Part shown: positions 1 through 57,126 of the stretch, in pieces | Layout of the letters: each line of letters opens with the position of its first letter | Position numbering within the stretch: the first letter of the stretch is position 1 | Assembly: GCA_913055635.1 (NCBI GenBank) | Contig: CAJXLK010000028.1 | Coordinates: forward strand, 1-57,126 | Direction: 5' to 3' | DNA: 57,126 bases | From: an uncultured Bacteroidota bacterium | GTDB lineage: Bacteria; Bacteroidota; Bacteroidia; Bacteroidales; UBA12077 | Position numbers and translations under genes: made by a program | The notes under the pieces: generated by a model | What the model was told of the DNA's origin: nothing | Seen by the model: the letters and a program-made list of their open reading frames with translations, nothing else | Databases searched by the model: none

Positions 1-489
1 CTGCGCCGCGTTTTTGGTGTTTTCACGGCCGCAAAGGCGGTTGTCGCTATCCACCAGTAAATAGCGGGAAGTGGTTCGTGCCCTGACAGCCAGCGTGGCC
101 AACGCCTGATGTTCCTGGTGATAGCGGTATAGCCGCCCCAGGTCCAGGTCGCTCAAAACATCCACATTATGAATGATGAAAGGCTTGCCCTGGTCGAAAA
201 ACCAGGCTGCTTTTTTTAACCCCCCGCCCGTATCCAAAAGCCTTTGATTTTCTTCGGAATAGACGATATTCATGCCGAAATGCGCATGCTTTTGCACAAA
301 AGCTTTGATTTGACCGGGGAAGTGATGCAGGTTGATCATCACCGAGCGCACCCCGTATTGCTGGAGGTGATCCAGGGTGTGTTCCAGCATGGTTTTACCA
401 GCCACCTCCACCAGTGCCTTAGGTTTTTCCCGGGTAATGGGATCGAGTCGGCTACCCACCCCCGCGGCAAAGATCATGGCTTTATCCAT
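1..489 (-). CDS. MurU-like sugar-phosphate nucleotidyltransferase, 3' part outside window
   Basis: Only the first 163 codons lie in the window; the gene runs off the left edge. The start is ATG at 489-487, 5 bp after the stop of the RapZ-C gene. The N-terminus has the nucleotidyltransferase signature: AAGVGSRLDPIT (about residues 9-20), a KPKALVEVAG lysine segment, TGGG near residue 93, and the metal-binding aspartate in HNVDV. This is the family of MurU, mannose-1-phosphate guanylyltransferase and glucose-1-phosphate thymidylyltransferase, which transfer an NMP to a sugar 1-phosphate. Family members in Pseudomonas form UDP-MurNAc from MurNAc-1-phosphate made by AmgK. An AmgK-like kinase two genes upstream in the same operon makes MurNAc-1-phosphate uridylyltransferase the best guess (inference). 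GDP-mannose-type specificity cannot be excluded from this partial sequence. Confidence 0.8.
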   Translation of the reverse strand, partial: MDKAMIFAAGVGSRLDPITREKPKALVEVAGKTMLEHTLDHLQQYGVRSVMINLHHFPGQIKAFVQKHAHFGMNIVYSEENQRLLDTGGGLKKAAWFFDQGKPFIIHNVDVLSDLDLGRLYRYHQEHQALATLAVRARTTSRYLLVDSDNRLCGRENTKNAAQ

Positions 490-494
490 AAGGG

Positions 495-899
495 CTAGTT
501 TTTAAGATCCAGGTGGGCCAGGTCTACCCCCACCTTGTAGTCTTGCTTTATCCGCTCGGCCAGGCGTTCGGCGCAATATACCGAACGGTGCTGACCGCCG
601 GTGCATCCAAAGGCCACCATCAGATGGGTGAACCCCCGCTCCATATAGGTTTCCACACTCATCCGTACCATCCGGTAAGCCAGGTCTATAAATGCTTCCA
701 TCCGGGTGTTCTTCAAAAAGAAATCCACCACTTCCCGGTCTTTCCCCGAAAGCATCATGTAGCGTTCGAATTTTCCGGGATTCAAGATGGAACGGCAATC
801 AAACACATAGCCGCCCCCGTGTCCGCTCTCGTCATAGGGGATACCCCGCTTGTAGGAGAAGCTTCTTATTTGTACGGTCAATTTAGTATTGGAATCCAT
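495..899 (-). CDS. Stand-alone RapZ C-terminal domain protein
   Basis: This 134-residue protein corresponds to the C-terminal half of RapZ (YvcJ/UPF0042) only. The Walker A P-loop ATPase half of full-length RapZ is absent. The diagnostic motif GCTGGQHRSVY is at residues 98-108, and a GYVFDCRSILNPG segment sits near residue 30. In E. coli RapZ this domain senses glucosamine-6-phosphate and presents the GlmZ sRNA to RNase E. Nothing in the sequence shows an RNA partner here. The ATG at 899 lies 17 bp inside the 3' end of the AmgK-like kinase gene, and the stop is 5 bp before the MurU-like gene, so the three are translationally linked. A role sensing or modulating amino-sugar flux within the recycling operon is inference. 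Confidence 0.85.
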   Translation of the reverse strand: MDSNTKLTVQIRSFSYKRGIPYDESGHGGGYVFDCRSILNPGKFERYMMLSGKDREVVDFFLKNTRMEAFIDLAYRMVRMSVETYMERGFTHLMVAFGCTGGQHRSVYCAERLAERIKQDYKVGVDLAHLDLKN

Positions 900-2001
900 G
901 GTCAGATATTTTCGAATGCATCAATTGATCAAGGGTTTTTTGCAGTTCGGGACACTTCTGAAGGATGGGGTTTTTGGAATACAATCCCCTCAGATTCTCC
1001 AGGGCAGGGGGGATGCTTTGGATGAAGTGCTGCTTGCCTTCTTTCAGCCCCCTCAAACCGTAAGCCCCCAGTGTTTGAAGAACCCGAAGCAGGGCCACGG
1101 GATAAAAAAATGCCCTGAATACCTGCTCATCCACCGGGGTTAATATCCGGAGGGTTTTCAGGTACTGGCCGATCATCTCCTGGCGGAAGGAGTCGGGCCA
1201 ACGGGCCCTGGCCTGGTAAAGAAAAGCAGCCAGGTCATATTGAAGCGGGCCTTTGCGGCCCCCCTGGTAATCTATAAAGTAGAGGTTGTCTTGATGAACC
1301 ATGATGTTGCGTGACTGAAAATCCCGGTACATGAAATAGGGGTGGCCCGCGCCAAGAATCATCCCGGCCAGCTTGCGGAAATCCCGCTCCAAGAGATGCT
1401 TGCGGTAGACTGCCCCCATCTGATCGGCAAATTGTTCCCTGAAATAGTTCAAATCATAGAGGATCGCCTTTTCATCGAACTGCTGATAAGGATAGCAGCG
1501 GGAAAAATCCATCTTTCTGCCCGCCATCACCTGGATGCGGGCCAACTCACGCATGACTTCCCTGACTTTTTCCCTCACTACGGGATCCCGCTCGGGATGA
1601 GGCTGATGTTGACGGATCAGGTCAAAAAGGGTTTGATCGCCCAGGTCTTCCAAAAGATAGATGTTGTCTGTGAGATCTTCGGCCAGGATGCCAGGTACCT
1701 GTATCCTTTCATTTTTGAAAAAGCGGCTCATGTATATGAATGTCTGGTTTTCCTTGTCATCAGGGTTGTATGCTCCAATGGCCGAGCGTGTATCGCCGAT
1801 TAGGCGGTAATAGATCCGGTTGGAGCCCGAACGGGGGAATGGCTGCAAACCATTGACTTCCTGGCCACTCCAGTCGAAGAATAATTGCCTCAGTGCCTGC
1901 TTGTGATCTGCCTTCAATTTTTTATCCGCTTTTTTCACAAATTTAGGAATATCTGTTAATTTTATTGCTGGCGAATTCCAATAAGATGCATCACATCCCA
2001 T
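883..2001 (-). CDS. AmgK-like amino-sugar (MurNAc/GlcNAc) kinase, phosphotransferase family
   Basis: A 372-residue aminoglycoside-phosphotransferase-fold protein. The catalytic loop reads MYRDFQSRNIMV, with Asp as base and Asn as Mg ligand, and is followed by FIDYQGG in the position of the DFG motif. The YRDFQSRN version of the loop resembles AmgK, which phosphorylates the anomeric hydroxyl of MurNAc and GlcNAc, rather than antibiotic kinases. It is the first gene of a minus-strand operon with RapZ-C and a MurU-like enzyme, which supports cell-wall sugar recycling. The start is uncertain. The longest frame begins at ATG 2001, but a TAAATTTG promoter element lies inside it at 1938-1945. GTG 1938 or TTG 1917 would remove 21-28 poorly conserved-looking residues. 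It is divergent from DPP IV with a 41-bp gap. Confidence 0.82.
   Translation of the reverse strand: MGCDASYWNSPAIKLTDIPKFVKKADKKLKADHKQALRQLFFDWSGQEVNGLQPFPRSGSNRIYYRLIGDTRSAIGAYNPDDKENQTFIYMSRFFKNERIQVPGILAEDLTDNIYLLEDLGDQTLFDLIRQHQPHPERDPVVREKVREVMRELARIQVMAGRKMDFSRCYPYQQFDEKAILYDLNYFREQFADQMGAVYRKHLLERDFRKLAGMILGAGHPYFMYRDFQSRNIMVHQDNLYFIDYQGGRKGPLQYDLAAFLYQARARWPDSFRQEMIGQYLKTLRILTPVDEQVFRAFFYPVALLRVLQTLGAYGLRGLKEGKQHFIQSIPPALENLRGLYSKNPILQKCPELQKTLDQLMHSKISDHGFQY
1938..1945 (-). promoter_or_regulatory. Possible Bacteroidota -7 element for the AmgK operon
   Basis: TAAATTTG on the minus strand matches TAnnTTTG exactly. No well-spaced -33 TTG is obvious. It lies within the longest reading frame of the kinase, so it is only meaningful if translation starts further downstream (TTG 1917). 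Confidence 0.3.
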
Positions 2002-2042
2002 CTAAAATAACACAATAACCCGAATAAAAACCTTTTCGAACC

Positions 2043-4226
2043 ATGAAAACACGCATTTCATTTGCATTTCTTGTGATCTTCCTGGTATCATCCTTAATGG
2101 TCCACAGCCAGGAAGATACTCAAAAGATCACGCTTGAAGATATTTACAAGAAGCATGAATTCAGAGACAAAACAGTTAGCGGCCTTCGTTCGATGGACGA
2201 TGGCATTCATTACACCGTACTGGAGGGCAACGCGCATATCATTAAATACAGTTATGAAACCGGCAAAGAAGTGGATACGGTATTTAGTGCCGAGAGCCAT
2301 GATGCCATTTCCAGTTTCTCACGCTATGAGTTCAGCGAAGGGGAAAACAAGATCATGCTGGCCACCCGGGTGAACCCGATTTACCGGCGTTCGTTCACGG
2401 CGCGGTTTTATGTGTTCAACCGAAAAGATGAAACCCTGCAACCCGTCAGTGAGAAGGGAGCTCAGCGGCTGGCCACCTTTTCGCCCGATGGCTCCAGGGT
2501 GGGGTTTGTCCGGGATAATGATCTGTACATTAAGAATCTGGATACCGGCCGGGAGAGGCAAATCACCCATGATGGAAGGAAAAACCACATCATCAACGGC
2601 ACCACCGACTGGGTGTATGAAGAGGAGTTTGCCATAACCCAGGGATTCCGATGGTCACCGGACGGGGATAAGATTGCCTTTTATAAGTTTGATGAAAGCC
2701 GCGTGCGGGTCTTTCACATGACCATGTTCCAGGGGCGGCTTTATCCGGAGGATTATGCCTTTAAATATCCCAAGGCCGGCGAAAAGAATTCCATCGTTAA
2801 AATTTTTGTCCACAATCTCGAGGAGGATTCAACCCGGGAAATGGATACCGGGGAAGAGACCGATCAGTACCTTCCCCGCTTCAAGTGGACCCCCGACAAC
2901 AATGAGTTGTGTATGATCCGGATGAACCGGTTGCAGAATGAAATTGAGATCATGCTGGCCAATGCCACTACCGGCGAATCGAGGGTTGTTTACCAGGAAA
3001 CCAACCCTTATTACATTTCGCAGATTGGCGATGATTACCCCACTTTTGTCAATGATGGCGAACAATTCATCATTTACAGTGAAAAAAGCGGCTACAACCA
3101 CCTGTATCTTTACAATAAAAACGGCGAGCTGGCCAGCCAGATCACCTCGGGCGAATGGGATGTGACGGAGTTTATTGGATATGACCCACAACAGGAGAGG
3201 GTTTTTTATACCGCTGCCCAGGAATCGCCCCTTCGCCGGCATGTTTATTCGATCGCCAGTGATGGCACCGATAAACGCCAGATCACCCAGAATAAGGGCT
3301 GGAACAATGCCGAATTCAGCAAAGGTTATAAATACTTCATCAATTATCATTCCACGGCCAACACCCCGCCGGTGATCACCCTTCATAACCGCAGCGGCGA
3401 GTTGATCCGCACCCTGGAGGACAATGCCCGATTGGAAAAGAAAACCGAGCAGTATGGATTCACTGAAAAAGAGTTCATCAAGATCAACACCCCCTCCAGT
3501 GAATATGATCTGAATGCTTACACCATCAAGCCGCCGAATTTTGATCCCAACAAGGCGTATCCCTTGTTTATGTATTTATATGGCGGGCCGGGTTCGCAGA
3601 CGGTGACCGATCAATGGTCGAGCCGCATGGCGTGGTTCCAGATGCTGGCCCAGCGGGGCTATGTCATTGCAGTGGTGGATAACCGTGGAACCGGCGCCAG
3701 GGGCCAGCATTTCAAGAAAATGACCTACGGGAAGCTGGGCAAATACGAGACCATTGATCAGATTGAAGCGGCTCAGTATTTCGCCCAAAAACCCTATATC
3801 GATTCGAGCCGCATCGGGATCTTCGGTTGGAGCTACGGCGGATACATGTCGTCGAACTGCCTTTTCCAGGGCAATGAGACCTTTTCCATGGCCATTGCAG
3901 TGGCACCGGTTACCAACTGGCGCTATTACGATACCATCTATACCGAGCGCTTTATGGGACTTCCTCAAAACAATGGCGAAGGATATGACAGCAATTCGCC
4001 CATCAATCACGTGGACGGATTGAAGGGTGAATACCTGCTGATTCATGGTACCGGCGATGACAACGTGCATGTTCAAAATTCCATGGAACTGGCCGAGGAA
4101 CTGGTTCAGGCCAATAAACAGTTTGAGATGCAGTTTTATCCCGACAAGAACCACGGCATTTACGGGGGAAATACAACATTTCACCTTTATACGCGCATGA
4201 CCCATTTTATCATGGAAAACCTTTAA
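2043..4226 (+). CDS. Dipeptidyl peptidase IV (S9B prolyl dipeptidase)
   Basis: A 727-residue secreted serine peptidase with a signal peptide (about residues 1-22, cleaved near VHSQE). An N-terminal beta-propeller DPPIV_N domain is followed by an alpha/beta-hydrolase S9 domain. The catalytic triad is visible: Ser597 in GWSYGGY, Asp672 in GTGDDNV and His704 in KNHGIYGG. The propeller carries DWVYEEEF, the glutamate pair that anchors the substrate N-terminus in DPP IV. The length matches the family. It removes X-Pro or X-Ala dipeptides from peptides in the periplasm or at the cell surface, feeding peptide catabolism. The ATG at 2043 begins a clear signal peptide. The 3' end overlaps the convergent DUF2784 gene by 4 bp. 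Confidence 0.96.
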   Translation: MKTRISFAFLVIFLVSSLMVHSQEDTQKITLEDIYKKHEFRDKTVSGLRSMDDGIHYTVLEGNAHIIKYSYETGKEVDTVFSAESHDAISSFSRYEFSEGENKIMLATRVNPIYRRSFTARFYVFNRKDETLQPVSEKGAQRLATFSPDGSRVGFVRDNDLYIKNLDTGRERQITHDGRKNHIINGTTDWVYEEEFAITQGFRWSPDGDKIAFYKFDESRVRVFHMTMFQGRLYPEDYAFKYPKAGEKNSIVKIFVHNLEEDSTREMDTGEETDQYLPRFKWTPDNNELCMIRMNRLQNEIEIMLANATTGESRVVYQETNPYYISQIGDDYPTFVNDGEQFIIYSEKSGYNHLYLYNKNGELASQITSGEWDVTEFIGYDPQQERVFYTAAQESPLRRHVYSIASDGTDKRQITQNKGWNNAEFSKGYKYFINYHSTANTPPVITLHNRSGELIRTLEDNARLEKKTEQYGFTEKEFIKINTPSSEYDLNAYTIKPPNFDPNKAYPLFMYLYGGPGSQTVTDQWSSRMAWFQMLAQRGYVIAVVDNRGTGARGQHFKKMTYGKLGKYETIDQIEAAQYFAQKPYIDSSRIGIFGWSYGGYMSSNCLFQGNETFSMAIAVAPVTNWRYYDTIYTERFMGLPQNNGEGYDSNSPINHVDGLKGEYLLIHGTGDDNVHVQNSMELAEELVQANKQFEMQFYPDKNHGIYGGNTTFHLYTRMTHFIMENL

Positions 4227-4609
4227 TTCGTTGTATCTTTCCAGTCCCTTAAGTTTAGGAGGATCGAGAGGATCAGGGCGAGGAAAAAGATGACCGCAGT
4301 AGCGGTATCCACGAGTTGGGAGGAGAGCTCAAGGGGCAGGAGGCGTTCCAAGAGGTATTCGATGTAAGAGGAAGGTAAATGATGGTGACCCAGTCGGTTA
4401 AGGATTTGAAAATGCCACTCGGTCAAAGGGCAGTAACCCAGGCCGTAAAACAACCCCAGGATGAACCAGGAGCCCCCGGTCAGAAGCAGGGTAAAGAGGT
4501 TGATCCTGCGGGTTTTCCTCCATATCCAGCCCACAGCATTGAACAGGGTCAGGCAGGCATGGAAAACCACAAAGAACCAGTCTGCCAGTTGTAGCAGGGA
4601 TGTCTCCAT
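4223..4609 (-). CDS. DUF2784-family integral membrane protein
   Basis: A 128-residue protein with about four hydrophobic segments: residues 8-28, 38-58, a central one, and 103-120. The loop GYCPLTEWHFQILNRLGHHHLP followed by SYIEY is characteristic of DUF2784. Function is unknown for the family. The start ATG at 4609 lies 12 bp downstream of the methylglyoxal synthase stop, suggesting co-transcription with it. The 3' end overlaps the convergent DPP IV gene by 4 bp. Confidence 0.8.
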   Translation of the reverse strand: METSLLQLADWFFVVFHACLTLFNAVGWIWRKTRRINLFTLLLTGGSWFILGLFYGLGYCPLTEWHFQILNRLGHHHLPSSYIEYLLERLLPLELSSQLVDTATAVIFFLALILSILLNLRDWKDTTN

Positions 4610-4621
4610 TGGCCTGAAGCA

Positions 4622-5020
4622 TTATTCGCTGGCGAAATTTTTCAATAAGAGCCGGGCGGTTGATTTGTTGGTGGCCAGGGGTACCTCCCATACGTCACAG
4701 AGCCTCATCAAGGTTGCGATGTCCGGATCGTGGGGATGTTTGCCCAGGGGATCGCGGAAGAAGAAGACCATATCCAGTTCGCCTTTGGCCACCAAAGTGC
4801 CGATCTCTGCATCCCCGCCAAAGGGCCCCGAGTTATAGCGGATGATATTAGACAGGCCGGTTTCGGCTATTTTTTGACCGGTGGTCCCGGTGGCATGCAA
4901 TTGATAGTTGTTAAGGATATCGCGGTGGTCCATCACAAACTTCACCATGTCTGCTTTCTTACCATCATGGGCTATCAGGGCAATGTTCCCTCTCTTTTTG
5001 GTTTGATTGGATTGTTGCAT
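4622..5020 (-). CDS. mgsA: Methylglyoxal synthase
   Basis: This 132-residue enzyme converts dihydroxyacetone phosphate to methylglyoxal and phosphate, a bypass of lower glycolysis when phosphate is limiting. Family motifs are intact: HDGKK (residues 18-22), the phosphate-binding GTTG (45-48), SGPFGGD (64-70) with Asp70 at the position of the E. coli catalytic Asp71, FFRDPL with Asp90 (E. coli Asp91), and HPHDPD with His97 (E. coli His98). It is somewhat shorter than the E. coli enzyme, mainly at the termini. The protein is expected to be a cytosolic homohexamer. It is followed 12 bp later by a DUF2784 membrane protein. Confidence 0.95.
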   Translation of the reverse strand: MQQSNQTKKRGNIALIAHDGKKADMVKFVMDHRDILNNYQLHATGTTGQKIAETGLSNIIRYNSGPFGGDAEIGTLVAKGELDMVFFFRDPLGKHPHDPDIATLMRLCDVWEVPLATNKSTARLLLKNFASE

Positions 5021-5514
5021 TCGTATAAAGTTTAATTAACGTTCTGTATTTCAGTATCATTTTCTTCCAACATTGCATGATTTGCTTCCCTCTGCCATGG
5101 AACCTGCATGAATAATCATGTCCTTGTTGTGACGGTACTGGATGCAGGTTTCATTGGGGTTTTTATCTTTTGGTTTCTTTATCTTTTTGATTGGCACTTT
5201 AAGCAGGAGCATCCGATGGCATTTGCAGTTAATTAGCCGAATATTGCCAGGGTCTTGCCGGACATTGGCAGATCAAGCAGGAGCCAACCGAGCCTCCCGG
5301 TTGAGTTTGCAGACGAATAATACCTGTTTGGTTTATTCAGGACGCAAATTAAACAATAATTCCCAAACACAAAAAGGTCAAAATGGTTTAAAAGGGGGCT
5401 GTATTTAAAGCTTGTGTATCGCTGGATTAATTATCCCGATGAACGCAGATATTTACCCTAAGACTTGTAGCTAAGGGCATTTGCTTCTGTGAAGGGAGTG
5501 GACAGGTCAGCCAT
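5021..5514. other. Intergenic stretch with a long inverted repeat
   Basis: No convincing gene. An inverted repeat pairs AACCTGCAT (5101-5109) with ATGCAGGTT (5142-5150) around a 32-nt loop; it is not followed by a T-run. A plus-strand frame from 5142 (88 codons) has no recognisable domain and is probably not coding. The mgsA promoter should lie near 5021-5080, but I see no clean TAnnTTTG. Confidence 0.4.
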
Positions 5515-6372
5515 TCATTCTTTTACAACGATTGTACGGGCAGTTGAGATGTAAGTGACTCTAAAAAAACCCAGAGCTTCGCCATTTTCTATGTTGCCGA
5601 TGGCATTGGCCGGCGGCCCGGAAAGGTCAAAGGGGTTGCCCGATTGATTGACGATGTTCTGCAATCCGTTGAGGTATCGCCGGTAGGCATGGCTGGCCGA
5701 GCAGATTTCAAGTTCCAGGGTATCCCCGGCCCGGAAGCTTTCAAAAAAGTAGAAGTTGTAGGGGGGATAGCCCTTAAAGGCTTCCCGGTCAGAATAGATG
5801 TTGGTTTGATCAATGGTATCGTTGAGCGGCCGGTTGTTTCTGAATAGGTTCATCGTGTAATAATCGCCGGCGGGGGTGGGTTCTTCTCCGAGAACCGACA
5901 AATAGAGGACCAGGGAATCAATGGGGGCCTGTTCCACATACACAGGATTTTTGTAGGTAGTGGCCTGGATGGTATCGAGCCAGAAGCCCTGGGGCATGGT
6001 TTGGCTGGCCTGATACCGGGTTCTCCCGTTGATGGGTTTCTCCAGGCGAATGTCCAGTTGATAGGTTTTTCCAGGGACCCCGGCCACAGCCCTTTTTGAG
6101 GTATAAACCCCCGGTTGGTTCGCCTCCTCTACAAAAGCAAGGGTGTCGCCCGGTGAAGTAATGCGGAGGTTGGCGCCGGTGACCCGCGGGGTTTTTACAT
6201 TGCTGAAATAGTTGGCTGAAGTGCTCAGGGTAATTTGATGATGCTGGCGTTGATTGGTCAGTTGGCCTTCCACCACCAGCATTTGGGGAACATCTTCGGT
6301 TTCCCAGGCGATCTGCTCATCCTCACATCCCAGGCAGGTCAGCATAAGAAGCCCCATCACAAGCTTTTTCAT
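5515..6372 (-). CDS. DUF4249 lipoprotein paired with a TonB receptor
   Basis: A DUF4249-family protein of 285 residues if started at ATG 6372. This gives a compact lipoprotein signal, MKKLVMGLLMLTCLGC, with the lipidated Cys near residue 16. The open frame extends to 6471, which would add 33 residues and overlap the receptor gene by 11 bp; the signal peptide argues for the shorter form. The mature part begins with a beta-rich segment (MLVVEGQLTNQ) typical of the family, which accompanies TonB-dependent receptors in Bacteroidota. By position it may be the surface or periplasmic partner of the receptor encoded just upstream. The substrate is unknown. Confidence 0.85.
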   Translation of the reverse strand: MKKLVMGLLMLTCLGCEDEQIAWETEDVPQMLVVEGQLTNQRQHHQITLSTSANYFSNVKTPRVTGANLRITSPGDTLAFVEEANQPGVYTSKRAVAGVPGKTYQLDIRLEKPINGRTRYQASQTMPQGFWLDTIQATTYKNPVYVEQAPIDSLVLYLSVLGEEPTPAGDYYTMNLFRNNRPLNDTIDQTNIYSDREAFKGYPPYNFYFFESFRAGDTLELEICSASHAYRRYLNGLQNIVNQSGNPFDLSGPPANAIGNIENGEALGFFRVTYISTARTIVVKE

Positions 6373-6460
6373 GTTTTTAAGGTTGAACCCGCTTAATCGG
6401 GGTATGGGGTATTTGAGATTTTTTACAAGGTTCATAATCATGGGCCTTGTTGATTCAGTT

Positions 6461-8827
6461 TTAAAATTCAAAATTGTAGGAGACCGAGGGAAAAAAGGAG
6501 AAATAAGAGGTTCTCATGGCTTTGGTTTTATAAGGGGTATTGGTGCTTTGGGTGAAATAGAGGGCATCGGCGTTTTTGTGGCCATAAGCATTATAGATGG
6601 AAAAGACCCATTCGCCGTGAAAGTTCCGGTTGGGTTTTTTCTTGGCCTGGATGGTGATTCCCAAATCGAGCCGGTGGTAGGTAGGCATGCGGTCCTGGTT
6701 GCGGCCGGGGTAGTAGGGGATCACCAGGTTGCCGTATTCATAGCGTGAGGCCGGAGCATTGAGGGGCCGGCCCGATTTGATGGTCCAGTTGGCCGAGAGG
6801 CTGATCCGGGGTGTAAAATCGAACATGGCTACCAGGGACAGGTCGTGGGGGCGGTCATAAGGGGCGGGAAACCAGCCTTGCTCCTGGATGTCTTTGATTT
6901 TTCGCAGTGAACGGGAATAGGAATAGCTGATCCATCCGCTTAATCTGCCGGATGGCTTTTTAATCATTAACTCCATTCCATAAGCTTTGCCCTGCCCGAA
7001 ACGCAGGTCTTCTTCCAGATCTTCGTTGAACTGGGGCTGTGCGAATTCATCAAATGCCACTTGGCGGTCAACATGCTTATAGTACAGTTCGAGGGAGGTT
7101 TCGACCCGGTTGTTGAAAAAATTGCGGAAGTAGCCCATGCTGTATTGATCCCCTATTTGCGGTTTGATGGTAGGGTTGGCACTGACCCATACATCCAGGG
7201 GGGTTCCGCTGTTGGAATTGGAAGCGATCAAAAGGTATTGGCGCCCCCTCGAGTAACTGGCTTTGAGGGAATGGCGTTTTGAAAAGCGATAATTCATGGT
7301 TATTCGGGGTTCCAGCCCACCATAGGTGTTGTATATTTCACCGGCCGGATGATGTACCTCACCTATAACCTCGTAATTGTCGTTCAGCCGGTTAACCGTG
7401 GCCGGGCCAATGTTCTGAAAAAGGGAATAACGCAGGCCGTATTTCAGCTTGAGGCTTTCACTGATCTTTTGTTCATTGCTGATGTAGATGGCACTTTCGA
7501 TGCTTTTTATCCGGGGCATTTTAAACCGGTTGGTGGTGGTGTCCTGCTTATCAGCAACTTCTCCGACATTGAAGTCATGAAAAGTGCTTTTTATGCCGAA
7601 ACGCAGGGTGTTGTCCTGGTTTAAGTAGTATCCGAAATCGGCGCGCAGGGTGTAATCGCGCACAAATGCCTGGTATTCAAAAGCAAATTTTTTTTCTTCC
7701 CGCCCCAGGGATATTTGATTATCGAGCAGGTAATCGTAGTTGCTGGCCAGGAGGGTGAAGTTGGAGAAGAGTTTCTGGCTGAACAGGTGGTTCCAGCGCA
7801 GCGAACCGGTATAATTGCCCCAGTTGAAGCGCGATTGATTGCGGTTGTTGGTCGACCAGGAAAAGACATCCCGGCCGAAATAACCCGACAGGTAAAGGCG
7901 GTTGCTGCGGTTAAAGCGGTAATTGGCTTTGGTGTTGAGGTCGTAGAAATGAAAGGGAAATTCCATGATATTTTGATTGCCGGATAACTCTCTGGCTGCT
8001 TTAATGGCCGCGTCCATATAGGTTCTTCTGCCGGCGAGCATCATCGAGCCCCTGTTTTTTTTCAGGGGGGCCTCAAGGGTCAGCCTGCTGGAGATAAGGC
8101 CAATACCGCCTTCGCCGCTGAATTCTTTCATGTTGCCGTCTTTCATGCGGATATCGATCAGTGAGGCCAACCGGCCGCCATAACGGGCCGGTATATCGCC
8201 TTTGTAAAGTTCTACATTTTTAATGGCGTCGTTGTTGAAGACCGAAAAAATACCCCCGAGGTGAGAAGCATTGTAGAGGGGGGCTTCATCGAGCAGCATC
8301 AGGTTCTGATCGCGTCCCCCTCCGCGAATGCTCATGCCAGAGCTGAGGCTTCCGGTGTTCTTCACCCCCGGCAAAAGCTGCAGGCTCTTGATGATATCGG
8401 TCTCACCCATCAATACCGGGATCTTCTTGATGGTCCGGCTGGTGAGCTTATCCGTGCTCATCTGTAGAGAGGCTACATTGCGGTTGTCTTTTTCTCCCGT
8501 TACCACCACCTGCTTCAATGCGGTTGCCTGGGGGGTGAGCTCGGCATTGATCGTGGTATCGCCCGTCGGGCTCAAAGCAATCTGCTTTTTGCGATAGCCT
8601 ACATAGGTGTAAACCAGCGTATCCGCCTTGCCTTCCACGGTGAGCGAGTAAAATCCATAGGCATTTGTAGTGGTGCCCCTGTTGGTGCCTTTGATGTAGA
8701 TGTTGGCGCCAATCAATACTTCACCGTTGGTTCCGTCATTCACATGTCCGCTGATGGTGTGTTGCTGTCCCACCGAAAGGAGGGGTAAAAGAAAAACCAT
8801 CAACATGCCTGCAATCAGCCTGGTCAT
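6461..8827 (-). CDS. TonB-dependent outer-membrane receptor with CarboxypepD_reg-like N-terminal domain
   Basis: A 788-residue receptor. The signal peptide (about 1-20) is followed by a carboxypeptidase-regulatory-like domain (TISGHVNDGTNGE, about 24-105). Then come the plug (IPVLMGETDIIKSLQLLPGV near 135, and SIRGGGRDQNLMLLDEAPLYN) and a C-terminal beta-barrel ending in SVSYNFEF with the usual terminal Phe. It is shorter than SusC-type receptors and its partner is a DUF4249 lipoprotein rather than a SusD. It should import a TonB-energised ligand across the outer membrane; the ligand is unknown. A TACATTTG promoter element lies 25 bp upstream of the ATG. Confidence 0.93.
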   Translation of the reverse strand: MTRLIAGMLMVFLLPLLSVGQQHTISGHVNDGTNGEVLIGANIYIKGTNRGTTTNAYGFYSLTVEGKADTLVYTYVGYRKKQIALSPTGDTTINAELTPQATALKQVVVTGEKDNRNVASLQMSTDKLTSRTIKKIPVLMGETDIIKSLQLLPGVKNTGSLSSGMSIRGGGRDQNLMLLDEAPLYNASHLGGIFSVFNNDAIKNVELYKGDIPARYGGRLASLIDIRMKDGNMKEFSGEGGIGLISSRLTLEAPLKKNRGSMMLAGRRTYMDAAIKAARELSGNQNIMEFPFHFYDLNTKANYRFNRSNRLYLSGYFGRDVFSWSTNNRNQSRFNWGNYTGSLRWNHLFSQKLFSNFTLLASNYDYLLDNQISLGREEKKFAFEYQAFVRDYTLRADFGYYLNQDNTLRFGIKSTFHDFNVGEVADKQDTTTNRFKMPRIKSIESAIYISNEQKISESLKLKYGLRYSLFQNIGPATVNRLNDNYEVIGEVHHPAGEIYNTYGGLEPRITMNYRFSKRHSLKASYSRGRQYLLIASNSNSGTPLDVWVSANPTIKPQIGDQYSMGYFRNFFNNRVETSLELYYKHVDRQVAFDEFAQPQFNEDLEEDLRFGQGKAYGMELMIKKPSGRLSGWISYSYSRSLRKIKDIQEQGWFPAPYDRPHDLSLVAMFDFTPRISLSANWTIKSGRPLNAPASRYEYGNLVIPYYPGRNQDRMPTYHRLDLGITIQAKKKPNRNFHGEWVFSIYNAYGHKNADALYFTQSTNTPYKTKAMRTSYFSFFPSVSYNFEF

Positions 8828-8851
8828 ATTTTAAAGGATTTATTCCGGGCA

Positions 8852-8859
8852 CAAATGTA
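8852..8859 (-). promoter_or_regulatory. Bacteroidota -7 promoter element for the TonB/DUF4249 operon
   Basis: TACATTTG on the minus strand matches TAnnTTTG and lies 25 bp upstream of the receptor ATG at 8827. A TTG lies only about 13 bp further upstream, so the -33 box is weak or absent. Confidence 0.5.
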
Positions 8860-9005
8860 AGGCATTTATGAGCAATAACATGTATTGTTCATGGTCCTTC
8901 ACCGGTAAAACCTTGCACACGGGTTACAACAGCAAATGAGGGAGATTGTTGCGCGAAAAGAAAATGAGCGGATCAACCGGCGGATGGAAGAGATTTGCCA
9001 AAAGA

Positions 9006-9485
9006 TTAAAAACCAAAAGTATTGACCAGCCTTGAGGTAATCGTCCGCGGGTCCTTCTCTTTGGCCCCGTGGCTATAATGATAAACCTCGCTGCCTGTTC
9101 CATGGATGGATCCCGGGTGAAGCCAGTCGATGTGTAATTTTCCGTTCTCATGCACATGGAGGGTGCCCATGTGGGTGCTCCCGTCCATCGACAGCAAAAG
9201 GATCACACTGTCGCGGATCTGGTACTTCCCGGGATTTCGGAAGGTACTGCCCGAGAATTTGAAATTTTCACGAATCTCAAAGGTGTTGGGGCTGCTGAAG
9301 ATGAGTTTTCGGGTGTGGTGCCCCTGTTGCGTTTCATTGCCTGTTGAGGTGGATACCCAGGTGTGATTTTGCAGATCTTTGGGGTTGAGTCGGATCGTGG
9401 GTTCGCGCTTGCCGTTGAGGCTTTGGATCAGTACCAATCCGGCGCCAATGAGGATAATCCAGATGAGGGTCTTATAGGTAGTCAT
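9006..9485 (-). CDS. Hypothetical N-terminally anchored protein
   Basis: A 159-residue protein I do not recognise. A single hydrophobic segment (residues 7-23) follows a short N-terminus and has no lipobox Cys, so it is probably a signal anchor. The remaining 130 residues look beta-rich: HTWVSTS, then RKLIFSSPNTFEIRENF, YQIRDSVILLLS, and GKLHIDWLHPGS. This pattern resembles small lipocalin-like or NlpE-like barrels, which is a guess. The ATG at 9485 fits the anchor. It stands alone between the TonB operon and a 500-bp gap. Confidence 0.6.
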   Translation of the reverse strand: MTTYKTLIWIILIGAGLVLIQSLNGKREPTIRLNPKDLQNHTWVSTSTGNETQQGHHTRKLIFSSPNTFEIRENFKFSGSTFRNPGKYQIRDSVILLLSMDGSTHMGTLHVHENGKLHIDWLHPGSIHGTGSEVYHYSHGAKEKDPRTITSRLVNTFGF

Positions 9486-9984
9486 GGTATAAATTTTAGG
9501 GTATTGAAAGGTACGTGAAGGGGGCCGGCAGGTTTTAGGTTGGCCCGGTAAAAGCCAATATTGTTTGATGAATCATGGCTTTTATATCGTGAAGCCGGAT
9601 GAGGATTTGATCAATTGCATGAGGGTTTAAGTCACTGTTAGTCAGTATTTAATAAAACATACCTGGTTCGGCCTGATAATCAAAATAACAGGTGGTTCAA
9701 ACCGATTGGCTTGAGTGAAGCATTAAATGATACCTGAGGAACCAGGCATTTGGCCGACATGTAGAGGGTCAAGCAAAAAGGGGAGGAATAAAGATGGTTC
9801 TTCCGGCAAATGCTTAGGGATTATATAAAAATAAGCGAAAAAAGGGGTGTACCCGGTTGGGCACACCCCCGAAACAGTGTTAACGGGTGAAATGAAAGTC
9901 AATATACCTTGCATCTGAACCAGGGCAAAAATTTACCTGGAGGGCATTTTTTTGCGGATCAGGATTGCAGGTTTTATGCCCGGT
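9486..9984. other. Gene-free stretch with a minus-strand terminator
   Basis: Apart from the terminator at 9838-9869 for the thioredoxin gene I see no gene, repeat or RNA. A 20-codon plus frame near 9569-9631 has no homology signal that I can recognise. Confidence 0.4.
9838..9869 (-). terminator. Rho-independent terminator of the thioredoxin lipoprotein gene
   Basis: Stem GGGGTGT (9844-9850) with ACACCCC (9863-9869), 12-nt loop, followed on the minus strand by six T (9843-9838). It lies about 115 bp beyond the stop at 9985. Confidence 0.75.
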
Positions 9985-10497
9985 CTATTTGTTGTTGAGC
10001 AGATATTTTTTAATGTTTTGGCGGAACATTTTTCGCGTGGCCTCCTTCGATTCGCCAATGCCTGAACTCATGGTTGGTTTGCCTTCAACGGGGCAATAGA
10101 GGAAACTGGGTATGCCCCTTACCCCAAAGGCGGCTGCCAGTTCGCGGTGTTTATCGACATCCACCTTATAAACGTTGATTTTGTCCCTGTATTCACGGGC
10201 CAGCTCTTCCAGGATAGGTGAAGTGATGCGGCAGGGAGCACACCAGTCTGCATAAAAATCGACCACGCAGGGTTTGTTTCCTTTAAAATTCCAACGCTCT
10301 TCATTCTCGAAATCCACCACTTTTTGCTTAAAGGTTTCTTTGTTCAGGTGAATGGTGGCTTTATCCTCTTTCTGCTGATTTTCTGATTGTTGTTGCCGGC
10401 TTTGATTGGCTTGTTTTTCTGAATCACCTGAACCCTGGCATGCGCCCAGGTTCACAGCAAAAAGTACGGTTGCGATGAGCAGTGTGATTCTTTTCAT
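9985..10497 (-). CDS. Thioredoxin-domain lipoprotein (periplasmic)
   Basis: A 170-residue protein. A lipoprotein signal (LFAVNLGAC, Cys20) is followed by a Gln/Ser/Lys-rich linker (about 21-48) and a thioredoxin fold. The redox motif is ADWCAPC (near residue 86) and the cis-proline loop is RGIPS (near 131). The fold as a whole looks like a true thioredoxin (VDFYADWCAPC and VDVDKHRELAAAFGVRGIPS) rather than TlpA/ResA, but exported. It probably keeps periplasmic thiols reduced or relays electrons from a membrane donor. It stands alone, with a TAAATTTG element 59 bp upstream and a hairpin terminator downstream. Confidence 0.92.
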   Translation of the reverse strand: MKRITLLIATVLFAVNLGACQGSGDSEKQANQSRQQQSENQQKEDKATIHLNKETFKQKVVDFENEERWNFKGNKPCVVDFYADWCAPCRITSPILEELAREYRDKINVYKVDVDKHRELAAAFGVRGIPSFLYCPVEGKPTMSSGIGESKEATRKMFRQNIKKYLLNNK

Positions 10498-10555
10498 GGT
10501 TATTAGGCTTGATGGGTGGAACTTATTAAACGGGTTTTAAAAATAAATACATCTA

Positions 10556-10563
10556 CAAATTTA
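10556..10563 (-). promoter_or_regulatory. Bacteroidota -7 element for the thioredoxin lipoprotein
   Basis: TAAATTTG on the minus strand, 59 bp upstream of the ATG at 10497. The surrounding sequence is A+T-rich. A second TAAATTTG lies on the plus strand nearby (about 10568-10576) with no gene in that direction, so direction is not certain. Confidence 0.45.
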
Positions 10564-10708
10564 CATAAATAAATTTGAAAATCCATAACAGGGAAGACCA
10601 ACCGGGTTGATCGGAGGTTTCCGGATGGATTGGGTTGAAGTGTCGCTCATAACGCCTATGAATGGGGACATCATCAACGGTGAGTTGCTCAATGTGACCG
10701 GATGGCTT

Positions 10709-11056
10709 TTACTGGCTGGCCTGGATAATGCCCAGGTGAATTTCTTCCCGAAGGCGGGGCAGATCATAATGGATGATTTCCCACAACATATCATCAGAAA
10801 CCTGATTACGTCCCTGATGGAGCCTGTTGCTGGTGTCGATAAATTTTTCTACCTGGGAGATTTTAAGGTTATTGACATTTTGAGCAAGGATGGATATAAA
10901 ACGCCCGATGATTTCAATATTGCGCTCTACTGCCCTTTTTTTAATGGGATGGCTTGAAAAATAAGCCAACGTTTTTTGGTTATCATCGAAGTAACCCTCA
11001 ATCTCCTGTATGGCTGATATGATCTCATACAGCCATGCCCTTGTCCTGTCGTCCAT
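10709..11056 (-). CDS. HepT-like (DUF86) protein lacking the canonical RX4HXY motif
   Basis: A 115-residue, all-helical protein of the DUF86/HepT type. It opens with DDRTRAWLYEIISAIQEIEGYF and ends VSDDMLWEIIHYDLPRLREEI. Active HepT toxins carry RX4HXY near the C-terminus, the RNase centre and the tyrosine adenylylated by MntA. Here an HYD is present but the residue five before the His is Leu, so the motif is incomplete. Many Bacteroidota and cyanobacterial DUF86 proteins share this LWxII..DLP variant. The gene overlaps its MNT-like partner by 32 bp, the usual antitoxin-toxin arrangement. Either it is an inactive or divergent toxin, or the pair has another role. The start ATG at 11056 fits the family N-terminus. 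Confidence 0.75.
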   Translation of the reverse strand: MDDRTRAWLYEIISAIQEIEGYFDDNQKTLAYFSSHPIKKRAVERNIEIIGRFISILAQNVNNLKISQVEKFIDTSNRLHQGRNQVSDDMLWEIIHYDLPRLREEIHLGIIQASQ

Positions 11057-11345
11057 AGAGGATAATTTTTGAAGCCTCCAGTATTTTTTCCATAAACGGA
11101 TTTTTAACGGCTTGCGCTTCTATGAGCATGATCTCGCAATTGACCAGATCGCGAAGGGCTTTCTTAAAAGCGCAGTAGTTATCACTGTAATCCAGAGAAG
11201 CAGTGACCTCGAATCGCACCAGGAAACCTTTTTCGCAGGAATTGGAATCTTCCAGAAAACTGGTGTCAAAAACAGCCAGTTCGGCAACATGGTGGCGGCG
11301 ACAAAGCCTTTTGATCTCTTTTCTTTTTTGTTCAAAATCTTTCAT
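11025..11345 (-). CDS. MNT-type nucleotidyltransferase-like protein, catalytic motif lost
   Basis: A 106-residue protein in the place of MntA, upstream of and overlapping the HepT-like gene by 32 bp. Family layout is visible: N-terminal helix (KEIKRLCRRHHVAELAVF), strand-loop, then helices and the C-terminal KNPFMEKILEASKIILYGR typical of MNT partners of DUF86. The expected GSX10DXD catalytic signature is replaced by DTSFLEDSNSCEKGFLVRF, with no Gly-Ser pair and no DXD. Adenylyl transfer is therefore unlikely. It may still bind and neutralise its partner sterically. The annotation as an MNT protein relies on context plus the overall pattern. Confidence 0.65.
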   Translation of the reverse strand: MKDFEQKRKEIKRLCRRHHVAELAVFDTSFLEDSNSCEKGFLVRFEVTASLDYSDNYCAFKKALRDLVNCEIMLIEAQAVKNPFMEKILEASKIILYGRQDKGMAV

Positions 11346-11825
11346 GCAAACAAGTTATGAAATAATCCAACTTCAAACAAGGCCAATAGTTAAATTCTGA
11401 TAATCTGTGTTGTGTTCTGATAGTCAGAATTTAATTAACGTTCAGCAGGGCATACATATTTTACCTGGATTGAATATTTGATACCGGAGGGGTTTGTTGG
11501 GTTAACCGGGAATCGATGGTTGGGGCAGCAATGCCAGGGTGATTTACAATTCAGCCTTTAAGGCGGTAGTTTGTCGATTAAGGCAATATACCCCCAAAAG
11601 ATGGGTCTCTAGAAGGATAAAGGTATTTTGTGAATCATGGGAAGATTCAGCCTGGCCATTGATTTTGAATGGAATCCAGCCAATGCTGGTAGCTGGTTTT
11701 AATAAAGGGCCCAAGTAAAGCCGGAGGCCAAAAAAAGACCTGTCAGTTCCGCCTGACAGGTCTTTTTAAGGGTTCTCTATTGTAAGGATTCTTTATTGAT
11801 AAGGACTTCTTAATTTAAGGACTTT
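11346..11825. other. Gene-free stretch carrying the tricorn-gene terminator
   Basis: No gene recognised. The terminator at 11732-11767 is the only clear element. The promoter of the MNT/HepT-like pair should lie just above 11345; TTTG-N17-TAACTTG on the minus strand (about 11357-11385) is an imperfect candidate. Confidence 0.4.
11732..11767 (-). terminator. Strong bidirectional hairpin terminator
   Basis: Perfect 15-bp inverted repeat, AAAAAGACCTGTCAG (11732-11746) with CTGACAGGTCTTTTT (11753-11767), 6-nt loop. It has T-runs in both directions and lies 59 bp past the tricorn stop at 11826. Confidence 0.9.
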
Positions 11826-14800
11826 TTATAGTTGCTGCTTTTTTTCTTCGAAGGCTTCTTCTGATTTATCGGGAGCTTCAGGGATTTCGGGCAGCGGTTC
11901 GTAGTTTTTCTCTATTTTTTCCTTGATCACTTCGATGGCTTTGTTCAGTTGCTGGTCGATGCCCTGATAGGCTTTATAGGGATCATTTTCCACGGTAATG
12001 TCGGGTTCCACCCCGTGGCCTTCGATGATCCATCTGCTTTGTTCGGCCGAATAGGAGGCGAATTGTGGGATTCGCAGGGACCCTCCGTCGATAAACGGCA
12101 GGGAGCCGGTTATACCGACCACACCGCCCCAGGTTCGTGTTCCAATGACGGTTCCCAGGTCATGTTTTTTGAACGAGTAGGGGAACAGGTCGCCGTCGGA
12201 GGCCGAATAGTGGTCGATCAGCAGGACCATGGGCCCGCGCATCATCTTCGAGGGGGTATAGGAAGGTTCATCCACGTTGCGCCGCATGTTGGCCCGGGTA
12301 ATTTCCCGGCGCAGGCGTTCGATGATCATTGGCGAAACATTGCCTCCGCCATTGCCCCGGTCGTCAATGATCAGGGCTTTTTTATTGAGCTGGGGGTAGA
12401 AATGTTCGACAAATTCATTCAGCCCGTGGGTGATCATATCGGGTATGTGGATGTACCCCACCTGGCCGTTGGTCTTTTCATTGACCGTTTCGATGTTGTC
12501 CTGTACCCAGTTGTAGTAATACAGTTCACTTTCGTTGCCACGCGGGGTGATGATTTCAGTGTGGCTGCCCTCCAGGGAAGGTTCATCGTTCACGCGCAGT
12601 TCTACCATTTCATCGGCTTTGCCCACCAGCATCCGGTGAATGTCTGAGGTTCCTTTGACGCTGTTGCCGTTGACTTCAAGGATATAATCCCCTTCGCTGA
12701 TCTCGACGCCTACCGACTGCAAGGGCGAGTGAAGTTCTTTGCTCCAGTTGGCCCCCTCCAGGATCCGGTCGATGCGGTAGTAGCCTGATTCATCCTGGCT
12801 GAGTTCGGCTCCCAGCAAACCTGTCTTGAGGCGTTCCGGCTCAGGCCGGTCGCCGCTTTGTATGTAGGCATGGCCCACATTCGTCTCGGAGATCATCAGC
12901 CCGATCACGTAGGTCAGATCATTGCGGTGGTTGACATAGGGCAGCAGCTCGCTGTAGCGTTCTTTCATCTGCTTCCAGTCGACACCGTGCATGTTTTCTA
13001 CATAGAAGAAATCGCGATACTGCCGCCAGCTTTCATTGAATATCTGCCGCCATTCCTTCTTGCGATCAACCCGGACCTTCATGTTGGACAGATCCACAGT
13101 TTCCTTCATGTCGATTTTGCTGGAAGGCAGGTCGATGACCGCATATTGCTTGCCTTTTTTTACCAGCATCCTGGTGTTTTTGGGCGAGATGGTATACTGC
13201 ATGCCTTCACCCAGGGTCGTTTCTTTTTCCTTTTCCAGGTCGAAAACCTTCAGGCTGGTGCTGTGGTTGTCGGAATCGTATTGATTATAATAGATGCGGT
13301 TGCCGATGGCGCGGATGTTGCCATAGCTTGAGGGTTCAACCGGCAGGGCCTCTATCCTGTTCTGCAGCCCTTCACGATCGATTTGAACCTTTACCTCCTC
13401 GTCTTCCTTGCCGTTTTCATTCTCAGCGGAGGCTTTTGGGCCGTTCTCGCCTTTAACTTCATCATTTTTGGGCTGGAACGGTGAAGGGGTAGACTTTTGG
13501 AGGGTGACCAGGTAAATTTTTTCCATGTCCTTATAGGCATAATTCCATTCCACCCGGCTGTAGACCGGATCGAAGGTCCGCTGGGAGCCAAATACCAGGT
13601 ATTTGCCGTCGGAAGAGAAAGAGGCATTGGATGAGCTGTACCATCCGTCGGTAACCTTGAATTTTTCCCCGCTCTTGGTATTGTAGACCCATACTACCGA
13701 CATGTCGTTGTCGGCTTGTTTGGAATAAGTGATCCAACGGCTGTCGGGCGACCAGCTGTAGTGGCGGATCTCACCGTATTTGGAGGTATCCACCAGGGTT
13801 ACTTCCCGGGTTTGGGTATTGATATATTTCAAACGGAACTCGGCATCGCTCCAGAGGATCTTCTTGCTGTCGGGCGACCATTCCAGGGCGTATTTGTAAG
13901 TGGTGGCATGGTCGGTGAGTTGGACGGGATCTTTTTTGCCCTGTTGCTCCTGCAGGTAGATTTCGTATTCGCCGCTTTGGTCGGATATATAGGCAATGTG
14001 ATCGCCGTCGGGCGACCATTTGGCTTCGCGGTCGTGGGCCCCGGAGGATTCGGTCAGGTTATAGGTAATCCCTTCGCTGGCCGGTACGGAGAAAACATCG
14101 CCACGGGCGGTAAAAGTCACCCTTTTGCCCTGGGGTGAAAGGCCGGCACCCTGGATGTGCTCTGAAGCATCGATGATCTCGTGGCGGCTGGCCAGCATGT
14201 CGTTGGATATTTGAACCGGCACCTGCTCGGTTTGATGGGTTTGAAGATCCATCTTATAAAGATAACCGCCCTTTTCAAAGACCAGTTGTTCGGGTCCGAT
14301 CGAGGGAAATTTGACATCGTATTTTTCAAAATCGGTCAGCTGTTCCAGCTCTTCACTTTGAAGGTCATAGCGGTAAAGGTTCATCCGCCAGTTGCGGTCG
14401 GAGACAAAATAGACGGATTGGTCTTTCCACATGGGGATGATGTCCTGCCCCTTATGGTCCGTGATGGCCTTGGTTTCGTGGGTGTTGAAGTCGTGAATCC
14501 ATATATCGTCGGCCATTCCCCCGCGATAATGTTTCCAGGTACGGAATTCGCGGAATATTCGGTTGTAGGCCAGTTTTTGGGCATCGGGCGAATAGCTGCA
14601 GAACCCGCCTTTGGGCAGGGGCAGTTGTTGGGGCATGCCCCCGTCGGCCGATATCTTGTAGAGGTCACCCTGGAAAGCGTTGAAGGATTTGTTCCGCGAG
14701 CGAAAGATGATGTATTCTCCGTCGGGGGTCCAGTCCATGACGATGTTGTTGGGCCCCATCCGGTCGGCTACGTCATCGCGGCTGAGGGTGGCCGTATAGG

Positions 14801-15113
14801 TCAGGCGTTTGGGCGAGCCCCCCTCGCTATCCATGACATAGACCTCGGTGTTTCCATCATACTGCGCGGTGAAGGCAATCTTGCTGCCGTCGGGCGAAAA
14901 CCTTGGGAACATCTCGTATCCCTTGTGCGAGGTGATGCGCCGGGCTGTACCACCTTCGGCGTCAACGGTATAGAGATCACCGGCATAGGAGAAAACAATC
15001 TGATCCCCATGTATGGCAGGGAATCGCATTAACCTGGCACTTTCTTCCTGGGCTTGTGTGGTGAACATCCCGGCAAAAAAGGCCAGCAGAAAAATCATGG
15101 AAAAACGTCTCAT
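11826..15113 (-). CDS. Tricorn-like protease (S41B family), secreted
   Basis: A 1095-residue exported homologue of tricorn protease. The signal peptide (about 1-21) is followed by WD40-like/PD40 propeller repeats carrying recurrent WSPDG, FSPDG and WTPDG turns (residues ~25-340 and ~345-590). Then come a low-complexity charged insert (EVKGENGPKASAENENGKEDEE), the C1 helical domain, a PDZ domain (about 790-860) and the S41 core. The nucleophile is in HYSASDGD, with the serine at residue 972. The His segment reads NVGHAY, where characterised tricorn has Ser before the catalytic His. It likely degrades peptides in the periplasm in concert with aminopeptidases such as DPP IV. Start ATG 15113; terminator at 11732-11767. 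Confidence 0.93.
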   Translation of the reverse strand: MRRFSMIFLLAFFAGMFTTQAQEESARLMRFPAIHGDQIVFSYAGDLYTVDAEGGTARRITSHKGYEMFPRFSPDGSKIAFTAQYDGNTEVYVMDSEGGSPKRLTYTATLSRDDVADRMGPNNIVMDWTPDGEYIIFRSRNKSFNAFQGDLYKISADGGMPQQLPLPKGGFCSYSPDAQKLAYNRIFREFRTWKHYRGGMADDIWIHDFNTHETKAITDHKGQDIIPMWKDQSVYFVSDRNWRMNLYRYDLQSEELEQLTDFEKYDVKFPSIGPEQLVFEKGGYLYKMDLQTHQTEQVPVQISNDMLASRHEIIDASEHIQGAGLSPQGKRVTFTARGDVFSVPASEGITYNLTESSGAHDREAKWSPDGDHIAYISDQSGEYEIYLQEQQGKKDPVQLTDHATTYKYALEWSPDSKKILWSDAEFRLKYINTQTREVTLVDTSKYGEIRHYSWSPDSRWITYSKQADNDMSVVWVYNTKSGEKFKVTDGWYSSSNASFSSDGKYLVFGSQRTFDPVYSRVEWNYAYKDMEKIYLVTLQKSTPSPFQPKNDEVKGENGPKASAENENGKEDEEVKVQIDREGLQNRIEALPVEPSSYGNIRAIGNRIYYNQYDSDNHSTSLKVFDLEKEKETTLGEGMQYTISPKNTRMLVKKGKQYAVIDLPSSKIDMKETVDLSNMKVRVDRKKEWRQIFNESWRQYRDFFYVENMHGVDWKQMKERYSELLPYVNHRNDLTYVIGLMISETNVGHAYIQSGDRPEPERLKTGLLGAELSQDESGYYRIDRILEGANWSKELHSPLQSVGVEISEGDYILEVNGNSVKGTSDIHRMLVGKADEMVELRVNDEPSLEGSHTEIITPRGNESELYYYNWVQDNIETVNEKTNGQVGYIHIPDMITHGLNEFVEHFYPQLNKKALIIDDRGNGGGNVSPMIIERLRREITRANMRRNVDEPSYTPSKMMRGPMVLLIDHYSASDGDLFPYSFKKHDLGTVIGTRTWGGVVGITGSLPFIDGGSLRIPQFASYSAEQSRWIIEGHGVEPDITVENDPYKAYQGIDQQLNKAIEVIKEKIEKNYEPLPEIPEAPDKSEEAFEEKKQQL

Positions 15114-15223
15114 AGAATATCCTTTTTTAATTTGTTACGTATAGTTTGAAGCCATCCAAGTTAGCAAAAAATCTTCATAGAAAAAAATTGCCCCGGGTGC
15201 ATCTAGCAGCCGATAACTGGATG

Positions 15224-15250
15224 TTGATCTTCGGAAATTGACTATATTTG
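15224..15250 (+). promoter_or_regulatory. Promoter of the NagZ-beta-lactamase fusion gene
   Basis: TTG (15224-15226), a 16-bp spacer and TATATTTG (15243-15250) match the Bacteroidota TTTG/TAnnTTTG pattern. The ATG at 15273 follows 22 bp later. Confidence 0.6.
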
Positions 15251-15272
15251 TGACATTTAATTGAATTGCTGT

Positions 15273-18200
15273 ATGAAGAGAGCCTGGCTGCCCTTAATCA
15301 TCTTGTCTTTGTGCTTTTTCACCGGTTTTTCGGGTTCGTTGTTTTCCAGTGAGCCTCCTGATCATCGGATGGATCCGGCCTCCCTGTTGGCGATGGAATC
15401 TTCCTGGGTGGACAGTGTTTACAGACAGCTGAGCTTAAAGGAGAAGATAGGCCAGCTTTTCATGGTAGCGGCCTGGTCTGACAAGGAGCCTGCCCATTCA
15501 CATTCGATCATTCGGTTGATCCAGGAGTATCACATTGGCGGGTTAATCTTTTTCCAGGGCAATCCGAGGGATCAGGCCAAGCTGACCAATGTATACCAGA
15601 ATTATTCGCGGGTGCCTTTGATGATTGGTATGGATGCCGAGTGGGGCCCTGGGATGCGGCTGGACAGTGTGATCTCTTATCCCCGGCAAATGGCCCTTGG
15701 GGCCATCCAGGATGATTCGCTGATCTATAGGATGGGCTCTGATATTGGCCAACAGTTGAGGCGGCTGGGGGTTCACATCAATTTTGCCCCCGTGGTCGAT
15801 GTCAATAACAACCCTGACAATCCGGTGATAGGGAGCCGCTCGTTTGGTAGTGATCCGCGCCGGGTCGCTCGTAAAGGCATTGCCTATATGAATGGGCTTC
15901 AGGACGAGGGGGTGCTCTCAGTGGCCAAACATTTTCCCGGTCATGGCGACACCGATCAGGATTCCCATAAGGTGCTTCCGGTGATTCCGCACGATTCAAC
16001 CCGGCTCGACAGCATTGAACTATATCCTTTCCGGCGTTTGGTTCAGAATGGGGTAGGCGGGGTGATGGTGGCCCATTTAAATGTGCCGGCATACATGGAT
16101 GATCCCAACCAGCCTGCCACCCTTTCTTCCCGGATGATTAACGGGGTGCTGAAAGAACAGATGGATTTTAAGGGCCTGGTCTTCACCGATGCCCTGAACA
16201 TGAGAGGCATCACCAACCATTATTCACCCGGCCGGATTGAAGCACAGGCATTAAAAGCGGGCAATGATGTGCTGCTTTATCCCCAGGATGCTGCCCGGGC
16301 CATTGAATACCTTTATAAACAGGTTAAGCTCGGTGACCTCTCCCGTCAAACCATTGAACAGAGCTGTCGTAAGGTGTTGGCTTTTAAATATTGGGCCGGC
16401 CTGGATCAGTTGCCGGCTGATACCAATGGCGGGATGAAAACAGGGCCGGTAGAGAAGGCGGGGTTGACAGGGGACTTGAATAAAAGCGCCTACCAGGTTT
16501 TGAGACAGGAGTTGGTGTCAGGTTCCCTTACACTGACTGGCAATTCATCAGGTTTGCTGCCTTTTCGCAGGCCCGACACCCTGAATATAGCTACTGTGGC
16601 ACTGGGCAGTGATTCGACCACGGCCTTTCAGGATATGATCGATCGTTATGGGGCTGCCGATCATTACCATTATACCACCGGCGATGACCTGGCCCGTTTT
16701 TCGGAACAGCTTCAGGAGTATGACCTGGTGGTGGCCTCGGTGCATCGCACCAACCGGATGCCTTCCCGGCGATATGGAGTCAGGGATGAATACATCCGGG
16801 TGAGTGAGCAAATCACCCGGCAAACAAAGATGGTGCTGGTTCACTTTGGCAATCCCTATGCCCTTGGCCATTTCCCCCAATTACAGCACTATGAGGCCGC
16901 CCTGGTAGGTTACAATGACCAGCCGGTGACCCAACGGAAAGCGGCCCAGGCCTTGTTTGGTGCCATTGATCTGCAGGGTCGCCTGCCGGTGGATGTTGGA
17001 GGGCCCCTTCAGGTCGGCACAGGGGTCTCTACCGGCCGGTTGAACCGTTTAAGCTATGGCCTTCCCGGTTCGGTCGGAATGGATCCCCAGGTGCTGCAAA
17101 GGATTGATACCATCATGACCTCGGCCATCGATGCCCAGGCAACTCCCGGGGGACAGATCCTGGTGGCCCGTAAAGGCCGCGTGGTCCTGCATAAAAGCTA
17201 TGGAACCCATACCTACCTCAATGACCATCCCGTTCAGTGGCGCGATCTGTATGATTTGGCTTCGCTCACCAAGATTGTCTCTACCCTGCCGGCTTTGATG
17301 CACCTCTATGAGCAGGATTCCCTGAAACTTACTGATTCCCTTGACCAACACCTGCCCCGTTTGGATACCACCAATAAAGGTGCGCTGATCCTACACAACA
17401 TCCTCACCCATCAGGCCCGGTTGAAAAGTTGGATCCCCTTTTATTACAAGACCCTCGAGCCCCTGATGCCGGATACACCCCTGCTGGATTCCGAATTTTC
17501 TCCCGAATACCCCTATAAGCTGGGCAATCATGCCTATATGGTGAAGAATTTCCGCTACAAGGAAGGGGTCTATGCCCGCTCTCGTTCACCGCAATATCCG
17601 GTACAAGTGTCTGAGAACCTTTTTATCAAAGCGGCTTATACCGACAGCATATTTCACTGGATCGATGAATCGGAGCTTTTGGAAGAGAAGGATTATGTTT
17701 ACAGCGATCTGGGCTACTATTACTTTTACCGGATGGTGGAGCGTATGACCGCGACAGCCCTGGAGGACTATGTGCAGCAGCTTTTCTATCAACCTTTGGG
17801 GGCCAACCACATGGGGTATTTGCCCCGTTCGCGGTTTCCGCTTCAGCAAATTGTGCCTACCGAGAATGACATGGTTTTCCGGCGGGAACTGGTGCATGGG
17901 CATGTGCATGACCCTGGTACAGCTATGCTGGGAGGGGTCTGCGGACACGCCGGCATCTTTTCCAACGCCAATGATCTGGCCAAGGTGATGCAGATGTATT
18001 TGAACGGCGGTAATTATGGCGGCAGGCGTTATTTTAAGGACTCTACCATTGAACGCTTCACCCATAGCCCTTTTCGAGAAGAAAACGGCAACCGGCGCGC
18101 TTTGGGTTTTGATAAACCGGTGATGGAACCGGACCAGCCCGGCCCCACCTGTGATGGCATATCTGAAACAAGCTTTGGCCACACCGGCTTTACCGGTACC

Positions 18201-18347
18201 ATGGCATGGGCCGATCCCGAAGAACAGGTGGTCTATATCTTTCTCTCCAACCGGGTTCATCCCGACCAGGATAACCTGGAGCTGGTTACCAGCGATGTAC
18301 GCACCCGCATCCAGCAGGTGCTCTATCAATCCATTGACGCCTACTAA
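15273..18347 (+). CDS. GH3 beta-N-acetylhexosaminidase (NagZ-like) fused to a class C beta-lactamase-like domain
   Basis: A 1024-residue exported two-domain enzyme. The signal peptide (1-25) precedes a GH3 domain with the NagZ loop KHFPGHGDT (residues 219-227) carrying the catalytic His, and the nucleophile Asp306 in FTDALNM. A GH3 C-terminal domain follows. The second half is a serine hydrolase with SLTK (Ser664/Lys667), YSD (in place of YxN) and HTG. NagZ enzymes cleave GlcNAc from muropeptides; the lactamase-like half is probably an esterase, amidase or DD-peptidase acting on the same wall fragments (inference). The fusion is known in Bacteroidota. The start is ATG 15273 rather than the in-frame TTG at 15261, given the signal peptide. 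Its 3' end is 24 bp from a convergent gene. Confidence 0.93.
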   Translation: MKRAWLPLIILSLCFFTGFSGSLFSSEPPDHRMDPASLLAMESSWVDSVYRQLSLKEKIGQLFMVAAWSDKEPAHSHSIIRLIQEYHIGGLIFFQGNPRDQAKLTNVYQNYSRVPLMIGMDAEWGPGMRLDSVISYPRQMALGAIQDDSLIYRMGSDIGQQLRRLGVHINFAPVVDVNNNPDNPVIGSRSFGSDPRRVARKGIAYMNGLQDEGVLSVAKHFPGHGDTDQDSHKVLPVIPHDSTRLDSIELYPFRRLVQNGVGGVMVAHLNVPAYMDDPNQPATLSSRMINGVLKEQMDFKGLVFTDALNMRGITNHYSPGRIEAQALKAGNDVLLYPQDAARAIEYLYKQVKLGDLSRQTIEQSCRKVLAFKYWAGLDQLPADTNGGMKTGPVEKAGLTGDLNKSAYQVLRQELVSGSLTLTGNSSGLLPFRRPDTLNIATVALGSDSTTAFQDMIDRYGAADHYHYTTGDDLARFSEQLQEYDLVVASVHRTNRMPSRRYGVRDEYIRVSEQITRQTKMVLVHFGNPYALGHFPQLQHYEAALVGYNDQPVTQRKAAQALFGAIDLQGRLPVDVGGPLQVGTGVSTGRLNRLSYGLPGSVGMDPQVLQRIDTIMTSAIDAQATPGGQILVARKGRVVLHKSYGTHTYLNDHPVQWRDLYDLASLTKIVSTLPALMHLYEQDSLKLTDSLDQHLPRLDTTNKGALILHNILTHQARLKSWIPFYYKTLEPLMPDTPLLDSEFSPEYPYKLGNHAYMVKNFRYKEGVYARSRSPQYPVQVSENLFIKAAYTDSIFHWIDESELLEEKDYVYSDLGYYYFYRMVERMTATALEDYVQQLFYQPLGANHMGYLPRSRFPLQQIVPTENDMVFRRELVHGHVHDPGTAMLGGVCGHAGIFSNANDLAKVMQMYLNGGNYGGRRYFKDSTIERFTHSPFREENGNRRALGFDKPVMEPDQPGPTCDGISETSFGHTGFTGTMAWADPEEQVVYIFLSNRVHPDQDNLELVTSDVRTRIQQVLYQSIDAY

Positions 18348-18371
18348 AATTTGTTATACCCCAGGGCTGTA

Positions 18372-19808
18372 TTACTGGTTTTGCGGCGGGCCGATCTTGC
18401 GTTTGAGCATCTTTTTCAACGTTTCATAACCAATCCGCTTGGCCACAATGGTTTTGTCCTGATCCAGCAGGTAAAGGGTAGGGGTACTGTAAACATCGTA
18501 TTTACGACGGAAGTTGCTGCTGCGCCTTGGATCATATACATTGGTCCAATCCAGGTTGTGTTTGTCGAGATACTTGCTCCATTCCTTCTGGTTGCCCTGG
18601 GTGTAGACGGCAAAAACCCTGAACTGATCACGGTTGTATTCCTGGTAAAGCTTATGAATCTTAGGGGTAACCTCTTTACAATGGCCGCAGGAGGGCTCCC
18701 AAAAATACAAAAGCGTATATTGACTGTTTACATCATACAATTTTCGTTGTGCCCCCTCTTGCGAAGTCAGGGTTAATTGGGGCGCCTGTTTCCCAATTAA
18801 GTTGGGTTTGATTTTGCTTACCCGGTCGCGGATGCGCGTAAGGGTAGCCTGGTTCACCCAGTCGGACTCCCCGTTTAGGTAATAATTTTCGGCCACATAC
18901 ACGAAGACCTTGTCCATCCCCATGATGTTGCTCTGCTGGTAATGGTTGAGCAGATAACGCACCACGTACTGAAAGTTTTCCCTGCTGCCCCGGGTTTGAT
19001 CTACAACCCAGTCAATCTGCTGTATAATCGAATCGGGTTGCTGGGGCAGGATGTTGTTGAAATAGTGGCTGATTTTGTTGTGAAAAATGGGGGTGCGCAC
19101 CAGTCGCGGATCAGAAAGGTCAATGTTGTCAAAGTAATGCTTCTTGTTGTACCGGTATCTTTTTACCCATCTTATGGAATCTTTGTTTTCAGCTGTTTGA
19201 GGAATGTTGAACTCCGGGGTCTGCGGCCTTTTCATCGCCCGGATAACCGTGGCAAGAATGGTCCCTTCATGGTCGCGAATGATCTGGTCCCACTTGCGGT
19301 CAACCTGTTGGTTCAGCTTCTCCAGTTGATCCCTCCAGATTTGCGTCGAGTCGCTGTTCTGATTGGACTGAAGTTTCTTTTGAAGGGCATTTTTCCTTTG
19401 GGTTTTGACCATCATGAATTTTTGATAGCCATTAAAGACGGTGTTGATGGATGAACCCTCGAATTTTAAGGTGTGAACCAGGTCTTGGACATTTGTGGTT
19501 AGCGAAAAATGCTGATCCTGGCCGATTAATATTTCGAAATATTTTTTGGAAGGGGTGATCACCAGGTAGATGCCCTGCCCAAGGGCCTGGTTCCCCCGAA
19601 ATACACCCTGGCCGTTTTGATCCAGCTGGATGGTATCCTTGATGAACTGGCGTTGGCCATAATGAAAACCCAGATAAAGATCTGAATTGCTCATTCCCTT
19701 GATATGAACCTCTATTTCGTACCCCTTTTGCCCGGGATTCTGTGAAGAAACCATCAGGGGCAGCATCAGCAATATGGCGAGTATAAGACTTGTGTGAAAT
19801 AATTTCAT
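18372..19808 (-). CDS. TlpA/ResA-like thioredoxin with N-terminal DUF4369-type region
   Basis: A 478-residue exported protein. The signal peptide (1-23) is followed by a DUF4369-like beta domain (about 25-130), then a helical Lys/Gln-rich middle (about 130-330, DUF5106-like), and a C-terminal TlpA-type thioredoxin fold. The fold contains YFWEPSCGHCKEV (active site CGHC) and the cis-proline in VYSTPTLYLLD. It belongs to the large Bacteroidota group of extracytoplasmic disulfide reductases of unknown substrate. It is transcribed convergently with the NagZ fusion. ATG 19808 gives the signal peptide directly. Confidence 0.88.
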   Translation of the reverse strand: MKLFHTSLILAILLMLPLMVSSQNPGQKGYEIEVHIKGMSNSDLYLGFHYGQRQFIKDTIQLDQNGQGVFRGNQALGQGIYLVITPSKKYFEILIGQDQHFSLTTNVQDLVHTLKFEGSSINTVFNGYQKFMMVKTQRKNALQKKLQSNQNSDSTQIWRDQLEKLNQQVDRKWDQIIRDHEGTILATVIRAMKRPQTPEFNIPQTAENKDSIRWVKRYRYNKKHYFDNIDLSDPRLVRTPIFHNKISHYFNNILPQQPDSIIQQIDWVVDQTRGSRENFQYVVRYLLNHYQQSNIMGMDKVFVYVAENYYLNGESDWVNQATLTRIRDRVSKIKPNLIGKQAPQLTLTSQEGAQRKLYDVNSQYTLLYFWEPSCGHCKEVTPKIHKLYQEYNRDQFRVFAVYTQGNQKEWSKYLDKHNLDWTNVYDPRRSSNFRRKYDVYSTPTLYLLDQDKTIVAKRIGYETLKKMLKRKIGPPQNQ

Positions 19809-20300
19809 GGGCTTACGATTTGGTTTCGGTTTTTATAACGTCTCTATTCCAACAAAGTTAATGAATTCCTTTTATTCTCGGTTAATTTTTATTGTTCTCC
19901 CTGTTTTATCCAACTATCCCTCATCAACGCACGTTATTGTGTTGAATGCCGCTTTATCCAGACCCAGCGCCAGCATTCCTAAAAGTAGGGTTTCCTTCCC
20001 CAAAACAGGCTTACTATTTTCAAAATAGCGTCCGCATTATTTAAAGAGGATCATCGTTCCAAAAGCAATTGTTCACCCACCCCAGGAATAATAATACCTT
20101 TGATAAAAATAGAATCATCATCCCCAAAAAAAGAAGGGGCCGTTCATCATATGATGTCAGCTGTTTAAACTTTTTGATATGAATTTAAACAAAATGATTT
20201 TTTGCTTGTTTGACAGAGTGAAAAGATCGTTGGTTATGGTGAACCAAACAATGAACACCGGAAAATATTATTTGTTAATTGTTAAAAAAAAGGAGATAAG
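19809..20300. other. Intergenic stretch upstream of the WM-repeat gene
   Basis: No gene recognised. The 3' end is A+T-rich and includes a clear Shine-Dalgarno (AAGGAG near 20289-20294), unusual for this window, ahead of the ATG at 20301. A promoter for that gene is expected in 20200-20270 but I see no perfect TAnnTTTG. Confidence 0.4.
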
Positions 20301-20825
20301 ATGATACATATCAAGAAATTTACCCAGTTTGCCTATTTTTTCACTTTTACTGTTCTGTTTACTCTAATGGCGGGTTTTTCGCTGGCTGTCATGAGCAATG
20401 GTGACTTGAAGCTGGAAAAAACCGGTGGCGAAGAAGACGTTGCTCTAGAAAGCCGTGAGGTGACCGAGCTGGAGCCCTGGATGACAAGCCGTTCTCATTT
20501 TAAGGTTTCAGAGAAGGCCCAACTTGATAGGATTGAGCCATGGATGACAGATGAAGATCGATTTATGATCCGGGAACAACGGCAATTGGATGAGATTAAG
20601 TCCTGGATGACTGATGAAAGGCGTTTTATGACCCGTGAACAACGGCAAATGGATGTAATTAAGTCGTGGATGACTGATGAAAGGCGATTTATGACCCGGG
20701 AACAACGGCAAATGGATGAGATTAAGTCGTGGATGACAAATGAAGTGCGATTTATGACCCGGGAGCAGAAACAATTGCATATCATTGAGGATTGGATGGT
20801 TGATGAGCAGTTCTGGACCATTTGA
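20301..20825 (+). CDS. Exported protein of six 21-residue Trp-Met repeats
   Basis: A 174-residue protein I do not recognise. The N-terminal hydrophobic segment (about 10-31) looks like a signal peptide or anchor, followed by an acidic linker (32-56). The rest is six repeats with an invariant period of 21. Trp-Met pairs occur at Trp60, 81, 102, 123, 144 and 165. The unit is roughly IKSWMTDERRFMTREQRQMDE, and the last copy ends WMVDEQFWTI. The heptad-like mixed charge suggests long helices. Copies 3 and 4 are nearly identical, so expansion is recent. It has a strong ribosome site and its own terminator, so it is a monocistronic gene. The antisense strand is also open because of the repeat, but those frames have no start or signal features. 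Confidence 0.8.
   Translation: MIHIKKFTQFAYFFTFTVLFTLMAGFSLAVMSNGDLKLEKTGGEEDVALESREVTELEPWMTSRSHFKVSEKAQLDRIEPWMTDEDRFMIREQRQLDEIKSWMTDERRFMTREQRQMDVIKSWMTDERRFMTREQRQMDEIKSWMTNEVRFMTREQKQLHIIEDWMVDEQFWTI
20469..20824 (+). repeat. 63-bp in-frame tandem repeat encoding the WM unit
   Basis: Five full and one partial copy of a 63-bp unit. The third and fourth units (about 20595-20720) differ by only a few bases; outer copies are more diverged. Confidence 0.9.
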
Positions 20826-20870
20826 TGGTTTGTTTAGGGTTTCACTTTAAAGTCCATTTTCAATGATTGA

Positions 20871-20897
20871 GCCCTGCCTTTGCGGCGGGGCTTTTTT
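20871..20897 (+). terminator. Rho-independent terminator of the WM-repeat gene
   Basis: GCCCTGCC (20871-20878) pairs with GGCGGGGC (20884-20891), with one G-U, 5-nt loop, then six T (20892-20897). It sits 33 bp before the addA start. Confidence 0.85.
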
Positions 20898-20929
20898 GTA
20901 TTATTTTTAGGTGTTCAAACCTCGATGCT

Positions 20930-23900
20930 ATGGCGGGACTTACCATCTATAAAGCTTCGGCTGGCTCGGGCAAAACCTTTCGCCTTACGGGCGAGTATTT
21001 GTTGTTGCTTTTTGGCGATCCCGGGCTTTACCGGCATATTTTGGCGGTTACCTTCACCAACAAGGCGACTGCCGAGATGAAGAACCGGATACTTCAGGAG
21101 CTGGGGCGTTTGTCGCGGGGTGATGCTTCGCCTTACCGGCAGATGCTCCGGGACCATTTCAGCCTGAAGGAATCTACGATCAATGCGCGTGCCGGTGAAC
21201 TGTTGCATAATATACTGCATGATTACAGTCGTTTTTCGGTCAGTACCATTGATCATTTCTTTCAGAAGGTATTGCGTTCTTTTGCCCGGGAGATTGGTCT
21301 TCAAACGGGTTATACCCTGGAGACGGATCATGATGAGATCCTGAAATTTGTGGTTGATGAACTGATCCTGGCCACTGAGCAGGACCGGCAACTGAGGGAC
21401 TGGCTGGTTGATTTGGCTGAGTCGCGGATGATGGAGGGCAAAAGCTGGGATTCGTTTCGCCGGGAAATGGTCTCGCTGGCCGGGGAACTAACCCGGGAAG
21501 AAGTAAAGGCACTGCGGCTGGGTCAGGATGACACCCTGAATGATCCCGACGAGCTTCGGGCCTATGTGGAGCATTTGAAGAAGGAAAAGGCCCGCTACGA
21601 AAATACCCTCTATCATTATGGCAGGCAGGCTTTGGAGGTGATTGAACAAAACGGTTTGACCATTGATGATTTCAGCTATGGCAAGAGTGGCGGGGTTGGT
21701 CAGTATTTCATATATCTCAGAAACCGGCGGTACGACAAGTATCCCCCGGGAGCCCGTGTGCTTGGGGTGTTGGATCAACCCGAAGAATGGGCCAAAAAAA
21801 AGGGTACCGATCAGCAAACCCAACAATTGGTTCAGCAGCTGGCCCGCGACCCGTTGAATGACCTCCTCAGCCAGGCCGTGGCCACTGTTAACCGTTGGCA
21901 TCGTTATTATCTATCCATCCGCGAGGTGCTTGCCAACATCCATGTATTGGGCATTCTGGGTGATATACAGAAACGGATCAACCGCTATTGCCGGGAGCAA
22001 AACATCTTTTTGATCTCTGACTCGGGCGATATGCTGCGCCGGATCATTGCCGGCAATGACGCCCCTTTTGTATATGAAAAAACCGGCAACCGGTACCATC
22101 ATTTTATGATCGATGAGTTCCAGGACACCTCACGTTTCCAGTGGGATAACTTTCGTCCCCTTTTGCATAACAGCCTGGCTCAGGAGCATTATAACCTGAT
22201 GGTGGGCGATGTCAAGCAATCGATTTACCGTTGGCGCAACGGCGACTGGAAGATATTACAGGATGAAGTACAGCAACATTTCCCGGCCGCTGAGGCTGTT
22301 TCCCTTGATATGAACTGGCGTAGCCGTTACAATGTAGTGGCCTACAACAATACCTTGTTTTACCATGCCCCGGGCATCATGCAAGGCCAGTATGACAGGG
22401 ATACCGGGGAAGCAGGCCTTGACAATCCTTTTCCCGGGAAGCTGGAGGAGGCCTATCGGGATGTGTTGCAAAAGATGCCACAGGATAAGTCTGGGGGATA
22501 TGTCTTCAATCGTTTTTTCGAGTATACCCACCCCAATGAATCCAGGGCCAAAGAGCAGATCAGGGAGCGGCTGATTGGCGACATCCGGTTGTTGCAGGAC
22601 AAAGGCTACCGCCTGGCCGACATCGCTGTTCTGGTCCGCACCAACAAGGAGGGGAAAGAGATTGCTGATGCCCTTACCTGGTACCAGAAGCATGGGGATG
22701 CCGGTGACTCGTACCGGTATGATTTTGTCTCCAGCGATCTGCTTTATATCGAAAAAGCCGAAAGCGTGCGGTTGATTTGTGCTTTGTTCCGTTATTTGGT
22801 TAAACCGGACGATGTGATCAACCAGGCCTTTATTAAGGATACTTACCGGCATTTCATCCTGCAAGAGCAGGCCGGAGAGGGAGAGCTCCATGAACTTTTC
22901 CGCCATGATCCGACCAACTGGGCGGAATATTTGCCCGAAGCCTTCACCCGGCACATTGAGGAGCTCAGGCGGATGCCCCTTTATGAGCTCACTGAACGGC
23001 TGATCCGGATCTTCAGCATCTATAGCCTGCAGGATGAGTTGCCTTACATCCAGGCTTTTCAGGAGGTGATCCTCGATTTCTCCCGTCGATATGCTTCCGA
23101 TCTGAATACCTTTTTAGACTGGTGGGGCGAAAATTCCGGCAAAAAGAGCCTGCAGCTCCCGGAGGATTATGATGCCATCCGCATCACCACCATTCATAAA
23201 GCCAAGGGGCTTCAATACAAGGCTGTGCTGGTGCCCTATTGCAACTGGCCCTTAAACAGCTCCGGGGCCAAACGCAGCTACATCTGGCATCAGCCCGGGC
23301 AGGAACCGTTCAACCAGCTGAAGGTGGTGCCCCTGAAGTACACAAAGGAATTGGAAAAAAGCGATTTTTACGAACCTTATCATCGGGAGAAGTTTCATCA
23401 GTATGTGGATGCTTTGAACATGCTTTATGTGGCCTTTACCCGCGCCGAGGAGGTGCTGATTCCCTATGTACCCCTACAGGTGAGCAAATCCGGCCGGGTT
23501 TCCTACAAGGAGGACAAAAAAGACCGGAACAAGGGCATAGGCCACATCGGGGAACTGATCCATTTCATCTACGAAAATCACGCGGCCAAACCAAAGCCAC
23601 AGGATCAGCAAGCTCCTTTCATCCATCAGCTGCAGGATTACTGGGATAATGAAAACAAGACCTTTTCCTATGGATCCCTGGCCCAGCCTGCCGAAGAATC
23701 CGCTGGTGAAGAACAAAAATTCCCCCAGACCCACTATCCCGTCTGGCAGAGCAAGCCCGCCCTTCGCCTTCGATATGAACACGGAGCGTTCTTTGGAGAA
23801 GACCAGGACCCCGGCGCACCTCGAACGGCCACCGGCTATGGACAGATGATGCATCAGGTCTTTGAAAACATTCATACCACCGACGACATCGACCCGGCCC

Positions 23901-24250
23901 TGGACAAAATCTACCTGGAAGGGAAAATAGACAGCGGGGAAAAAGCAACCCTGAAGGCAAAAATACTGGAGGAAATCCGTCAGACCGGTGTTGAAGAATG
24001 GTTCTCGGGCAGCTGGCAGGTATACAACGAGCGGGAAATCCTCCTGCCCAATGGGGGCTCCGACCGTCCTGACCGGGTGATGTTTAAGGATGGGCAAACC
24101 GTAGTCATCGATTACAAATTTGGCGAAAGGGCCGATGAGAAATACCGCCGGCAAATGGGTTATTATATGAAAGATCTCAAAAACATGGGATACCCCCAGC
24201 CGGTGGGTTATATATGGTATATCAATCAACAGGAGTTGATACGGGTTTAA
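20930..24250 (+). CDS. AddA/RecB-like UvrD helicase-nuclease
   Basis: An 1106-residue UvrD/REP-family helicase with a C-terminal PD-(D/E)XK nuclease, the AddA (RexA) subunit of a RecBCD-type end-resection enzyme. Walker A is ASAGSGKTF (residues 9-17). Walker B is IDEFQDTS, with VGDVKQSIYRWR after it. The late helicase motifs include TTIHKAKGLQY and LYVAFTRAEE. The nuclease motif reads VIDYKFG followed by YRRQMGYY. The open frame extends upstream to 20867, through the preceding terminator; ATG 20930 is the sensible start, since MAGLTIYKASAGSGKT matches the family N-terminus. It should act with the AddB-like product encoded at 25433-28333. Confidence 0.94.
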   Translation: MAGLTIYKASAGSGKTFRLTGEYLLLLFGDPGLYRHILAVTFTNKATAEMKNRILQELGRLSRGDASPYRQMLRDHFSLKESTINARAGELLHNILHDYSRFSVSTIDHFFQKVLRSFAREIGLQTGYTLETDHDEILKFVVDELILATEQDRQLRDWLVDLAESRMMEGKSWDSFRREMVSLAGELTREEVKALRLGQDDTLNDPDELRAYVEHLKKEKARYENTLYHYGRQALEVIEQNGLTIDDFSYGKSGGVGQYFIYLRNRRYDKYPPGARVLGVLDQPEEWAKKKGTDQQTQQLVQQLARDPLNDLLSQAVATVNRWHRYYLSIREVLANIHVLGILGDIQKRINRYCREQNIFLISDSGDMLRRIIAGNDAPFVYEKTGNRYHHFMIDEFQDTSRFQWDNFRPLLHNSLAQEHYNLMVGDVKQSIYRWRNGDWKILQDEVQQHFPAAEAVSLDMNWRSRYNVVAYNNTLFYHAPGIMQGQYDRDTGEAGLDNPFPGKLEEAYRDVLQKMPQDKSGGYVFNRFFEYTHPNESRAKEQIRERLIGDIRLLQDKGYRLADIAVLVRTNKEGKEIADALTWYQKHGDAGDSYRYDFVSSDLLYIEKAESVRLICALFRYLVKPDDVINQAFIKDTYRHFILQEQAGEGELHELFRHDPTNWAEYLPEAFTRHIEELRRMPLYELTERLIRIFSIYSLQDELPYIQAFQEVILDFSRRYASDLNTFLDWWGENSGKKSLQLPEDYDAIRITTIHKAKGLQYKAVLVPYCNWPLNSSGAKRSYIWHQPGQEPFNQLKVVPLKYTKELEKSDFYEPYHREKFHQYVDALNMLYVAFTRAEEVLIPYVPLQVSKSGRVSYKEDKKDRNKGIGHIGELIHFIYENHAAKPKPQDQQAPFIHQLQDYWDNENKTFSYGSLAQPAEESAGEEQKFPQTHYPVWQSKPALRLRYEHGAFFGEDQDPGAPRTATGYGQMMHQVFENIHTTDDIDPALDKIYLEGKIDSGEKATLKAKILEEIRQTGVEEWFSGSWQVYNEREILLPNGGSDRPDRVMFKDGQTVVIDYKFGERADEKYRRQMGYYMKDLKNMGYPQPVGYIWYINQQELIRV

Positions 24251-24291
24251 GGTGGAAACCTTTGGAGGCAATGAAGACAAAAAACCATTGA

Positions 24292-25257
24292 ATGCAACAA
24301 GGCAAGCAAAGGGTTTACTCATGGGGCAACAGCCGGCGGTTTAATGCCTACAGCGATTATTTCAAGCGGCTGTTCGGCGAACGCATTCAGAAGGTAACGC
24401 TGGATGCCGGTTTTACCTGTCCCAACCGCGACGGGACGAAGGGTTACGGGGGATGTACTTATTGCAACAACGATGCTTTTAACCCCGGTTATTGTCAGCC
24501 TTCCAAGAGCATTGCCCAGCAGATCCGCGAGGGAATGGAGTTTCATCGCATTCGTTACCGGCGGGCCCGGCGTTTTTTGGCTTATTTCCAGGCCTATACC
24601 AACACCTATGCCCGATTGCCGGAGCTTCAGGCCATCTATGACCAGGCCCTCAGCGTGCCGGGCGTGGAAGGGCTGGTGATCGGCACCCGTCCGGATTGCG
24701 TGGATGATGAAAAGCTGGACTATTTTGCCCGGCTGGCGAAAGATTACTATGTGATCCTTGAATACGGCATCGAATCCTTTTACAACCGGACCCTCGATCA
24801 CATTAACCGCGGCCATTCCGTGGAAGATTCCATTGTGGCCATAGAAAAAACAGCCCAAAAGGGAATTCACACCGGCGCCCATCTGATCTTCGGGTTGCCG
24901 GGCGAGACCCGTGAAGATATGCTGCGCCAGGCAGACATGATCTCTCAGTTGCCCCTCGATACGGTGAAGTTCCACCAGTTACAGATCCTCCATAAAACCC
25001 AAATGGCCGCCGAATACAAACAGCATCCGGAACGCTTCACCCTCTTCACCCTGGAAGATTACATCTCATTCATCATTCGTTTTATGGAAAGACTGAACCC
25101 GGCCTTTGTCATTGAGCGTTTTTCCGGTGAAGCACCTCCTTCCATGCTGGTGAAGGATACCTGGGGAGATATCCGTACCCACGAGGTACGCTCCAAACTG
25201 GAACAGCGCATGCACGATCTGGATACCTGGCAGGGCAAATATTTTAGGAAAACCTGA
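24292..25257 (+). CDS. TIGR01212/YhcC-type radical SAM protein
   Basis: A 321-residue radical SAM enzyme of the YhcC (TIGR01212) family. The cluster-binding cysteines are in TCPNRDGTKGYGGCTYC, a widely spaced variant of CX3CX2C seen in this family. Further motifs are the GxIxGxPE-like HLIFGLPGE and the FHQLQILHKT segment. The function of the family is not established; members resemble the Elp3/oxygen-independent coproporphyrinogen oxidase group. The ATG at 24292 gives the standard N-terminus (YSWGNSRRFNAYSDYFKRLFG). It sits 41 bp after addA and upstream of addB in the same direction, so it is probably co-transcribed with the repair genes. Confidence 0.93.
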   Translation: MQQGKQRVYSWGNSRRFNAYSDYFKRLFGERIQKVTLDAGFTCPNRDGTKGYGGCTYCNNDAFNPGYCQPSKSIAQQIREGMEFHRIRYRRARRFLAYFQAYTNTYARLPELQAIYDQALSVPGVEGLVIGTRPDCVDDEKLDYFARLAKDYYVILEYGIESFYNRTLDHINRGHSVEDSIVAIEKTAQKGIHTGAHLIFGLPGETREDMLRQADMISQLPLDTVKFHQLQILHKTQMAAEYKQHPERFTLFTLEDYISFIIRFMERLNPAFVIERFSGEAPPSMLVKDTWGDIRTHEVRSKLEQRMHDLDTWQGKYFRKT

Positions 25258-25424
25258 CAACTAATGATCAACGCTTCCGACAATTACCGGCTATCAGGCC
25301 AGTGAGCCAGCAATTATTTAAGAAAATAACAGCTAATGATCAATTCCTCAACCAATTGCCCGATATGAGCCCAAAGGGCCAGCAAATACTTTAGGAAAAC
25401 CCAAACAGACAATGATCAACAATT
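25243..25424 (+). repeat. Degenerate tandem repeat, about 73-bp unit, 2.5 copies
   Basis: Units begin TTTAGGAAAAC or TTTAAGAAAAT at 25243, 25317 and 25390, and each contains AATGATCAA; the first two also share GGCCAGNNAGCCAGCAA-like ends. The first copy begins inside the last codons of the radical SAM gene. The array fills the gap before addB. Confidence 0.75.
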
Positions 25425-25432
25425 AAGGAGCT

Positions 25433-28333
25433 ATGCAGTATTTTCTTCAGCAAATTGCCCGAGACATCACCTCCAGGTATGGCCAAAACCTGGAACAAAC
25501 CTGTATTGTCTTTCCCAACCGGCGGGCTGGTATTTTTTTTAAACGATATCTTGCCCGAAGCCTGGATCAGCCCATATGGTCGCCCGCCATCCTGCCCATC
25601 AGCGATCTGATGGAGCAGCTTTCCGGACTGCAGAAGGCCGATCAGCTTTCCCTGCTTTTTGACCTGCATCAGATATTTCAGCAGCAGAAACACCGGGAAG
25701 AGACGGAAAGGGAGACATTCGACGAGTTTTACCATTGGGGCGAGATGCTTTTGCGGGATTTTGATGATGTGGATAAATATCTGGCCGATGCGCGCGATGT
25801 GTTTCGCAACCTGGCCGAGCTTAAATCGATTGATCAGCAGTTTTCCTATCTGGAGGAGGATCAGCTGGAGGCCATCCGTCAGTTCTGGAACGCCCTGAAT
25901 GTGCAGGCACCTTCTCAACAGCAGCAGGATTTCATCTCCATCTGGGAAATCCTCTATCATGTTTACCTTTATTTCAATCAGTCATTGGATGAACAGGGCC
26001 GTGCTTATGAGGGGAAGATATACCGTGCGGTGGTCGAGTGCATCCGGGCCGGCCAGCTGGAGTTGCCCCACGCTCGTTACATCTTTGTCGGGTTCAATGC
26101 ATTAACCCCCGCTGAAAAAGCCCTTTTTCATGAGTTAAGAAACCGCAACATGGCGGATTTCTATTGGGATTACGACCAGGCTTACCTGAAAAACCATGAG
26201 GCCGGGCGTTTTATTGGCGCCAACCTAAGAGAATTTCCGGGCCATGAGCTGAACATCCATGATAACCTGAATCACAGCAAAAACATCCGTTTCATCAATA
26301 CCCCCTATGATATTGCCCAGGCTAAGATTTTACCTGATCTGTTGAACAGGCAGACCTCAGGGGGCAATGAGAGCCCGGATAAGACGGCAGTGGTTTTGCC
26401 CGATGAGAAGCTTTTGCTGCCGGTGTTGAATAGCCTGCCCGAAGACCTTTCAGCGGTGAACGTGACGATGGGTTATCCGGTTTATTCCACACCCGCTTTC
26501 AGTTTACTGGTTAACCTGATTCAATTGCAGCAGAATATGAGAAAAGCCTCGCGGGGAGAGGCTTTTTATTATCAGGATGTACTGGCGGTTTTAAACCATC
26601 AGTATATGGGTGTACTCAGGGATGAGCAGATTGAAAACCTCAGTGAAAGCATTCACCGCCACAACAAGATCTACATAGAGGTCTCAGAGCTGCAGGTAAC
26701 CGATTTGCTGAAGAAGGTTTTCACCGTTCCGGGGGATTTTGCCAGCCTGAGCGATTACCTTTTGGAGAGTTATCGGGCCTTTTACACCCTGCTCAGGGAT
26801 CAGGTGAGTGAACAGGATGAATCGCTGAAGATGGAACTTGAAAGCATCTATTATGTTTATCTGACGGTGAAAAGGCTGAAGGAGGTTTTTGAGAACAAGC
26901 AGGTTCAGGTGGGCATGCAAACCTATTTGCGCATATTGCAGCGGGTTATCCAGAGTCAGAGCATCCCGTTTCAGGGGGAGCCCCTTTCCGGATTGCAGGT
27001 GATGGGCATTCTTGAGACGCGTGCCCTTGATTTCGACCATTTGATCATTTTATCGATGAATGAAGGGGTCTTTCCTTCGGGTGAATCCACCCCCTCGTTC
27101 ATCCCCTTTAACCTGCGCAAGGGCTTTGGCCTGCCCACCCATGAGCAGAAGGATGCCATGTATGCCTATTATTTTTACCGGCTGATGCAGCGGGCCCGGC
27201 AGGTGACCCTGGTCTATAACTCCGGCACCGACGGGATCAACACCGGCGAGATGAGCCGGTTTATGCATCAGCTGAAGCTGGAATCCCCGCATCCCATTAC
27301 CGAAGAAACGGTTGTCTCCGATTTGTCCATCCCTTCCGACCGGGCCATTACCGTGCCCAAGACCCCCGCTGTCATGAAGCTGCTGGAACAATACAATACC
27401 CACGGAAAGGCTCGAAAAACGCTTTCCCCCAGTGCCCTGAAAACTTACCTGGCCTGTCCCCTGAAGTTTTACTTCAAACATCTGGCCGGGCTCACAGAAC
27501 CCCATGAGATAACCGAAGAGGTTGATCTGCCCCTTTTTGGCTCCATCCTCCATAAAGCCCTTCAGTTGATCTACGGGCCCTATAAGAAGCAAAACCAGCC
27601 TGTTTCATCGGAAGAAATGGACAAAATGGCCAAAAACCACCCTATGATTGAGGATAAAATCACCGAGGCTTTCCGGGCGGAATATTTTTCCGACATCCCC
27701 TCCGACCAACCCCTGGACCTATCGGGCAAGAATTTGCTGATCCGTGATATCATTCACAAATACATCGTCCAGCTTTTAAAGGCTGAACAATCATTTAATG
27801 CTTTCAACGCTTTTGCCCCGTTCACCCCAATTGGTCTTGAAGCGGAGTATCGCGCCGATGTGCCTTTTCAGACGAAACAGGGGGAGAAGCAGATCACCCT
27901 GGAAGGAACGATTGACCGGGTTGATGACCATCCCGCCGGCATCCGCATCATTGATTACAAAACAGGCCGCTCCGTTAATGGTTTTGCGGATGTCCCCGCC
28001 TTATTCACGACCAAAGGCCATCACGATGCCCTGCAGGCCCTGCTTTATGCCAGGCTTTATGAACAAAATGAAAAGCCTGACCGGCCCCTTATTCCGGGTT
28101 TGTATTACATACGAGACATCTATTCCGACCGCTTTGATTACCGCCTGAAGATGAACAAAAAGCCGGTAGATTATCACCAGGTGGCTGATGAGCTGGATCA
28201 GCAGTTACAGCGCACCCTTGCTGAGCTGTTTAATCCCAACCAGCCTTTTGTACAGACGGAAGAAGAAAAGAATTGCCATTTCTGCCCTTATGCGGCCATA
28301 TGCAGGCGTGAACAGCATGACTTCCAGCCTTAG
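25433..28333 (+). CDS. AddB-like PD-(D/E)XK nuclease subunit with 4Fe-4S cysteines
   Basis: A 966-residue AddB-family protein. The N-terminus (IVFPNRRAGIFFKRYLA) is the helicase-like fold but lacks a GKT/S P-loop, so this subunit is probably not an ATPase. The C-terminal RecB-family nuclease has GTIDRVD and IDYKTG. Four cysteines match the AddB iron-sulfur pattern: one in LACPLKFYF near residue 678, and CHFCPYAAIC (CX2CX5C) near the C-terminus. Together with AddA it would process double-strand ends for recombination. The start ATG 25433 has an AAGGAG ribosome site. It ends 10 bp before the convergent pdxH gene. Confidence 0.92.
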   Translation: MQYFLQQIARDITSRYGQNLEQTCIVFPNRRAGIFFKRYLARSLDQPIWSPAILPISDLMEQLSGLQKADQLSLLFDLHQIFQQQKHREETERETFDEFYHWGEMLLRDFDDVDKYLADARDVFRNLAELKSIDQQFSYLEEDQLEAIRQFWNALNVQAPSQQQQDFISIWEILYHVYLYFNQSLDEQGRAYEGKIYRAVVECIRAGQLELPHARYIFVGFNALTPAEKALFHELRNRNMADFYWDYDQAYLKNHEAGRFIGANLREFPGHELNIHDNLNHSKNIRFINTPYDIAQAKILPDLLNRQTSGGNESPDKTAVVLPDEKLLLPVLNSLPEDLSAVNVTMGYPVYSTPAFSLLVNLIQLQQNMRKASRGEAFYYQDVLAVLNHQYMGVLRDEQIENLSESIHRHNKIYIEVSELQVTDLLKKVFTVPGDFASLSDYLLESYRAFYTLLRDQVSEQDESLKMELESIYYVYLTVKRLKEVFENKQVQVGMQTYLRILQRVIQSQSIPFQGEPLSGLQVMGILETRALDFDHLIILSMNEGVFPSGESTPSFIPFNLRKGFGLPTHEQKDAMYAYYFYRLMQRARQVTLVYNSGTDGINTGEMSRFMHQLKLESPHPITEETVVSDLSIPSDRAITVPKTPAVMKLLEQYNTHGKARKTLSPSALKTYLACPLKFYFKHLAGLTEPHEITEEVDLPLFGSILHKALQLIYGPYKKQNQPVSSEEMDKMAKNHPMIEDKITEAFRAEYFSDIPSDQPLDLSGKNLLIRDIIHKYIVQLLKAEQSFNAFNAFAPFTPIGLEAEYRADVPFQTKQGEKQITLEGTIDRVDDHPAGIRIIDYKTGRSVNGFADVPALFTTKGHHDALQALLYARLYEQNEKPDRPLIPGLYYIRDIYSDRFDYRLKMNKKPVDYHQVADELDQQLQRTLAELFNPNQPFVQTEEEKNCHFCPYAAICRREQHDFQP

Positions 28334-28343
28334 GATGAATGTT

Positions 28344-28997
28344 TTAGGGTGAGAGCCGCTGGATGATCCAGCCTTCCGGATCAAGAAGGTATTCGATCCG
28401 GTCATGCAGGCGATTCCTTCTGCCCTGCCAGAATTCAAAGCGCTGCACTTTGACCAGGTAGCCGCCCCAGTGTGGCGGTCGTGTAATGGGTTGATTGTAA
28501 AAGCTTTGGGTGAATTCGTCCATCCGCTTTTCCAGATAACCCCGCCCGGGGATGACCTGGCTCTGCTGCGATGCCCAGGCGGCCAGTTGACTGCGCCGGG
28601 GACGCGAGTGAAAATATTGAGCCGACTTTTCGGTCGACACCTGCTCAATGCGCCCTTCCATCCGGATTTGACGTTCAAGCTCAGGCCAGTAAAGCACCAA
28701 AGCAGCATGCGGATTCTCTTCCAAATGGCGCGCTTTACGGCTGTTGTAATTGGTATAAAAGAGCGGGCCTTCCCGCGTGATTTCCTTCAATAACACCGTG
28801 CGCGCCGCTGGCCGACCATCCCTCCCGGCAGTGGCCAGGGTCATGGCTGTGGGATCCCAGACCTCACTGCCAATGGCTTCATCCAGCCATTTTCGCAGCT
28901 GATCAATCGGATCTGCCGATACCGACCTCCTGGATAAGGCCTGGCGGGAATATTCACGCCTGATTTGTGAGATGGATTCCTTCACAGATAAAAACAA
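28344..28997 (-). CDS. pdxH: Pyridoxamine 5'-phosphate oxidase
   Basis: A 213-217-residue FMN enzyme oxidising pyridoxine- or pyridoxamine-5'-phosphate to pyridoxal 5'-phosphate, the last step of PLP synthesis and salvage. Family signatures are IRREYS (N-terminal), DPTAMTLATAG, RTVLLK, FYTNYNSRKA, YFHSRPRRSQLAAWAS, and the C-terminal EFWQGRRNRLHDR with IIQRLSP. There is no in-frame ATG. The start is TTG 28997 or GTG 28985, and the shorter product (VKESISQIRREYS) fits the family better. It is convergent with addB. No terminator is visible in the 10-bp gap. Confidence 0.95.
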   Translation of the reverse strand: MFLSVKESISQIRREYSRQALSRRSVSADPIDQLRKWLDEAIGSEVWDPTAMTLATAGRDGRPAARTVLLKEITREGPLFYTNYNSRKARHLEENPHAALVLYWPELERQIRMEGRIEQVSTEKSAQYFHSRPRRSQLAAWASQQSQVIPGRGYLEKRMDEFTQSFYNQPITRPPHWGGYLVKVQRFEFWQGRRNRLHDRIEYLLDPEGWIIQRLSP

Positions 28998-29464
28998 TTA
29001 AAAAATTTGATTCCAGTCACCATGATTTTGCTTGGTCTATTGACCCCGCTTAGCGGGGTCCGCTAAGCGGGGTCCGCTAAGCGGGGTCCGCTAAGCGGGG
29101 GTCCGCTAAGCGGGGGTCCGCTCAATCTTACCCCGCTAAGCGGGGGCTGTCAAAGCGGGGGCTGTTAGGAACGCTCGCCATGGGAGGCGCATGTTTTATG
29201 CATGTTCTTGTTGCCCAGATTCCTGTATGCGGGTTTTATTTTAGCATCTATCGTTACAGGATGGATTTTAAGGTTAAACCATCAAAGAAAGGCAAATGTT
29301 CACGGGTGGTCTTTTTAACCAGCCGAATGATTATCTGGCCGAATGATTAGCGAATGCCTTGAGTTCCGTTTAGTCAACTCTGATTTAAAGAGGCCAGGGG
29401 CTTCATGGACTTTTTGGTTATACCCCTGGTTTTTAGTATAGTCACCTCCATTGGCCGGGCCCTG
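28998..29464. other. Gene-free stretch with a palindromic repeat array
   Basis: Between pdxH and the YihY-family gene. The array at 29044-29160 is the main content. The remainder shows a short palindrome around ATGTTTTATGCAT (29190-29205) and a duplicated CCGAATGATTA (about 29322 and 29340). No gene was recognised. Confidence 0.5.
29044..29160. repeat. Tandem array of 14-15-bp self-palindromic units (CCGCTAAGCGGGG)
   Basis: Five head-to-tail copies of CCGCTAAGCGGGGT, with a G-run of four or five. A CAATCTTA interruption follows, then two variant copies ending GGGGGCTGT. Each copy forms CCCCGCT/AGCGGGG with its neighbour. Confidence 0.9.
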
Positions 29465-30451
29465 TTAGCTGCCGGGGGCTTCGTTGACAGCGTCAACGCT
29501 GTGGGGTTGTCTGGCGCCGGGGTGCACCTGTGGTTTACCCCCTGAGTTGATGCGGGCGGAGCTGATGCTGGCATTGAGCTCAAAGCCTATGATCAGGGCC
29601 AGCGAGTTGAAATAGGTCCAGATCAAAACCACCATCAGGGTCCCGATCGATCCGTAGAGTTTGTTGAGCTGGCCAAAGTTGTTGATGAACATGGAAAAAA
29701 TCAGGGATGCCAGTATCGAGAGAATCGTGGCGAAAATGGCACCTGGTGATACAAAGCGCCATTTGGGCCTTTTTGCCGGGGCCAGGTAGTAGAGGAATGA
29801 GATGGCCACCAGGTGAAACCCGATGATGATCACCCATTTGCCGATCATAATCAGGTAATAGGTGATGCCATATTCCAGGATGTTTTGTTCAACCAACATA
29901 TTCAGAACGGTTCGGCTGGAGATCAGCAACAGGGCAGCTGAAGTGATCAGCGTGACCAGTATGAATACCAGGGCTATCGATATGAGCCTTTGGGTCAGCC
30001 AGCTGCGGGTTTCCACGTAATGATGGCTGGCATTAAAACCCTCAATCAGGGCATGGATGCCGTTCATGGAGAAAAACAAGCTGGCCAGCGCACCAAAAGA
30101 GAGCAGGCCCCAGTTCTTCCTCATGATCAGGTCCACCAGGGTCGATTCCAGGAAATGAAAAGCATTCTTGGGCAGGACATTTTCAAAGAGCATCAGCAAC
30201 TCGCTTTGAAAATTGTTGATGGGGATGTAGGGGATCAATGTAAACAAAAATATGATGGCCGGGAACATGGCCAGCACAAAATTGAAGGCTACCGATGAGG
30301 CGCGGGTGGTAAGAGCGCCGTTTTTGATGCCCTCAGCGAAAAACTTGATCACATCGTAAAGGGGGATCCGGTAAAAACCGGGCAAACTGATTTGTTGGGC
30401 CTTTTTTTTAATTTGATCGGAGAAGGCCGCGATGGTGGATCTGTTTGCCAT
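29465..30451 (-). CDS. YihY/BrkB-family inner-membrane protein
   Basis: A 328-residue polytopic protein of the YihY (virulence factor BrkB) family, once mislabelled RNase BN. Six or so membrane helices follow an N-terminal amphipathic region. Family segments include GALTTRASSVAFNFVLAMFPAI, WGLLSFGALASLFFSMNGIHALIEGFN, and the late YGSIGTLMVVLIWTYFNSLALIIGFELNA. Function is unproven. The C-terminal ~25 residues (Gly/Pro/Ser-rich tail) are low complexity. ATG 30451 is well placed. It appears monocistronic. Confidence 0.92.
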   Translation of the reverse strand: MANRSTIAAFSDQIKKKAQQISLPGFYRIPLYDVIKFFAEGIKNGALTTRASSVAFNFVLAMFPAIIFLFTLIPYIPINNFQSELLMLFENVLPKNAFHFLESTLVDLIMRKNWGLLSFGALASLFFSMNGIHALIEGFNASHHYVETRSWLTQRLISIALVFILVTLITSAALLLISSRTVLNMLVEQNILEYGITYYLIMIGKWVIIIGFHLVAISFLYYLAPAKRPKWRFVSPGAIFATILSILASLIFSMFINNFGQLNKLYGSIGTLMVVLIWTYFNSLALIIGFELNASISSARINSGGKPQVHPGARQPHSVDAVNEAPGS

Positions 30452-30646
30452 TGTGCTTCTGATGCTTCTGTTTTAAGGATCGAATGTTTTTTGTCTCGAA
30501 TATTATCGGGATCGACGATCTTTTGAGATATAAAACCGATTTGGGCCTTTATTCAGGTGGACTAAAATAATAAGATTTTTACTACAAATAACAATGATGC
30601 GGGTAGGATATGAATGAAAGATTTGATCCCCAGGGATTGGTCGGGG

Positions 30647-31501
30647 TCACCGAACTGCTTTAAGGCTCATATCCAGGCTGTTGATGTGGTGGGTAAGGGC
30701 ACCAACGGAGACGTAATCAACCCCGCATTCGCCATAATTGCGGATGGTATCCAGGGTGATTCCGCCCGACGATTCGGTCTCGAACAGGCCGTTGATCATC
30801 TCGACTGCCAGGCGGGTGTCTTCCACCGAAAAATTGTCGAGCATGATCCGGTCCACTCCACCGGTATCGATCACCTGTTGCACCTGTTCCAGGTTGCGGA
30901 CTTCTATTTCGATGGGCAGGTGTAAGTTTTGCTTTTGAAGATATTTAAGTGTTTTGCGGATGGCCTGGTCAATGCCTCCGGCAAAGTCAATGTGGTTGTC
31001 TTTGAGCATGATCATGTCATAAAGGCCCATGCGGTGATTGGTGCCTCCGCCCAGGCGGACTGCTTTTTTTTCAAGCTGCCGCAGGCCGGGGGTTGTTTTG
31101 CGGGTATCGAGCACCTGGGTTTTTAACCCCTGAAGCTGGTTTACGTATTGTTGGGTTTGGGTGGCAATGCCGCTCATGCGTTGCATCACGTTCAAGACAA
31201 GCCGTTCTGCCTTAAGCAAAGACTGGATCCGGCCCTGTGCTGTAAAAACCACGTCTCCTGCTTTGACCGGTGAACCGTCTGAGCGCTCCACATCCATTTT
31301 CACCCGCTGATCCATCTTTTGGAAGATGGCCCCTGCCTCGTCGACCCCCCCCACAATGCCGGCCTCTTTGATGACCAGCTGCGAGCGGCCTTTTTTTCTA
31401 GGGGGTATACACGCCAGCGAAGAATGATCGCCCTCGCCGATGTCTTCCTGAATCGCCAGATCCAGTATTTGGTCGAAATGTTGGGGGTTATTCAATTTCA
31501 T
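30647..31501 (-). CDS. nadC: Nicotinate-nucleotide pyrophosphorylase (quinolinate phosphoribosyltransferase)
   Basis: A 284-residue enzyme converting quinolinate and PRPP to nicotinate mononucleotide in de novo NAD synthesis. Motifs are EDIGEGDHSS at the N-terminus, NVMQRMSGIAT, LDTRKTTPGLR with the substrate-binding Arg/Lys residues, GGGTNHRMGLYDMIMLKDNHI, and EVEVRNLEQ-like EIEVRNLEQ. The last third (GGVDRIMLDNFS and SGGITLDTIRNY) closes the TIM-barrel. ATG 31501 is preferred to the in-frame TTG 31507. The start overlaps the DUF4783 gene end at 31488 by 14 bp, so the two are co-translated. Confidence 0.96.
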   Translation of the reverse strand: MKLNNPQHFDQILDLAIQEDIGEGDHSSLACIPPRKKGRSQLVIKEAGIVGGVDEAGAIFQKMDQRVKMDVERSDGSPVKAGDVVFTAQGRIQSLLKAERLVLNVMQRMSGIATQTQQYVNQLQGLKTQVLDTRKTTPGLRQLEKKAVRLGGGTNHRMGLYDMIMLKDNHIDFAGGIDQAIRKTLKYLQKQNLHLPIEIEVRNLEQVQQVIDTGGVDRIMLDNFSVEDTRLAVEMINGLFETESSGGITLDTIRNYGECGVDYVSVGALTHHINSLDMSLKAVR

Positions 31502-31895
31502 GTTCAATGCGTAGTTGATGAATCAGGGCCTGGCCTTTTTTTCCCTTTAAAAGCATATATACACGATAGTCTCCACGGAAAGTTACCAGCTTGCCAATGG
31601 CGTAATGGGCTGTTTCTTTGCCGCCCTTGTGGATGAATTTAAAACTTTTGGGGGGATGTTTCTTGAAGAAATCATCCATGATCCTTTCTGCCTGAGATTT
31701 GCTGTAGATGTCCTCCTTCTCGCCCACGGCCAGCTCCAGGTTGTCGTTGAAGAAACGGGCCAGTTCCTTGGCAGTACCGACTTCAAAAGCAATGGCAATT
31801 TCTTTGGGAATCACTTCTTCCTGTTTTACCGTTCCTCCCTGAAAAAACATGGCGCCGATCAGCAGAATAGGTATCATTTTTGTATACAAATGCAT
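31488..31895 (-). CDS. DUF4783 exported protein
   Basis: A 135-residue Bacteroidota protein of unknown function, with an N-terminal signal peptide (about 1-20: MIPILLIGAMFFQGG). The NTF2-like-looking body has IAIAFEVGTAKELARFFND, VGEKEDIYSKSQAERIMDDFF, and FIHKGGKETAHYAIGKL typical of DUF4783. It is the first gene of a two-gene minus-strand operon with nadC, and is divergent from rlmH across 320 bp. Confidence 0.88.
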   Translation of the reverse strand: MHLYTKMIPILLIGAMFFQGGTVKQEEVIPKEIAIAFEVGTAKELARFFNDNLELAVGEKEDIYSKSQAERIMDDFFKKHPPKSFKFIHKGGKETAHYAIGKLVTFRGDYRVYMLLKGKKGQALIHQLRIEHEIE

Positions 31896-32215
31896 AAGAA
31901 CTCGATTTTCCTGGATAATTGCAAAAATTGAACCATTCTATGGAGGATCCAATAAAAATCAAAGCGCCTTCAAAGGTAGGATTATATTGAAAAAATCAAA
32001 AACACCTGCTTTTAAAATAGGGGCGCAGGTATGGATTGCGATGGATTTATTCGTAATTTTGATTGGGCCCTCCGGGGATGGGCATTTATTGTTAGGGGAT
32101 GGAATTTTTCCGGCTGCAGGGAAAACGGGAACCTTGGTAATCCCGGGAAAAGAGTGGGGCTCTATAGAGAGGGATAATACAAACAGATTGAGAAGAAAAA
32201 CAGATTGAGCTTTTT
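31896..32215. other. Divergent intergenic stretch between DUF4783/nadC and rlmH
   Basis: No gene that I can support. It should hold promoters in both directions, but I see no exact TAnnTTTG with a spaced -33 box. A plus-strand frame through most of it is open but lacks recognisable similarity. Confidence 0.35.
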
Positions 32216-32692
32216 ATGAAAATCACCCTGCTGTTGGTGGGAAAGACGAAGGAACCTTATGTGCAGCGCGTTTTGGAAGACTATCAGAAGCGCATTGGGC
32301 GGTATGTGCCTTTTGACATCCGGGAGGTATCCGGGGGCAAGGCCTCTAAAAAACTTTCCATTAAAGAGTTTCAGGATAAAGAGGCGCGTGAGCTGCGCCG
32401 CCATATCCCCAACGGGGCGCGGGTGGTGCTTTTGGATGAGCGGGGCCGGCAGCAGAGCTCGGACAAATTTGCCCGCTGGCTCCAGAAACAGATGGGTTCC
32501 GGCCTGAGCCGTTTGGTGTTTGTCGTTGGAGGAGCCTACGGGTTTTCTGGCGATTTTTACCGCCAGGCCCATGCGGTCTTATCCCTCTCGCAGATGACCA
32601 TGGCCCACCAGGTGGTGCGCATTGTCTTTGCCGAACAGCTGTACCGGGCTTTTACCATTTTGAACGGGGAACCTTATCATCATGGGGGGTAG
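32216..32692 (+). CDS. rlmH: 23S rRNA (pseudouridine-1915-N3)-methyltransferase RlmH
   Basis: A 158-residue SPOUT methyltransferase that methylates pseudouridine 1915 in helix 69 of 23S rRNA on the assembled ribosome. Motifs are LDERG (residues 73-77), the SAM-binding knot segment VVGGAYGF (103-110), LSLSQMTMAHQVVRI and the C-terminal YRAFTILNGEPYHH. Length matches the family (155-160). ATG 32216. Two extra Gly follow the usual His-His end. Confidence 0.97.
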   Translation: MKITLLLVGKTKEPYVQRVLEDYQKRIGRYVPFDIREVSGGKASKKLSIKEFQDKEARELRRHIPNGARVVLLDERGRQQSSDKFARWLQKQMGSGLSRLVFVVGGAYGFSGDFYRQAHAVLSLSQMTMAHQVVRIVFAEQLYRAFTILNGEPYHHGG

Positions 32693-32872
32693 GCTCCGTA
32701 AAGTCATCTTGATGAAGGCTTCTTTTTTAATAAGTGATTGGCCAAGCTACAAACGGGAGGGGGGACATTTTCGGGCCGTAAGTTTTCAATGGGTCTAAAC
32801 TCGGACAGGAGGGGGGGTGCCAATATATTGCCCTTTCTGCCACAACGCGGTCGATATCATAAATGCACTGTT

Positions 32873-35800
32873 ATGCGGAGATTGTTCTTATTTTCGGGTT
32901 TATTTGTCGTGCTTTTTGGCCTAAGTCTGGTGCTGAATGTGGAATACCAGCCAAATGCCACCCGGGTGGTGGATGCACAGGCTTTTCGTCAAACCCATCT
33001 GGAGAAGGAACAGCAGCTTCAGGAGTATCTGGAAAATTTTCGCGATACCATCCGGCAGAAAGGCCTGGAGGCCCTTCAATCCGATTTTTATACCCGCTTA
33101 AACCGCCTCTATCAACAGGAAGGTTTGGCTTTCTTCCTCTATAATCCCCATCAGCTTCAGTACTGGAGTGTCAACACCATTCCCCTGGCCGATCCCGATA
33201 CCCTGAACAACGAGGCCCTCTATTCATTGGGCAATGGCTGGTACTACATCCGCAAAATGCATTGCGACAGTTTTCGGTTGGTCGGAGCCGAGCTGATCAA
33301 AAAGCAGTATGCCTACCAGAACCAGTACCTGAAAAATCGTTTCCAGAAGGATTTTGACCTGCCCGGTGAGGTTTCCCTGGTTCGTGATTCGACCCGGGGA
33401 GTGGCCATCACGGGAGATGACGGCAATTATCTGTTTTCCCTTTTCCCCTCTTCTTACCGACAGGGCAAGACCCTTGGTTTTTATGTTTCGGTGGTCCTTT
33501 TTCTGACGGCCCTGATGTTTATGTTCCTGGCCCTGGCCCGGGGTTTTGATTTGATTAAACCCCTCCCCATCAAGGGGCTCTATCTGGCCGGGGTGCTACT
33601 TTTTCTGGTGGCAGCCAGGTGGGCGATGCTGCGGTTTGGTTTCCCCCAAAACCTTTACCATTTGAATGTTTTTGATCCCACCTTTTATGCCTCTTCACAG
33701 ATCACCCCCAACCTGGGCGATTTGCTGCTGCATCTGCTTTTTATCTGGTTCCTCCTGTGGATGGGGATGCGTCATTTTAAAGTTAACCTTCCCTTGCAAG
33801 GGGCTTCAAAAGTGATCCGCTACGGCGGTGCCCTGCTGGGCAACCTTCTGACCATCGGTGCTTTTATGCTGCTTTATCACCTGTTCTACTCCCTGGTGTT
33901 CAACTCCAGCTTCGCCTTCGATTTTTTCCGCTTCTTTGAGCTCAAACCCACTGAATTGCTGGTGCTGCTGACCCTGTTTATCCTGTTTGCCATCTACTTC
34001 ATCTGGCTGGACTTTTTTATCTCACATATAAAGCAGCTGATAAAGCTTAAAGGTTTTCTCCTGATTTTCCTGCCCCTTTCCCTTCTGGTCCTGTTGATGC
34101 TTTTTCAAATGAATACCGGCGTGGAATGGTATGTGGTGGCTTTCTTTTATCTGAGCCACATTGGTATCACGTTGGTTGTCTACACCCAAACGCCTTATTC
34201 CTATCCCCGAATCATGGGCATCATCCTGCTGACGGCCCTTTTTTCGGTGTATTTCATCCATCATAAAACCTGGGAAAAGGAGCGCAGCAAGCGTCAGATC
34301 CTGGTATCCAACCTGGAAGGAGAACGCGACCGGGTGGGAGAGCTGCTTTTGAAAAGGAGGGAGGAACCCATTGCCCGCGATACGACCATCTCCAAATGGA
34401 TGGTAAGGCATCATGAAAACGAGACCCAGATCCTTGAATACCTGTCGACAGAGTATTTTAGCGGCTTTTTTGATAAGTATGACCTGCAGATCTCGGTTTG
34501 TGACCAGGAAGATGATCTGAGTGTAGTGATGGACAACCGCACCGAGCAGCATCACTGCTACAGCTTTTTTGACCGCATGATCGGCCAGGAGGGCATACCC
34601 CTGGCCAACAGCCGTTTCTATTACCTGGACAACCTCAACGGGCGCATCAGTTACATTGGGGTTTTTCGATACCACCAGGACGATTCGCTGAATGAGCGCA
34701 CCCTTTATGTTTCACTTGATTCAAGGCTTACCGAGAAGCAGCTGGGCTATCCCGAGCTTTTGCTCGATAAACGCCTTTCCGGTCCCGGCCCCCTGGAAGA
34801 TTACTCCTTTGCCAAATATCAATACAACCAGCTGATCAGACGTTCGGGTGAATACGCCTATCCCATGTCCCTGACCAACCCCTTCCAGATCCGCCGGAAG
34901 GACCGGTTTAAAACATTCGACGATTACAGCCACCTGATCCATCATCAGGACGAAGAGACGGTCATCGTTATCAGCAAGCCCAGATGGGGCTTTTTGGATC
35001 TGCTTGCCCAGTTTTCTTATCTGTTCGCTTTCTTTTATCTGGCCACCCTGCTTTTTGTCTTTGTCTCCGGGTTACCGGAAAATATCACCCGCTTCAATTA
35101 CAATTTTAAAAACAAGATCAAGCTTTCGATCATCCTGATCCTGATCCTTTCACTGCTGGCGGTGGGTTTTGGAACGGTTTACTATACCTCCAACCAGTTC
35201 CGTCAGCAGCAGAAAGACAACATCTCTGAGAAACTGGAGTCGGTGATTGTGGAACTGGAGGATAAACTGGGAGGTGAACCCGTCCTCACCGGCGATTACC
35301 AGGATTACATCACCCATTTGCTGACTAAATTTTCCAATGTGTTTTATGTGGATATGAACCTCTATGACCTCAATGGCCGGTTGCTGGCCTCCTCCCGGTC
35401 GCAGGTTTTTGAAAAGGATTTGATCAGCACCCATATGGATCCTCAGGCATATTATCAACTTTCAGCCAAACAGCAGCCCCAGTACATCCATGATGAGGAA
35501 ATTGGTCAGATGAGCTATCATTCGGCCTATGTGCCCTTCTACAATGACCGCAATGAAAAGCTGGCCTATTTGAACATTCCTTATTTTACCCGTCAGAAGG
35601 CGCTTCAGAAAGAGGTTTACACCATTGTGATGGTGATGATCAACATCTATGTTTTTTTGATCATTTTGGGCACGGTGGTGGCGGTTTTGGTTTCCAACTC
35701 AATCACCGAGCCCTTGCGGCTGATTCGTCAGAAGCTGGGTCATTTGGGGCTGGATAAGCCCAATGAAAAGATTGATTATCAAAGCCATGATGAGATTGGT

Positions 35801-36556
35801 GAGCTGGTGAGCGAGTACAACCGCATGCTGGATGAGCTGGAGGAGAATGCCGACAAGCTTGCCCAGTCGGAGCGGGAGACGGCCTGGCGGGAAATGGCCA
35901 AACAGATCGCCCATGAGATCAAAAATCCCCTGACCCCCATGAAGTTGAAGGTTCAGTACCTCAAGCGGGCCTGGGATGACCGGGTGGAGAATTTTGACCA
36001 GCGTATGCAGCAGTTTGCCGATTCGATGATCAGCCAGATCAATACCCTTTCCCAGATTGCCTCAGAATTCTCCAATTTTGCCAAGATGCCCCGGGCCAGA
36101 AACGAACGGCTTGACTTGCGCGGGGCCATCGATCAGACCCTGGCCTTGTTCGAAAACACTGAAAATGTGCAGATAACCAAGCAGAACGGCAACCTGCCGG
36201 AGGCTTATGTTTATGCCGACCCCGATTTGTTCTCGCGTGTTTTGAGCAACCTGGTTAAAAACGCCATTCAGGCCATCCCTTCCCAGCGCCAGGGCAAGGT
36301 GGCCATCGGTCTGGAAAAACGACAAAAGACAGCCGTGATGAGTATATCGGATAATGGGAGCGGGATCCCGGAGCGGATGGAAGGTAAGCTGTTCAGACCC
36401 AATTTTACCACCAAGTCCGGAGGCATGGGCATGGGCCTGGCCATCACCCGCAAAATCATTGAAGATATCGGGGGAACCATTACCTACCAGACCCAACCCG
36501 GCCAGGGGACCACCTTCTTTTTGGAGCTGCCGCTTTATCAGGCGGAGGAGAGGTAA
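32873..36556 (+). CDS. Large NtrY-like membrane sensor histidine kinase
   Basis: A 1227-residue kinase from ATG 32873 (the open frame extends to 32738, but the added sequence is unlike a protein N-terminus and MRRLFLFSGLFVVLFG is a membrane helix). Layout: TM1; an extracytoplasmic domain (about 25-195); eight consecutive helices (about 205-470); a soluble region; two helices (about 700-760); a second sensor; a helix (about 910-935); HAMP (SNSITEPLRLIRQKL); HisKA with His1014 in IAHEIKNPLTPMK; and HATPase_c with NLVKNAIQ, DNGSGIP and GGMGMGLAI. The H-box with NPLTPMK is the NtrY type. No response regulator is adjacent, so the partner is elsewhere. The signal sensed is unknown. Confidence 0.92.
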   Translation: MRRLFLFSGLFVVLFGLSLVLNVEYQPNATRVVDAQAFRQTHLEKEQQLQEYLENFRDTIRQKGLEALQSDFYTRLNRLYQQEGLAFFLYNPHQLQYWSVNTIPLADPDTLNNEALYSLGNGWYYIRKMHCDSFRLVGAELIKKQYAYQNQYLKNRFQKDFDLPGEVSLVRDSTRGVAITGDDGNYLFSLFPSSYRQGKTLGFYVSVVLFLTALMFMFLALARGFDLIKPLPIKGLYLAGVLLFLVAARWAMLRFGFPQNLYHLNVFDPTFYASSQITPNLGDLLLHLLFIWFLLWMGMRHFKVNLPLQGASKVIRYGGALLGNLLTIGAFMLLYHLFYSLVFNSSFAFDFFRFFELKPTELLVLLTLFILFAIYFIWLDFFISHIKQLIKLKGFLLIFLPLSLLVLLMLFQMNTGVEWYVVAFFYLSHIGITLVVYTQTPYSYPRIMGIILLTALFSVYFIHHKTWEKERSKRQILVSNLEGERDRVGELLLKRREEPIARDTTISKWMVRHHENETQILEYLSTEYFSGFFDKYDLQISVCDQEDDLSVVMDNRTEQHHCYSFFDRMIGQEGIPLANSRFYYLDNLNGRISYIGVFRYHQDDSLNERTLYVSLDSRLTEKQLGYPELLLDKRLSGPGPLEDYSFAKYQYNQLIRRSGEYAYPMSLTNPFQIRRKDRFKTFDDYSHLIHHQDEETVIVISKPRWGFLDLLAQFSYLFAFFYLATLLFVFVSGLPENITRFNYNFKNKIKLSIILILILSLLAVGFGTVYYTSNQFRQQQKDNISEKLESVIVELEDKLGGEPVLTGDYQDYITHLLTKFSNVFYVDMNLYDLNGRLLASSRSQVFEKDLISTHMDPQAYYQLSAKQQPQYIHDEEIGQMSYHSAYVPFYNDRNEKLAYLNIPYFTRQKALQKEVYTIVMVMINIYVFLIILGTVVAVLVSNSITEPLRLIRQKLGHLGLDKPNEKIDYQSHDEIGELVSEYNRMLDELEENADKLAQSERETAWREMAKQIAHEIKNPLTPMKLKVQYLKRAWDDRVENFDQRMQQFADSMISQINTLSQIASEFSNFAKMPRARNERLDLRGAIDQTLALFENTENVQITKQNGNLPEAYVYADPDLFSRVLSNLVKNAIQAIPSQRQGKVAIGLEKRQKTAVMSISDNGSGIPERMEGKLFRPNFTTKSGGMGMGLAITRKIIEDIGGTITYQTQPGQGTTFFLELPLYQAEER

Positions 36557-36594
36557 TGAGCAAATGATTGAACGGGTAAATGATTGAATGCCTG

Positions 36595-36620
36595 CCCCGC
36601 TAAACGAAGTGGAAGCGGGG
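36595..36620. repeat. GC palindrome CCCCGCT-N12-AGCGGGG
   Basis: Inverted repeat CCCCGCT (36595-36601) and AGCGGGG (36614-36620) between the kinase and the phosphoesterase genes. It is the same arm sequence as the 29044-29160 array with a longer loop. It is flanked by short AATGATTGAA repeats. It has no T-run. Confidence 0.7.
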
Positions 36621-36710
36621 AGAGAATGATAGAATGGGGAAATGAACTTTGCGGATATTCAGATGTATAGAAAGAAGAAAAAACATTTTCCGAAACCATC
36701 AAATCGCCCA

Positions 36711-38648
36711 ATGGTTATGCGCACCAATTTATCGACTCAATTCATTTTCGTTGCAATGGCCCTTTTGGGGGTTCTGGTCATTGGTGATATGAAAGCCCAG
36801 GAACTTCCCGTTAAAAAACCTGATCTTGTGAAGGTTTCAGTGGGGGTAACCAATCCCGTTACATTGAGCCAGATTTACGCAGCCCTTCAGGAGAAGGGAA
36901 ATGAGAGGGGTTTGCAGTTTGATTTTGACAACCCTGATTTGCAGGGGCGGGTTTACAGCGGGCCTTATCCTTTTGAGGCCCACGGCTCGGACTTTCATTA
37001 CCGCCGCTACCGGTTTTCTTCCGCCTTTAGCGGAGGGAAGGGAACCATCCCGATTGCCCGTTTTTTTGAGGCCAGGTACGATGCCAATGAATGGGCTGAT
37101 AGTGCCAGAACGGAAGCAGCCATTGCTGTGCGTTTTGATCTGTGGGAGCAAAACGAGGATGGGCTTCGCCATTATGGCTTTCATGACATTCGGGTCAACT
37201 TCACCCGTAACAATGGCACTTTTGAATTGTCGACGACCATCACAGAAGGGCCGTTTGTCAATTTGGTCAGGAGTGATGATGGAGATCGGGAAGAAACCAG
37301 CGTGACCATTTCCTGGAAAACTTTACAACCCACCGGCGGGAAGGTCCTGGTAAGAGGGGTGGATGAATACACCCATCGGGCCGGGGACCTCAGAGACCAT
37401 CAAATCCGGGTAGACGGGTTGCGGCATGATACGCGTTATCGTTATTATGTGCAAAGCGGGGCTACCCGTTCGCACGAATATACCTTCAGGACGGCACCGG
37501 AAAAGGGCCAGGGTCCGGTCACCCTGGCCTATACCGGAGATAGCCGCGAAGGCGTCGGAGGAGGGGAGCGCACCTTTATGGGGGTAAACCGCTACATCCT
37601 GCCCCGTTTGGCCAGTGACGCTTATCGCCGGGGCGCCGACTTATTCCTCTTTGGCGGGGATCTGGTCAATGGTTATACCACCGATGTGGGTGATTTCAGA
37701 ACCCAGCTCAGGGCCTGGAAACAGGCAATGGAAGGATTTGCCCATTCCCGCCCGGTTTACCCGGCCCAGGGAAACCATGAATCCCTTTTGAATGCCTATA
37801 AGGGCGAAGATGCGCAATGGGTGATGATGGACAAATTTCCTTACCACCAGAGCGCAGAAGCCTTGTTTGCCGAGGAATTTGTGCTGCCCAAAAACGGCCC
37901 CACCACAGAGGATATTCGCCGGCCTTCCTACAAGGAGGAGGTCTATTCATTTCAGTATGGCCCTGTGAAGGTCATTGCCTTCAACAACAATTACTGGTTT
38001 ACCAGCAATGAACTGGTCGATGACTATGGCGGGGCTCCCGAGGGGTATATCATGGCCGATCAGCTCAGGTGGATTGCCCATCAGATCAGGGAAGGGGATC
38101 AGGATCCGACGGTTGAGGCGATGCTGTTGTTTGCCCAGGAACCGGTATTTCCCAATGGAGGACATGTGGGGGATGCCATGTGGCACGGAGGCAACAACAA
38201 TGTGCGGGCTTACTCCAACCATGGCGGACAACTTTTTCCCGCCAAAGACGGGATAATTGAGGTGCGCAACAAACTGTGGCGTGCAGTAAGCCGTTCCAAA
38301 AAAGTAGCGGCTGTTCTCACCTCTGATGAACACGGATACCATCGTACTTTGATTGATAAGCAAACCCCCGTGGGCACCATGGAAGATGATACCGATGGGG
38401 ATGGGAAACTGGAAAACGTCTCGCCCAATCGTTCTTTTGTTTTCCCTGCCTGGCAGATTACCAGCGGTGGCGGGGGCGCCCCTTACTATGCCCAGGAACA
38501 GGCACCCTGGTCAGAGGATGTGGCCATCTACAGTTCCCAGTTCAATTATGTCCTGTTTCGCTATCAGCAGGGCAGGATGCAGCTGGATGTGTTCAACCAC
38601 AATGGCCAGCGCATCGATCATGTGGATGATCTTCTGGAGGTTAAATGA
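36711..38648 (+). CDS. Secreted metallophosphoesterase with Fn3-like N-terminal domain (purple acid phosphatase-like)
   Basis: About 645 residues from ATG 36711 (the open frame extends to 36642, with a Lys-rich leader; the signal peptide VMRTNLSTQFIFVAMALLGVLVIGD supports 36711 or 36717). An N-terminal beta region includes an Fn3-like segment (ETSVTISWKTLQP to YRYYVQSG). The calcineurin-like phosphoesterase domain has TGDSRE (motif I), FGGDLVN (II), GNHES (III), and late His-bearing SDEHGYHR. This layout resembles purple acid phosphatases; the metal-ligand Tyr was not verified. It is presumably periplasmic or outer-membrane associated and probably releases phosphate from organic phosphates (inference). 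Confidence 0.88.
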   Translation: MVMRTNLSTQFIFVAMALLGVLVIGDMKAQELPVKKPDLVKVSVGVTNPVTLSQIYAALQEKGNERGLQFDFDNPDLQGRVYSGPYPFEAHGSDFHYRRYRFSSAFSGGKGTIPIARFFEARYDANEWADSARTEAAIAVRFDLWEQNEDGLRHYGFHDIRVNFTRNNGTFELSTTITEGPFVNLVRSDDGDREETSVTISWKTLQPTGGKVLVRGVDEYTHRAGDLRDHQIRVDGLRHDTRYRYYVQSGATRSHEYTFRTAPEKGQGPVTLAYTGDSREGVGGGERTFMGVNRYILPRLASDAYRRGADLFLFGGDLVNGYTTDVGDFRTQLRAWKQAMEGFAHSRPVYPAQGNHESLLNAYKGEDAQWVMMDKFPYHQSAEALFAEEFVLPKNGPTTEDIRRPSYKEEVYSFQYGPVKVIAFNNNYWFTSNELVDDYGGAPEGYIMADQLRWIAHQIREGDQDPTVEAMLLFAQEPVFPNGGHVGDAMWHGGNNNVRAYSNHGGQLFPAKDGIIEVRNKLWRAVSRSKKVAAVLTSDEHGYHRTLIDKQTPVGTMEDDTDGDGKLENVSPNRSFVFPAWQITSGGGGAPYYAQEQAPWSEDVAIYSSQFNYVLFRYQQGRMQLDVFNHNGQRIDHVDDLLEVK

Positions 38649-38676
38649 AGCCGGTCGAAAAAAAGTGCTTTTTGTT

Positions 38677-38706
38677 TTTGCAGGTTGAAAAAATTCAATA
38701 TATTTG
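38677..38706 (+). promoter_or_regulatory. Promoter upstream of the tRNA cluster
   Basis: TTTG (38677-38680), an 18-bp spacer and TATATTTG (38699-38706) match the Bacteroidota consensus. The first gene-like structure downstream is the broken tRNA-Gly copy, so it probably drives a transcript spanning both tRNA-Gly copies and tRNA-Leu. Confidence 0.6.
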
Positions 38707-38817
38707 CCTTCGCAAAATACGATGGCTGGCGGGGCCAACGTTTGGTAAAAAGGCCTTAGGCAAGGCCAACAAAACATGTAGGTTTTTAACCCCGCTCAGT
38801 CAATAGAAGTTGTACAC

Positions 38818-39027
38818 GTTCTTCATTCAGTGTAAATAATCATAAGCGAGAATAGCTCCGGGCCGAAAAAGCAGAAATCTTTGATTTCGTACTTTTTCGA
38901 GCGTCCCGCGGAACGCGGGATTGGTAGAGCATCCCGCCTACGGCGGGAGGGTCGCGGATTCGAATAGCAAAGCGTTTTCTTTTAAGTTCTTCATTTAGTT
39001 TAAACAAATCATAAGCGAGAATAGCTC
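38818..39027 (+). repeat. Direct duplication of the tRNA-Gly 5' region
   Basis: The segment GTTCTTCATTNAGTNTAAA through GCGAGAATAGCTC occurs at 38818-38858 and again at 38986-39027, about 168 bp apart, showing that the tRNA gene and its leader were tandemly duplicated. Confidence 0.8.
38846..38966 (+). pseudogene. Broken tRNA-Gly copy with hairpin insertion in the D-arm and a replaced anticodon arm
   Basis: Starts GCGAGAATAGCTC exactly as the intact tRNA-Gly, then has a 62-bp insertion (38859-38920). The insertion holds a near-perfect hairpin (CGAAAAAG pairing CTTTTTCG, GAAATC pairing GATTTC) and a CCCGC/GCGGG palindrome. TTGGTAGAGCA resumes the tRNA. The anticodon arm is replaced by TCCCGCC-TAC-GGCGGGA. 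The T-arm keeps TTCGA but its stem is mispaired, and the acceptor 3' strand is gone. It is not a functional tRNA. Confidence 0.8.
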
Positions 39028-39087
39028 AGTTGGTAGAGCACAACCTTGCCAAGGTTGGGGTCGCGGGTTCGAGTCCCGTTTCTCGCT
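39015..39087 (+). tRNA. tRNA-Gly (anticodon GCC)
   Basis: A 73-nt cloverleaf. Acceptor stem GCGAGAA/TTCTCGC, D-loop with AGTTGGTAGAGC, anticodon stem CAACC/GGTTG with GCC at 39048-39050, T-loop GGTTCGAGTCC. CCA is not encoded. It lies 11 bp upstream of tRNA-Leu and is likely co-transcribed. Confidence 0.97.
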
Positions 39088-39098
39088 CTTTTTTTAGT

Positions 39099-39185
39099 GC
39101 CCAGGTGGCGGAACTGGTAGACGCGTTGGACTTAAAATCCAATGGCCATACGATGGCTGTGCGGGTTCAAGTCCCGCCCTGGGTA
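39099..39185 (+). tRNA. tRNA-Leu (anticodon UAA)
   Basis: A class II tRNA of 87 nt. Acceptor GCCCAGG/CCTGGGT, D-arm GCGGAACTGGTAGACGC, anticodon stem TTGGA/TCCAA with TAA at 39133-39135, a long variable arm (TGGCCATACGATGGCTGT region), and T-loop GGTTCAAGTCC. CCA is not encoded. A Fic-gene remnant lies directly beyond its 3' end. Confidence 0.96.
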
Positions 39186-39192
39186 CCTAACT

Positions 39193-39330
39193 TCAGGTTA
39201 ACCACCCCATTATTAGTCCAATTAAAGCCAATGTCTCAGGCATTGGTAGTGCTAGTCCCAAAGCTTCAATAACAGCACCATAACCTTCAATTCTTGCTTT
39301 TTCCGGTGCAACTCTTCCGTGAAAAACGGT
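39193..39330 (-). pseudogene. Remnant of a Fic-family protein gene
   Basis: The minus strand reads 45 codons before a stop at 39193. They include GRVAPEKARIEGYGAVI and LPMPETLALI, a segment I associate with the region ahead of the C-terminal part of bacterial Fic-family proteins (KARIEGYGAVIEAL...LPLP..LALIS). After LALI the similarity stops and the frame ends GLIMGWLT near the tRNA-Leu 3' end. No catalytic HPFxxGNGR is present. The upstream side runs into operator-like repeats. It is a decayed or truncated gene, not a working one. Family assignment is from memory of conserved phrases. Confidence 0.5.
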
Positions 39331-39408
39331 TATTTCCTGTGAAAAATGATTATAACAAATATACGTGAAAAACGATTATTTTTTTGAAATATGTGTGAAA
39401 AGCGATTA
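39319..39408. promoter_or_regulatory. Four direct repeats GTGAAAAACGATTA, possible operator cluster
   Basis: Copies at 39319-39332, 39339-39352, 39365-39378 and 39395-39408, spaced 20, 26 and 30 bp. On the minus strand they read TAATCGTTTTTCAC and enclose a TATATTTG (-7-like) sequence ahead of the Fic remnant, so they may have been its operator or promoter region. Confidence 0.6.
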
Positions 39409-39759
39409 CAGTTGACCTGGCAACTCCCTTTGCCACATCTGGGGTGGTGATCGGAGTGATAGGGGGCACTTCCTTCTTGTTTTCCAGATACCTGGGTTTC
39501 TTTTTATATGAAGAACTGCATATATCCGGACTTAAGGCTTCTGCTCTATAAAATGAAGCTCATTTTCTATGGCAATGAGGCATTCGTTTCCTGATCCCTC
39601 ACCAACTTTTTTCATATAATGATACTGCTTCGAGAATGTCTTGCCGGGGGTTAGTTAACTTTTGAAAAGTTGTTCAAACAAGATAATTGTAATATCCCAT
39701 AAAGTTATCTTTGATTGCAGCGTTTTGCAATCATTTTGCGTAATGATTATAAAAAGGTC
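39409..39759. other. Gene-free stretch upstream of the double-barrel protein
   Basis: No gene, RNA or clear repeat beyond the four-copy motif just before it. The last 50 bp are A+T-rich and probably carry the downstream gene's promoter; an AAAAAGG lies 5 bp before ATG 39760. Confidence 0.35.
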
Positions 39760-41226
39760 ATGAGCCGAATTTTTCTGCTTATTGTATTTCTTTTCTTCCT
39801 TTTTAATTTAATAGATCCCGCCTGTGGACAGGAGCCCGACGCAGCCGGTAAAAAGTCAGGACACCAGCATATTTTGAACCGTTTTTCTGTGGGCCTTCAC
39901 AGCGGAATTAATTTTGCCTCCCTGCAGGGTAAGTTGAAACAAGGCAAATGGGAGTCCAATAGTGGTGCCATCAATGGTTTGTATTTTGAATACGCCTTAT
40001 CGGACCATTTTGATCTCCATACCGGGCTCATCCATGAATCGCTCTACTTAACCCATAAAGATTATTCCTATTCAAACGGTAGGGATGAACCCGGGCCTGG
40101 TCCGTGGCATCTTTTCAATCCAGATGTTCTTTATCCCTCATCCTATAACTCCAACCGGCATTGGAATTTCAATATGTACAGAATACCCCTGCAAATTCAA
40201 TTTCATACCCAAACCAGGCTGAGATTTGAGCTGGCGGCAGGTACATCTTTCGGATTTCTGGTTCAGGCCGTGGCTCCCCACAATTCATGCCCAATCTATT
40301 ATAATGAACAAAACATAATAAGAGCCAATGAGGATGCTTCATTTCCCGAGCACGACTGGGGTTATTATTACTCGGCAGGCATTGATTATCCTGTTGACAA
40401 ACAATGGACTATAGGTGTGGCCGGAAACTATTATTCAGGGAGTCGTGAGTTTTTGGAACATACCGCCAGCAGACTGGAATCATTGGCCTTTATGCTAAAT
40501 GTGGAATATTCCGGCATCCACGATGATGGGATTAAAACCTATCATTCCCGGGATAGCTTGAAGTCAAAGTGGTTTATCACCTATAAAACCGGTATGTTGT
40601 TGAGCAACCACCGGGGAAATCAGTTTCAGAATTCTTATTCACCCCGCATTGGTTTGTCGGGGGGTATAGCGTTTTATTACCATCTGGATGAGTCGTTTTC
40701 CCTTCAGGCCGAATTGCTTTATCAGCGAAAGGGCTATCACCTGGAAGATTCCAGCCGGTATCCTTACAGGATGGCAACTTCTCCCGATATACCTGTTCAG
40801 TTTGACAACGATACCCGGGTAGACCTGGATTATTTTACCCTGCCTGTTTTACTAAATGTAAGGTTCGGTCAAAATGAGGTCTTCTTCATGAATGGCGGAT
40901 TTTATTACAGTTTTAATTTCAACGCCAGGGCCACAGGAACACAATACGAAACCCATATTACCTCCAATACCTATCAGAGGAAAAAGCTCCGCATATATGA
41001 TCATATGGAAGGGTATATAAAGGATGGGGACTGGGGATGGGTTTTAGGGGCCGGTTTGCGGTTGCCTGTGTGGGGGTCGGCCGACCTGGAGTTAGAGCTG
41101 CGCTATGATCAGAGCTTTACCGACAACTATCAAAATCTTGGAGACAGGGAATATATGCGTGAGGACAGGGCATTTTTCAACGAGGGTCTGCAATTGATGG
41201 TTGGCATACACGTACCTATTTATTAA
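39760..41226 (+). CDS. Outer-membrane protein with two beta-barrel domains
   Basis: A 488-residue protein from ATG 39760 (an in-frame TTG at 39715 would add 15 residues before the signal peptide). The signal peptide MSRIFLLIVFLFFLFN is followed by a first barrel-like block (about 40-240, SVGLHSGINFASLQG to FMLNVEY) and a second (about 265-488, KTGMLLSNHRG to LQLMVGIHVPIY). Both contain alternating aromatic beta-strands of the PorT-like outer-membrane beta-barrel type. Function is unknown. It is followed 10 bp later by a lipoprotein gene, so the two are likely an operon. Confidence 0.8.
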   Translation: MSRIFLLIVFLFFLFNLIDPACGQEPDAAGKKSGHQHILNRFSVGLHSGINFASLQGKLKQGKWESNSGAINGLYFEYALSDHFDLHTGLIHESLYLTHKDYSYSNGRDEPGPGPWHLFNPDVLYPSSYNSNRHWNFNMYRIPLQIQFHTQTRLRFELAAGTSFGFLVQAVAPHNSCPIYYNEQNIIRANEDASFPEHDWGYYYSAGIDYPVDKQWTIGVAGNYYSGSREFLEHTASRLESLAFMLNVEYSGIHDDGIKTYHSRDSLKSKWFITYKTGMLLSNHRGNQFQNSYSPRIGLSGGIAFYYHLDESFSLQAELLYQRKGYHLEDSSRYPYRMATSPDIPVQFDNDTRVDLDYFTLPVLLNVRFGQNEVFFMNGGFYYSFNFNARATGTQYETHITSNTYQRKKLRIYDHMEGYIKDGDWGWVLGAGLRLPVWGSADLELELRYDQSFTDNYQNLGDREYMREDRAFFNEGLQLMVGIHVPIY

Positions 41227-41236
41227 TGATTTAGTT

Positions 41237-42532
41237 ATGACAAGAGCCATTGTTTTATTTTTTTTGTTGGCTGTGCTGGGAGGATGTGAAGGGCACGATC
41301 CCCATGTCAGGCTGTTGGAACGCTATAGCTTTTCTGACGCAGGGGCCAGACAGCGTACTTATGCCGGGGAGGAATTTCCTGATTCTGCTGGTATTCAAAT
41401 CTATGCCTTAAGGGCTGGGGGCACTGCCAAGCCTCTGAGGGTTGAATATGAAGTCACAAAGGGGGGAGGTTCCGTAAATCCGCGGGTCGTGATGGTCCAG
41501 GATGCGAACCTGGCCCTGACCCGGTGGACTGGAGGCCAGGCTTCCACCCTACAGGAAATGCGGGCACGTGTCTATGATTCAGATGGTGAGCTTTTGTCCT
41601 CCAGGCAGCTGCGGGGTCTTGCTTTCAGCGAAGCCCGCTGGGACAGTTGCATATATCCACCAGAAAGGGGCATGATCGATATGGCCTGGTCCCCCATCCA
41701 TGATACCACCTTGCTTGTATCGGGTCAGGGGCTTTTTATTCAAGGTAACCGGTATTTTGACTGGCTGCCCCATCCGGATCCGGAATTTAAAGATACCCGC
41801 AACATTGAGGTGGACACCCGGGGCAACTTTTACATTGGAGATAACGATGGATCCATACATAAAAGCACCGATGGCGGGGCCACCTGGCAAGCCATCTCCA
41901 AGCCCATTCCAGGCTTTCAGGGGGTTTTTGATTTTACTGTCACGCGAAACGACCACCTGTGGATGACCACTTATTATCACTCCATTCGATGCTCAAGGGA
42001 TGGCGGGACCAGCTGGAGCGTCGACACGGCAGGCCTGGCTAAGGATGAGCGCATTGGTGATATTTACAGCCTTTCCGATGGCACCATCGTTATGATGAGC
42101 CTGAACAGCAACGTTTATCAATCTATGGATGACGGACATACCTGGCAGCCCCTGGACCTGCCCGGCAAACCCTTTGGCCTCTTTGTCACACCGGATGATG
42201 AGATTGTTGTCTTTGCCTTAGCCATCACTCCCGGTAACAATGGGTACGCGGTATACAAGGCACAGACCCCCGGTGGGGAATATCAAAAAACCGCCCATAT
42301 ACCTTCGGAATTTGGTGCCAGGAGTTTAATACATGTCTATTCACACGAAGGCCTTTATTATGTAGGAATACCGGGAGCTGGGGTGTATACCACCACCGCT
42401 TTCGAGGATTTTGAAATTTTCAAGCGCCTCCCCCGTTTGTTCGAATTGTTTATGAGTGGCGAGGGGCTGCTTATTGGAACTCATACCCAGCATAAAAAAG
42501 CCTATTATAAGAAAATTGCCCGGAACCGATGA
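41237..42532 (+). CDS. Lipoprotein with sortilin/BNR Asp-box repeats
   Basis: A 431-residue protein from ATG 41237 (the open frame begins at 41201, inside the upstream gene). The signal MTRAIVLFFLLAVLGGC gives a lipidated Cys17. A beta-rich N-terminal domain (about 20-150) is followed by a propeller with Asp-box motifs: KSTDGGATW, CSRDGGTSW and QSMDDGHTW. Such propellers occur in sialidases, sortilins and photosystem-assembly proteins. No catalytic residues are identifiable, so a binding or assembly role is more likely than an enzyme. It is probably co-expressed with the barrel protein just upstream. Confidence 0.8.
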   Translation: MTRAIVLFFLLAVLGGCEGHDPHVRLLERYSFSDAGARQRTYAGEEFPDSAGIQIYALRAGGTAKPLRVEYEVTKGGGSVNPRVVMVQDANLALTRWTGGQASTLQEMRARVYDSDGELLSSRQLRGLAFSEARWDSCIYPPERGMIDMAWSPIHDTTLLVSGQGLFIQGNRYFDWLPHPDPEFKDTRNIEVDTRGNFYIGDNDGSIHKSTDGGATWQAISKPIPGFQGVFDFTVTRNDHLWMTTYYHSIRCSRDGGTSWSVDTAGLAKDERIGDIYSLSDGTIVMMSLNSNVYQSMDDGHTWQPLDLPGKPFGLFVTPDDEIVVFALAITPGNNGYAVYKAQTPGGEYQKTAHIPSEFGARSLIHVYSHEGLYYVGIPGAGVYTTTAFEDFEIFKRLPRLFELFMSGEGLLIGTHTQHKKAYYKKIARNR

Positions 42533-43147
42533 AAGAATATAAGCGCCGGCCCGCCGACCGTTCTTATTGTTGGCCGGCGCCGAGGGTGTTAAAATCGCTT
42601 GGAAGCCCTGCTGCTTTTCTTTTCCATTCCATGCTGTCGATGAAAGAGACGAAGTTGGCATAATCCTTTTCGAAAGCCTTTAGGTGTAGGATGGTTTCAA
42701 ATCGAGTAATGTAACATCCTCCTGTCAAAACAACGGAAGGGCGAAGGGGGTTACTTTGTTGAATTGGATGGACAGGATTATTTTTCAGGGGGCAGGATGA
42801 CTTTGTCGATGACATGTACGATGCCGTTGGAAGCCATCAACCCATGAATGATTTTGTATGAAAATTTAATTTGAGTTTTAGACAATAAATGCCCCCTGAA
42901 CCCCTGAGCGAATGAAAACGCCGGCCGGGAGGCCGGCCGGCGTTGAGCGGTATCATGTGGCGAATGAATGAATTATCGCTGATGGGCTACATATTGTTAA
43001 TCGCTTAACCATAGGTTATAGCTTAAATCCACTTAGCAAAATAACCATCTTTTATAGCTTAGAGCCATTTAGCAACTTAATCATCGTTTATAGGTTATAG
43101 CTAGTTGATTGCTTAAACATTGTTGATGGAGCAAAGGTCACTGAGGA
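42533..43147. other. Decayed region with a fasciclin remnant between GC hairpins and A+T repeats
   Basis: Hairpins: GCGCCGGCC (42543-42551) pairs with GGCCGGCGC (42572-42580); AACGCCGGCCGG (42917-42928) pairs with CCGGCCGGCGTT (42933-42944). Between them lies a fasciclin fragment. At about 43000-43125, three to four degenerate units of roughly 36-40 bp follow, built from TTATAGCTTA and TTAGCAA. No intact gene. A minus frame at 42564-42815 is open but carries only a weak resemblance to the N-terminus of the downstream hydrolase. Confidence 0.6.
42778..42894 (-). pseudogene. Fasciclin (FAS1) domain C-terminal remnant
   Basis: The minus strand encodes ASNGIVHVIDKVILPPEK and a stop at 42778, the typical end of a FAS1 domain (the ...NGVVHVIDKVLLP H2 motif). 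Upstream codons up to about 42894 are open but diverge, with no H1 motif and no start context. A truncated relic. Confidence 0.7.
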
Positions 43148-45013
43148 TTAAAAATGAAAACCCAGCATATTCCAATGGTTTAATTGCCAAAGGCTCACGA
43201 GCAGGACCAGGGCCAGCAGGGTGCAATGGATTTTGCCGCTGAGGCCGATGGCTTTCTTTTTCCAGATCCTGTAAGTCAAATAAAGGACAATGACAGTGAG
43301 CAGACCCCCCACCAAAGGCAGGACAAACAGGCCACGCACTACCGGCGACAGCCCAAAAACGATCTGGTTCGAATCGCTCAACAATGTGCTCAGGGCAACC
43401 ACAAAAACAAGAAATACGAGGGTGGCCAGCCAGCCAAAAAATTTCACATGTCGGGGCAAATGTTTTTCCATGGGCTGATGGTATTCCCTTCGGATGAAGT
43501 AAGCCAGGGGCCAATAGATCAATGTCACGAAGAAAATGATCAGCGAGATGGCCATCAGGGTCCCATGCAGCTTCATGCTGTCAATGAAGGGAATTTTTTC
43601 AAAGGCCATGATGGATACCAGCCCATCGATCATATGGGTGATCTCGCCCTCATTGTTTTCCTTGAAGATCAGGGTATCGGAGCTATGCACTTCCCGGAAG
43701 GTATTTTCTCCCACAGGAAGATAATAGCGGGCTTCGCGGTTTTTTACCTTGAGCTTGCTGCTGTCCGCCACTGAGACTTTTGTGGGGTTGGTCAGGGCCA
43801 TGATCTTTGTAAAACGCTTATGGGGATATCGATTGGCCCTGTACTGGCCTTCATATTGTTTCAACTCTTTCATGCTTAATTCGAAATCCGGTTTGTTGAG
43901 TTTTTCCGGGTAGTAATGGTCCACCACTTCTTTCAGGACATCCAGGGTTGTACCACCGCCCTTATCGGTGTTGAAGGAAATAAAGAAGCCTGCATTTTCT
44001 TTCGGGATGAAAGCCAGCAGGGAGTGAAACCAGAAAGTATCACCGCCATGGCCGATGATGCGCTTGTTGTTCTGGCTCATGTTCATAAATCCATGCGGAA
44101 GGGGATTTACATGGGGGGCCATTTGAAATGCATTGCGCTGCATCATTGTGTGGGTTGTCGAATCCAGAATTTCATTCCCCGGTACCTGGCCTGGATTCAG
44201 ATAGGCGATCATCAGCCGGGCCATGTCACCAGCGGTGGATGAGGCAGCACCTACGGGTGCCAGGGGAATGTATTCAAAGCCTTTTTCATGGTATTCGCCA
44301 TTGGTAAATTTGTAGCCTTTGGACAGCTTCCCCTCCATGTGAGGTGGCAACGGCTGCCGGAAGGTGGTATGCGCCAGGTCCAGCTTATCGATGATATGTT
44401 CTTCCACATAATCACCAAAGGATTGGCCCGAAACCTGTTGCACGATATAAGCTGCCAGTGCGGTGGCATGGTTGGAGTAACTGGAGAATTTACCCGGTGG
44501 CCTGACCCGGGCCGGCATTTGTTCACTGAGTATCTCCTTAAGGGGTCGCAAGGCACTGCTGTCCTTTGCGAATAATCCGGTCACATATTCCTCAAAGCCC
44601 GCAGAGTGGGTCATGATGTCTCTTAATGTGACGGGCTCCGGATAAGTGGGAGGAATCTCAATATCCTCCAGGTACTGGTTGACATCGGTGTTCAAATCCA
44701 ACCGGCCCTGTTCATAAAGTTGCATGATGGCGGTCCAAACGAACAGCTTGGAGATCGATCCGATGCGAAAAAGGGTTTTTTCCCCATCAACAGGGATTTG
44801 ATTGCCGAGATCGGCGTAACCATAGCCCCTGGTGAAAAGGAGCCTTCCATCCTTTACAACAGCCAGAGTTGCTCCGGCGATGTTCTGGTCATCCATATGC
44901 GCCTGGATGATACCGTCCATAAAGGAAGAGATCTTTGCAGAGTCACGCTCAAATGCCTTGAGTGGGTGAATTAAACAGAAAACAACGATGATTAGCAGTA
45001 AAACTTTTCTCAT
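43148..45013 (-). CDS. Membrane-anchored serine hydrolase of the beta-lactamase/esterase (PF00144) family
   Basis: A 621-residue protein. The signal or anchor segment MRKVLLLIIVVFCLIHP at ATG 45013 is preferred to the frame's earlier start at 45127. The penicillin-binding-like hydrolase domain (about 25-370) has SISK (Ser-X-X-Lys), YSN and HGG motifs in order. A middle beta region (about 390-480) is followed by four or so hydrophobic helices: LMAISLIIFFVTLIYW, FFGWLATLVFLVFVVAL, LFVLPLVGGLLTVIVLYL and LLALVLLVSLWQL. The family hydrolyses esters, amides or D-peptides; the substrate is unknown. The helical tail places the active site outside the inner membrane. It appears monocistronic. Confidence 0.88.
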   Translation of the reverse strand: MRKVLLLIIVVFCLIHPLKAFERDSAKISSFMDGIIQAHMDDQNIAGATLAVVKDGRLLFTRGYGYADLGNQIPVDGEKTLFRIGSISKLFVWTAIMQLYEQGRLDLNTDVNQYLEDIEIPPTYPEPVTLRDIMTHSAGFEEYVTGLFAKDSSALRPLKEILSEQMPARVRPPGKFSSYSNHATALAAYIVQQVSGQSFGDYVEEHIIDKLDLAHTTFRQPLPPHMEGKLSKGYKFTNGEYHEKGFEYIPLAPVGAASSTAGDMARLMIAYLNPGQVPGNEILDSTTHTMMQRNAFQMAPHVNPLPHGFMNMSQNNKRIIGHGGDTFWFHSLLAFIPKENAGFFISFNTDKGGGTTLDVLKEVVDHYYPEKLNKPDFELSMKELKQYEGQYRANRYPHKRFTKIMALTNPTKVSVADSSKLKVKNREARYYLPVGENTFREVHSSDTLIFKENNEGEITHMIDGLVSIMAFEKIPFIDSMKLHGTLMAISLIIFFVTLIYWPLAYFIRREYHQPMEKHLPRHVKFFGWLATLVFLVFVVALSTLLSDSNQIVFGLSPVVRGLFVLPLVGGLLTVIVLYLTYRIWKKKAIGLSGKIHCTLLALVLLVSLWQLNHWNMLGFHF

Positions 45014-45439
45014 GGCGGAGGTTTTGGGGTTAAAAATGATTTTTTTTGAATGGTTGCAGACGAAAGATAGCTTTTTTCTCCTGAAAATCAAAAGCAGGGG
45101 AGAAATGCGGTTAACAACCTTCGCCAACCCGATTCGATAAGACGATCAATGAATGCATCGATCGTTATTGAGCTTTTGATCTTTAAACATTTTCCTTAAA
45201 TTGATGTCCACCTGATAAGGAGATCAATCATAAAACCGGTTTCCGAGACCTTGGTTTCACTTAACCCAATAAAACCCACACCCACTAATTTAAAAGGGCC
45301 AGGCGAAAGCGTACGGGTTTGATGCGGATTTGAGGCGGGTTCAATACGGGTTCGACGGTGTGATGACCCTCAACAGTATAAAGAGATTTACAGGAATTTT
45401 AATGATCAACTCTCAATACGTATTATCTAAATAAATCCT
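45014..45439. other. Divergent intergenic stretch with short G-rich repeats
   Basis: No gene. About 45318-45360 has four short direct repeats of roughly CGGGTTYGA or close variants, 11-13 bp apart. The stretch before 45440 is A+T-rich and likely holds the promoter of the plus-strand gene. Confidence 0.4.
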
Positions 45440-46096
45440 ATGAAAACCGCATTGATAGCAGGCGCAAGCGGTCTGACCGGTTCTTATCTTTTAAGGATGC
45501 TTTTAGATAGTGGAAGATATGACCGGGTAAAGGCACTGGTAAGGCGGCCGTTGGGGATGAATATAGATTATCCCGCATTGCAGGAGGTGGTCTATGATTT
45601 TGATCACCCTGATCCGAAAGAACTCCGGGCCCACCACATATACTGTTGTTTGGGTACCACGATGAAAAAAGCCGGTTCAAGGGAAGTTTTCAGGCGGGTG
45701 GACCATGATTACCCCCTGGAGTTGGCTCGAATGGCCCGACAGCAGGGAGCTGAAAGGTTTGCACTGGTCAGTGCGGCAGGGGCCAACTCGAGGTCTATGT
45801 TTTTTTATAACCGGGTGAAGGGTCAGCTCGAGGAAGATTTGCAAAAAATTCCCTTTGAAGCCCTTTTGTTCATGCGCCCTTCATTGCTATTGGGCCCCAG
45901 GAAGGAGAAACGAACAGGCGAAGACTTGGCCAAAACCCTGATGAAACCCCTGCGGTTTGTGATACCCCCTCATATCAGACCTGTTCACGCCTCTCAGGTG
46001 GCTGGCGGCATGCTCGATTTGATGGAACAAAAGGAGCAGGGTACCCACTTCATCTCCTCCCGCCTCCTGCAGAAATACCCCATCACCGGAAGATAA
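45440..46096 (+). CDS. NAD(P)-binding atypical SDR (HTATIP2/TIP30-like)
   Basis: A 218-residue Rossmann-fold protein. The nucleotide-binding loop is GASGLTGSYLL (residues 8-18). CCLGTTMKKAGSREVFRRVDHDY is the characteristic segment of HTATIP2-like oxidoreductases, followed by FALVSAAGANSRSMFFYNRVKG, whose YNRVK supplies the Tyr-X3-Lys pair. The C-terminal FMRPSLLLGPRKEKR is also typical. The substrate is unknown in bacteria. ATG 45440. It converges on a membrane-protein gene with a 12-bp gap. Confidence 0.88.
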   Translation: MKTALIAGASGLTGSYLLRMLLDSGRYDRVKALVRRPLGMNIDYPALQEVVYDFDHPDPKELRAHHIYCCLGTTMKKAGSREVFRRVDHDYPLELARMARQQGAERFALVSAAGANSRSMFFYNRVKGQLEEDLQKIPFEALLFMRPSLLLGPRKEKRTGEDLAKTLMKPLRFVIPPHIRPVHASQVAGGMLDLMEQKEQGTHFISSRLLQKYPITGR

Positions 46097-46107
46097 AGCA
46101 CTTGCGA

Positions 46108-46626
46108 TTATCCACGGCCTGCTTTCCCTTTCCGTCTTTTCCAGGGTTTTAAAACCGATACAAACATGGCAAAGATCAATGATGATAGCATCATCAGGCC
46201 CAATGCATTCTGATATAAACGGGTTTGAAGATAGTTCTGATTTTGAAGGGCTTCCAGTCCTTTTTCCTTCGAAAGGACCAACATTTCTTTGATTAAAGGT
46301 TCAGATACAAACGTACCCAACAGCATCACGGTTACCGTTATAACCCATTTAACGCTTACCCACCTGTGTTTGAAAAATCCCCATCCCGTAAAGGCCGAAT
46401 AGATTAATCCGGTTAGTAAACAAACAACGGCCGAAGGAGGCAGTATATAGACGTCAATGAAATAAAGGATGTAATTGGAAATATACAGCTGCGAACCGGT
46501 GGAGATCTTCTCGGGCATGAAAAATACGAAAGACAACATCACGATTCCCGTAGTTACCCAAATTCCTGCTGAAAGAATATGAATGCCTTTGAGCCATTTC
46601 ACTTGCTTTCCCTTTAATTTTTTCAT
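46108..46626 (-). CDS. Four-helix integral membrane protein, DUF2269-like
   Basis: A 172-residue protein with four predicted helices (about 13-33, 50-75, 82-105, 135-160). The N-terminus VKWLKGIHILSAGIWVTTGIVML and the histidine in HILSAGIW resemble DUF2269/predicted-membrane (CopD-like) proteins. Function is unknown. The basic C-terminal tail (KPWKRRKGKAGR) is cytoplasmic by the positive-inside rule. ATG 46626. Confidence 0.7.
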   Translation of the reverse strand: MKKLKGKQVKWLKGIHILSAGIWVTTGIVMLSFVFFMPEKISTGSQLYISNYILYFIDVYILPPSAVVCLLTGLIYSAFTGWGFFKHRWVSVKWVITVTVMLLGTFVSEPLIKEMLVLSKEKGLEALQNQNYLQTRLYQNALGLMMLSSLIFAMFVSVLKPWKRRKGKAGRG

Positions 46627-47244
46627 AGCCGTCGGTTTTGTTATGTCCTGAAATATGAAAATTTTCCCTGAATCTTGACGAAAGACTGGTAAATTTTGTG
46701 TTGAAAAGTTTTACGCGCGAAATACGCCGGCCGAAAAAATTCATTCTCCATAAGCCTCGATGTCAAGGTTGAAGTGGTTAATCCTTTTTGGAAATAACCT
46801 AAACCAATGAGAGGAAATATTATAAGAATGTATGGGTGCCGTTAATTTATTTTAAATACCCATTCATCCATTTTGTTGACCAAACCACGAAAAATTATTC
46901 AGTAATATTTTTTGATTCAATCCATTTCATATCTGATTTTTTTGGGAAAGAAAATCGAATTGAATAGTAATTAAATAATATTGGAGATCAATGATTTGTT
47001 TTAATTGTTCAAGTCTTTTCTTCGTACAACACCCTGGCTCCTATTTTTTGTAATTGATTAGGAATTGTCTGGATATGAGTCATTTTATTGAGTATAATTC
47101 CATTTAATTCGGTCTGTTGGTTTACTATAGATTTATATAAAGCTTTTCCATTCACGAACTAAGTTGATTTTTACTTGATTGGTGTTATAAAAGGAGATAA
47201 TTTTATAGATGAATTCAAGTTAAACATTAAGTAAACCCATTCCC
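46627..47244. other. Long A+T-rich stretch without recognisable genes
   Basis: Markedly A+T-richer than its neighbours, with no conserved frame, RNA or repeat that I can see. The following gene's start has a modest ribosome site. An AAAAGGAG sits about 55 bp before that gene's ATG. Confidence 0.4.
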
Positions 47245-47616
47245 ATGAAAATCAACAATGAAAGGTTGTCCCTTATTCATTTGGTGATTCCCCTTGTGTT
47301 GGGGGGGCTGAATTTTTTAATCAAGACCAGTGAATTCTACCAAAGTTTTAGTTTGGTGGTGTTTATGAGCGCTGTAGGAATGGTGATTGGTACTTTCATC
47401 AGGAAAAAGAAGAACATTTCACTGAAGCGAAAACAAAAAAGAAAAATTCTTATCACACTTTTTGTGGCAGTTGCTCTATGTGTTATTATCTATTTCCTTG
47501 GTTTGGCGCATCAGACGAGGGTAGTGTTGATTTTTGCACTCCTTTTTCTCTCGGCAATTGGTGTGCTCTATTATATCATTCGCTCAAACCCATACCAATC
47601 TCTCAACGATAATTAA
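47245..47616 (+). CDS. Small four-helix membrane protein, unknown
   Basis: A 123-residue protein I do not recognise. Four hydrophobic stretches (about 8-24, 33-52, 68-86, 92-113), separated by a very basic loop (FIRKKKNISLKRKQKRK) that should be cytoplasmic. ATG 47245. It lies in an A+T-rich zone after a 620-bp gap and is convergent with the PEGA-domain gene. Confidence 0.6.
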   Translation: MKINNERLSLIHLVIPLVLGGLNFLIKTSEFYQSFSLVVFMSAVGMVIGTFIRKKKNISLKRKQKRKILITLFVAVALCVIIYFLGLAHQTRVVLIFALLFLSAIGVLYYIIRSNPYQSLNDN

Positions 47617-47681
47617 TTCGATCTTCCTGCCAAAAAGCAATGCAGCAGAAAATGCCATCGGATTAAAAAACTTTATCCCGA

Positions 47682-49856
47682 TCAGACCCCGCCGAAGAGC
47701 GCTGTCAAAAGCAGCAGGGGGTGATTCATGTCACTGCCCAGGTTGATCCCGATGCCCATCTGGTGAATGGGGCCATTATGGTACATCACCCCGTATTTGA
47801 GGATGATCGCATTGGAAATCTGCATGTTTAACCCGACTTCCGGAAAGTAGAAGTGGTCGGAGGCCTCCTGGTCCAGGGCATAGCCCGTGGTGGTCCCGTC
47901 ATATTCTATAACTTCTTCGTAGGTATTGTGGAACCCGATGCCCCCTCCGATATTGGCCCATATCGGGTGGAACAGTTTAAAAGTGAAGCCTGCGGAGATG
48001 GATAAATTGCCCTTTTTGGTCTCTCCGGTGGTTTCGTTGTAGTCATCCACCGTGTTGCCGGTGTTGTTAAAAATTTCTTTGTTCATTTTCGCCTTCATAT
48101 AAAGGCTTACATTATCCTTATGAAGCCGTCCCAGCGAGAAACCCAGCGGACTGTTCTGGTCGTAGCTGTACATCAGGTAATTGGCGGTTTGTGATTTGTC
48201 GCCCGAGCCACTGCTTCGCGAGGCGGTATTGGTTTGATAAGGATCCTGTTCTTCTTCCTGATTCATTTTATCTTCACAGGTGGCGATTTTATCCCACATC
48301 TCTTCCGACCACGATATATCCTGGGCCTTTTTATAGTACTTGCGGGCTTTTTCCCATTTTTCCTCCGAAAAATACCGGTTGCCCTTTTGCACGAGCGCCT
48401 CTCTGTGGGACGAAAGCTCAATTTCGAAGTCGTTTTTGCCCTCCTCCTGCACGTTGATTTGGGCCTTTTCTTCACTTCCCTGGTAAACCAGCTTCACCTG
48501 GTGTTGGCCATAGGGAAGGGTTAGACGGGTGGGGGTACTTCCCCGGTGTTGGTTGTTGATCAATATTTTGGCCCCTTCAGGATTGCTGGACAGGCGTATT
48601 TCTCTTTTTTGGGGAAGCTTTTGCTCAATGGTGATGGTGGTATCATGGCGAATGGAAAGGTTTTTTTGGACCGTTCCGTAGCCCTGCTTTTCAAGACGCA
48701 GGCTATAATCTCCGACTAACAGGTTGTTCAGTGAAAGAGGCGACTGGCCTTTTTTCTGATCATCCAGGTAAACCGTGGCTTTCATGGGCGAGGTAATGAT
48801 GTCGGCTGCCCCTTTTTTCCCCTTAAGATGAAGGCTGATTTGTCGGCTTTGGCCTGCTTTCACTTCCAGCTGTTTGGTTTGGCTGAGGTAGCGCTCTTTT
48901 TTGCCCTTCACCGTATAGATGCCTTCCAGCAAACGCCCTTCCCATTTGCCCCGGGCCTTGCGCCGGCCATCGATATATATCCCGGCCTGCGGCTGGGTTT
49001 CAATGGTGACCCGGGCAAAAGCTGCATCCGGACTGAAATGCACCTCGCCGGTTTGACCGTCCTGTATCGTTACCTGTTTGTTGGCGGGCTGGTACCATTG
49101 GCTTTGCAATTGAACCTGGTGTTTACCCGAGGGAAGCTTACGCAGGGTGGCCGGTGTTTTTTTACCGGTGTTGCGCTCATCCAGGTAGATCTGCATGCCT
49201 GATTCCGGCTCAGAGGTGACCCGCAGATGCCCGAAATTGGGTTTCAGGGTCAAATCCAGCTCCTTCTTCTGGCCCTCAAGTTCGATGCGCCCTGCCCGGG
49301 CATGATACCCCGACTTCTCCAGGCGGTAGGTGTGGCTGCCCTCTTTGAATTTGCGCTGAAAAGGCGTTGCCCCCACCAGGTTGCCATTGACAAAAACTTT
49401 GGCCGAATCAGGCCGGGTTTCAATAACCAACCATTGGGCCGATATTTGTTGACCTTCCCGTTTCTGACTGGCATCGGTCTTGAGGACCATCTCATAAACG
49501 GTGGCCTCATCAATGGACTGGGGGTAGCGATAATCCCGTAAAACCCCCAGATCTTCATGCTTGATGGTGATCTTCTTGGAGCCCCGCGGGACGTATACCC
49601 AATATTCACCCGTTTTGTTCTTTACTTTGGTAATCCCCAGCATCCCGCCTTCCCAAACCAGCCCTTTTTGGTCGGTAACCACCTTGATCAGGGCACACTT
49701 ATCTCCGTTTTGATCAATCACCGCAGCATTTACCCGCGCATCCATGTCGTTGGGCAGACGCTCAAATGAGGCCACCTGTATGCCCTGGGAAAAAGACAGG
49801 GTAAAAGCAAAAAGAAAGACTGATACCAATACGATAAAGGCTGTAAAACGAGGCAT
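47682..49856 (-). CDS. Five-PEGA-domain protein with a C-terminal outer-membrane barrel-like domain
   Basis: A 724-residue exported protein. The signal peptide (1-23) is followed by an N-terminal domain (25-125) and five consecutive PEGA domains (about 140-480). Each PEGA has a strand-turn with a residue like DSAKVFVNG, MQIYLDER, AGIYIDGR, ATVYLDDQ or AKILINNQ, then TP and GxHxxxL. A TPR-like helical pair follows (EEKWEKARKYYKKAQDI), then an acidic/Ser linker, and a C-terminal barrel-like region (SISAGFTFKLF to MGIGINLGS). PEGA domains bind surface or wall components. The combination suggests an outer-membrane protein with a periplasmic or surface anchor module. Function is unknown. Confidence 0.83.
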   Translation of the reverse strand: MPRFTAFIVLVSVFLFAFTLSFSQGIQVASFERLPNDMDARVNAAVIDQNGDKCALIKVVTDQKGLVWEGGMLGITKVKNKTGEYWVYVPRGSKKITIKHEDLGVLRDYRYPQSIDEATVYEMVLKTDASQKREGQQISAQWLVIETRPDSAKVFVNGNLVGATPFQRKFKEGSHTYRLEKSGYHARAGRIELEGQKKELDLTLKPNFGHLRVTSEPESGMQIYLDERNTGKKTPATLRKLPSGKHQVQLQSQWYQPANKQVTIQDGQTGEVHFSPDAAFARVTIETQPQAGIYIDGRRKARGKWEGRLLEGIYTVKGKKERYLSQTKQLEVKAGQSRQISLHLKGKKGAADIITSPMKATVYLDDQKKGQSPLSLNNLLVGDYSLRLEKQGYGTVQKNLSIRHDTTITIEQKLPQKREIRLSSNPEGAKILINNQHRGSTPTRLTLPYGQHQVKLVYQGSEEKAQINVQEEGKNDFEIELSSHREALVQKGNRYFSEEKWEKARKYYKKAQDISWSEEMWDKIATCEDKMNQEEEQDPYQTNTASRSSGSGDKSQTANYLMYSYDQNSPLGFSLGRLHKDNVSLYMKAKMNKEIFNNTGNTVDDYNETTGETKKGNLSISAGFTFKLFHPIWANIGGGIGFHNTYEEVIEYDGTTTGYALDQEASDHFYFPEVGLNMQISNAIILKYGVMYHNGPIHQMGIGINLGSDMNHPLLLLTALFGGV

Positions 49857-50172
49857 ATCATTGGTTTTTTATTTGGACCAGGAATCAGAAGCAGGGTCAG
49901 AATGAAAAGCACAATCAGGAATCAGAAGCACGGTCAGAAACAGAACTGCTGTCTTGCTACTGCTGTTTGAACTTTTGCATTTCTTTATCAAAAAACCCTT
50001 TCGAACTTCTCTTGATTAAAATCCCGTACCAGTTTGTCTATTTTTTTTATATGCAAACCAATCAAAAATTGTTCCGATTCTTTCTCCATGTAAAGTTCGG
50101 GAATATCCCACTGGGTGTAACTACGTAAATTTGGCCTTTGGGATACAAAAAAATGGCGGTGAAAGTGGGGGC
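49857..50172. other. Intergenic stretch between the PEGA and LamG genes
   Basis: No gene. Repeated CAGGAATCAGAAGCA-type segments occur at about 49879 and 49916 (two copies, 37 bp apart, CAGGAATCAGAAGCAGGGTCAG versus CAGGAATCAGAAGCACGGTCAG-like). Confidence 0.5.
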
Positions 50173-51237
50173 TTAGGGCTGAAGGATGAATTTTTGGGTT
50201 AGCTGATCCTGTTTTCCATGCAATTCGAGAAAGTAGATTCCGGGGGGAAGCTGTTCAAGATTGAGATGGCCCCTTTCGGGAACCCGGGATTTAGTAAGCA
50301 CCCTTTTCCCGTGTAGATTTGTAATGCTCAGTCTTTGCCAGGATTTTTTGCTTTGTTTTGATTGCCAGGATATTTCGCCGGAGGAGGGATTGGGGTAAAT
50401 TGTAAGGGGTTTGTTCTTCCTGGCCGGAAGGTTGCCTGAGGCAACCGCTTTGCCGGATTCATATAATTTTTTAACCTCTTTGCCTGTCAGGGGGCGGTTG
50501 TAAATCCTGAGTTCATCAATTGCGCCCCGGTAATATTGGGTGGTTCGGTCCCAATGGCCCTTCCCAAGCCAAAGTTTCTCGTGGGCAAGGGCGTCGGCGA
50601 AAAACTGGGAGTAGGTAGGATTGCCAAAGTTGTAGCGGCGGTTCACCATTTCCTGGCCGTTGAGGTAACCGGTGTTGTAGTCATCGCCAACAACTACCAC
50701 AAGATGATGCCATTCGCCCTCGGGAATCGCTTCGTTTGAATCATAGCAGAAGGAAGGATAGGTACACCCATTTTTCCAGATGGTGTAATATACGCGCTCC
50801 GAACCATAATGAATGGGGCTGTGGCCCAGCTCAATGATCAGTCCTTGATTGGCGGCATCGAAAAAGTCGCATTTCTCTTTGGCTCCATAGTAGAAAACAG
50901 GGGCAATGCCATATTCGGTGGGTATATGAAGCACCTTAAACCACAGGGAAATGCTTCCCCTGCCCAAATCTGAGAGAACAGAGGGTGGCCCCTCCCTATC
51001 ACCGGTCAGGCTGGCATAATTGCTTTCTCCGTTAAAGAAAAGCGCTTTTCCTTTTACCCCTTCGATGTAATCGCCCCCATGATTGATGCCGTGGTTGGCA
51101 TATTGAGACGAATCATAGAGGATCTCCTTGCCCGGATGGTTGAAGCTCCAGTGACCCACCAGCCCCTCCTGTACTTGAGCCCTGCTCGGGAGGTGTGCCA
51201 GTACCAGGGTGATGAGCAAAATATAATACCAGTACAT
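50173..51237 (-). CDS. LamG-domain secreted protein with T9SS C-terminal sorting domain
   Basis: A 354-residue protein with a signal peptide (1-20). A concanavalin A-like LamG domain (about 25-255) contains GHWSFNHPG at the start and the late IDELRIYNRPLTGKEVKKLY. The T9SS type A sorting domain (about 280-354) has YPNPSSGEISW, LSITNLHGKRV and PPGIYFLELHG. The sorting domain directs outer-membrane export and attachment. LamG usually binds glycans. The start ATG 51237 has a strong AAAGGAGG ribosome site at 51245-51252, unusual for this window. Confidence 0.93.
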   Translation of the reverse strand: MYWYYILLITLVLAHLPSRAQVQEGLVGHWSFNHPGKEILYDSSQYANHGINHGGDYIEGVKGKALFFNGESNYASLTGDREGPPSVLSDLGRGSISLWFKVLHIPTEYGIAPVFYYGAKEKCDFFDAANQGLIIELGHSPIHYGSERVYYTIWKNGCTYPSFCYDSNEAIPEGEWHHLVVVVGDDYNTGYLNGQEMVNRRYNFGNPTYSQFFADALAHEKLWLGKGHWDRTTQYYRGAIDELRIYNRPLTGKEVKKLYESGKAVASGNLPARKNKPLTIYPNPSSGEISWQSKQSKKSWQRLSITNLHGKRVLTKSRVPERGHLNLEQLPPGIYFLELHGKQDQLTQKFILQP

Positions 51238-51795
51238 CGTGGTGCCTCCTTTCTAAGTTATGGCCAAAACAACAACCCGTTAAATTTGACTCTATTCTGA
51301 AAGATGGTTGATCATTATAATTATATGTTGACTATCAATAAATAATTAAAATAACGTTGCTCTTTCGCTATTGTTGATTTGATAGGACAGCTTCATCAAA
51401 ATCAACCAACATTTAGAATTTAACTTTAAATTTTCGGTTCTTCTTTTTTTTAGTCTGCCATCGGAGTTAAACCTTACAGTTGAAATCAAAATTTTTATGG
51501 GTCAGTTTCATACTGGCTGAGGGACCTTGGTTCGCTTGGATTTTGAAGCCGGCACCATCGCCAGATCATTGGAGGGTACCTTCACAAAGGCTTCAGCTAC
51601 ATTGAAATTGGGGGGTGTAGCGGGCATTTAGAAAAAAGGCTGCCTGGTTTGTAAAAATCCTGGGAAAAGTTCATCTTTACAGAATTTTGCCATTGTATTG
51701 ATTTGGCCGGAAACATCTCAATACCTTCGGTCATTCGACATTGAACAGTGTGATCAGAAATCTTTGAATGGATCTTTATGCATCGACGCGATTTT
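51238..51795. other. Divergent intergenic stretch with a possible short ORF
   Basis: Promoters for the LamG and GH31 genes should lie here. A minus-strand 39-codon frame (51508-51627, MPATPPNFNVAEAFVKV...) has a protein-like composition but I recognise no family. Nothing else is clear. Confidence 0.35.
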
Positions 51796-54700
51796 ATGGA
51801 TTTACGTTTTGTTTTGGCCGCGCTGGTCTTCCTTTTTGCACCGGTGATTTCATTTTCCCAGGCAGTGACCCTGGAACCGGAGGATGCCACAGTTGACAGC
51901 ACTGTAACCATCTATTTTGATGCCACGGGGGGCGACCAGGGGCTAATGGATTTTGACGGGGATGTTTATGCCCATACGGGGGTGATCACCCTGGAGAGCA
52001 CCGATGAGCGTGACTGGAAGCATGTGGTGGCGGATTGGGGAACTGCGAATGATACGGTTCTTATGCAGCGGGAAGGAGAGAACCTTTACAGTCTGGCCTT
52101 CAACATCAGGGATTTTTACAACATTGGGGCCGGGGAAACGGTGCTGAAGCTGGCGTTTGTTTTCCGCAATGCCGATGGTTCCCTGTCGGGCCGGGCGACT
52201 GACGGGGATGATCTCTATGTGCAGCTTAATAACGCCGGCCAAACAGGATACCGTTATTTCACCAATACATCGGGCCTCCTGGAGGTTACCACCACTGAAG
52301 GGGTATTGCGTTTCAGACCTTATACCGGAGGGGCGGTTAAAACAGAATTCCTCTCCCGCGATACAGCTTCTACAGATTCATACGGCATTGTAAAAGAGCC
52401 TTCATCGGGCACTTTTTCAGTGGATACCACCGATACCCATCTTCGGGCTGGTTGGGATGATTTAACCCTGACCATTCAAAAATCTCCCTTGAAGGTCATT
52501 TATGAGCGGGAAGACACCCTGACGGTGTTGGAAAATATTTATGATGGCGGATTGGGCCAGGGCGGCCTGTTGGATTTTCGCCTTGATTCGGCCGAGCAGT
52601 TTTATGGCGGGGGTTCGAGGGCGCTTCCGCTCAATCTGAGGGGTCAGCGCATTGATTTTTACAACCAGGCCCATTATGGTTATGCCAATGGGGCGGCCAA
52701 TCTCAACACCAGCATTCCGGTGCTGGTCAGTTCGAAGCCCTATGGACTGGTTTTCGACAACCACCATCCGGGCAGTGCTGATATTGGTGAATCTCAGGAT
52801 AACCTGCTCCAATATCAGGTGCAGGGGGGCAGTTTGAGCTTTTTTGTGCTGGCGGAGGATCGTTTAAGCGGTGTTTCCCGCAGCCTTGCTGATCTGAGCG
52901 GTCATGCGGCATTACCGCCCCTCTGGTCGCTTGGCTACATCCAATCGCGCTATGGTTACACCGACCGCCAGCAGGCCGAGCAAGTGGTTGAAAAGATGCA
53001 GGCCGGTGATTTTCCGTTGGACGCGCTGGTGCTGGATCTGTATTGGTTTGGTGGTACCAGCCATATGGGGGATTTTAGCTGGGACCGTTCCCGCTTTTCC
53101 CAACCCGCGGAGATGATCAGCAATTTTCGCCAACAGGGCATAAAAACCATTGTGATCAGTGAACCCTATTTCACCCTGGAAAGCGACTTATATGACCAGG
53201 CGGCTTCTCTCGGGCATTTTGCCACCAACCCCAACGGCAATCCTTATGTGTTGAATGGTTTTTGGGCGGGCGATGCCAGCCTGCTGGATATGACTTCACC
53301 ACAAGCCAGGGATTGGCTATGGCCTTATTACAAGGACCTCTTTGAGATGGGTGTGGCAGGTTTGTGGACCGACCTGGGCGAGCCGGAAACGCATCCCCGT
53401 GACATGCAGCATGAGCAGGGAACCTCCGACCAGGTGCATAACCTGTTCAACATGTATTGGGCTGAAATGTTGCATGATAAGACCAGGCAGGTCTATCCCG
53501 ACAAACGCCTGTTTAACCTGACGCGGTCCGGCTATCTGGGCATGCAGCGTCTGAGGACCTATCCCTGGTCGGGGGATATAAGCCGCAGTTTCTCCGGTCT
53601 GCAGGCTCAGATTCCCATCATGCTGCACATGAGCATGAGCGGGGTCGGATACATGCATTCCGACCTGGGCGGTTTTACCGGGGGGCATAAGGATCCTGAA
53701 TTGTATACCCGCTGGCTCCAGCTCGGCACCTTTTCGCCCGTGATGCGTGCCCATGGCACCGGTGTGCCCCCTGAGCCCATCTATTATGATCAGACCACCC
53801 AAAACCGTGTGCGCAAGGCCATCGGGATGCGCTACGATTTCCTGCCCTATAACTATACCCTTGCCTGGAAATACGCTGAAAAGGGCCTTCCTATGGCCCG
53901 GCCCACGAATTATTACCACCCCGGATTGGATTTTCTCCAGAACATCAACGATCAGTACCTTTGGGGCCGCGACCTGCTGGTGGCACCGGTGATCCGAGAG
54001 GGCGTCACTTCCCGGAAGGTGACCCTTCCCCCGGGCAAGTGGACCGGCTATTACAGCGGCACCATTCATCAGGGCCACAATACGGTTACTGTGGAAGCAC
54101 CAATGAACCGAATCCCCCTGTTTATAAGGGAAGGAGGCTTCCTGGTTCAGTCGGCCGAAAAACTGCCCCATACCCGGGCCTATGACAGCGATTCAATCCG
54201 CATCCGCCATTTCCTGCCAGAAGAAGCCGGAGTTCAAGAAAGTTACTGGTATCACGATGACGGGGTGACGGCCGGTAACCTCCAAAAGGACCATTATAAC
54301 CTGATCCGCCTTCAGTCTTTCCATCGCCAGGACACGGCTATCCTGACCCTTGAACGCACCCAAACCGGTTTGGATGCCATGGAAAGGCAGATGGAATATC
54401 TGCTTTACGGCATGGATAAAGCCCCGGAGCAGGTGCGCGTCAACGGCCAAAGCCTGCCCTTTTACAGTGCCGCCAGCGAGTACCACACACAAACCCACGC
54501 TGCCTACTGGAATGACACCCTGCTGCATGTGAAGTTTGCCTGGGGCAAAGGCCCGGCCCGCATCAAGATCGGACCGGCCGGCGAACCCTCCCCAGTCGAT
54601 GCACCCGATGATGAAGCCATCAGCCGGCTCATGGCCCACCCCAACCCCTTTGATGGCTTCACCCGCCTGGAAATATCCCTCAAACGCCAGGGCCAATACC

Positions 54701-54891
54701 GGATCTCCCTTTTCAACATGAAAGGACAAAAAATGGGCAGCCAACAGCTCCAACTCACCCGGGGTACCCATCAGATGAACCTCGATCACCTGGTTGATGA
54801 TCCACAGCGTTTGCCGGCCGGTGTTTACCTGTTGGTTGTGGAAGGCGCCGGTGAAAAAGCCCGATTGCGCCTGGTTAAATCACCCCGTTAA
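51796..54891 (+). CDS. GH31 alpha-glucosidase/xylosidase-type glycoside hydrolase with T9SS sorting domain
   Basis: A 1031-residue secreted enzyme from ATG 51796 (the frame reaches 51778). The signal peptide (1-22) is followed by an N-terminal beta domain (about 25-135), the galactose-mutarotase-like part of GH31, and the (beta/alpha)8 barrel. The nucleophile is Asp526 in WTDLGEPE and the acid/base candidate is Asp594 in WSGDISRS. A beta-sandwich follows, and the last 80 residues are a T9SS sorting domain: AHPNPFDGFTRLEI, ISLFNMKGQKM and LPAGVYLLVVEG. It probably cleaves alpha-linked glucose or xylose from oligosaccharides at the cell surface; exact linkage cannot be read. It is divergent from the LamG/T9SS gene. 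Confidence 0.94.
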   Translation: MDLRFVLAALVFLFAPVISFSQAVTLEPEDATVDSTVTIYFDATGGDQGLMDFDGDVYAHTGVITLESTDERDWKHVVADWGTANDTVLMQREGENLYSLAFNIRDFYNIGAGETVLKLAFVFRNADGSLSGRATDGDDLYVQLNNAGQTGYRYFTNTSGLLEVTTTEGVLRFRPYTGGAVKTEFLSRDTASTDSYGIVKEPSSGTFSVDTTDTHLRAGWDDLTLTIQKSPLKVIYEREDTLTVLENIYDGGLGQGGLLDFRLDSAEQFYGGGSRALPLNLRGQRIDFYNQAHYGYANGAANLNTSIPVLVSSKPYGLVFDNHHPGSADIGESQDNLLQYQVQGGSLSFFVLAEDRLSGVSRSLADLSGHAALPPLWSLGYIQSRYGYTDRQQAEQVVEKMQAGDFPLDALVLDLYWFGGTSHMGDFSWDRSRFSQPAEMISNFRQQGIKTIVISEPYFTLESDLYDQAASLGHFATNPNGNPYVLNGFWAGDASLLDMTSPQARDWLWPYYKDLFEMGVAGLWTDLGEPETHPRDMQHEQGTSDQVHNLFNMYWAEMLHDKTRQVYPDKRLFNLTRSGYLGMQRLRTYPWSGDISRSFSGLQAQIPIMLHMSMSGVGYMHSDLGGFTGGHKDPELYTRWLQLGTFSPVMRAHGTGVPPEPIYYDQTTQNRVRKAIGMRYDFLPYNYTLAWKYAEKGLPMARPTNYYHPGLDFLQNINDQYLWGRDLLVAPVIREGVTSRKVTLPPGKWTGYYSGTIHQGHNTVTVEAPMNRIPLFIREGGFLVQSAEKLPHTRAYDSDSIRIRHFLPEEAGVQESYWYHDDGVTAGNLQKDHYNLIRLQSFHRQDTAILTLERTQTGLDAMERQMEYLLYGMDKAPEQVRVNGQSLPFYSAASEYHTQTHAAYWNDTLLHVKFAWGKGPARIKIGPAGEPSPVDAPDDEAISRLMAHPNPFDGFTRLEISLKRQGQYRISLFNMKGQKMGSQQLQLTRGTHQMNLDHLVDDPQRLPAGVYLLVVEGAGEKARLRLVKSPR

Positions 54892-54957
54892 TTTCCAATC
54901 CGGCAAATGAACTTTGGGGCTTTGAACCTGTTGGTAAATGAATGCACGTGAATCGCT

Positions 54958-54970
54958 CCCGCCTTGCGGG
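54958..54970. repeat. Small CCCGC-N3-GCGGG palindrome
   Basis: CCCGC (54958-54962) and GCGGG (54966-54970) around CTT, in the gap after the GH31 gene. It has no T-run, so it is not a typical terminator. It matches the arm family found elsewhere in the window. Confidence 0.5.
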
Positions 54971-55077
54971 GTAAGTTTTGCCTGATGATCATAAAAGTGG
55001 GCAACAATCAAAATAGGACATCAGATGAAGGAACATGTAAACTTTTCCATGTGGTTTAGGTCTAATTGACAGACATT

Positions 55078-56631
55078 ATGCGTAATCACTCCGTTTCCAA
55101 ATACTTCACCAAGCTACAGCTGATGGTGACCATCCTACTGGCCGGGCCACTGCCAGCGGGTTATCTCCTTTCGGTTAACTTTGCCCGTTCAGCCAGCCTG
55201 AAAGCGGCGGGGCAGGCCAAACGTTCAGGCCTTATTGCCGGGGTGATCACCTATTTTATTGGCATTTTCCTGACTGAACAATTTATTTTACCCGGTTCCT
55301 TTTCCGATTCTCCCAGGCGGGGGGGTGCGGCAATCTTGTTATTTCTGGTCCTTCACGGATTATGGGCAAGCCTCTATCATTTTTACGCACTGAGGCTCCG
55401 GGGCGGTTTCCCTGGCGAAACTTCCCCGGGTAAGCTTGAAGGCCATTCCTGGTGGACCGCATTGCCTTATATGGCTGTGGGGTTTGGCCTGACGGCCTTT
55501 TATCTGCTGGCCGGCCCTTTTCCGTTCACTTTCCTTGCGGTTTACCTGCTTCCTCATCTTTATCTGTACGGGCATCTCCGGAAAGTTTTTACTTCAAAAA
55601 GGGCGAAGCATTGGTTTACAGTTGTTTTTGTTTTTGTATTGCTTTTGTTTCCCCTAACCATGGCCCTGGATATGGGTGGACGGGATATATTCTGGTATGC
55701 ACGAATGGCAGGGTATTATTATTTGCCTGTTTTGCTCTATTTGTTGCTTTTTTATCTGCTGTTCGATCTGGTGCAGTTGGTCAACCGGCTTTCGGCATTT
55801 GTTCACCGGAACGCATTCAAATCTGCTCGGCTAAGGGCTTATCTTTTGGCCTTTTTTCTTTTGGCTATCGGTATTATAATGGGGGTGGGGATCCACAATT
55901 TCAACCATACCACTGTTCAGTCGTATCAGGTGGATATACCGAGGAAGCAGGCCAGCGTGGATGAGGTAACCATTGCCATGGCTGCCGACCTGCATTTGAG
56001 CAGCATCACCCGGATGGATTTTCTGGAGCAGTTTGTGGATCAGCTCAATGCCATTGATGCTGATGTGGTGCTTTTGCCGGGGGATATTTTGGAGTCGTCG
56101 GATGGCAATTCGCGTTTGAGGGCATTTGAGCGGCAGATGAGAAGGATAAAAGCTTCCTATGGGGTGTATGCCGTTGAGGGCAACCATGAACATTATGGAT
56201 CAGGTGAGGGCCTTGGTTTTTTTGAGCGCTCGGATATCCGCTTGTTGCAGGACACGGTGGTACGGGTGGATAATGCCTTCTATTTGGTGGGCCGCCGCGA
56301 CCGGCATCAGCGCAACCGGCAGTCGCTCGGGGGGCTGTTGCAATCGGCCGGCGACAGCCTGCCGACTTTGGTGATGGACCATCAGCCCTATGAGTTGGGC
56401 AAAGTTGCCAGCCAAAATGTTGATATCCAGTTTTCAGGCCACACCCACCACGGTCAGCTTTTTCCCATCAATTTCATCACCCGGGCCATCTACCGCCTCA
56501 GTTGGGGTCATCAAGAGATTGATGGCACCCATTTCTTTGTTACTTGTGGTGCGCAGGGTTGGGGCCCACCGGTAAAAACCTCCTCCCGCTCGGAGATCAT
56601 GAAGATCAAGGTGCAGCTGGTCGAGCGGTAA
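55078..56631 (+). CDS. Polytopic membrane protein with C-terminal metallophosphoesterase (YkuE-like)
   Basis: A 517-residue protein from ATG 55078 (a TTG at 55066 is also in frame). The N-terminal half has seven or eight hydrophobic helices (about 12-290) and no known domain name. The C-terminal calcineurin-like phosphoesterase domain (about 300-517) has MAADLHL (motif I), LPGDILESS (II), VEGNHEHYG (III), MDHQPY (IV) and SGHTHHGQLFP (V). YkuE-type enzymes act on phospholipid-related or lipid A-type phosphates; the substrate here is unknown. The membrane half should place the phosphoesterase at the periplasmic face. It appears monocistronic. Confidence 0.9.
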   Translation: MRNHSVSKYFTKLQLMVTILLAGPLPAGYLLSVNFARSASLKAAGQAKRSGLIAGVITYFIGIFLTEQFILPGSFSDSPRRGGAAILLFLVLHGLWASLYHFYALRLRGGFPGETSPGKLEGHSWWTALPYMAVGFGLTAFYLLAGPFPFTFLAVYLLPHLYLYGHLRKVFTSKRAKHWFTVVFVFVLLLFPLTMALDMGGRDIFWYARMAGYYYLPVLLYLLLFYLLFDLVQLVNRLSAFVHRNAFKSARLRAYLLAFFLLAIGIIMGVGIHNFNHTTVQSYQVDIPRKQASVDEVTIAMAADLHLSSITRMDFLEQFVDQLNAIDADVVLLPGDILESSDGNSRLRAFERQMRRIKASYGVYAVEGNHEHYGSGEGLGFFERSDIRLLQDTVVRVDNAFYLVGRRDRHQRNRQSLGGLLQSAGDSLPTLVMDHQPYELGKVASQNVDIQFSGHTHHGQLFPINFITRAIYRLSWGHQEIDGTHFFVTCGAQGWGPPVKTSSRSEIMKIKVQLVER

Positions 56632-57126
56632 AGGCTTATGAACGTTATGGCCATTTTATTCAGGATATTTTAGCCGGTAACCCATTCGAGTTTCTTTCCT
56701 GTGAAACTTGCAACCCTTGTATTTTATCACCGCCCTGACCCAATTGCGGGTTGGCGCCTATATGTGGCACTTTCAGTTCCGGGTAGCGCAATAATGCCCC
56801 CCACATACTCCTCACCTGCCAATTCATGCCGTCATATACTGTTTCAATCTCTACCAATTTATTCGATCTCATCCTGTGCTGTTTAAATCTCTACCAATCT
56901 ATTCCAACCTTATCTATCTTATCCATGCTATCCCAATCCCCCCACTTTGCCAACCTATGCTATTTCATATAATGCCAACCTAACCCGTGCCCATCCAGAG
57001 GCGAACTAAATTCCCTAATTATGAGAATTTTTGCCTGATTTTTCTTTGATTTTAGTTTCACTATATGGATGAGGTTGCTTCCTAAGGTGGAATTTCGTAA
57101 CTTTAATTTACCGAAGGCAACCGAGC
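56632..57126. other. 3' edge region with a 40-bp direct repeat and an uncertain ORF
   Basis: A 40-bp direct repeat (CTGTTTNAATCTCTACCAATNTATTC) occurs at 56839 and 56879. A minus-strand frame of 70 codons (56660-56872) starts within the repeat; I recognise no family and would not call it. The last 120 bp are A+T-rich, probably leading to a gene beyond the window. Confidence 0.4.

Follow-up and report, generated by a model that had tools for sequence, protein, structure and literature searches.

A close described counterpart of the locus reported here is the AmgK/MurU recycling route of Pseudomonas, Caulobacter and Tannerella, in which an AmgK-like kinase is likewise encoded near a MurU-like transferase. 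Three further enzymes act around the same sugar: MurQ is the MurNAc-6-phosphate (MurNAc-6-P) etherase, AnmK has MurNAc-6-P as its product, and NamZ is an exo-muramidase that frees MurNAc. MupP, a HAD phosphatase of MurNAc-6-P, was discovered through a co-occurrence logic like that used below, and an E. coli K-12 strain deleted for murQ is stated to build up MurNAc-6-P (both PMC5371407). RapZ is an RNase adapter in E. coli, and for its Bacillus homologue YvcJ both NTPase and phosphatase activities are claimed (PMC7525490). The C247S exchange is described as abolishing E. coli RapZ activity, and the same account calls the ligand of the crystal with GlcN6P 'likely a chemically transformed product' (PMC9841335). 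A likeness to the phosphatase loop has already been drawn for E. coli RapZ (Khan and Görke 2020; PMC7199280). A literature search found no paper naming RapZ together with AmgK.

The window, which is the whole stretch of 57,126 nucleotides from an uncultured Bacteroidota bacterium that was analysed, starts at base 1 of contig C28. At positions 1-2001, genes for a kinase, for the C-terminal domain of RapZ (RapZ-C) and for a MurU-like transferase are packed into one tight minus-strand operon with the following features.

883..2001, minus strand: AmgK-like anomeric sugar kinase of the aminoglycoside-phosphotransferase family (372 aa; Pfam APH, 55.2 bits)
495..899, minus strand: RapZ-C, lacking the P-loop half of RapZ (PF22740 in Pfam, 113.8 bits; 134 aa)
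576..608, minus strand: GCTGGQHRSVY phosphate-binding loop inside RapZ-C, with a C-x5-R-S pattern (Cys99, Arg105, Ser106)
1..489, minus strand: N-terminal 163 aa of a MurU-like sugar-1-phosphate nucleotidyltransferase, open at the window edge

The kinase and RapZ-C genes share 17 bp, read in different frames, and the start of MurU follows the stop of RapZ-C at a distance of 5 bp. These coordinates, together with the profile matches, confirm the preliminary description, which had proposed a tightly packed AmgK-like kinase, RapZ-C without P-loop and MurU-like transferase. Truncation of the transferase was attributed to a contig break, because the end of contig C24 carries a MurU C-terminal frame whose 25 opening residues duplicate the closing residues of the frame in the window. 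Against NCBIfam, the best model for the kinase was AmgK (NF045759; 66.2 bits, cut-off 550), NF045698 giving 34.4 bits, also under its cut-off, and the best model for the transferase, with the truncated protein as query, was MurU (NF045761; 107.3 bits, cut-off 250). The nearest solved sequences were 3csv for the kinase and PDB 4y7t and 8hhd for the transferase. The positions R-D-F-Q-x-R-N and I-D-x-Q, which we take to be catalytic, were invariant among the 11 kinases aligned, and profile searches of Bacteroidota genomes showed the kinase subfamily to be strongly conserved.

Both enzymes are divergent relative to the known AmgK/MurU systems, and scores this far under the curated cut-offs count against the reading preferred below. 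Combined with the many substrates on which the kinase and transferase superfamilies act, they would suit a module serving mainly another amino sugar, such as GlcNAc or a surface-glycan sugar. This is unlikely, given that AmgK and MurU are nonetheless the best-scoring models, that the distribution is largely complementary to that of MurQ, that NamZ adjoins a related kinase-MurU pair in family f19, and that a published account of Tannerella forsythia assigns the conversion of MurNAc to AmgK/MurU (PMC7670621).

RapZ-C scored well above the PF22740 cut-off of 27 bits and was the single PF22740 match in the whole genome; of the 278 positions of profile NF003828 just 156-276, the C-terminal half, were matched. 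Unlike in RapZ, the P-loop N-terminal domain (PF03668) was not found by profile search in the RapZ-C gene or anywhere else in the genome. RapZ-C was detected in 49 of 395 Bacteroidota genomes, and none of the 49 frames had the length of full RapZ. With PF03668 missing from the genome as well, it was ruled out that a full-length RapZ had been mistaken for a fragment.

Among the 49 carriers, RapZ-C was fused to the kinase in 36, adjoined it in 9 and lay away from it in 4. All 49 had a kinase match of at least 255 bits and a MurU match of at least 193 bits (with one stop inside three of these MurU frames), the search profiles for both having been built from the carriers' own rows; MurU was searched in 80 of the 395 genomes, and PF01869 and NamZ in 60. 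A second collection comprised 80 loci, the 80 best among 592 or more relatives, with L050 (a 10-base filler region) and L072 (not a RapZ-C locus) left out. It held 74 fused and 6 adjacent arrangements, a fusion rate that is a biased estimate because the loci were chosen by likeness to the query, and one of its members (L121) was a kinase-RapZ-C-MurU triple fusion of 780 aa. Kinase, RapZ-C and MurU formed the sole neighbour cluster common to more than 10 of 119 loci, most of about 10 kb, in which no AnmK-like ORF was found near RapZ-C. This conservation rules out chance neighbours. The grouping differs from known AmgK/MurU recycling in that RapZ-C stands between, or is fused to, the kinase and transferase, and it differs from RapZ in that most relatives fuse the domain to a sugar kinase. 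The domain had earlier been called stand-alone, which holds in the window and is the exception among its relatives. Five genomes of the same order were sampled, and the four that carry RapZ-C (G230, G347, G351 and G394) all have the fusion, so the split in the window is either a real fission or a single indel in a short zone in which both frames are open.

Such close linkage could also reflect a scaffold, in which a RapZ-C dimer would join kinase and MurU for channelling and the loop would be vestigial or would serve structurally as a phosphate site. Dimerisation is described for E. coli RapZ-C (PMC5737377), and the triple fusion and the 39 of 49 genomes in which MurU adjoins RapZ-C agree with it. 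We nevertheless regard this role as quite improbable, as the loop is invariant across domains 47-54% identical to that of the window, RapZ-C lies away from the kinase in the four genomes mentioned, and MurU is elsewhere in 10 of the 49.

The fold of RapZ-C is that of the C-terminal half of RapZ. The E. coli structure 5o5s matched the window domain at E 2.3e-15 in a sequence search, and the predicted model (pLDDT 93.8) superposed on it with Z 19.4 and rmsd 1.8 over 123 aligned residues; a model of the kinase-RapZ-C fusion reached pLDDT 92.1 and pTM 0.74. The window loop corresponds to the E. coli pocket residues T248, G249, H252 and R253 plus C247, and its residues C, T, G, G, H, R and S were identical in 49/49 Bacteroidota domains and in 38/38 domains of the second set, the window being counted in each. 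Since RapZ homologues in general are described as keeping the phosphate pocket (PMC7073468), this invariance is not special to the kinase/RapZ-C/MurU operon. Outside the loop, E. coli H190 is replaced by Gly in 49/49 and K251 by Gln in 48/49 Bacteroidota domains, and an extra G-G-G segment is present. The window domain ends in DLAHLDLKN and lacks the C-terminal basic RNA motif of E. coli RapZ (RxRxKNxQxRHRTxxKRK; PMC7525490), as does YvcJ. A role distinct from GlmZ decay, suggested in the preliminary description, is likely in view of the missing N-terminal domain and RNA motif and the replaced H190 and K251, with the proviso that the motif is said to be missing generally in RapZ homologues outside Enterobacteriaceae (PMC7073468).

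Like the cysteine-dependent (dual-specificity) phosphatases, RapZ-C has a strand and a helix flanking its C-x5-R-S loop. Unlike in the loop, overall structural similarity to them was at background level: DUSP14 gave Z 5.5 (rmsd 3.2, 87 aligned), and 7ncy and 1zzw each gave Z 5.2, values that tie with unrelated folds and fall below that for phosphofructokinase (6.3). In Foldseek, DUSP10 came up at no better than E 2.3. With these phosphatase rows of VIA-align at background, the comparison of structures did not prove a phosphatase fold.

Our preferred reading, to which we assign a probability of roughly 0.45, is that RapZ-C is a putative MurNAc-6-P phosphatase acting in place of MupP. The bacterium would use the operon for anabolic salvage of MurNAc, with RapZ-C at the step preceding the kinase: the C-x5-R-S loop would hold the 6-phosphate of MurNAc-6-P, and Cys99 would remove it to release free MurNAc for the kinase, the usual fusion partner. 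The AmgK-like kinase would then form MurNAc-1-phosphate and the MurU-like enzyme UDP-MurNAc. Gene order, fusions, conservation, fold and distribution are observed at this locus and its relatives, and beside them we infer the MurNAc substrate and the putative hydrolysis. RapZ-C would resemble MupP in its proposed reaction and in a phylogenetic profile that goes with AmgK and is enriched where MurQ is missing, and it would be a non-homologous replacement for it, with a cysteine loop (C-x5-R) instead of HAD chemistry and from an unrelated family. RapZ-C is a candidate for the MurNAc-6-P step in MurQ-less Bacteroidota; if this is true, Bacteroidota wall salvage uses a phosphatase family other than that of Pseudomonas.

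As in known AmgK/MurU recycling, this genome has AnmK and lacks MurQ. AnmK is encoded on contig C23 (PF03702, 226 bits, cut-off 24; NF007144, 426.8 bits, cut-off 436), and the genome, which is 99.3% complete, gave no full MurQ match, only one at E 3.8e-10. In contrast to that system, no close MupP match was found among the proteins scanned, the four strongest of eight HAD_2 hits (best 63.5 bits, cut-off 359); one unassigned HAD protein, L173, could be an alternative phosphatase. Genomes were scored as MurQ-positive by visual inspection, at E of about 1e-40 or better, and the two intermediates G086 and G365 fell on the positive side. Outside family f19, RapZ-C was present in 29/31 MurQ-less vs 20/278 MurQ-positive genomes, counts in which shared ancestry is ignored, and within family f18 in 9/10 vs 0/15. 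The preliminary view of the operon as AmgK/MurU-type MurNAc salvage receives good support from the fusions (one of them triple), by conserved adjacency, from this largely complementary distribution and from f19, where a related kinase lies within 2 kb of NamZ in 9 of the 10 genomes checked, beside MurU.

The invariant loop residues, the accounts of C247S, of the GlcN6P crystal and of YvcJ cited above, and the lack of a close MupP match among the HAD_2 proteins scanned speak for the phosphatase. The AnmK pattern points both ways. In its favour, 16 of the 17 genomes with AnmK and without MurQ carry RapZ-C, this genome among them, and AnmK is missing from every one of the 85 genomes that have the kinase and no RapZ-C (84 in f19 plus G009). 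Against it, those 85 represent two lineages only, the f19 kinases being distant (88-148 bits); MurQ is also present in 20 of the 49 carriers; 47 of them have NamZ, which supplies free MurNAc; and no AnmK match was found in 17 of the 49, an 18th (G216) having a weak match only. In the second set, where AnmK was searched in the genomes of 50 of the 80 loci, 22 lacked it and one more had a fragment. A strict one-to-one link between RapZ-C and AnmK was ruled out by these counts.

Retention of RapZ-C in AnmK-less genomes is what the main rival reading, an allosteric sensor as suggested in the preliminary description, would lead one to expect. Such a domain would bind GlcN6P or MurNAc-6-P in its loop without turnover and tune the kinase, matching salvage to wall-precursor supply; E. 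coli RapZ-C is described as binding GlcN6P and using it for signalling (PMC7073468, PMC9841335), and a regulator would naturally be fused to the first committed kinase. A pure sensor could dispense with the loop cysteine, yet this is kept in 49/49 domains, as it is in RapZ itself, and sensing leaves the fate of MurNAc-6-P in the 17 genomes with AnmK and without MurQ unexplained. We consider the sensor possible, if on the doubtful side. Compared with the preliminary proposal that the domain may sense an amino-sugar phosphate and regulate or scaffold the two enzymes, catalysis on MurNAc-6-P agrees at least as well with the unbroken C-x5-R-S loop and with the distribution of AnmK and MurQ.

More broadly, and tentatively, RapZ-C may represent an enzyme family of its own, cysteine-loop phosphatases of amino-sugar 6-phosphates, which in Bacteroidota would form a salvage enzyme of two or three domains running from MurNAc-6-P through MurNAc-1-phosphate to UDP-MurNAc; E. 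coli RapZ would be a descendant whose catalytic pocket was converted into an RNA-binding site and a GlcN6P sensor of slow turnover. RapZ-C bears on the job of RapZ's essential cysteine, which the E. coli papers do not settle, and, if the proposal is true, the original job of RapZ was sugar-phosphate chemistry and not RNA control.

Some further observations also weaken the phosphatase reading. Among the 18 first-set carriers without an intact AnmK, 14 had a strong match to a BadF-family kinase whose frame spans about 300-330 aa and which was NagK-like where scanned and adjoined an AmpG-like transporter. If this kinase made MurNAc-6-P, it and a RapZ-C phosphatase would constitute a futile cycle. 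Many of the 22 AnmK-less second-set genomes are gut MAGs, and at least five are named isolates (L081, which has the Alkalitalea fusion, L091, L135, L137 and L150). Where RapZ-C is encoded separately from the kinase, AnmK was present in 2/6 genomes of the second set (L080 and L139) vs 12/13 of the first.

Three abutting genes, all on the minus strand, occupy positions 1-2001 of the window:

883-2001, minus strand, AmgK-like kinase (AmgK was the top NCBIfam model, well below its curated cut-off)
495-899, minus strand, RapZ C-terminal domain (RapZ-C) of 134 residues (PF22740, 113.8 bits)
489 to the window edge, minus strand, MurU-like nucleotidyltransferase (MurU was the top NCBIfam model, well below its curated cut-off)

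These identities, assigned in the preliminary description, were borne out by domain searches. The absence of a P-loop half was likewise confirmed, as a whole-genome search found no RapZ N-terminal domain in the source genome, which carries a single RapZ-C copy. Base 1 of the window is also the first base of its contig, and the rest of the transferase lies at the end of another contig, the printed frames overlapping by 25 residues. The kinase and RapZ-C frames overlap by 17 bp with a phase offset of one base, and a short zone at their junction is open in both frames; this arrangement would result equally from a genuine fission with translational coupling or from one indel, whether real or an assembly error. 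The label 'stand-alone' holds for the separate frame in the window, but the four RapZ-C carriers of the same order are all fused. Also in the window are a DPP IV-type dipeptidyl peptidase transcribed divergently from the operon (2043-4226, plus strand; PF00930, PF00326), a protein with a methylglyoxal-synthase-like domain (4622-5020, minus strand; PF02142, 51.8 bits), and a 1028-aa fusion of a GH3 (NagZ-like) and a beta-lactamase-family domain 13 kb from the operon (15261-18347, plus strand), which is likely a further peptidoglycan-recycling gene. A second beta-lactamase-family member (PF00144) is the 659-aa protein at 43148-45127, minus strand.

RapZ-C was present in 49 of the 395 Bacteroidota genomes searched, with frames of 476-524 codons in 36 and 134-169 codons in 13; none had full RapZ length. 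All 36 long frames proved to be kinase-RapZ-C fusions when the loci were read, and the kinase adjoins RapZ-C in nine short-frame genomes, the window among them, so that the neighborhood is conserved in Bacteroidota, a check the preliminary description had proposed. The other four (G306, G180, G271, and G331) encode the kinase at a separate locus. Kinase and MurU profiles scored at least 255 and 193 bits, respectively, in all 49; MurU adjoins RapZ-C in 39 by coordinates, and its frame contains one stop in G216, G271, and G306. Scanning named genomes yielded at least 592 relatives, and the best 80 were analysed as a second set. These 80 comprised 74 fusions and 6 adjacent kinases, with MurU no more than 3 kb downstream in 53, fused in one, and not nearby in 24; two contigs end too early. 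Kinase, RapZ-C, and MurU share one 780-residue frame in a Bacteroidaceae MAG (L121), and the kinase-RapZ-C fusion, accompanied by MurU, also occurs in one record each under the labels Elusimicrobia, KSB1, Neomarinimicrobiota, and Calditrichia. No further neighbor gene was common to more than 10 of the 119 loci examined. At two loci (L032, 3627-5441; L034, 3773-5493) RapZ-C lies apart from kinase and MurU, beside a gene of about 425 aa, which in L032 encodes an MFS transporter.

The pathway served by the module is inferred, with good support, to be MurNAc salvage. Outside family f19, 31 of 309 genomes lack the MurNAc-6-P etherase MurQ; RapZ-C was found in 29 of these and in 20 of the 278 with MurQ. 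Within family f18 the figures were 9 of 10 MurQ-less versus 0 of 15 MurQ-positive genomes. A similar pattern, in which MurQ alternates with AmgK-MurU, was described for Proteobacteria by the discoverers of MupP (excerpt of PMC5371407). Genomes outside f19 without RapZ-C also lacked a strong kinase match, the sole exception being G009, where kinase and MurU are side by side. The 86 f19 genomes lack MurQ, AnmK, and RapZ-C, and 84 of them encode a kinase that is more distantly related (88-148 bits), located within 2 kb of NamZ in 9 of 10 genomes checked. NamZ, whose domain is named exo-beta-N-acetylmuramidase in Pfam, releases MurNAc from peptidoglycan, and its position beside this kinase points to MurNAc as the substrate. 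The gene order kinase, MurU, NamZ, sodium-solute symporter was found in G010 (L153, 2787-7386, domains scanned) and appears to recur in G048 (L155), a compact candidate route from released MurNAc to UDP-MurNAc without RapZ-C, AnmK, or MurQ.

In Pseudomonas, the HAD-family phosphatase MupP acts between AnmK and the kinase. AnmK produces MurNAc-6-P and the kinase requires MurNAc; RapZ-C would dephosphorylate MurNAc-6-P between them, a reading given a probability of 0.45. The source genome has AnmK and lacks MurQ, and the best MupP score among four HAD proteins scanned there was 63.5 bits (cut-off 359). The main in-genome alternative for this step would be an unassigned 221-aa HAD phosphatase (L173, contig C30; PpaX 105.6 and MupP 63.5 bits, both below cut-off). 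RapZ-C occurs in 16 of 17 genomes with AnmK and without MurQ, and the remaining one, G381, also lacks the kinase. AnmK is absent from all 85 kinase-positive genomes without RapZ-C (84 of f19 and G009), and NamZ, a source of unphosphorylated MurNAc, was present in 10 of 10 f19 genomes checked. The 13 first-set genomes with separate RapZ-C all lack MurQ, and 12 have AnmK.

The predicted RapZ-C model (pLDDT 93.8) folds like E. coli RapZ-C (Z 19.4, rmsd 1.8, 123 residues). Cys99, Thr100, Gly101, Gly102, His104, Arg105, and Ser106 are invariant in all 49 domains, the window's included, and correspond to E. coli C247, T248, G249, G250, H252, R253, and S254, a pocket that held malonate or sulfate (excerpt of PMC5737377) and is conserved in diverse RapZ homologues (excerpt of PMC7073468). 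His129 near the C-terminus and a G-G-G segment absent from E. coli RapZ are also invariant (49/49). Relative to E. coli, H190 is replaced by Gly and R238 by an aromatic residue in all 49, and K251 by Gln in 48 (and in 34 of the 38 second-set domains). The window domain lacks the basic C-terminal RNA motif, a loss that is not special because the motif is described as restricted to Enterobacteriaceae (excerpt of PMC7073468). Khan and Görke noted that the E. coli pocket looks like the loop in cysteine-dependent tyrosine phosphatases and proposed hydrolysis as a possible way for RapZ to shed GlcN6P (excerpt of PMC7199280); in later work, even C247S is inactive, the thiol may have a 'specialised catalytic function', and a crystal with GlcN6P contains what is likely a transformed product (excerpts of PMC9841335); NTPase and phosphatase activities are described for YvcJ (excerpt of PMC7525490). 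The loop pattern here is C-x5-R-S, and similarity to dual-specificity phosphatases was at background level.

Earlier publications describe the salvage pathway, the families of its kinase and transferase, and the likeness of the RapZ pocket to a phosphatase loop. A search of openly accessible papers found none that mentions both RapZ and AmgK.

Several observations fit the phosphatase reading less well and hold it at the probability given. AnmK had no match in 17 of the 49 carriers and a weak one in another. In the second set it was missing from 22 of 50 genomes and a fragment in one, many of these being gut MAGs of uncertain completeness; at least five of the 22 come from named isolates, so part of these absences must be genuine. 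Only two of six second-set genomes with separate RapZ-C have AnmK. The RapZ-C-negative side consists of two lineages, which implies few independent events behind the association, and NamZ is present in 47 of 49 carriers, so free MurNAc is probably available there too. Together with the background-level fold similarity, these points leave room for RapZ-C as a sensor, the role proposed in the preliminary description, which we regard as somewhat less likely than the phosphatase. A strong BadF-family kinase match was found in 14 of the 18 first-set carriers without intact AnmK. In G031 (L158, 3707-8764, domain-scanned) this kinase is NagK-like and has as neighbors an AmpG-like transporter and a GH3/beta-lactamase fusion similar to that of the window; the kinase might replace AnmK, or act on GlcNAc or MurNAc. 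Loci L157, L159-L162, L165, and L170-L172 resemble L158 by N-terminal sequences, and some then carry the GH3/beta-lactamase fusion.
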